Origin: Ignavibacteria bacterium
Lineage (GTDB): Bacteria; Bacteroidota; Ignavibacteria; Palsa-1295
NCBI GenBank assembly: GCA_013287605.1
Contig: JABDDM010000022.1
Span: 1-32,848 of the forward strand
Length of the DNA: 32,848 bases
Direction: 5' to 3'
Position 1 is the stretch's first letter. Each line of letters begins with the position of its first letter. The notes under the pieces are model-generated. The model ran no database searches and was not told the DNA's origin. It worked only from the letters and a program-made list of their open reading frames with translations. The position numbers and the translations under genes are program-made. Of this stretch, positions 1 to 32,848 are shown piece after piece.

Positions 1-1
1 T

Positions 2-1354
2 TTGATGCATCGGATTTGGAAAGATCCGGCAAAGTATCTCGTCGAACAACTGGTTCTTGTCGACGGTACACCTGTCTTCATCATCAATTCCGGACATCAT
101 AACGATCATCGCGGCGGTCCTGATTTTCTTAATGCAGAAATAGCGTTGAGCGGAATCGCTCTGCGTGGTGATATTGAGCTTCATACTTCGCTTGAGGAAT
201 GGTCAGCTCATGGTCACGATGGGGACCAGCGATATGCAAATGTCATCCTCCATGTGATCCTTACTCGCGAAGATGACCATGAAGCTCACCACGCACCTCA
301 TTTGCCGACAATGGCGCTAGCCGACAATCTGCGTTTGAACGAGCGCACCTTGTGGGAGCAGCTCTTTGATTCGCTATACGACCGTGCACCAGAGCTTGCC
401 TGCTTCCCGCACAATCTGCAAGTACCAGTGCGCTTTAAGCGAAAGGTCATCGATCGTTTCGCCGAAGCAAGGCTTGATGAACTTTGCGCTCGATTCGATC
501 CCGGAGAAGATTCGATGTCGGGATTTCTCGAACGAGTTTATGTTCAGACATTCGATGCTCTCGGTTTTTCCGAAAATCGTCTCCCATTCAAACAACTCGC
601 TGAGATCTGCTCGATCGTGAAGTTGCGAAGGCTTCGCGCTTTGACTAATGACGCGAACCGTTTGGCTGGTTTCCAGGCTCTCTTCTTTGGTGCTGCAGGA
701 CTTCTACCAGCCCCGTCTTCCGAATACTCCCCGCGCGCAAATGAGAAGATTATCGAACTCGCCTCGGCATGGGAGTGGGTGACCGATGCACTTGATTTGC
801 CCTTTCTCTTAACGGAAGGCGACTGGGCGTTTTTCAGAATTCGTCCGCTGAATTCACCTCATCGAAGAGTTGCGCTCGCTGCCCATCTCGCGGAGCACCT
901 GTTCTCCATCGATGCCCCGCTAGATCTACTACTGCGCACATTGGAGGACCTCGATGTACCAACAGGTGTCGATCCCTTTTGGGAGCATCATACTTCTTTC
1001 GCAAGCGAATTGGCAGCAGCGCAGAGTCTGCTGGGAGATGAACGAAAGCGGGCGCTTACGCTCAACGTCGCGCTCCCCGCACAAATCGCTCATTCTGGGA
1101 GGTTTATTCAGGAGAACGCCGCACTCGTCAGGTCAAGACGGGAACGCTGGATGTCGACGCGGACTCGCTCCAGCGCACAGTACATAAATGTTGTCAGGCA
1201 GGAACTTCTGGAAAGTGAAAGCGTTAAAACGGTGCGCGAAGAGCAGGGGGCGCTCCTTTTGACACGATCGTTCTGCCAGGAACGTCGCTGCAATGAGTGC
1301 CCGATCGGCCAGAGGCTCATCGAAAAAGGGTGGAATGCTCCACTTGGTGCATGA
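2..1354 (+). CDS. DUF2851 family protein (5' end may be truncated by the window edge)
   Basis: 450-aa ORF. N-terminal 'FIINSGHHNDHRGGPDFLNAEIALSGIALRGDIELHTSLEEWSAHGHDGD' and C-terminal 'CxxxRCNECPIGQRLIEKGWN' match the DUF2851 pattern. Confidence 0.85.
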   Translation: MMHRIWKDPAKYLVEQLVLVDGTPVFIINSGHHNDHRGGPDFLNAEIALSGIALRGDIELHTSLEEWSAHGHDGDQRYANVILHVILTREDDHEAHHAPHLPTMALADNLRLNERTLWEQLFDSLYDRAPELACFPHNLQVPVRFKRKVIDRFAEARLDELCARFDPGEDSMSGFLERVYVQTFDALGFSENRLPFKQLAEICSIVKLRRLRALTNDANRLAGFQALFFGAAGLLPAPSSEYSPRANEKIIELASAWEWVTDALDLPFLLTEGDWAFFRIRPLNSPHRRVALAAHLAEHLFSIDAPLDLLLRTLEDLDVPTGVDPFWEHHTSFASELAAAQSLLGDERKRALTLNVALPAQIAHSGRFIQENAALVRSRRERWMSTRTRSSAQYINVVRQELLESESVKTVREEQGALLLTRSFCQERRCNECPIGQRLIEKGWNAPLGA

Positions 1355-1387
1355 AGTTGACCTCAGGTGTATATTTGCATTTGACAT

Positions 1388-1460
<73 letters not shown>

Positions 1461-1465
1461 CTGAC

Positions 1466-1494
1466 AAAAAGGCCGCTCGCTTGAGTGGCCTTTT
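1466..1494 (+). terminator. Rho-independent terminator-like hairpin downstream of tRNA-Gly
   Basis: AAAAAGGCCgCTCgcttGAGtGGCCTTTT: GC-rich stem followed by a T run. Confidence 0.7.
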
Positions 1495-1535
1495 GCATTC
1501 CGAGGACTCGCTGTCTTCCACCGTATAATTGCTTC

Positions 1536-2732
1536 ATGCCGAACGAGCAGCATAATCCTCTCACCCACGAGCGCTTTGCGCTCACTTCACTGCTGGACTT
1601 TGCCCGGACCCTAACTGCCGATCTTGGAAACGTCGGCATTCTGAAGTCGGTCATTCGGACGATCATGGGGAAGGCCTTGATCAAGGATGCACTCGCCTTT
1701 ATTGCTCACGATGGCGTATTCCAATTAGTGCATCGCGCTGGCTTTGTTGGCTTCCAGATACCCGACACCATGACCGAAGCGGAGATCGGCGCGTGGGCTG
1801 TGACGCACGACAACGCGATCGCTGTGATCCTGAAACTCCGTCCAAGGGAGAACGAGGGCGACGAGTGCATGCTCATTTTTGGTGATTCGATGATGCCAGG
1901 AATGGAGATCGAGAACGAAACGGAATTCCTCGAGTCGATCTCGCGGCTTGCAAACATGGCGATCTCGAATGCTCGGCTCTTCGAGCGGGAGCAGGAGCGC
2001 GAGCGAATTGAAGCAGATCTCAGACTTGCGCGAGAAATTCAGCTTTCACTCTTTCCGCAGGTCTTACCCGAAATATTGCATCTTGATCTTGCGGCCTATT
2101 CGAAATCGTGCGAAGTGGTGGGAGGAGATTACTATGACGCTATCAGGTTGAGTGATCATGAGGTCTTGATCGCGATCGCTGACGTTGTAGGCAAAGGAGT
2201 TGCGGCAGCGCTGCTGATGTCGAGCGTCCAGGCATCGCTGCGGGCGCTGGTCTCGATGATCCGTACAGGTCAGTTGGGGCTGCTTGATGTGGTCGAGGAA
2301 TTGAATCGGCTCCTCTTTGAGAGCACGTCTGCCGAACGCTTTGTCACCGCAGCCTTTGTGATCATCGATACAAAGCGAGAGCGAATTCTATCGGTTGTGG
2401 CCGGACATCCACTTCCGATCATTTTGCATCCCAATGGCAGTACGTCCTCGCTTGAATCCTCCGGTATTCCGCTCGGGATCATTGCCACGTTCCCATATGA
2501 ATTCTATGAGCGCGCATTTAGGCCCGGAGACGCTCTTGTTCTCTATACCGATGGGTTGTCTGAATCAAGGATCGAAGGGAAGGAACTTGGTCCGCAAGGA
2601 ATTGAAACGCTGCTTGTTTCTCGAGGAGGACGCGATTCGAAATCGATCCTTAAGGCCCTTTCATCTAGCACTGATTCAAATCAGAAGGATGACCTAACGC
2701 TGATCGCGGCGGTATTTGATAAGTCGAAGTAG
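1536..2732 (+). CDS. GAF-like sensor plus PP2C-type (SpoIIE/RsbU) serine phosphatase
   Basis: 'LRLAREIQLSLFPQVLP...VVGGDYYDAIRLSDHEVLIAIADVVGKGVAAALLMSSVQASLRAL...LVLYTDGLSES...DDLTLIAA' are RsbU/SpoIIE signatures. Start set to ATG 1536 (MPNEQHN) rather than the longest ORF start at 1485. Confidence 0.9.
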   Translation: MPNEQHNPLTHERFALTSLLDFARTLTADLGNVGILKSVIRTIMGKALIKDALAFIAHDGVFQLVHRAGFVGFQIPDTMTEAEIGAWAVTHDNAIAVILKLRPRENEGDECMLIFGDSMMPGMEIENETEFLESISRLANMAISNARLFEREQERERIEADLRLAREIQLSLFPQVLPEILHLDLAAYSKSCEVVGGDYYDAIRLSDHEVLIAIADVVGKGVAAALLMSSVQASLRALVSMIRTGQLGLLDVVEELNRLLFESTSAERFVTAAFVIIDTKRERILSVVAGHPLPIILHPNGSTSSLESSGIPLGIIATFPYEFYERAFRPGDALVLYTDGLSESRIEGKELGPQGIETLLVSRGGRDSKSILKALSSSTDSNQKDDLTLIAAVFDKSK

Positions 2733-2770
2733 GCGCGTGTGGGAGAGTGTTTAAGAAGTTGAGAAACATA

Positions 2771-2795
2771 ATGGGGCAGCCGATGACTGCCCCAT
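2771..2795. terminator. Hairpin between convergent genes (possible bidirectional terminator)
   Basis: ATGGGGCAG-ccgatga-CTGCCCCAT, perfect 9-bp stem; no long T run. Confidence 0.5.
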
Positions 2796-2806
2796 CCTAA
2801 ATCTAT

Positions 2807-4498
2807 CTAGCGATTGATCACGAGTCGTGTCGATGTTGCGACGCCTTTGTCCGTAATGACTCTGACGGTATAAGTACCTGCATCGAGCGACCGAGTATCG
2901 ACAGATGTTTGAACCAATCCACTCACTGCATATGGGATCGAGCTTGAACGGACAAGCTTACCTAGAACATCATAAACTTCGATCTGCACTGCTGAAGGAT
3001 GCAAGAGACTGAGTGACATCCGCACTGCATCACCTGATTGAGATGGATTCGGAAATATCTTTACGATAGCTGCATCAGGAGAAACAAGCTGCATCGCAAC
3101 TCCGACCTGCGTCAGGATCACGAACGGATCACTCTCCTGTGGTACCGTCTCACCCGCAGCAGGAAGAAGTTTGATCACTGCCTGACTCGTGGCTGGGCCA
3201 GTGACCTTCCAGAGATAGGTCGTATCAGTGATGCTGTGAGCGAGGGTATCCCACGCCGCTCCGCCATTTCGGGAGAGCAGGACGTGGACTGCGGCAACTC
3301 CTCGTTTGGTCCACCGTATCGGAAGATTATCTCCGATGTTCAGCGTATCCTTTGATGTTGGTCGCAAGATTTGGATCGATTTCGCAGCAGCGGCAATAGT
3401 AAAATTGCCCTTTTCAATCGCGACCGGATCTCCATTAAAGGCATCCACGACTTTGATCTTACCCATGGTTGTCGCCGAATCGGGTACAGTCCAATTGACA
3501 GGACTCAGCGTCGAAGTAGCAATGCCACGCCAGGTTGTGCCATTGTCCACTGAGTAATAAACCGTCACCGCACTGATATTCAGCTTCTGGAATTGGATCG
3601 GCACAATAGAAAGGGGAGCGAATGTGTGTCCGTCCAACGCGGAATCGATAATTGCGAGTGAGCGAGCAGGGGGTTTTAGCGTATCAAATTTCTTGAGTAC
3701 GAGACCAGCGGCGGTAACGTGATAATCATCACCTGTGGCTGTCTCTTCGATAAAGGCAACGAGTTTAAGGTCAGCAAGCGCGGAGGCGACGGCTGTACGA
3801 ATGACCTCCGTGTATGTAACTCGCGTAGTTGTTCCGGAGGGTTTTCCCATTAGATTGAGGACGGAATCCACAATCGTAATATAACGAACGACATCATCAT
3901 GATTCGAAGGGCCCGAACCATTGCACTGTGCTTGGTTAACGTTATCCTGTAAAATCGCATAGCGCACTTTGACCGTATCTGTTAAGGCGGACCGACTTGT
4001 GATATCAAGTGTCACAGAGAACGTGCGAGTGGAAGGATCGTAGGTCCCACTTACATACGCGATATCAACGCTCCGTGCTTTGCCAGCTTCCTGATCGATA
4101 CGGGCTTCCCACTCCGACTTGGTCGAGGAAAGCCGAGGCCAGGTATTTCCAAAGTCCGTACGATTGACAGCACATACAAAAACCGGGGTACCGCCCGAGC
4201 CAGATACATTTGCCAACCGCCAGTCCGTTTGCGTTGAGCCTACGGCGATGCGAGCGATAATATCGCCAATGTTCGCGACATGATGATTGAGATGAATCAC
4301 CTCCGAGCCCTTGCTTGAGAGAGTGCTCTTGAAATCCGCATCGAACTGATTTGGCTGAGGGCAAAGGTCAACACTATTGGTGAAGGTCTCGTAGAGAACT
4401 CCGTAGGTAGTTTGAGCGCCCAGTCGAACCGTGCCGATGAGGAAAGAAACAATGAAGGCGAGTGAAGTCAGGAGAAGACGTTTGTGGCAAGTATCCAT
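2807..4498 (-). CDS. Secreted protein with T9SS type A-like C-terminal sorting domain
   Basis: ORF with signal peptide (MDTCHKRLLLTSLAFIVSFLIGTVRLGAQ) and C-terminal 'VQIEVYDVLGKLVRSSSIPY...DAGTYTVRVITDKGVATSTRLVINR'. Start refined from 4579 to 4498. Confidence 0.75.
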   Translation of the reverse strand: MDTCHKRLLLTSLAFIVSFLIGTVRLGAQTTYGVLYETFTNSVDLCPQPNQFDADFKSTLSSKGSEVIHLNHHVANIGDIIARIAVGSTQTDWRLANVSGSGGTPVFVCAVNRTDFGNTWPRLSSTKSEWEARIDQEAGKARSVDIAYVSGTYDPSTRTFSVTLDITSRSALTDTVKVRYAILQDNVNQAQCNGSGPSNHDDVVRYITIVDSVLNLMGKPSGTTTRVTYTEVIRTAVASALADLKLVAFIEETATGDDYHVTAAGLVLKKFDTLKPPARSLAIIDSALDGHTFAPLSIVPIQFQKLNISAVTVYYSVDNGTTWRGIATSTLSPVNWTVPDSATTMGKIKVVDAFNGDPVAIEKGNFTIAAAAKSIQILRPTSKDTLNIGDNLPIRWTKRGVAAVHVLLSRNGGAAWDTLAHSITDTTYLWKVTGPATSQAVIKLLPAAGETVPQESDPFVILTQVGVAMQLVSPDAAIVKIFPNPSQSGDAVRMSLSLLHPSAVQIEVYDVLGKLVRSSSIPYAVSGLVQTSVDTRSLDAGTYTVRVITDKGVATSTRLVINR

Positions 4499-4678
4499 AG
4501 ATGTGCTTCTGGAAGAGTGTACATAATCATTCAAATATAGAAGTTTAATGAGGGATTGATTCCTCCGAATTTGGGCCAATATCGAGGAGTCCTGAGAACT
4601 TGTCGAATATGCACGGCGTTAGGCACCAACTCTGCATTGGCGGGTGTTTCGACGAACGGTTTTGGTAACACAACCGCT

Positions 4679-4752
<74 letters not shown>

Positions 4753-4756
4753 CATC

Positions 4757-4790
4757 GGGCAAGGATGAAGGCTGACGGATGAAGGATGAA
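4757..4790 (+). repeat. Left terminal inverted repeat of IVS-like unit
   Basis: GGGCAAGGATGAAGGCTGACGGATGAAGGATGAA; complementary to 5217-5250 with two mismatches. Confidence 0.9.
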
Positions 4791-4798
4791 GTTGGGGA

Positions 4799-5185
4799 AT
4801 GGAGGAGAGGGATCTGAGGGAGCGTACTAAGGAGTACGCTGTGCGGATTATTAAGCTTTGTTCTACACTTCATGCATCCCGCGAGGCTGAGATTCTTGGT
4901 CGGCAATTGCTTCGGTCGGGGACTTCGGTAGGTGCGCATTATCGCGAAGCCAAACGAAGTAAATCGGATGCTGACTTTGTCAGCAAAATCGATGGAGCGC
5001 TTCAGGAATTGGACGAATCCGGTTACTGGATCGAGTTACTAATCGATGCAGGATTTGTGTCAAAAGCCAAGCTCGAAGATTTATTAAGAGAGACCAACGA
5101 GCTTATCGCGATCTTCACGACAATAGTAAAGAAAGTCAAGGCGCGAAAATCGTTGTCCAATAATTTGAATAGTGTGCAAAGCTGA
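4799..5185 (+). CDS. Four helix bundle protein (23S rRNA intervening-sequence protein / S23-like family)
   Basis: 128 aa: 'VRIIKLCSTLHASREAEILGRQLLRSGTSVGAHYREAKRSKSDADFVSKIDGALQELDESGYWIELLIDAGFV...ETNELIAIFTTIVKKVKAR' matches the IVP/four-helix-bundle pattern (R-S-xx-SVxANxxEA, E-xx-W-x-xLL). Confidence 0.92.
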   Translation: MEERDLRERTKEYAVRIIKLCSTLHASREAEILGRQLLRSGTSVGAHYREAKRSKSDADFVSKIDGALQELDESGYWIELLIDAGFVSKAKLEDLLRETNELIAIFTTIVKKVKARKSLSNNLNSVQS

Positions 5186-5216
5186 AGAAAGAGATGCGAA
5201 TCGTGTGCAAGCACTT

Positions 5217-5250
5217 TTCATCCTTCATCCCTCATCCTTCATCCTTGCCC
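5217..5250 (-). repeat. Right terminal inverted repeat of IVS-like unit
   Basis: TTCATCCTTCATCCCTCATCCTTCATCCTTGCCC, reverse complement of 4757-4790 except two positions. Confidence 0.9.
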
Positions 5251-5257
5251 AAACATG

Positions 5258-5331
5258 GTGGGCGTAGCTCAGTCGGTTAGAGCGCCAGGTTGTGGCCCTG
5301 GAGGTCGTGGGTTCGAGACCCATCGCTCACC
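5258..5331 (+). tRNA. tRNA-His (anticodon GTG)
   Basis: GTGGGCG...GGTTGTGGCCC...GTGGG-TTCGAGA-CCCAT-CGCTCAC-C. A G at 5257 can serve as G-1 opposite C73. Confidence 0.95.
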
Positions 5332-5351
5332 CACCGAACACTTGTGTTCCG

Positions 5352-5377
5352 CAAAGCCCTCGTTAGCGAGGGCTTTG
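5352..5377 (+). terminator. Terminator-like hairpin after tRNA-His
   Basis: CAAAGCCCTCG-ttag-CGAGGGCTTTG, 11-bp stem followed by TTGTT. Confidence 0.65.
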
Positions 5378-5424
5378 TTGTTATGTTGCGAGGCGCCGTT
5401 GTGTCTCGGAAATCTTACTGAATA

Positions 5425-6855
5425 ATGGTACGTGTTCGTTTTGCTCCTTCTCCAACCGGATTTGTTCACGTCGGTTCGCTGCGTACTGCGCTCTATAACT
5501 ATTTGTTCGCGCGACATCATGGCGGGGTGAACGTGCTTCGTATTGAGGATACGGATCGTACACGTCTAGTGGAAGGAGCGGTGGAGAATCTCCTTAGCAC
5601 GATGAAGTGGGCAGGCATCACTTTCGATGAAGGTCCGCAGAATCCTGGGAAGTATGGTCCGTACGTGCAGTCTGAAAAGACAGAAGTCTACCGTGCTCAC
5701 GCCGCACAGCTTGTTGCAAGCGAAAAAGCCTACCCTTGCTTTTGTACAACGGAGCGGCTTGCGCTTGTTCGTGAAAGTCAGCAGGCCGCAGGCATTCCGC
5801 CGATGTACGATCGTCATTGCAGAAATCTTTCGAAGGAAGAGGTCGCCACACGCATCGCTGCTGGCGAACCGCATGTCATTCGGCTACGCGTTCCCATAGG
5901 CGAGCTCATTCGTTTCAATGATATCGTGCGTGGCGACATCGAATTTGATTCAAAGACCATCGACGATCAGGTGCTGATAAAGTCGGATGGCTATCCGACC
6001 TATCATCTCGCGAATGTTGTGGATGATCATCAGATGGAGATCACGCACGTCATTCGTGGCGAAGAGTGGCTGCCATCAACACCGAAGCACGTGCTACTCT
6101 ATCAGGCATTTGGCTGGGAGCCGCCAAAGTTTGCCCATTTGCCACTTCTGCTGAATGCCGACCGCAGCAAGCTTTCGAAGCGTCAGGGAGATGTTGCGGT
6201 TGAGGATTACAAGGACAAAGGATATCTCCCCGAAGCACTCGTCAACTTTGTCGCGTTGCTTGGCTGGAATCCATCGGCTTTCGAAGAGATCTTCACGATG
6301 GAAGAGTTGATCAAGGGCTTCGAGCTTGATCGCGTGAACAAGGGCGGTGCAGTCTTCAACAAGGAGAAGCTTGACTGGATGAACTCCGAATATATCCGCA
6401 AACGCTCACCTGAAGACTTACTAGTTTATGTCAAGCCTCTGATTGAGAAGAAGGGTTACATTGTGAGCGATGAGTATATCCTCGCTGTGATCAAGCTGAT
6501 GCAAGAGCGAGCGCGGACGATTAACGATTTCGTCGAATTCGCAAGCTACTTCTTCGAGCGCCCTACGGAGTACGACGAAAAATACAAATCCAAACACTGG
6601 ACGCCCGATGCGAAAGAGCGTTTGCGAGAAGTGCTGCCGGAATTCGGCGCGCTCAACACATGGTCGCATGATTCACTCGAAGGTGTCATTCGCGCCTACG
6701 CTGAGAAAAGTGGAATCAGCGCTGGCAAATTGATCCATCCGATCAGGCTTGCTGTGACCGGCAGAGGCATGGGCCCAGGACTCTTCGAACTGCTCGAAGT
6801 GATTGGCAAAGAAGAGAGCACGACGAGAATCGGACACGCCCTTGAAGCTCTTTGA
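5425..6855 (+). CDS. gltX: Glutamyl-tRNA synthetase
   Basis: 'RFAPSPTGFVHVGSLRTALYNYLFARHHGG...LRIEDTDRTR' and 'KLSKRQGDVAVEDYKDKGYLPEALVNFVALLGW'. Confidence 0.97.
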   Translation: MVRVRFAPSPTGFVHVGSLRTALYNYLFARHHGGVNVLRIEDTDRTRLVEGAVENLLSTMKWAGITFDEGPQNPGKYGPYVQSEKTEVYRAHAAQLVASEKAYPCFCTTERLALVRESQQAAGIPPMYDRHCRNLSKEEVATRIAAGEPHVIRLRVPIGELIRFNDIVRGDIEFDSKTIDDQVLIKSDGYPTYHLANVVDDHQMEITHVIRGEEWLPSTPKHVLLYQAFGWEPPKFAHLPLLLNADRSKLSKRQGDVAVEDYKDKGYLPEALVNFVALLGWNPSAFEEIFTMEELIKGFELDRVNKGGAVFNKEKLDWMNSEYIRKRSPEDLLVYVKPLIEKKGYIVSDEYILAVIKLMQERARTINDFVEFASYFFERPTEYDEKYKSKHWTPDAKERLREVLPEFGALNTWSHDSLEGVIRAYAEKSGISAGKLIHPIRLAVTGRGMGPGLFELLEVIGKEESTTRIGHALEAL

Positions 6856-6895
6856 TTGCTGGGAGCAATCCTTGCAGGTAGCCTGTTCATCACGC

Positions 6896-7332
6896 GCGCG
6901 CACCATTGGGCAATCGCTCCTTGTGCCATGAGCGATCATGGCTCATACCTTGACTTAAAGAGGAGAGGAAAGTCCGAACTCCGCAGAGCAGCATGCCGGC
7001 CGAGAGCGTTCAGCAATGAGTGCTCAAGTCCGGGCAGTGGTAAATAACCTTCGGGAAAACACCACTGACAGCGCAGTGTCACAGAAAGCAAACCGCCATG
7101 ATGCGAGCAATCGCATTAGGGTAAGGGTGAAAGGGCGGTGTAAGAGACCACCGTTCAGGGAGTGATCCCTGAAGTCACGATAAACCTCATGCGGAGCAAG
7201 ACCATGTAAGAGACCACGACAGCAATGTCGGCTGCTGCTCGCAGCCTGGTCTCGGGTAGGTCGCTCAGATCAATGATTGCCTCCCTTCCGCAAGGAAGGA
7301 CAGACAGAATTCGGCTTATAGATGGTGTGCGC
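6896..7332 (+). ncRNA. rnpB: RNase P RNA (bacterial class A)
   Basis: Conserved 'GAGAGGAAAGTCCGAACTCC', 'GGGTAAGGGTGAAAGGGCGGTGTAAGAGACCACC' and 'ACAGAATTCGGCTTATAGATGG'. P1 ends pair: GCGCGCACCAT (6896-6906) with ATGGTGTGCGC (7322-7332). Confidence 0.95.
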
Positions 7333-7345
7333 AAAAGTGTAATAC

Positions 7346-7663
7346 ATGTCGCGACTAGAACAACTCCAGAAATTTCTTGAGATCGATCCGAACGATAGCT
7401 TCACCCGCTATGCGATCGGACTCGAACTAGCCTCGCTGAAATCCTACGATAAAGCGATCGAACAATTCGAAGCGCTTCGCGCGAGCGATCCCGAGTATGT
7501 AGCCACGTATTATCAACTCGCAAGTGCTTATCGCGAAGATGGCAATAAAGTGAAGGCAGCCGAAATCTATAGCGTGGGCATTACGACAGCTCGCAAGATG
7601 AATGATCTTCATGCAGCAGGCGAGTTGCAGGCTGCGTTGGAAGAAATGGAAGACGAAGACTAA
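7346..7663 (+). CDS. Small tetratricopeptide-repeat protein
   Basis: 105 aa with TPR-like spacing: 'SFTRYAIGLELASLKSYDKAIEQFEALRASDPEYVATYYQLASAYREDGNKVKAAEIYSVGI'. Confidence 0.85.
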   Translation: MSRLEQLQKFLEIDPNDSFTRYAIGLELASLKSYDKAIEQFEALRASDPEYVATYYQLASAYREDGNKVKAAEIYSVGITTARKMNDLHAAGELQAALEEMEDED

Positions 7664-7673
7664 GCAGAAATTT

Positions 7674-8315
7674 GTGAAGAACCAAGCAACATTCAAGGCC
7701 CGCGCTGTTGAATTCTTTATTCGAGAGGAAGTATTGAAGTTCGGTGACTTCACACTGAAGAGCGGCAGGAAGTCTCCCTACTTTTTCAACACTGGCTCGC
7801 TCTGCACCGGCGAACAGCTTGCCGATCTGGGCGAACTCTATGCTGAAAAGCTCAACTCCATCCCTGAATTTCGAGATGCTACAGTGATCTTCGGCTCCGC
7901 CTACAAGGGGATTCCGATCGCAGTCTCGACTGCTATCGCGATCTCGAAACTCGGACGCAAGGGAATGCGTGCGGTGAGCGATCGTAAAGAAGCAAAGACA
8001 CATGGTGATGTAAGTGGTTTTCTCGGTGTCATTAAGCGCGGCGACAAAGTGGTGATCGTCGATGATGTCATCTCGACGGGTGGCACAAAGATCGAGGCAC
8101 TCGAAAAATTAAAAGAGATCGGATGCGAGCCCCTCGGCTTTATCATCGCATTCGACCGTAAGGAAAAACAGCAGGGAAGTAACAAAACAGCGCTCGAATC
8201 TCTCGTGACATCGACTGGTCTTCCAGTTTACCCTCTTGCAACAGCGAGCGACATTGCTCATGTGAAGCCAGAATTCGCTTCAGTCCTCGAAGCCCACTTG
8301 GCTTCGACCGCTTAG
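7674..8315 (+). CDS. pyrE: Orotate phosphoribosyltransferase
   Basis: 'LKFGDFTLKSGRKSPYFFNTG', 'FGSAYKGIPIA' and PRPP motif 'VVIVDDVISTGGTK'. Probable GTG start at 7674; the longest ORF starts at 7602. Confidence 0.93.
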   Translation: MKNQATFKARAVEFFIREEVLKFGDFTLKSGRKSPYFFNTGSLCTGEQLADLGELYAEKLNSIPEFRDATVIFGSAYKGIPIAVSTAIAISKLGRKGMRAVSDRKEAKTHGDVSGFLGVIKRGDKVVIVDDVISTGGTKIEALEKLKEIGCEPLGFIIAFDRKEKQQGSNKTALESLVTSTGLPVYPLATASDIAHVKPEFASVLEAHLASTA

Positions 8316-8716
8316 TTTCCTACTGATGTAATCTGGATCGGCTCCCATGCATCACCGCCGCAGGGTGTGTAGTTGCGGGTGACGTGTTCGTCGAGGATCG
8401 CACAGAGTGTGTTGTCGGCGATGAAATGTTTGCAAGTCGCGCAGAGCGCGTTCCTTGAAGCGCGCCTTACGTCCTTCTGATGCTTCATGAACGAAAGCTG
8501 CGCCGGGTAGATCACGATCACCGCAACACTCACAAAGAACAGCGACCACCAATCGCCATAATTCGGCACATAACTATACAGCGCCCACGCTGCGATGAGC
8601 ACGGCCGTAAACCTTAGAAGTCCCCAGTAAATAATAGCACCCACGTTGGGCAAGTATGAATTATGAAGTATGAAAGGGGAAATTGGGGTTTTGGTTCGGT
8701 GGCTAGCGGTCTGCAA
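8312..8716 (-). CDS. Small membrane protein with C-terminal Cys-rich (CX2C...C...C) domain
   Basis: 134-aa ORF: two hydrophobic segments followed by 'CATCKHFIADNTLCAILDEHVTRNYTPCGGDAWEP'. True start may be internal. Confidence 0.6.
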   Translation of the reverse strand: MQTASHRTKTPISPFILHNSYLPNVGAIIYWGLLRFTAVLIAAWALYSYVPNYGDWWSLFFVSVAVIVIYPAQLSFMKHQKDVRRASRNALCATCKHFIADNTLCAILDEHVTRNYTPCGGDAWEPIQITSVGN

Positions 8717-8748
8717 CCGGGTCTTGTGGCTTGCTGTTAGGCTTGACT

Positions 8749-9846
8749 ATGGCTAAAGTCTTGTTGGGTATGAGCGGAGGACTCGATTCTTCGGTGGCAG
8801 CCCTGCTTCTAAAGGAGCAGGGACATACCGTTATTGGTATGACCATCAAGACATACTCCTACGATGACGTTGGCGGTAACTTGATCAACGATACTTCCTG
8901 CTGCTCCCTTGACGGCATAAACGACGCTCGTCGTGTCGCGCATCTGTTGGAGATCCCCCATTATGTCACCGACCTGACTGAGATATTCGGCAAGCAGATC
9001 ATCGACTATTTCAAAGAGACATATCTTCAAGGTGAAACTCCTAATCCGTGTGTAAAGTGTAATCGTGAAATCAAGTGGGGAGCGATGCTCAAGAAAGCCG
9101 ACGCGCTCGGTTGTGATTACATTGCAACAGGACATTATGCCGCACTCCGCCTCGAAGAGGGCCGAATGATTCTTAGCAAAGCGCAGGACAACATGAAGGA
9201 TCAGACTTATGCACTCTGGTCGGTGCGAGAAGAGCACTTCCATCGCACACTTTTTCCTCTGCAGGGACTAAAAAAAGAAGAGTTAAGAGAGCTTGCGCGA
9301 AAGGCGAATCTCCCTATCGCGGAAAAGCAGGAGAGCTACGAAATCTGTTTTGTCACAGACAACAATTACCGCCGCTTCCTGCGCGACAATGTTTCAGAAA
9401 TTGATGACCTCGCACCTGCTGGAGATTTTGTACTCAACGGCGAGGTCGTTGGCACGCATGATGGTGTTCCATTCTATACCATCGGTCAGCGCAAAGGCTT
9501 GGGACTGAGCATTCCTTCGCACCCGGCGCCGCTCTACGTTACAGGCCTTGATGTGCTCAACAATCAGGTGATTCTTGGCGATGATGAAGAGCTGCTCGCG
9601 AAAGCTCTTGTTGCGCGGCAGGTGAATTTGATCAAATATGATTCATTGCCGAACGAAGGGATGCGGGTAATGGCAAAGATCCGTTACAAAGACGAGGGCG
9701 CATGGGCTACGATCCGGGCGATTCCAGACGACAAGATCTTTGTAGAATTCGAAGAACCGCGGCGGGCGATAACGCCAGGGCAGTCCGTCGTCTTCTATGA
9801 GAATAATGACGTGATCGGCGGAGGCATCATCGAGAGATCTGTGTAG
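8749..9846 (+). CDS. mnmA: tRNA-specific 2-thiouridylase
   Basis: 'VLLGMSGGLDSSVAALLLKEQGHTVIGMT', 'GETPNPCVKCNREIKWG', 'DYIATGHYA', 'TIGQRKGLGL'. Start refined to 8749. Confidence 0.96.
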   Translation: MAKVLLGMSGGLDSSVAALLLKEQGHTVIGMTIKTYSYDDVGGNLINDTSCCSLDGINDARRVAHLLEIPHYVTDLTEIFGKQIIDYFKETYLQGETPNPCVKCNREIKWGAMLKKADALGCDYIATGHYAALRLEEGRMILSKAQDNMKDQTYALWSVREEHFHRTLFPLQGLKKEELRELARKANLPIAEKQESYEICFVTDNNYRRFLRDNVSEIDDLAPAGDFVLNGEVVGTHDGVPFYTIGQRKGLGLSIPSHPAPLYVTGLDVLNNQVILGDDEELLAKALVARQVNLIKYDSLPNEGMRVMAKIRYKDEGAWATIRAIPDDKIFVEFEEPRRAITPGQSVVFYENNDVIGGGIIERSV

Positions 9847-9857
9847 GTAGGAATCAA

Positions 9858-10382
9858 ATGATTAAAACAATCTTGAATAGGATGAGAAATATCAAATGGG
9901 TTTTTCTTCTTGCACCATTAATGTTTATCGTCGCAAGTTGTAATCAATCCAATCCTGTCGTACCACCGCTGAGTGGGAATGAAGTCCAGGCGAGCATTAC
10001 GGGCGAAGGATTCTTCAATGCGACGGATGCGCTTGGATATGACTCGGTCACTTTTTATTACGTGTATGCCACTGAGACCTTCCAGTCGGGTCTGAGGAGC
10101 GTTACGCTCACCATTCCAAAGCAGAGCACGGTGCCATATACAGTGACAGTTGGATCAGACCCCGTCGGTACGATTTCATACACATTAGCACCTAGCAATA
10201 CATCAGGTCCGCAATATTTTGCTGCGCCGCACGGTGTTGGTAGTGGTTTGATCACAGTCACACAAATCTCGCCAACACTTGAAGGCTCGTTCTCCGGGAC
10301 GCTCTGGCAATTGCCACCTTCCGGGAGCGATACGGTACGCACTATCACCAACGGACAGTTCAATGCGGCATTCGTACACTAA
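9858..10382 (+). CDS. Hypothetical lipoprotein
   Basis: Signal peptide with lipobox: 'WVFLLAPLMFIVASCNQS'. Confidence 0.7.
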   Translation: MIKTILNRMRNIKWVFLLAPLMFIVASCNQSNPVVPPLSGNEVQASITGEGFFNATDALGYDSVTFYYVYATETFQSGLRSVTLTIPKQSTVPYTVTVGSDPVGTISYTLAPSNTSGPQYFAAPHGVGSGLITVTQISPTLEGSFSGTLWQLPPSGSDTVRTITNGQFNAAFVH

Positions 10383-10433
10383 CGATTCGCGATTGTTACT
10401 TGTAGATTCTCTTCTCACCCTGAACATACGATA

Positions 10434-12035
10434 ATGGCATCGAAAAGCGCTGAGCAGATCGCTGACGACCAGGCAAAACAGGAAGCAGCGACGCTTCGAA
10501 CCGAAGAGCTTCTCGCTTCGTATCGCCGCGAAGCCCTAATGGGCGGCGGCGAGAAACGGATGGCTGATCAGCACAAGAAGGGCAAACTAACCGCACGCGA
10601 ACGTCTGACACTACTGCTCGACGAAGGGTCGTTCGAAGAGTTCGGCATGTTTGTTCGTCATCGCTCTCATGATTTTGGACTTGAAAAACAGCGCCCGCTT
10701 GGCGATGGAGTTGTTACCGGCTGCGGCCGCATTTACGGGCGCTTCGTCTATGTGTTCAGCCAGGATTTCACCGTCTTCGGTGGCTCACTCAGTGAAGCGC
10801 ACGCAGAGAAGATCGTAAAAGTAATGGAGATGGCGATGAAGAATGGCGCTCCGATCATTGGCCTCAACGATTCAGGCGGTGCGCGAATTCAGGAAGGCGT
10901 CGTATCGCTCGGAGGGTATGCCGATATCTTTCTTCTCAATACTCTTGCCTCGGGGGTCGTACCACAGATCAGCGCGATTCTTGGTCCATGTGCGGGTGGT
11001 GCAGTGTATTCGCCCGCGATCACAGACTTTGTATGGATGGTCGAGGGAACGAGCTACATGTTCGTGACTGGACCGAATGTGGTCAAGACAGTTACGCATG
11101 AAGATGTCACGAGCGAAGACCTTGGCGGCGCTGATACGCATGCGCAGAAGTCCGGGGTCGCACACTTCGCCGTTGCGAATGAACTGGAGTGTTTGGATGG
11201 CATCCGTACGCTCATTACCTATCTGCCTCAGAATAACAAGGAGAAAGCGCCCGCTGTATCAACGGATGATCCGTCTGACCGAGTCTGTACGCTTCTTGAC
11301 ACTCTTATACCGGACAATCCGAACAAACCTTACGACATCAAGCAGGTCATAGAGGAAGTTGTCGACAAAGCTTCGTTCTTCGAAGTGCATCGCGATTACG
11401 CGACGAATATCGTTGTAGGCTTCGGGCGCTTGGCTGGAGAATCGATCGGCATCGTTGCCAATCAGCCGCTTTCGATGGCTGGCGTCCTCGATATTGATTC
11501 AAGCGTTAAAGGTGCGCGCTTCGTAAGATTCTGTGATGCATTTAATATTCCATTGGTGGTATTCGAAGACGTTCCGGGTTTTCTTCCTGGCACAGATCAA
11601 GAGTGGCGCGGGATCATTCGTCATGGAGCCAAATTGCTATATGCCTTCGCAGAGGCCACGGTCCCAAAGGTCACGATCATCACGCGCAAAGCTTACGGCG
11701 GCGCGTATGACGTGATGAACTCCAAGCATATCCGCGGCGACATGAACTACGCCTGGCCGACCGCCGAGATCGCGGTGATGGGGCCAAAAGGCGCGGTTGA
11801 AATCATCTTCCGAAAGGAGATTGCCGAGTCTGCAAAACCGATAGAAAGAGAAGAGGAGTTGATCAATGATTATCGTCACCGCTTCGCAAATCCTTTTATT
11901 GCCGCAGAACGTGGATACATCGACGACGTGATCGAACCTCGCGACACACGGCTTCGTCTGATCCGTGCACTCCAAATGCTTCGTACAAAGCAGGATACAA
12001 ATCCGTGGAAGAAGCACGGGAATATTCCACTTTGA
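10434..12035 (+). CDS. Acyl-CoA carboxylase carboxyltransferase subunit (propionyl-CoA carboxylase beta-like)
   Basis: '[23 protein letters not shown]', '[22 protein letters not shown]', '[16 protein letters not shown]', '[49 protein letters not shown]'. Confidence 0.95.
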
Positions 12036-12052
12036 TTGTGATACAAAAAAAA

Positions 12053-12074
12053 GACTGCACCTGAAGGTACAGTC
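12053..12074 (-). terminator. Intrinsic terminator reading on the minus strand
   Basis: GACTGcACCTgaaGGTaCAGTC hairpin. The adjacent A8 at 12045-12052 becomes a U run only on the minus strand, so it probably ends the 12237-13316 transcript. Confidence 0.55.
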
Positions 12075-12236
12075 CTGAGTTGTGTCGGTTGAGTTGTATC
12101 GGAGGAAAATCTGATTAAGAAAGATTAAGCAAGTACGATTAAGTAAGCACGTTTCGATTAAACACCTCCGCCGAAGATGACCGCCACGTCACAGATTAAT
12201 CTGGACGATCAAGCTTGGCTTTGGTTACCTGTGGAT

Positions 12237-13316
12237 TTATTTCATCAGGTTCAACTTTAGTGATCGCGTTGCGACACCATAATGATCCTTCGGAGCATTG
12301 TTGTTATGGATCGCGAACGCAAAGGGATACGAGCCTCCCGCAGCGAACTGCACATCTTTACCAACGGAAGCCGTCGTTAACGCACGCTTAAACTTCACAG
12401 TCCATTTCCCATTCGACCAATAGCCTCGAGCTTTGACATCCCAAAAATCATTCGTGCCAGAAGGGTTGATCACATTGATCGTACTCGTCGGTACGACGTC
12501 GCCCTTCGTCCAAGCTGCTGCAGTTACGGGATTCGTAGTAGCACCGAACGATGCCTCGGTCGGCTGAAAAATGTAAAAGTGTTTGTCAAGTCCGCTATTG
12601 TCTCCACCTGCCACATAGAAGGGAAGGTAAGCGGGAGAATTGTCGACGTTGTACCCAACGACCTGTGCGCTCGGATCATCATAATCAATTAGGTAGGATG
12701 GCGAACCGACCGAAATATTGTCCTCAGCAAGTCCCGTAGCATTCGAAGTGCTGCTGCGCCAGAACCACACATCGAATGTCCCATCGTTCTCGGCAAACAT
12801 CCCTGGAGCCCACTTTGCAGTCGACGTTGTGTGGCAAGCCATTGAGCAGCCATTATTCACAAATGTCTTCCCAGGCGCGGTAGCAGTCGCCATCTCGAAC
12901 ATGAAACTGAATCCGTCCTCGTACTGGCTCGAGTCAAGCGTCCAGTTGTTGTGGTCCATGAAATCGCCACCCTTAAAACGCAAGGGCAGATTAAGCATGT
13001 TTTGCGTCGCGTCATCGTACTGCGCGAGTACGAAGATATTCCCGTCAGAGTATACTGACTGCAATGTGACGTGAATAGGGTTTGATGTGCCGTTTGTCGC
13101 GGGTGCGTCCAGCGTAAGTGGTGTTGCTTGCTGCCAGACTGGCTCTATCGTGCCGGAGGCAACGCTGGGTTCATCGCTCTGTGAAATGTGCTTCGCAGCT
13201 AGCGTCGTAGTATCGGCTGTAGTATTCGTAGGCGTCGTTGAAGTGGGATCCTGCTTGGCACAGCCCATGAATTGGAGCGCGATAAGACTCGCAATCGTAA
13301 TGATCGCGATCCGCAC
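12237..13316 (-). CDS. Ethylbenzene-dehydrogenase-related (EB_dh-like) lipoprotein with a CX3CH heme-type motif
   Basis: 'FVNNGCSMACHTT', 'DVWFWRS', 'WDVKARGYWSNGKWTVKFKRAL...FAFAIHNNNAPKDHYG' resemble EB_dh domains. Probable GTG start 13316 with upstream GGAGGT; lipobox 'LQFMGCAK'. Confidence 0.75.
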   Translation of the reverse strand: MRIAIITIASLIALQFMGCAKQDPTSTTPTNTTADTTTLAAKHISQSDEPSVASGTIEPVWQQATPLTLDAPATNGTSNPIHVTLQSVYSDGNIFVLAQYDDATQNMLNLPLRFKGGDFMDHNNWTLDSSQYEDGFSFMFEMATATAPGKTFVNNGCSMACHTTSTAKWAPGMFAENDGTFDVWFWRSSTSNATGLAEDNISVGSPSYLIDYDDPSAQVVGYNVDNSPAYLPFYVAGGDNSGLDKHFYIFQPTEASFGATTNPVTAAAWTKGDVVPTSTINVINPSGTNDFWDVKARGYWSNGKWTVKFKRALTTASVGKDVQFAAGGSYPFAFAIHNNNAPKDHYGVATRSLKLNLMK

Positions 13317-13729
13317 GGTAACCTCCGTTGAGGGATTGATGTGGAATGTGTTCATGACAAAACAGAGCAAAATAATCTGGCTTGACGAATTAATGAGTCA
13401 AGCTGATTCCAGATTTACAATGCGACAGTCTTATGAGGTTGCAGGGGCGAGCGGCAAACACATGTAAGACAAGAGCGCAACAAGCGTCTCTCCGGGCATT
13501 GGAGCGATGATGACACAGGCAATTATGTCGACCATCACAAACACTTGTCCCACAAATGTACGTAGTGTAGTGCGGGAATGCAACAGTCAATTCAGGGAAG
13601 TTTGCCCATAATTTCCCACGGAATAATATAGGTAATACGCAATTGTGGTGTTTCATCGAACGATTTCCCCGAATGCCTGTTTTTGGTGCGCGAATTTTTG
13701 GCGGCTCAAACCGCAAAAACTTCGAACAT

Positions 13730-13802
13730 CGGGGCGTGGCGCAGCTGGTAGCGCACCTGCTTTGGGAGCAGGGGGTCGCACGTTCGAATCGTGTCGCCCC
13801 GA
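13730..13802 (+). tRNA. tRNA-Pro (anticodon TGG)
   Basis: CGGGGCG...CTTTGGG...GCACG-TTCGAAT-CGTGT-CGCCCCG-A, 73 nt. Confidence 0.96.
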
Positions 13803-13987
13803 CAATTGGTGGTCCGTTTGCATTCTCAGGGAAATTGGATTATATTTGGTCTGTTGACGATCCAGTGTCCCGGAAGGTTATTCGCACGGCGTCCGTAAGC
13901 CGTCAAATCAATCACGTCTTCTGAGGGTGTCGTCTTCGCGACTGTCACTTTCCCTATCTTAGGTGCGGTCGCTTAATACGTTGGTTT

Positions 13988-16423
13988 GTGAACATGAGCG
14001 TCCCTATGACACCATTTACCCCACAAGAAAAGCGACTCTCGATTTATCTCAAAGCACTCGCAGTATTTTATTCGGTTGCGACGCTGGCGTATCTCATTCC
14101 AGGGATAATTTCGCTTCCAGCTTCTTTTGCACCTTACCGTTTCCTTACCGATCCGGCATACGATAACAACTCCACGGTAAAGATCGCACTATTCGCGCTC
14201 TTGACCTGGATAGCCGCCGCGAATGTTCGAAAGTACCGCGAGATGATTGTTGTTGTCATCGTTGCTTCCATCGTCGCTGAGATCGCCAGTATTACACTTG
14301 TTCTGTTTGCGAAGAACAACTACCTGATCTCGACCAATCCGGTGATGTACGTTACCGACATTCTCGTCGGTTCGATAATCTTTGACGGCCTCATCGCTGG
14401 TGTACTTCTTGGCTTCTTTCTCTCTGCAGAACGCTCGCGTCTCAATCTCCTGTATTTTTCACCGATGCAATTTCGTGCATTGAAGGCTGTTGCGGAAGTG
14501 GCGATCGATGGCGAGGGAGCCACGGTGATTTCCGCTGAGCAGATAGCGCGTAACGTCGATGAGTATCTCTCGAACTTCGAGGCGAAATCAAAGTGGATCA
14601 CCAAAGTGGTGTTCACCATGATGCAGATATTTCCGCTATTCTCATTTAATCCACCTCTCTCGTATATGAGCCGCGAGAAGCGGTTGGCTTATCTCAAGAA
14701 GCGATTCTATCAGGATGTGACGCTTCGAATTATGCCGGAATTCATACGCGTGTTCATCCAGGCGATGATCCGCATGTCCAAGCAGCTCTGCTACATGGGC
14801 TACTACAACGATACTCGCGTGTTTGATGCGATTGGCTATAAGCCGTTCTCGCGCAGAAGTGATTACGACGAGAGAATCAATCTCTATCCGGAGGTGCCAC
14901 GCAAGAATCTCATCGTGATGGATGAAGGCTCGATTCCGGGTGACGAATTCTCCGCCGAGATCGCGATCGTGGGCTCCGGTGCTGCTGCTTCGATCCTGGC
15001 GCACGGTCTTGTCGAGCGCGGCCATCATGTGTTGCTCATCGAGCGCGGCAAGCATCATGACCGATCGGAGTTTACGGAGAACGAGATCGAGATGGTCTCG
15101 AAGTTGTATGCCGATGGCGCGCTACAAATGGCGAGCGACTTTCGCTTCCAGGTATTTCAGGGTAGCTGCGTCGGTGGATCGACCGTCGTAAACAACGCAG
15201 TGTGCTTCGACTTACCGCCGGAAGTCCTGGATCGCTGGGTCGATCCACGCGGTCTGAATGCGGGCTTATCCACTCCCGACGTAATTGCCTCGATGGATTT
15301 CGTCAAAAAACTCATCCATGTCAACGCAGTTCCATTGCTCGCGCTTGATAAACATCTCAATCCGGGGGGACGAAAATTCATTCAGGGTATTCACGCATTA
15401 GGACTCCATTCAACACCGAACACGTATGGCAGTGTTGTAGCGAATATCGAGCATTGTATTGGATGCGGGTATTGCAACATTGGATGTCAGTTCGGTCGCA
15501 AGCTCTCGATGCTTGATACCGTATTGCCAACGGTGCAGGCATCTGGCAAAGGCAAGCTCGAGATCATCGCTAGCTGCGAAGTTTTGAAGTTTGAAGGGAC
15601 TGGGGAGAATGTCACTGCAGCGCTTGGTGAATTCACGAGCGGCCGGCGGATCAAGATCAAAGCAGACAAATTCATTCTTTCTGCAGGTGCGATCTCATCA
15701 AGTATTGTGCTGCTACGTTCTGGCATCAGTAAGAACGCAGGCAAGCGACTCGGATTTAATGTTGGCTCGCAGATCACTGCAGCCTTTGCCGAGAGGATCG
15801 ATTCCTATGATGGACTCCAGATCTCTCATTATCTCAAGCCCAGCCCATCACGAGGATATGTGATCGAGACCTGGTACAACCCGCCGATGTTCCAATCGAC
15901 TGCCATGCCTGGCTGGTTCGAGGACCACTATCGCAACATGCTTCGCTACAACAAGCTGGCGTGTGGAGGGGTACTCACCGGATCGGAATCGAACGCAGAA
16001 GTTCGAATCGCGGGCTTGACCGGACGGGAAATCCGTTACACTCCAACTCAGCGCGATTTTACAAATCTGCTCGAAGGCTTGAAACTCGCTGGCAACATCT
16101 TCCTGGCAGCCGGCGCAGAGTCCGTCATGCCAAACTCGTTCAAATACTACGAGTTCGATTCGTCATTGGCTCTCAGCGGACTTAATGATGTCTTGAAGGA
16201 CACAAGCGATCTTTCCATCGGCACGGGACATCCACAAGGCGGGAATGTGATGTCGAAGGATGCAAATGTGGGAGTGGTTGGTCCAGACTTCAAGGTGCAT
16301 GGGTACAAGAACCTCTATGTATGCGATGCGAGTGTCTTTCCTTCGACGCTCGGTGTCAACCCGCAGATCACGGTCATGACTCTCGCCAATTACGCGGCGT
16401 CATCGATCGCACAGGAGGCTTGA
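13988..16423 (+). CDS. GMC-type FAD-dependent oxidoreductase fused to an N-terminal multi-pass membrane region
   Basis: About four hydrophobic segments in the first ~150 aa; FAD motif 'AEIAIVGSGAAASILAHGLVERGHHVLLIERG'; 'CIGCGYCNIGC'; C-terminal 'GTGHPQGGNVMSKDANVGVVGPDFKVHGYKNLYVCDASVFPSTLGVNPQITVMTLA'. Confidence 0.9.
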   Translation: MNMSVPMTPFTPQEKRLSIYLKALAVFYSVATLAYLIPGIISLPASFAPYRFLTDPAYDNNSTVKIALFALLTWIAAANVRKYREMIVVVIVASIVAEIASITLVLFAKNNYLISTNPVMYVTDILVGSIIFDGLIAGVLLGFFLSAERSRLNLLYFSPMQFRALKAVAEVAIDGEGATVISAEQIARNVDEYLSNFEAKSKWITKVVFTMMQIFPLFSFNPPLSYMSREKRLAYLKKRFYQDVTLRIMPEFIRVFIQAMIRMSKQLCYMGYYNDTRVFDAIGYKPFSRRSDYDERINLYPEVPRKNLIVMDEGSIPGDEFSAEIAIVGSGAAASILAHGLVERGHHVLLIERGKHHDRSEFTENEIEMVSKLYADGALQMASDFRFQVFQGSCVGGSTVVNNAVCFDLPPEVLDRWVDPRGLNAGLSTPDVIASMDFVKKLIHVNAVPLLALDKHLNPGGRKFIQGIHALGLHSTPNTYGSVVANIEHCIGCGYCNIGCQFGRKLSMLDTVLPTVQASGKGKLEIIASCEVLKFEGTGENVTAALGEFTSGRRIKIKADKFILSAGAISSSIVLLRSGISKNAGKRLGFNVGSQITAAFAERIDSYDGLQISHYLKPSPSRGYVIETWYNPPMFQSTAMPGWFEDHYRNMLRYNKLACGGVLTGSESNAEVRIAGLTGREIRYTPTQRDFTNLLEGLKLAGNIFLAAGAESVMPNSFKYYEFDSSLALSGLNDVLKDTSDLSIGTGHPQGGNVMSKDANVGVVGPDFKVHGYKNLYVCDASVFPSTLGVNPQITVMTLANYAASSIAQEA

Positions 16424-16425
16424 GT

Positions 16426-16938
16426 ATGGATACCTTCCTGGGTGCTGGTAATACCTGGTGCGATTATCTGGGCGTAATCGTGATCTATACGCTGCTCTTT
16501 GTGTGCATACGCGCTCCATGGCCCACGATCGAACTTAATTGGCGTGTGAACTTCCGTGTACTGGCCATCTGCTGGTTTATTATGATGTTCACGGGTAATT
16601 ACCTTTTTTATCTGCTCGGTGTGATGAGCTTTCTCCCATGGTTCAACAACCTGCTCCACACTTCGCTCTGGATCGGAATCGTCCTGACGTGGCTCTACCA
16701 CGGAGTTCATAAGCATTCGCTCATCGAGCAATTCATTCTCTTTGCTGGCTATAGCTTTATCGTCAAGATGGCGGAATCGATGATGCTCGGTTCATGGATG
16801 AAAGAATCCTTTTATTTCTTTCACGGACGATACGCCTATCTCATCGCGATGAGCATCGTCGATGGCTTTTATCCTCTGATCTCCATTTTCGTGCTTCGTA
16901 TCGCGAAGAAGTTTGTCCGCGGAGTCGTAATCGACTAA
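16426..16938 (+). CDS. Hypothetical polytopic membrane protein
   Basis: 170 aa with about five hydrophobic segments. ATG 16426 lies 2 nt after the GMC stop; the longer ORF start at 16321 overlaps the GMC gene. Confidence 0.8.
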   Translation: MDTFLGAGNTWCDYLGVIVIYTLLFVCIRAPWPTIELNWRVNFRVLAICWFIMMFTGNYLFYLLGVMSFLPWFNNLLHTSLWIGIVLTWLYHGVHKHSLIEQFILFAGYSFIVKMAESMMLGSWMKESFYFFHGRYAYLIAMSIVDGFYPLISIFVLRIAKKFVRGVVID

Positions 16939-16942
16939 GAGA

Positions 16943-18358
16943 ATGATGTTTGCGAACGTCGAATATGGCGACAAGGAAGTGCGGCTCTCGAGCGAGGGGC
17001 GGGACATTTTCGTCACAAGCGATTTGCATATTGCTGCCGGGCTTGGACCAGACGGCCGATTTGCGGGCACGGAAAATTTCTTTGCTGACGATGCCTATGT
17101 TCGCTTCCTCAATTATGCATCAGCGACGGGCAACAACCCGATTCTCATCATCAATGGAGATTTCATCGACTTTCTGCGCATCAAAGAGATCCCGGAATCG
17201 GATGATGACTTTCTGCAATGGCAGTCCGGATTGGCAAGAGTTGGAATCGTAAAATCACTAGATGAGCTTCGTGGTTCGATCGTGCAAAAAGAGCGGACCT
17301 TTGGCTTGCGAACAAACGATTACAAATCCATCTGGCGTCTTATTCTTGCTTCTCGTGGACATGCTCCACTCTTTGCGGCATTGGCTCGCTGGATCGAGGA
17401 AGGCCATCCGCTCATCATCACCAAAGGCAATCACGATCTGGAATGGTATCACCCGAAGGTGCGGGACTATCTTTGTGTGCTGTTTCGCGAGCTTCGGCCC
17501 ACAGCGAACACAAGTGATCTCGTACTCTTCGTTGACAATTCGCTTGTCATAGATGGGATCTTCTACATCGAGCACGGGCATTGCTACGATAAATATGCAA
17601 CCGTTATCGGCCCGCCATTACTGAAAGAGACAGGTGAGCTCAATATTCCCTTCGGCTCGTTCTTCAACCGCTATTTGCTCAATCGGATAGAGCTTGTCTA
17701 TCCGTATCTGGACAATATCAAGCCGCGCGAGAATCTCTTACCACTACTCATCAAAGAACATTTTCCGCTCGCGCTGAAGGTCTTGTTCTATCACGTCCCG
17801 TTTCTCATCAGAGTGATTCCGAAGCGGTACTATCGTTACATGTTTACCGACTTTCTCGTCTATGTGCTAGCGCTTGGGTTGCCGTTCCTGGGAGTGGCAT
17901 ACATCATCTATCAAAGTGTATCAGGGATGATCACCACGCCCAACCCGGCGAAGATGAGCTGGATCGCGACTCAACTTGTCGATTTTTCGAAGAGTATTGG
18001 GATGCTTGTTGCGTCGTATCTGCTTGCGCGCATCGTTGCGATATTCAAATTGACAGAGCCATCGAGTCTTGAAGAGTTTGCTCGAAAAAAGTTTGTCGAA
18101 CGGCCTGAACTCAGGATCATCACAATGGGGCACACGCATTGTGCCGATCAGAACCGCTCGACCGAGCAGCAGTTCTTCAATACCGGCACATGGATCCCTG
18201 TCATTGAGACTTCGAGTGGCAATGTCAGTCCTGATCGCACGTTTACGTATCTGCATTTGCGAAACCAAAATGGCGCACTCGAAGCCGAAAGTCTCCTGCG
18301 CTGGAATGATGATGCCCTTCGTCCAGATCCGCTCACTATCATCGGGAATAAGGAATGA
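16943..18358 (+). CDS. Metallophosphoesterase with internal transmembrane segments
   Basis: Calcineurin-like motifs 'SDLHI', 'NGDFIDF', 'GNHDLEW', 'EHGHCYD', 'GHTHCAD', plus two hydrophobic stretches ('FLVYVLALGLPFLGVAYIIY', 'IGMLVASYLLARIVAIF'). Confidence 0.9.
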   Translation: MMFANVEYGDKEVRLSSEGRDIFVTSDLHIAAGLGPDGRFAGTENFFADDAYVRFLNYASATGNNPILIINGDFIDFLRIKEIPESDDDFLQWQSGLARVGIVKSLDELRGSIVQKERTFGLRTNDYKSIWRLILASRGHAPLFAALARWIEEGHPLIITKGNHDLEWYHPKVRDYLCVLFRELRPTANTSDLVLFVDNSLVIDGIFYIEHGHCYDKYATVIGPPLLKETGELNIPFGSFFNRYLLNRIELVYPYLDNIKPRENLLPLLIKEHFPLALKVLFYHVPFLIRVIPKRYYRYMFTDFLVYVLALGLPFLGVAYIIYQSVSGMITTPNPAKMSWIATQLVDFSKSIGMLVASYLLARIVAIFKLTEPSSLEEFARKKFVERPELRIITMGHTHCADQNRSTEQQFFNTGTWIPVIETSSGNVSPDRTFTYLHLRNQNGALEAESLLRWNDDALRPDPLTIIGNKE

Positions 18359-18361
18359 ACT

Positions 18362-19270
18362 ATGAAGCGTACTGCATGGATTCTTCTCGCCCTCGTTCTC
18401 ACGCTCGGAAGCTGTATTAATTTCAAAGGAGTCGGCTCCGATCTTGGTGAAGGATTCTCAACCAAGACCGACACGATCGGCAGCAACCTGATGCATGGCG
18501 TTGCAAGCCAGCTCACATCGGATGAGCAGAGGAAGAAGCTTGCGAGTATGATCGATGAGCTTGTGACACGGCTCGGCACGAGTGTAAGCGCTCAAGGGAT
18601 GTTGCTTCGAGACTCGCTCACCAGCGAATACACTCGCCGCATGCTTGATACGCTTCGAGAAGGGCTCATCGGCAGTGCGTTGCGAGGCAATATCAATTCA
18701 CTCATTGATGCCGCAATCGGTTCTCGCACGAAAGAGCTTCTAGGACAACTGCGTACTGAGCTTGTCGGACCGCACAGCCGCGAGTTACTCAGCGAACTCG
18801 TACGTTCATTGCGCAATACGGCGCTCGGAGATTCAACGCAATTGCTTATTGCCGATGTACTTCATGGCGCGCTAGTTGGTGCCAATGGCGATGTAAAAAA
18901 TATTGTCGATTCGGCGGTACTGACGCTGGCTCGGAGATATAAATCGGATCTCAAGCCACAACTGGAAGATCTTTCATTCCTTCAGCGCAATGTAACTGAA
19001 GTCCTCATCACTGTTGCTGTGCTTGCACTGATCATCATTGGGTTCGTCTGGTGGCAAAAGGAGAAGTATCTACGCCTCACGCGTCTGCTCGCAACACAAA
19101 TACACAGTATTCCCGACGATCAGCAGTTCCAGCAACTCAAACAGCGAATCCACGAAAAAGCCAAAGAGACCGGCCTCGAAATGCCGCTTCGAAAAATACT
19201 ACAACAACAGGGCCTACTCGGACCCGATGCACGTGCGACTGTGCCAACAGTACAGGGGGCTGCCGCGTAA
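18362..19270 (+). CDS. Hypothetical lipoprotein with late transmembrane segment
   Basis: 'WILLALVLTLGSCINF' lipobox; helical, Leu-rich body; 'VTEVLITVAVLALIIIGFVWWQKEK'. Starts 3 nt after the preceding stop. Confidence 0.75.
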   Translation: MKRTAWILLALVLTLGSCINFKGVGSDLGEGFSTKTDTIGSNLMHGVASQLTSDEQRKKLASMIDELVTRLGTSVSAQGMLLRDSLTSEYTRRMLDTLREGLIGSALRGNINSLIDAAIGSRTKELLGQLRTELVGPHSRELLSELVRSLRNTALGDSTQLLIADVLHGALVGANGDVKNIVDSAVLTLARRYKSDLKPQLEDLSFLQRNVTEVLITVAVLALIIIGFVWWQKEKYLRLTRLLATQIHSIPDDQQFQQLKQRIHEKAKETGLEMPLRKILQQQGLLGPDARATVPTVQGAAA

Positions 19271-19340
19271 CTATTTCATGGATATTGGGTTACTGAAACA
19301 GAACATCCCGGCAATTTCATAAATCGTCGCATTTACCTCA
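19265..19340 (+). repeat. Direct repeat copy 1 (start codon position is ATA)
   Basis: GCGTAACTATTTCATGGATATTGGGTTACTGAAACAGAACATCCCGGCAATTTCATAAATCGTCGCATTTACCTCA, 66/76 identical to 20435-20510. Confidence 0.9.
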
Positions 19341-19396
19341 GACCATGAAGCGCATAAAATGCTCATGTGCGGCGTGAATGTTCAACTCTGTTCATC

Positions 19397-20413
19397 ATGG
19401 TCTGCAATAAGCTTTTACTTCATACCGACGCAAATTGCAAGAAGGCTGGCCGAGTCAACTATAGGAGCGTTGTCCTCACCTCGCTTCTCATGCTAGGCTG
19501 CGCAATATCCGTTTCAGGATGCGCCTCACTTATAACCAAAGGCCAGCAGGATGTGTCGTTGTTCGTGCCGGATAGTGCACACGTATTCGACTCTCGTGGC
19601 AGAGCATTTGCAATCTCGAAGGGGTGGGATTCCCTTCCTGTACTACGGCTCACACCTCCTAACGATGACGTGGTTGCGGTTCAATACAATGGAAGCATCT
19701 ATGCGATGAAGCCGAGCACGTCAATCCGCGGGCTTGCTGTCGCTGATTTATTCGGCTCCATGGGTATCTTCTCGTGGATAGCTGACCTAAATGATAATGA
19801 CTACGAATACTACGCTCTCACATTCAAGCCTCAGGATACTGGCTCATACATTCGCGTCGACCGCAAACTTTTTGGTGATCTTAGAGATCTCTTTCCGCGT
19901 GATCACCATAAACGCAGGTTCTACGGGATTCTTGAAGGGGATTTTGGCACGCTGTATCGTTCCGATCAGATTCCTCTTCTCCCTCCCGCTGAAAGCATCG
20001 GACTAGGACTTGGATATAGCGAGCTGGTGGAATTCTATTTTCGTTTGGAATCAATAGGGCTTATGCATTTGATGAATGGGCTGGATGAATTTACCGGGTA
20101 CTCGCTCACGAAAGCATTGAAGCTGCGAGTCTATCCGTATCGCGGACTCTACATTGGTGGATCATACGGATGGTTGAATGCGAGCACGGATTCATTGCAA
20201 CTCTCTCCGCCGCACACATTGGTCTCCACCGTCGGGCCGTCTACGAGAACATCTTTTCATACCTGGGCTTTCTCGATCGGCTATTCAGGCAAATGGACGT
20301 TCGCCGAATTTGAACAGTCGTTCGGAATTCCCCATCATGTGATCTTCGGGAGTCAGTTGATCGACTATTCATTTTGGATCGTTCGATTCGGAGTGAACAT
20401 ACGAGTGTTTTGA
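19397..20413 (+). CDS. Hypothetical lipoprotein / possible outer-membrane beta-rich protein
   Basis: 348-aa ORF (longest start 19367; 19397 chosen arbitrarily between the available ATGs); 'LLMLGCAISVSGCASL' lipobox; C-terminus ends in Phe with alternating hydrophobic strands. Confidence 0.6.
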   Translation: MVCNKLLLHTDANCKKAGRVNYRSVVLTSLLMLGCAISVSGCASLITKGQQDVSLFVPDSAHVFDSRGRAFAISKGWDSLPVLRLTPPNDDVVAVQYNGSIYAMKPSTSIRGLAVADLFGSMGIFSWIADLNDNDYEYYALTFKPQDTGSYIRVDRKLFGDLRDLFPRDHHKRRFYGILEGDFGTLYRSDQIPLLPPAESIGLGLGYSELVEFYFRLESIGLMHLMNGLDEFTGYSLTKALKLRVYPYRGLYIGGSYGWLNASTDSLQLSPPHTLVSTVGPSTRTSFHTWAFSIGYSGKWTFAEFEQSFGIPHHVIFGSQLIDYSFWIVRFGVNIRVF

Positions 20414-20434
20414 GATCTACGCATTTAAGATTGC

Positions 20435-20510
20435 GCGTAACTTTATCTTGGATGTCGGGTTACTGAAACAGAACATCCGGGCAATATCATGAAACGTAGC
20501 ATTTACCTCA
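20435..20510 (+). repeat. Direct repeat copy 2 (includes the ATG of the next gene)
   Basis: GCGTAACTTTATCTTGGATGTCGGGTTACTGAAACAGAACATCCGGGCAATATCATGAAACGTAGCATTTACCTCA. Confidence 0.9.
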
Positions 20511-20923
20511 CCTTCCTGATTGTTGTACTCGCAAGCTGCACGCAATCGAGCAGTCCTAACTCGTCTCAGGCGTTTCTTCCCGGTACGTATGAAGGGATGT
20601 TTATGCGCCTTTCTGTGACCGATACGATGAGTGGCACCGTTGTCTTTAATTTCACCGATTCTTCCTACGACTACAAGGGACACATCCTCAACGTCTCCGG
20701 AATTCTCACTAATAACGATTCGAGCAGAGATGATCGAGGATCGTCTCGCAGCCGCACGAGTTCGGCTATTGAAATGAGTGACATCTCCAACATCATGGGT
20801 ATAAAATGGCGCCATAGCTTCTATCTGGGCGGTCCACACAATTACACGTTCGATGGTTCAGCCATGCACATCTGGCAGGATACACTTGGTGTCGCGATTG
20901 ATTTTCAGCTTAAGAAGAAGTAG
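20489..20923 (+). CDS. Hypothetical small lipoprotein
   Basis: 'MKRSIYLTFLIVVLASCTQSSS' lipobox; 144 aa. Confidence 0.7.
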   Translation: MKRSIYLTFLIVVLASCTQSSSPNSSQAFLPGTYEGMFMRLSVTDTMSGTVVFNFTDSSYDYKGHILNVSGILTNNDSSRDDRGSSRSRTSSAIEMSDISNIMGIKWRHSFYLGGPHNYTFDGSAMHIWQDTLGVAIDFQLKKK

Positions 20924-21065
20924 GTAAGAAACAGTTCGTCTTAGCGTCTGTCCTCCGACTGACAGCGACTCTGATGTCGTTCCCTCGAATGTGAGAATCA
21001 ATCCCATACGGTCGGTTCAATGCTGACTGTTCGCCGGCGCGAATGTCAAACCTGTCTGAATTATT

Positions 21066-21335
21066 GTAGCCGCGGAGCGGCGAAGTACTCGCAGCCCAGC
21101 ATGGAGCGAAGCGGAATGCTGGGTTAGCAATCAGTTAGAATGTTGAAGCCCTGAAAGGGCGGAGTTCGCTGATGGCACAAGCTGTCGGTGTCGAATGCGA
21201 TCACAAATATTTGTGGCATGATGATGTCGCAGATTAACACCGCCCTTTCAGGGCTAATTATTTTTTCGAATCGATTACCAGGGTTCCGCTTCGCTCTACC
21301 CTGGGCTGCGGGTACTTCGTGCCTCCGGCACTAGA
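21066..21335. repeat. REP/BIME-like intergenic repeat: two inverted units, each with three hairpins, around a central palindrome
   Basis: Left unit hairpins: GCCGC-GGA-GCGGC (21069-21081), CCCAGCAT-13nt-ATGCTGGG (21095-21123), GCCC-TGAAA-GGGC (21148-21160). Right unit inverted: GCCC-TTTCA-GGGC (21242-21254), CCAGGGT-13nt-ACCCTGG (21278-21304), GTGCC-TCC-GGCAC (21319-21331). Confidence 0.85.
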
Positions 21336-21344
21336 GGGGAAGAC

Positions 21345-22034
21345 TTACTCCGACTTCAACAACTCCGGAAAGTCCCTCCGAAATTTCTCCACCTCTGGAC
21401 GTGTCACTCCAGCGATGTACCCTTCGTCGGGATGCCTGCGATAGTAGCGGACGTGGTAGGATTCCGCGGGATAGAATTTCACGAATGGGACTACCTCTGT
21501 TACGATCGGATCTTTGAACGAGTGCATTGCAGTGAGCTTCGCGATGTAATCTTCGGCTTCTTTTTTCTGTGCATCGTTGTGATAGAAGATCACCGAGCGG
21601 TATTGCGGTCCGGCGTCGGGCGCCTGATAGTTTGGCGTGGTCGGATCATGCTCGGTGAAGAACACTTGCAATAGCTTACCATAACTGATCACAGAAGGGT
21701 CATAGATGACCTCCACCGACTCCGCATACCGCGTTGAGCCAGTGCCCACCATTTCATAGCTCGGGTCCTTCTCGGTTCCGCCTGAATACCCGGGCATAGA
21801 ACTGATGACGCCCTTGATCTCTGAGAACATTTCTTCCGAATGCCAGAAGCAGCCCATCGCAAATGTTGCATGCGCCAGCTTGCCGTCGGTTTGCTCGACG
21901 ATTGGTGTGGATAGCGAATCCGCCCGAGCCGTGTTATCCTTTGGCGAAGTTCGAGTAAAAAAGAACAGCCCTGCAAATCCGATGCTCAGAACAATACCCA
22001 ATAGAGTGAGCGTACGCGCTGAAGTCTGTTTCAT
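21345..22034 (-). CDS. msrA: Peptide-methionine (S)-S-oxide reductase with N-terminal signal/anchor
   Basis: 'ATFAMGCFWHSEEMFSEIKGVISSMPGYSGG', 'YAESVEVIYDP', 'FFTEHDPTTPNYQAPDAGPQYRSVIFYH'. Confidence 0.95.
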   Translation of the reverse strand: MKQTSARTLTLLGIVLSIGFAGLFFFTRTSPKDNTARADSLSTPIVEQTDGKLAHATFAMGCFWHSEEMFSEIKGVISSMPGYSGGTEKDPSYEMVGTGSTRYAESVEVIYDPSVISYGKLLQVFFTEHDPTTPNYQAPDAGPQYRSVIFYHNDAQKKEAEDYIAKLTAMHSFKDPIVTEVVPFVKFYPAESYHVRYYRRHPDEGYIAGVTRPEVEKFRRDFPELLKSE

Positions 22035-22196
22035 AGGTCAATCCGAGTTAATCCTTGTTCTTACTACGCAAAAGAGTGGAAAAAGTTTGAGTTGGAGACT
22101 CGACAATACAGATTTGGCTGTTACGTCGCTCCCGGGGAGCTGGCGAATCAATTAACACAATGGTTATGTTGCGACCCATCTAGCATACTACCCTCA

Positions 22197-22877
22197 ATGA
22201 CCACCTCTACTTTGCCAAATCGTCTCCTACGGCCTGGTGCGCTCACGCTCGCGTTGCTCTTGCTTTCAAGTTGCGCCTCCAGCTTGGTTTATAGCCCGGC
22301 GCTTGAACTGGCTCCCAGCCCTCTGAAACAAAACAACGGACAAGTAATGGCGGGTGGCGAGTTGTTGGCAGAAACCCGACCGAATTACGCTGGGCTTTAT
22401 GCTCCAGGATATGGAGGTTCTGTAAGTTATGGCTTCTCCAATGTTGTGAGCCTTCAGGTAAAAGTCTGGCAAGCTCTGTATCGGTTCGATGGGGAAACTC
22501 GTGGTGGCGGCTCAGGATCAGCAATTGTAATGCTAAACGATTCGACCGCATCAACCCGACTTGCGGTGATTCCTACTTTTGCAATGCTCTTTTCCGGTGG
22601 TTCGGACGATGGGCACGGCGCTTCGCTCTTAATAGCAGCGTGGCTCCCTTCGTGGGGAGTGCTGCATCCGTACGTGGCCCTTGGGCCAGCAGCGGGTTGG
22701 GTCAACCTCTCACACCTTGATGGATATGGTCTAATCGGAAATATTGGTGCAGCATTCACAATAACCCATTCATTCACCTTGACCTTCGAGCTAGCAGGTG
22801 TCCTTGGATTCGATGTGACGGACGATCTGACAAGTGTCGCTGCGACACCGAAAGTTAGTTTGGGCTGGCTATTTTAA
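22197..22877 (+). CDS. Hypothetical lipoprotein
   Basis: 'LTLALLLLSSCASSLVYSP' lipobox; Gly-rich beta-strand-like repeats. Start refined from 22092. Confidence 0.65.
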   Translation: MTTSTLPNRLLRPGALTLALLLLSSCASSLVYSPALELAPSPLKQNNGQVMAGGELLAETRPNYAGLYAPGYGGSVSYGFSNVVSLQVKVWQALYRFDGETRGGGSGSAIVMLNDSTASTRLAVIPTFAMLFSGGSDDGHGASLLIAAWLPSWGVLHPYVALGPAAGWVNLSHLDGYGLIGNIGAAFTITHSFTLTFELAGVLGFDVTDDLTSVAATPKVSLGWLF

Positions 22878-22941
22878 GATATAAAACACGACTTACGAGA
22901 ACCTTTTAGGCCTACTTTGGTGTTTTGTCTCTGTTCAACCC

Positions 22942-23319
22942 TCAATCCCCGGTCGGTTGGATTTCGCTGGTTTCTACCATCAGCATCACCGTCTTGATTG
23001 GCGCTCTTGGGCGGTGCATTACTCCTTTGGGCATTGTGATTCCCTGGCCTGGCAGGAGTTCGGTTGTTTTGACTTCCTTGGTTAGTGGGTCTTCGTAATC
23101 CATCAGAAGCCTGCCTTCGGTTACATAGAAAAACTCGTCATCCTTCTCGTGCTTGTGCCAGTGGAATTCGCCCTCGACAATTCCAAGCCGAACAACGCTA
23201 TCATTGACGCGAGTAAGCGTACGGTTCGACCACTTCTCTGTCACGTGCCGGACGATCTCGGGAACATCGATCAATTCGAGCTGCGCAAACTTTACTTCTA
23301 GGTCGATATTATAATTCAT
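22942..23319 (-). CDS. Cupin domain-containing protein
   Basis: 'GEFHWHKHEKDDEFFYVTEGRLLMDYED...LLPGQGITMPKGVMHRPRAP' cupin motifs. The start at 23319 (MNYNID) is a guess; the longest ORF starts at 23349. Confidence 0.9.
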   Translation of the reverse strand: MNYNIDLEVKFAQLELIDVPEIVRHVTEKWSNRTLTRVNDSVVRLGIVEGEFHWHKHEKDDEFFYVTEGRLLMDYEDPLTKEVKTTELLPGQGITMPKGVMHRPRAPIKTVMLMVETSEIQPTGD

Positions 23320-23385
23320 ATGGAAAACGGTGCTTGGTTCAATCATCAAAAATACTCAAATTCTGATGAATTTAGGCGGGTGTTC

Positions 23386-23404
23386 ATGAAAAAAGTTTTC
23401 ACAC
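23386..23404 (+). repeat. 19-nt exact direct repeat, copy 1
   Basis: ATGAAAAAAGTTTTCACAC, identical to 23582-23600. Confidence 0.9.
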
Positions 23405-23442
23405 ACACACGTCTTAATGCGATTCGTGCAGCTAAATTTGAG

Positions 23443-23540
23443 GTAGGGGCTCGCCGTGCGTGCCCTCTTCTAAGTGTATGGTTATCCCATCTATTGCGAT
23501 CCAGATCCACCATCGCAGGGCACTCGCGGTGTGCCACTAC
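23443..23540. repeat. Small inverted-repeat unit (MITE-like or REP-like)
   Basis: GTAGGGGCTCGCCGTGCGTGCCCT (23443-23466) and AGGGCACTCGCGGTGTGCCACTAC (23517-23540), 19/24 complementary. Confidence 0.65.
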
Positions 23541-23581
23541 GTGAAAAATCATTGAAAATGAATCAAAAATGGCAGCGAAAA

Positions 23582-23600
23582 ATGAAAAAAGTTTTCACAC
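23582..23600 (+). repeat. 19-nt exact direct repeat, copy 2
   Basis: ATGAAAAAAGTTTTCACAC. Confidence 0.9.
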
Positions 23601-23634
23601 TTCGCGCGCAGGGGGCGGAAAAAGCAAAACAAAA

Positions 23635-23660
23635 AAGCTTCCGGGTTGCCCCGAAAGCTT
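23635..23660 (-). terminator. Intrinsic terminator of the citrate synthase gene
   Basis: Minus strand AAGCTTtCGGGGcaaCCCGGAAGCTT followed by TTTTG. Confidence 0.8.
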
Positions 23661-23693
23661 CAAATATCGAAAGACAGTTGGCGGGTCGTCCGG

Positions 23694-24875
23694 TTACTTT
23701 CTCTTTTCGAGTGGGGTGTACTCCTGGTCGATCTGACCAATGTATTCTGCCGTTGGGCGAATGAGTCGGTTGTTGGAGTATTGCTCAAGAATGTGAGCGA
23801 CCCAGCCGGAGACGCGGCTCATTGCAAAGATCGGTGTGTAGAGATCGAGGGGGATACCCATCAAGTGATAGGTGCTCGCCGAGTAAAAGTCTACGTTAGC
23901 ATATAGACCTTTTTCCTGCTTGATGAAATCTTCGACGGTGCGCGAGATCTGGTACCACTGCGGCTGTCCGGTTCGCTGACCCATCTCCTCAGAGAATTTG
24001 CGGAGATGTGTTGCGCGGGGATCCTCCGTGCGATACACGCGGTGACCGAAGCCCATGATCTTCTCCTTGCGAGCCAACGCATCTGTTATCCAGCTCTTTG
24101 CGTTGTTGGGGTCGTTGATCTTGAGCAGCATGCGCATGACCTGCTCGTTGGCACCGCCATGCAGCGGGCCTTTGAGAGCCCCGATCGCACCGACGACTGC
24201 TGAATACATGTCGGAGAGCGTGGCTGCGATCACTCGGCCTGCAAACGTTGAAGCGTTGAGTTCATGATCAGCATGAAGCGTAAGGGCAGCGTCGAACATC
24301 TTGACTACGCGCTCGTCCTGTTGCTTGCCAAGCAGGAGATAGAGGAAGTTTGCGGCATGACCGAGCTCGTCTTTCGACTCCAAGACCGTGCGGCCGTTGC
24401 GGGCTGCATCATAGTAGGCGACGACGAGGGGAATCTGCACTAGCATCCGGATGCCTTTCTCCGTGTTGGCAGTCACGTTCATGTCTTCTGCAGTTGGATC
24501 GTAGAGACCGAGCTCACTGACGATCGTCCGAAGCACCGCCATGGGGTGGACGTTCTTAGGGAGCTGTTGAATGCGATCCTTGATCTGCTGCGGCAGCTTG
24601 CGTGCCGCAACGAGTTTCTTCTTGAACTCGGCGAGCTCCGTAGCATTCGGGAGTTTGCCGTAAAAAAGGAGATAAGCTGTTTCCTCGAATTCGCCTTTGA
24701 CGAGGTCGTTGATGTTGTAGCCCCGATAAGCGAGTATGCCTCGCTTACCATCGAGGTAACAGATTTGACTCGTTCCTGCGACTACGTCCTCGAGTCCGGC
24801 CTTGCCTGGAGCAGGCTTCGTTGAGCCATTAACGGGAGGTTGCTGTTTTGCCGCGATTTCGCTATCCTGTGCCAT
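23694..24875 (-). CDS. gltA: Citrate synthase
   Basis: 'ICYLDGKRGILAYRGYNINDL', 'LHADHELNASTFAGRVIAATLSDMYSAVVGAIGALKGPLHGGANEQVM', 'IMGFGHRVYRTEDPRA'. Start refined to 24875. Confidence 0.96.
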   Translation of the reverse strand: MAQDSEIAAKQQPPVNGSTKPAPGKAGLEDVVAGTSQICYLDGKRGILAYRGYNINDLVKGEFEETAYLLFYGKLPNATELAEFKKKLVAARKLPQQIKDRIQQLPKNVHPMAVLRTIVSELGLYDPTAEDMNVTANTEKGIRMLVQIPLVVAYYDAARNGRTVLESKDELGHAANFLYLLLGKQQDERVVKMFDAALTLHADHELNASTFAGRVIAATLSDMYSAVVGAIGALKGPLHGGANEQVMRMLLKINDPNNAKSWITDALARKEKIMGFGHRVYRTEDPRATHLRKFSEEMGQRTGQPQWYQISRTVEDFIKQEKGLYANVDFYSASTYHLMGIPLDLYTPIFAMSRVSGWVAHILEQYSNNRLIRPTAEYIGQIDQEYTPLEKRK

Positions 24876-25145
24876 ATCCTTGAAGATCAAGCCATAATGG
24901 GAACACTATCCCAGTTGCCAAAACCTGAAAATTGTAACAAATTGCGACCCTTTTTCAGTGCTCAAGACCTACTAATATGTCCTATGAGCTCTCCGAAGTG
25001 GAATTGCGCGAAGAGAAACACATTAAACTTTTTTCCGTTCGCTGTATCCAATCTTCCGTACCGAGTGTCTTAGACTGAAGTTAACTGCTCAGCCCTTGTG
25101 CCGGGTAATTGGCACAAAGTCACAAGAAAACGCTTATCCAGCAAT

Positions 25146-26150
25146 ATGAAGAAGATTGGAATACTATTGTTTGCTCTACTCACGGTCGGCTTTTTAGCGA
25201 CCGGCAGCTATGCCCAGCACGGTCGCGATACCACGCATCATAATGGCGGACTTGACTCCACCAAGCTTGGTGATCGCGATTCGACCTCGCTAGGCGATAA
25301 TGATTCGACGGAATTTCATGGCCGTGACACCATCAAGATTTTCCATGATCCTGACTCCACTGCAGCTGGAGACAATGATTCTACGGAAATTCATGTGCGT
25401 GACACAACAAACCACAAGGACACGACCGATCACCATGGCCGTGACACCACCGATCATCATGGTCGTGACACGACGATCCATCACAACGGCGGCAAAGATG
25501 GCCACACTGGCGATCATGGCCGTGTGAATCTGTTTCTGTTGCTTCGCAGCGATTCCTGCCGCTTAGATCTTGAGTCAAAGATGACCGCAGCAGACGTAAT
25601 AACGCTAGAGGCAGATCTCGCAGCACTCAAACTCAATGCCGATACGATCAAGACGCTTCTCGGACAGTTACGCACTGCACGCAAAGCTCACGACACGGCG
25701 ACGTTCCGAGCGCTTGCGATACAACTGAAGACATTAATTACTACCGAGCGCACAATAGCGAAGTCACTGGCCGATCTACTTGCGAAGTATGCAAGCGTGA
25801 TCAATACAGTGTGGCATGATTGCCACATGAAGGGTGACCATGGTACCAACAACGGCGGCGGCACAGACCTTCGCCTTGAAGCGAAGTCACTGTTCCCGAA
25901 TCCGGTGAACCCGAAGAGCAGCACTGGTGGTACCGTCACGCTGATGTATATGATAAGCGCAGATGCCGATGTGAAGATCACGCTCAGCGATGCTCAGGGT
26001 ACACTTGTGCAGACTGTAGTGGCTGATCACGAAGTCGCAGGCCAGCACACGGCTACGATCAACGTGTCGGCTCTCGCAGCAGGTGTCTACTACGTACGCC
26101 TACAGGCTGGTACGGAAGTGCGGACGCAGAAGCTGGTCGTAGTCCAGTAA
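25146..26150 (+). CDS. Secreted His/Asp-rich repeat protein with T9SS-type C-terminal sorting domain
   Basis: Signal peptide 'MKKIGILLFALLTVGFLATGSYAQ'; repeats such as HGRDTT, GDNDSTE, TDHHGRDTTDHHGRDTTIHHNGG; C-term 'ADVKITLSDAQGTLVQTVVADHEVAGQHTATINVSALAAGVYYVRLQAGTEVRTQKLVVVQ'. Confidence 0.8.
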   Translation: MKKIGILLFALLTVGFLATGSYAQHGRDTTHHNGGLDSTKLGDRDSTSLGDNDSTEFHGRDTIKIFHDPDSTAAGDNDSTEIHVRDTTNHKDTTDHHGRDTTDHHGRDTTIHHNGGKDGHTGDHGRVNLFLLLRSDSCRLDLESKMTAADVITLEADLAALKLNADTIKTLLGQLRTARKAHDTATFRALAIQLKTLITTERTIAKSLADLLAKYASVINTVWHDCHMKGDHGTNNGGGTDLRLEAKSLFPNPVNPKSSTGGTVTLMYMISADADVKITLSDAQGTLVQTVVADHEVAGQHTATINVSALAAGVYYVRLQAGTEVRTQKLVVVQ

Positions 26151-26213
26151 GAAGGCAATTGGTTCGTTAGAATCAGACAATAGTGAGGTCTGGTCCTACA
26201 TAATGTGGAAAGC

Positions 26214-26245
26214 AAAATGCCCCCGGCCAAAACCGGGGGCATTTT
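26214..26245. terminator. Bidirectional intrinsic terminator between convergent genes
   Basis: AAAATGCCCCCGG-ccaaaa-CCGGGGGCATTTT, 13-bp perfect stem with A/T flanks on both sides. Confidence 0.85.
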
Positions 26246-26268
26246 ATAGACCTTCCAGCGTATGGTGC

Positions 26269-26985
26269 CTAAGCGCCCGCTGGCGCCTCCGAGATCATCT
26301 CCAGCATCGCTTCTTCTGTCCTGCGCATCAACTCCAACTCAGCAGCCCGTCCGCGTTCAAGTGGCAATGGTATGGGCTTACCGATCAAGATTGAAACTCT
26401 ACCAGATTTTGGTATGCGTTTGGACCTCGGCAATATTTCGAAAGTACCTTTAATTGCGATTGGCACTACTACCGCTTCACTGTCCAAAGCGATCTTGAAC
26501 GCTCCACGCTTAAAGCTCTGCATCCTGCCATCTGAGGATCGGGTTCCTTCCGGGAAAAGCAGGACAGCGGTGCCACGGCGAATTGTAGAGGTCGCGTTGT
26601 CAAAGGTGGACTTGGCCTTCGAAGCATTCTCGCGACTGACCATGAGAAATGGGGAATACCTCAATGCCCAACCCCAGATGGGAATCCGTAGAAGTGAATC
26701 CCGAAAAATGAGTCGAATGTCATCCGGCACACTGGCTATAACAGCCGGAACATCGACGTAGCTCGAGTGATTGGAAACGTAGACGGTTGGCACGCCGTGC
26801 TTCACATTCTGAGTGCCAGTTACGGTAACTTTGATCCCGTACAGGATGAGAAAAAGGCGGGACCAAAACCTCGCAAGCTTCAAATAAGTACGGCCGCTGC
26901 GATCGAACACAGCGGCCGGAATTGAAACGATCGAAACAAATACGGAAATAATGAGGAAGACAACCGTCGCGATCAGACTCCTCAT
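26269..26985 (-). CDS. plsC: 1-acyl-sn-glycerol-3-phosphate acyltransferase
   Basis: 'YVSNHSSYVDVPAV' (HX4D) and 'VLLFPEGTRSSDGRMQSFKRGAFKIALDSEAVVVPIAIKGT'. Confidence 0.93.
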   Translation of the reverse strand: MRSLIATVVFLIISVFVSIVSIPAAVFDRSGRTYLKLARFWSRLFLILYGIKVTVTGTQNVKHGVPTVYVSNHSSYVDVPAVIASVPDDIRLIFRDSLLRIPIWGWALRYSPFLMVSRENASKAKSTFDNATSTIRRGTAVLLFPEGTRSSDGRMQSFKRGAFKIALDSEAVVVPIAIKGTFEILPRSKRIPKSGRVSILIGKPIPLPLERGRAAELELMRRTEEAMLEMISEAPAGA

Positions 26986-27002
26986 GCAGTTTCCCGAGAA
27001 TC

Positions 27003-27653
27003 TTAAGATGATGCTTTAGCGATTCCCGAGAGGTCGACTTTCTCTGCGATCGACTTCAGATCATCGAGGCTGGCAGCTTTCGACGCTTCCACGATCACGA
27101 AAACGCGATCGTTGACGAATACGCCGACCGTGCCGCTGTTGTTATTTTTCTTCCAGTCGATCCAACCAGGATAGCCGCCGATCTTCTCAGAACGTGTAAC
27201 CTCCTCATTCGTCTCGACATTGTAACCGTTAAGAAACATCGAGTATGCAGCGGCCATACCCATTTGGTGGTTATAGTCAATGATCGAGACAGTGATCTTG
27301 TTATCACCGCTCGTGTAGTCCGACTTCGCAACAGCGTATGCCATGCCGCTCATGTTGATGTCGGTGTTCTCAGGATTCTTCCTATCGTAGCCTGCGATGT
27401 TGGGAAGAAATCCGGCGAGTGTAGTTGACTTGATGATCGGTCCGGTTGCCTTATCATTTTCGTTTGAAGTCCCCTTATTTACGGAAGCGGCTGTGCCACT
27501 CGAAGAGTTGGTATTCGCTCCGCCGTTCGAGGAATTCGTCGATGAACTTGTGGTATTCTCGTAGCTCGCAGTCTTCTTTGCACATCCTGCGACAACAAAC
27601 AGAGAAAGCGTTGCAGCCGCGCCAAGGCTTAGGAAAGAGTTTGTTAGTTTCAT
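27003..27653 (-). CDS. Hypothetical lipoprotein, paralog of 27775-28434
   Basis: 'AATLSLFVVAGCAKK' lipobox; 'LAGFLPNIAGYDRK...DNKITVSIIDYNHQ...EKIGGYPGWIDWKK...VNDRVFVIVEASKAASLDDLKSIAEKVDLSGIAK'. Confidence 0.75.
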   Translation of the reverse strand: MKLTNSFLSLGAAATLSLFVVAGCAKKTASYENTTSSSTNSSNGGANTNSSSGTAASVNKGTSNENDKATGPIIKSTTLAGFLPNIAGYDRKNPENTDINMSGMAYAVAKSDYTSGDNKITVSIIDYNHQMGMAAAYSMFLNGYNVETNEEVTRSEKIGGYPGWIDWKKNNNSGTVGVFVNDRVFVIVEASKAASLDDLKSIAEKVDLSGIAKASS

Positions 27654-27774
27654 AAGCGGTAGAGTTTCTATGTGAGATGTGAGATTCAGGAATGGTCTAA
27701 CCAACGAATATACGATTCTGAAGGGCTCACCGCAATACCCAAACCGCGTACGTTGTTATCAGACAATTACCGAC

Positions 27775-28434
27775 CTACTGCAGGATTTCGAGCCCCTGAA
27801 GATTCATTGATTCAAGGATTGACCGTGCGTCGTTGATGCTCGACAATCCATCTGCCGTCAACCGTACAACGTATCGCCTCCCAGGAAAGAGCGAAATTTG
27901 AGCACCATGATTCTGCTTTTCCCATGTTTGAACAGCATGGTACCCTTTGATCGTCGTCGTTTCGGTTCGCTCAACATTGTCGTCGTCAAGGTAGGCGTCC
28001 TTGTACTTGTCGAACGGTTGATAGAGAAAAGGTACGTACGCAAAATCGTCGACCTCAACCGTGACCTTAACGTCGCCCTTCGTGTAAGTGCGCGCCACTT
28101 TTGATGAGCTGAAATTCTTTCGCACCTTGGTTTCCTGTTGGAGTTCAGCAGGAGAGTAGCCATCCATCGATGGAAGGAATTGCGCAAGCTTCTCCGGTGG
28201 GATCGGCGTCGCGACAGGAGGGAGGTCGTTTGCAGGATGTGCAATTGCAGATGTGTCAGCAGAAGAGTGCTTGAGCAGAGTATCTACTTGCGATGGCATA
28301 TGAGCAGGCTCCGCGTCAGCAGGATGCATGGAATCCTTCGATTCCGTTGTGACCGTTTTTTCACGGTCACGGCAACTCGTCAGCGCGAGTGTAAGGAAAA
28401 GAAGCGCAACTAGAGAATATCGAAGTTTCATCAT
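27775..28434 (-). CDS. Hypothetical lipoprotein, paralog of 27003-27653
   Basis: 'LLFLTLALTSCRDREK' lipobox; 'LAQFLPSMDGYSPA...GDVKVTVEVDDFAY...TTTIKGYHAVQTWEKQ...FPGRRYVVRLTADGLSSINDARSILESMNLQGLEIL'. Confidence 0.75.
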   Translation of the reverse strand: MMKLRYSLVALLFLTLALTSCRDREKTVTTESKDSMHPADAEPAHMPSQVDTLLKHSSADTSAIAHPANDLPPVATPIPPEKLAQFLPSMDGYSPAELQQETKVRKNFSSSKVARTYTKGDVKVTVEVDDFAYVPFLYQPFDKYKDAYLDDDNVERTETTTIKGYHAVQTWEKQNHGAQISLFPGRRYVVRLTADGLSSINDARSILESMNLQGLEILQ

Positions 28435-28446
28435 TAGTCTTTTGGA

Positions 28447-29199
28447 TCACGATCCAAATGCCGAGCGCATGATCATTTCACCAGCATAAAATAGCAACAT
28501 TCCAAGAAACACCAGAAGCGGTGCCTTGCGTCCCTTCGTTTTGTTGATCTCAGGAATCAGATCGCAAGCGCCAACATAGAGCGAACAACCTGCGCTGAAC
28601 GCGAATAAGAATCCGATCATTGGCTCGTCGAGCGTGACGAACAAGACCACAGTAAGCGCACCGACAAATGTAGAGAGTGCAAGAAGAAAACTCGCCTGCT
28701 TGGCTTCTTTGTGTGAGCGATTACCGGAGATCATTACACTTGCGACCGTCAGCCCTTCCGGCACCTTGTGCAACACCACTGCAAAAAATACCAGAACACC
28801 AAGCTGAGGCTTCGCGCTGGCGGCCGCAGCGATCGCGATTCCATCGAAGAATGCGTGCAGTGTGAGTCCACCTACAGCGCCAAACACGCCTGAGTGCCCA
28901 ATGCCACCTTCATGATGGGTCTCTTCACCGAAGTGCATGTGCTCGACGATCGTGTGTTCGAAAAAATGTAGCGCGGAAAAGCCGGCGAGCATTGCGAGCA
29001 CGGAAAACTGGGAGTTGTTCGTGAGGTGGATACTCTCCGGTATGAGTTCAACAAATACAAGAGCGAGTAAGAACCCGGCGCCCAGCGCAAGCAGCGAGCG
29101 CTCCCATGTACGCGGCCAGCCATTCTTCGAAAGCACAACAAAGCCGCCTGCAATTTGAGCAAGTGCCGCGCAGACGCTTAAGGTAAGTCCAAGAAGCAC
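28447..29199 (-). CDS. ZIP family metal transporter
   Basis: 'FVELIPESIHL', 'GLTLHAFFDGIAIAAAA', 'AVVLHKVPEGLTVASVMI'; His-rich loop 'EHTIVEHMHFGEETHHEGGIGHSG'. Confidence 0.92.
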   Translation of the reverse strand: MLLGLTLSVCAALAQIAGGFVVLSKNGWPRTWERSLLALGAGFLLALVFVELIPESIHLTNNSQFSVLAMLAGFSALHFFEHTIVEHMHFGEETHHEGGIGHSGVFGAVGGLTLHAFFDGIAIAAAASAKPQLGVLVFFAVVLHKVPEGLTVASVMISGNRSHKEAKQASFLLALSTFVGALTVVLFVTLDEPMIGFLFAFSAGCSLYVGACDLIPEINKTKGRKAPLLVFLGMLLFYAGEMIMRSAFGS

Positions 29200-29219
29200 G
29201 TATGGTGTTTGGAAATGAG

Positions 29220-30545
29220 TTACTTGCTGCTATTGAAGCGATCCAGAAGCTCGCGAACAAAATTACGAGTATCCCGAATGCTGCCGCTAAGAACTCCGCT
29301 CAATTCGAACCCGACCGTGCGCTTGATCTGGCGGTAGATCAGTATGGCCTGGCACGCGGTGCCGCAAACAAAAGCTATTGCCGAGCCGATGATCCCAATT
29401 CGTGGAAGCAGAATAAGCGCAATCGTGACATTGAGTAGAAACGAGGCAAGTGTGATGCGAAATGCTTCGCGAACCTGGCCTATGCCTCCGATAGCGGTTC
29501 CAAGAACGATCTGTAGTGGCAGCACAAGTGACGCTGCCGTAAGCACCTGAAAGACAGGAATGCTCGCATCGTACTTATGGCCGTAGATCAAATGATAAAG
29601 AAACGGCGCTGCGAAAAGGAGCACGACACCGATCGGTACAAGTAAGAGGTAAAGAAAGCCAACGGCCTTTTCAAGCAACCGCTTGAGCGTCGCGATCTCA
29701 CCACGCGAGTGATACTTGCTGGATGCTGGAAACACGAACAGAGCGGCGGTGTCTCGCACAATCTCGAATCCACGATAAAAGAGTTTAGCACCGGTGTATG
29801 TTGCTAATCCGGCTGGTCCAGTGAAACCTGATACGAGCAAAGAATCCGACTGCTGCTGCAATACAGAGACTACACCGATCCCGCTTTGATACCGGACAAA
29901 ATCAAGAATGCGGTGATAGGTTGTTCGAGAGAATCGAGGCACGAATCGCATTTCCTTACGTGCGATGATGATCCCAAGGAGTGCACTGAGTGCGTTTGCG
30001 ACGATTGTCACTTGAATCACATCGATCGCATGATGAATCGAATGCTGGCCAACGAGTATAAGCAAGACCGCAGAGCTTGTCCCATAATTGAGAAGATCAA
30101 TGAAGAACATCTCTCGCATCCGAAAGCGCATTTGCAAAATCTTATATGTGACAACGCGAGGCGCAGTAACGAGCACGAGTAACGCCAGACTTGGCAGAAG
30201 TGTGGGAAGATCAGGATTTTTCAACACTTGACTTAAGGGACCACTAAGCAAGAACATGAGACCCAAGACCGGTAGCGCAAATGCGAGAAACAATGCGGAA
30301 GTCGTCGAAAGCAACTCCTGAAGGTTCATATCAGGCTCAACGCCAAACTTTACAATGGCCTGAAAAGCAAAATTGTCGGCGAACGTAAAGAGAATTGTGT
30401 TTATCGTCTGAAAGAGTACGAACGTCCCGAACTCCTCCTTGCTCATGACGGTCATCAGCACGACATTGACAGCAGCATACACCGCAGGCAACCCCCGCGC
30501 CGCCATCGCCCAGGTGCCTTTCGTTAGGTGGGAGGAGAATTTCAT
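29220..30545 (-). CDS. Polysaccharide/oligosaccharide flippase (Wzx-like, MATE/MOP fold)
   Basis: 441-aa polytopic protein: 'MSKEEFGTFVLFQTINTILFTFADNFAFQAIVKFG'; 12 or more hydrophobic segments. Confidence 0.85.
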   Translation of the reverse strand: MKFSSHLTKGTWAMAARGLPAVYAAVNVVLMTVMSKEEFGTFVLFQTINTILFTFADNFAFQAIVKFGVEPDMNLQELLSTTSALFLAFALPVLGLMFLLSGPLSQVLKNPDLPTLLPSLALLVLVTAPRVVTYKILQMRFRMREMFFIDLLNYGTSSAVLLILVGQHSIHHAIDVIQVTIVANALSALLGIIIARKEMRFVPRFSRTTYHRILDFVRYQSGIGVVSVLQQQSDSLLVSGFTGPAGLATYTGAKLFYRGFEIVRDTAALFVFPASSKYHSRGEIATLKRLLEKAVGFLYLLLVPIGVVLLFAAPFLYHLIYGHKYDASIPVFQVLTAASLVLPLQIVLGTAIGGIGQVREAFRITLASFLLNVTIALILLPRIGIIGSAIAFVCGTACQAILIYRQIKRTVGFELSGVLSGSIRDTRNFVRELLDRFNSSK

Positions 30546-31555
30546 AACCCCAGCTTAGTCAGTTGAGCAAGAAGTTGCTCAGCTCTTCTGTCGAAATCAA
30601 AGATCATTGCTCGTTCTCGACACTTGAATCGTTCAGAGTCTTCGGCACCGATGCCGGTTCGAATTGCATCAACCACTGTTTCAAGAGAATCGCGTGAGAC
30701 AATATGGCCAACATTCCCAACAACTTCTTGAAGAGCAGGAGCTTGAGAAACGACCGGGATGCATCCTGAACTCATGGCTTCGATAACTGCAACTCCAAAT
30801 GTCTCATCGATCGAGAGCTGACAATATACACTCGCCGTTCGATAGGATTCCAGCAGAGCCTCCGATGTGACAGGAGCCGGAAGGATTCGAACATTGCTCA
30901 AAGAGCTTGACTCGAGTTCTGCGATGCGCAATGCGTCACCACGAATTCCTACTATCCTAAAGTTCACATCGGGAAGCCTTCTTGCGCACTCAATGAATAG
31001 GTCGATGCCCTTCCGTTTATATTCCAAATCCGTATCGACTTGAGTCACAGTCAGCACTTCGATGGACTTTGCGTCTCCTTGCCACTTGAACAGAGATGTG
31101 TCGACAGTATTGTAGATCACCGTTGCGGGGGCATGCCGAGGGACACCTTCGGAAAGCAGTTTCAGAGCATAGTAGCTTACTGGGAAAATATGTGTTGCAA
31201 GCTTGAAGGTTCGTTTTACGCTGAACCACCGAACCGGTCTAGTCCTTGCGCCCAAATTCAGTTCTGGCATGTACCAGACATCGAAACCTCCAGCGACAAC
31301 GAAAACCTTCTTCCCAAGCATCTTGGCAATCAAGGTCGGAAGCAGAGTGTAATAGTCTGCGAACCAGAAATAGACGGCTTTAGAGGAGAGAAGACTAAGG
31401 ACAATTCGAGTCTGAAGGGAGACAAGATTGAAGATCGCACGAAAACCTCTCCCTACAACTGCATCGATAGTATCGAGTTCATATTTGCGTGACAGGATCT
31501 CGACATCATTTCGAACAAATCGTGAGACAAGGGGGCCAACGAAGGTGATTTTCAT
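30542..31555 (-). CDS. Glycosyltransferase family 4-like protein
   Basis: 'MKITFVGPLVSRFVRNDVEILSRKYEL', 'RKGIDLFIECARRLPDVNFRIVGI', 'YCQLSIDETFGVAVIEAMSSGCIPVVSQAPALQEVVG'. Start refined to 31555; ATGA stop/start overlap with the flippase. Confidence 0.92.
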   Translation of the reverse strand: MKITFVGPLVSRFVRNDVEILSRKYELDTIDAVVGRGFRAIFNLVSLQTRIVLSLLSSKAVYFWFADYYTLLPTLIAKMLGKKVFVVAGGFDVWYMPELNLGARTRPVRWFSVKRTFKLATHIFPVSYYALKLLSEGVPRHAPATVIYNTVDTSLFKWQGDAKSIEVLTVTQVDTDLEYKRKGIDLFIECARRLPDVNFRIVGIRGDALRIAELESSSLSNVRILPAPVTSEALLESYRTASVYCQLSIDETFGVAVIEAMSSGCIPVVSQAPALQEVVGNVGHIVSRDSLETVVDAIRTGIGAEDSERFKCRERAMIFDFDRRAEQLLAQLTKLGL

Positions 31556-31701
31556 TCGAGAGCCATTAACCAAGATGGCTTATTAAGAAGTTCGAAGAAT
31601 TAAGCGTGCAACTATTGTCCTCCAATATTTCCTTATTCTAGTTCAACCTCTTACAGTCAATCAGACGTCATTGTCCTCGTATGGTTTCAGTAAGTCATTA
31701 T

Positions 31702-32848
31702 ATGAAATTGAAAGCCCTCTTCCTCTGCGGATTATCGGTTCTGTGCGGCTTCGCGATCCCAGCCCACTCGCAATCCTGGCAATTTGTCGCAAGCATGCAT
31801 GAAGCGCGCTCAGAAGCTCGCGCCGTTGTCCTGAACGACGGGAGTGTTCTCGTTGCCGGCGGTCGCAGTAACAATGGCCTTTTATCCTCTTGCGAGATAT
31901 ACGACCCGAAGTCTGACAAATGGACCTTCACAGGACCGCTCAACGAAGGGCGCTTGCGATTCGAGATGGTAAAATTAGCTGACGGGAGAGTGTTCGCAGC
32001 AGGAGGTCTTACAACGACGGCAGGCGCTACTATCAGTTCGTGCGAGATCTACGATCCGGCTACAGGTAAATGGACGCTTGTAGGCTCAATGACACATCCC
32101 CGCGAAATATTTGGGATACTTCTTCTACCAGACAGCACCATACTAGTTCAGGCTGGGCTTGATGCTAACGTAGCGTCAATTCTCGATGATTGTCAGGCCT
32201 TCGATCCAATCAGTCTAAATTTCAAACCTTATCCCAACATTCTTGATCCACACTATGCGATGAACCTCTACTGGTCCGACGCAGTAGGAGGGATCATCTC
32301 ACGTGGGGGTCAAATTGGTGGTGGTGGAGGCCCATCTTTATCGGAGTTAGAAATCCTGCGCCAAGGGTCGAATCAATGGGTATTCGGACCTTCTTCCTTT
32401 GATACTCATTCCACGCCCGATGGAGGAGCCATACAATTCTCAAACGAAAATATTCTCGTTCCCACGGGTCGGCAACGGTCAGGTACAGTTACCAAAGTGA
32501 TTGAACTTTTTAATCCATTCACTCGGATCTGGAGAGAATTGGACCCAGCCAAGACACCCCACGATTTAACTGAAGTTGTGAAGCTTGATGGCGACACCGC
32601 ACTTGTGGTTGGAGGAACGGGTGACCCAGGAAGTTACCAGAGTGTGTTGCAACACTGTTTTTTTATAGACCCAGTTTCAGGGACAAATTGGGACGGACCT
32701 CCTTTGAAAATTGCTCGCTTCCGACATCTTGTTCGCGTCCTGCATGTTGACATTGACAGTTGCTCGCACATCGAAGAAGTACTTGCAATTGGTGGCGAAG
32801 ATTCCATCGGAAATACCTTCTCGAGTTGTGAACGCTTAATCCTTGGAC
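31702..32848 (+). CDS. Kelch-like repeat protein, truncated at the window end
   Basis: Open frame from ATG 31702 to the edge (382 codons, no stop found by eye): 'MKLKALFLCGLSVLCGFAIPAHSQSWQFVASMHEARSEARAVVLNDGSVLVAGGRSNNGLLSSCEIYDPKSDKWTFTGPLNEGRLRFEMVKLADGRVFAAGG...SSCEIYDPATGKWTLVGSM'. An in-frame upstream ATG lies at 31681. Confidence 0.85.
   Translation, partial: MKLKALFLCGLSVLCGFAIPAHSQSWQFVASMHEARSEARAVVLNDGSVLVAGGRSNNGLLSSCEIYDPKSDKWTFTGPLNEGRLRFEMVKLADGRVFAAGGLTTTAGATISSCEIYDPATGKWTLVGSMTHPREIFGILLLPDSTILVQAGLDANVASILDDCQAFDPISLNFKPYPNILDPHYAMNLYWSDAVGGIISRGGQIGGGGGPSLSELEILRQGSNQWVFGPSSFDTHSTPDGGAIQFSNENILVPTGRQRSGTVTKVIELFNPFTRIWRELDPAKTPHDLTEVVKLDGDTALVVGGTGDPGSYQSVLQHCFFIDPVSGTNWDGPPLKIARFRHLVRVLHVDIDSCSHIEEVLAIGGEDSIGNTFSSCERLILG

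Follow-up and report, generated by a model that had tools for sequence, protein, structure and literature searches.

An S23 gene between repeat arms in a tRNA spacer

The spacer between tRNA-Arg(TCT) (4679–4753) and tRNA-His(GTG) (5258–5332) of an Ignavibacteria bacterium contig contains a 494-nt unit (4757–5250, plus strand), the edges of which are given by inverted repeats. Coordinates refer to the window, the whole 32,848-nt stretch of DNA that was analyzed. Both tRNA genes, identified by ARAGORN and Rfam, are on the plus strand, as is a 128-amino acid ORF within the unit (4799–5185). The left arm (4757–4790, plus strand) is composed of the tip GGGCAA and four 7-nt repeats of the GGATGAA type, and the right arm (5217–5250, plus strand) is complementary to it at 32 of 34 positions (94%). 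The local alignment score of the arms is 58, as compared with a maximum of 22–24 for shuffled sequences, in agreement with the heptamer-built, 34-nt terminal inverted repeats described in the first-pass annotation. That annotation placed the start of the unit 4 nt past tRNA-Arg; by the ARAGORN end of this gene the gap is 3 nt, while the 7-nt gap to tRNA-His is as described. The residual spacer is thus 10 nt, reading ATC to the left of the unit and AAACATG to its right.

In a 671-nt predicted precursor (4670–5340), the arms form a 34-bp stem with a mean pair probability of 0.90, near 1 along most of its length, and the predicted energy of the arm duplex is -56.8 kcal/mol. The AAGGA motif at 4782–4786 is part of the left arm, as noted in the first-pass annotation, by which stem folding might also gate translation. 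A consensus scan of 4500–5500 detected no plus-strand promoter and no terminator-like site between the two tRNAs. The single terminator-like hairpin in this interval follows tRNA-His (5351–5378, plus strand) and is weak, with 0.9 such sites expected by chance. Elsewhere in the window, a solo repeat array occurs downstream (8648–8692), with a tip, GGGCAAGTATGAATTATGAAGTATGAA, that is a GTATGAA variant of the element's tip. The RNase P RNA (6898–7334) exceeds the length of its model, and inspection by eye revealed no obvious heptamer hairpin insert within it.

The S23 protein

The ORF belongs to the S23/IVP family of four-helix-bundle proteins, as originally assigned. It passes the curated cut-offs of PF05635 (E 3e-18; 66.4 bits, cut-off 33.8) and TIGR02436, ‘four helix bundle protein’ (E 1e-25; 89.9 bits, cut-off 24), and its AlphaFold model is a helical bundle (pLDDT 93) with the S23 fold. 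The closest structure to this model is that of the S23 protein 2RLD (TM 0.91, normalized by target), with further matches to 2GSC and bAvd; 2RLD and 2GSC are five-chain S23 structures. S23 ORFs are under strong purifying selection (median dN/dS 0.07, 63 pairs). Five polar amino acids (Q36, R39, S43, E50, and E73 in window numbering) are 95–100% conserved among 156 S23 proteins from two subfamilies, which suggests a functional site beyond the fold alone and hints at a possible undescribed active or binding site. The S23 tree has phyla intermixed and few well-supported branches, and horizontal transfer as deduced from this tree was dropped for the latter reason. Profile searches found no transposase, nuclease, or reverse transcriptase inside the unit, and S23 is its sole gene.

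The spacer is empty in eleven relatives

The two tRNAs without the insert were used as a query in 100 relatives. Of the Arg-His spacers read, those of eleven relatives, all from the same family or class, are 8–14 nt in length. The empty spacer of one of these, G009, reads GAGACAAACATG, and the right flank AAACATG is exactly common to the window and one empty-spacer relative. Because of these short empty spacers and the flank match in G009, the 494-nt unit is, as the first-pass annotation had supposed, an insertion, and its right junction is clear. No target-site duplication is obvious at the junction, where one of 1–2 nt could be masked by the divergence of the empty sites on the left.

The same spacer holds other ORF-less palindromes of 7-nt repeats in three relatives, of 87 nt in G012 (AGAATGA), 107 nt in G026 (AATAGGA), and 141 nt in G004 (GAATTAC). 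An S23 gene occurs there only in the window, among the spacers read. Separately, the distance from tRNA-Arg to tRNA-His is ~2.8 kb in one relative (L151, G035:C65), indicating a far larger insertion or rearrangement in this spacer.

ORF-less hairpins and site versions in congeners

The tip and repeats of the left arm recur elsewhere in the genome, a 2.2-Mb draft that is 68% complete, as hairpins without an ORF. By pattern searches, the tip GGGCAAGGATGAAGG has 14 exact copies in this genome, several of them paired as ORF-less hairpins. Pairing of such tips forms ORF-less hairpins, 69–93 bp in length, at no fewer than seven places (C1:23519–23595, C15:5889–5957, C17:27319–27404, C19:1767–1852, C59:5379–5462, C59:6370–6451, and C63:8126–8218). 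The two hairpins on C59 have a loop sequence in common with one on C16. A full S23 gene is present only in the window's unit, among those found in this 68%-complete genome. Most simply, the ORF-less hairpins would be deleted or non-autonomous copies of the same element.

Repeat arrays are patchily distributed across relatives. Searches for GGATGAA arrays gave 48 hits in the window's genome, 87 in G007, 131 in G025, and fewer than 10 in most others, and reversed GGATGAA controls were near zero except in G043. For GTAACGA arrays the counts are 105 in G009, where an S23 element with this repeat occurs, 49 in G008, and 41 in G007. G025 also has long unbroken GGATGAA tandem arrays (on C10, C50, C55, C116, and other contigs), with up to ~11 overlapping matches in a run. 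In the window's genome, longer composite palindromes of the CCTCACCCTAAATCCCTCTCCCAC type adjoin several GGGCAA tips (C1:22000–26500, C19:1600–1900, and C40:20200–20430), as if hairpin families were inserting next to or into one another.

Flanks of S23 elements then served as probes for the corresponding junction in species belonging to a single genus. At the junction before mutL, G009 carries an S23 element of GTAACGA repeats, G011 a GTAACGA hairpin with no ORF, and G008 a short GTAACGA stretch; G010 and G012 have none of these. The second junction is occupied in G111 by S23 with GGAGACA-type repeats and in G117 by a hairpin of this repeat that lacks an ORF; G105 has no hairpin of this kind. 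At the third junction, G011 has S23, G010 and G007 have an empty site, and G008, G003, G012, and G009 have other ORF-less palindromes. A fourth has S23 elements in six congeners, called from S23 matches that fall inside gaps of the flank search, and hairpins only in G117 and G123.

A class of S23 elements with co-varying arms

Homologs were sampled from 47 homologous loci (Chloroflexota, Acidobacteriota, Verrucomicrobiota, Nitrospirota, Pseudomonadota, Bacteroidota, and other phyla), 30 best hits in relatives, and 80 additional loci of relatives, from which 147 S23 ORFs with usable flanks were retained. Inverted arms scoring above shuffled sequences surround 99 of the 147, and 48 fall under the arm threshold. 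The first-pass annotation had staked its reading on empty sites, on inverted repeats around homologous ORFs, and on the lack of a separate promoter and terminator, and on all three points the findings went its way. The 99 elements have a median arm length of 32 nt and a median unit length of 489 bp. Self-match within the arms is 0.68 at both lag 7 and lag 14, as compared with 0.23–0.33 at the remaining lags from 3 to 14, and the repeats fit best to a period of 7 nt in 80 elements, with periods of 8, 6, and 9 nt in 12, 4, and 3 elements, respectively.

The repeat sequence varies widely among elements yet tracks the protein (Mantel r 0.56, 0 of 2000 permutations). Mean repeat distance is 0.19 for pairs with less than 30% protein divergence and ~0.9 for pairs above 55%; the arms and the gene therefore travel together. 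G-U and A-C mismatches are equally frequent between arms (104 each). Because there is no G-U excess, wobble bias leaves an RNA-selected stem unsupported.

The unit is a member of a widespread class, apparently undescribed, of small and probably mobile elements that lie sense-oriented inside bacterial operons. No description of S23 with repeats or mobility was found in the literature searched, which consisted of open-access papers and is not proof of novelty.

Placement within operons

Neighboring genes, called by a simple ORF-based gene caller, were found on both sides within 400 nt for 79 of the 99 elements. S23 and both neighbors are co-directional in 67 of these 79, and S23 is antisense in a tandem pair in 3; once proteins less than 25% apart are collapsed, sense outnumbers antisense 52 to 3. 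In 31 of 73 cases the left arm contains the stop codon of the upstream gene, and in 20 others this codon is no more than 10 nt from the arm, and the median distance from the end of the right arm to the next start is 17 nt. Stop codons in the left arm close 1.94 reading frames, as compared with a mean of 1.61 and a maximum of 1.76 for shuffled arms. Ordinary small genes at the same loci are likewise sense in tandem pairs (27 of 42), and for this reason the element appears to behave as an operon gene dependent on read-through, a behavior unusual for a transposable element.

The tRNA-Arg/tRNA-His case is the same placement pattern, with tRNA genes in place of protein genes. Adjacency to tRNAs, which the first-pass annotation proposed scoring in further copies, proved rare: most elements are between protein genes, and just 2 of 99 are in spacers of stable RNA genes. 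Targeting of tRNAs was accordingly rejected as a trait of the class. No S23 element of the sample was found inside rRNA. The second stable-RNA case is in an Acidobacteria metagenome-assembled genome (L038:2824–3501), where an S23 element (2923–3393) is located between tRNA-Ser and a small SRP RNA gene.

Proposed mechanism

We consider it highly probable that the 494-nt unit is a mobile element, consisting of an S23 gene between short-tandem-repeat arms, that inserted in sense orientation between the tRNAs. This degree of confidence applies to its identity as a mobile element and its placement; the RNA steps below are put forward more tentatively. The unit would have entered a pre-existing gap of ~10 nt between tRNA-Arg and tRNA-His. 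Since no promoter is visible in the unit, expression of S23 presumably depends on the tRNA operon transcript, in which the arms would pair into the 34-bp stem. By analogy with rRNA intervening sequences (IVSs), RNase III and normal tRNA 3'- and 5'-end processing may separate the insert from the tRNAs. Such separation might in turn account for tolerance of the insertion, in the manner of rRNA IVSs, the insert being removable or at least harmless, although we would not yet favor this step over its opposite. RNA removal of the insert is plausible because of the 34-bp stem, and the unit may work like an rRNA IVS. The correlation between arms and protein suggests that S23 probably recognizes the repeat arms of its own element.

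Profile searches of the unit and of the 68%-complete genome identified no mobilizing enzyme. A reverse transcriptase was considered as an obligatory partner and rejected: S23 counts are not clearly correlated with reverse transcriptase across relatives, PF00078 has no match in the 68%-complete genome of the window, and 38 of 58 S23-rich relatives also lack it. A Y1 transposase was similarly rejected as a required partner, being correlated with S23 and not required.

A bolder generalization, to which we give a low probability, is that S23 proteins are the hallmark of a broad group of mobile elements lacking transposases, with arms recognized by an S23 oligomer, that spread via transcripts and enter operon gene junctions sense-wise, the rRNA IVSs being members that landed in rRNA.

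Alternative explanations

The hairpin repeat itself could be the mobile unit, moved in the manner of REP sequences by a Y1-type transposase encoded at another locus of the genome, with S23 as a passenger in the loop. ORF-less hairpins do greatly outnumber S23 copies, and S23 counts are correlated with Y1_Tnp counts over 148 relatives (G001–G148; Spearman 0.56, on raw values that ignore genome size and phylogeny). However, Y1_Tnp was not found in the window's genome (G000), though this is 68% complete, and Y1 is likewise lacking in G006, G016, and G064, each with five or more S23 genes. The tracking of the S23 protein by the repeat sequence is also unexpected for a passenger, and we regard this explanation as unlikely.

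Somewhat less likely still is that the unit is a true rRNA-type IVS that landed in a tRNA operon, with RNase III excision from a structural-RNA precursor as its defining biology. The S23 ORF, terminal complementarity, and sense orientation match those of the Coxiella IVS (PMC4990558), and the element between tRNA-Ser and SRP RNA provides a second instance beside stable RNA. Yet such instances amount to 2 of 99 elements, most being between protein genes, and the arms have no G-U bias. Its location between tRNA genes, outside rRNA, keeps the unit from being classed as an rRNA IVS. ‘IVS-like element in a tRNA operon’, as the first-pass annotation had it, is thus right as an analogy; being specifically of the rRNA kind is not upheld, and the class is broader than the rRNA IVSs.

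That S23 is instead an ordinary resident operon gene, with nothing mobile and with arms grown by slippage into local RNA stability or processing signals, fits its placement like ordinary small operon genes, its purifying selection, and the expandability of tandem 7-mers, but is very improbable given empty sites at several junctions, neighbors that are unrelated from case to case, and identical tips at dispersed sites of one genome.

Comparison with known systems

The mobile element proposed here resembles several known systems in part. The bAvd protein of diversity-generating retroelements has the same helical-bundle fold as S23 (4DWL, TM 0.75–0.78, normalized by target), but no reverse transcriptase occurs in the unit or was found in the 68%-complete genome, and S23 numbers are independent of reverse transcriptase presence in relatives. 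As in DNA transposons and insertion sequences, there are terminal inverted repeats and empty sites; unlike these, the unit has no transposase profile match. MITEs and bacterial REP/BIME sequences are also short, dispersed intergenic palindromes with conserved tips. Here, however, the full-length copy has an S23 gene rather than a transposase, the arms are tandem 7-mers, and the repeat sequence changes with the S23 protein.

Repeats of 7 nt, as in the arms here, are known from cyanobacteria and Beggiatoaceae. Heptamers in P6b of the Nostoc tRNA-Leu intron are paired as a stem in a structural-RNA gene (PMC4476775), whereas the TAACTGA arrays are direct and not inverted repeats (PMC4679880). The cited passages of these two sources report no S23 gene alongside. 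Many orphan heptamer hairpins are now tied to a protein family, S23.

The closest likeness is to the rRNA IVSs with an S23p ORF of Coxiella burnetii and Leptospira, which are 428–444 nt in size (494 nt here) and are excised by RNase III (PMC4990558). In Coxiella, the IVS has an S23 ORF in sense orientation and terminal complementarity with a 28-bp stem (34 bp here). The window's unit differs in being between tRNA genes and not inside an rRNA gene, in having arms of 7-nt repeats and numerous ORF-less relatives elsewhere in the genome, and in that excision is known for the IVSs and predicted here. The origin and function of rRNA IVSs and of the S23 protein have been an open question for more than 25 years, with hypotheses of origin that include a transposition remnant and a mobile element (PMC4990558). 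The many S23 elements in operons, the co-variation of their arms with the protein, and the occurrence of the same site as empty, hairpin-only, and full in congeners make this question testable.
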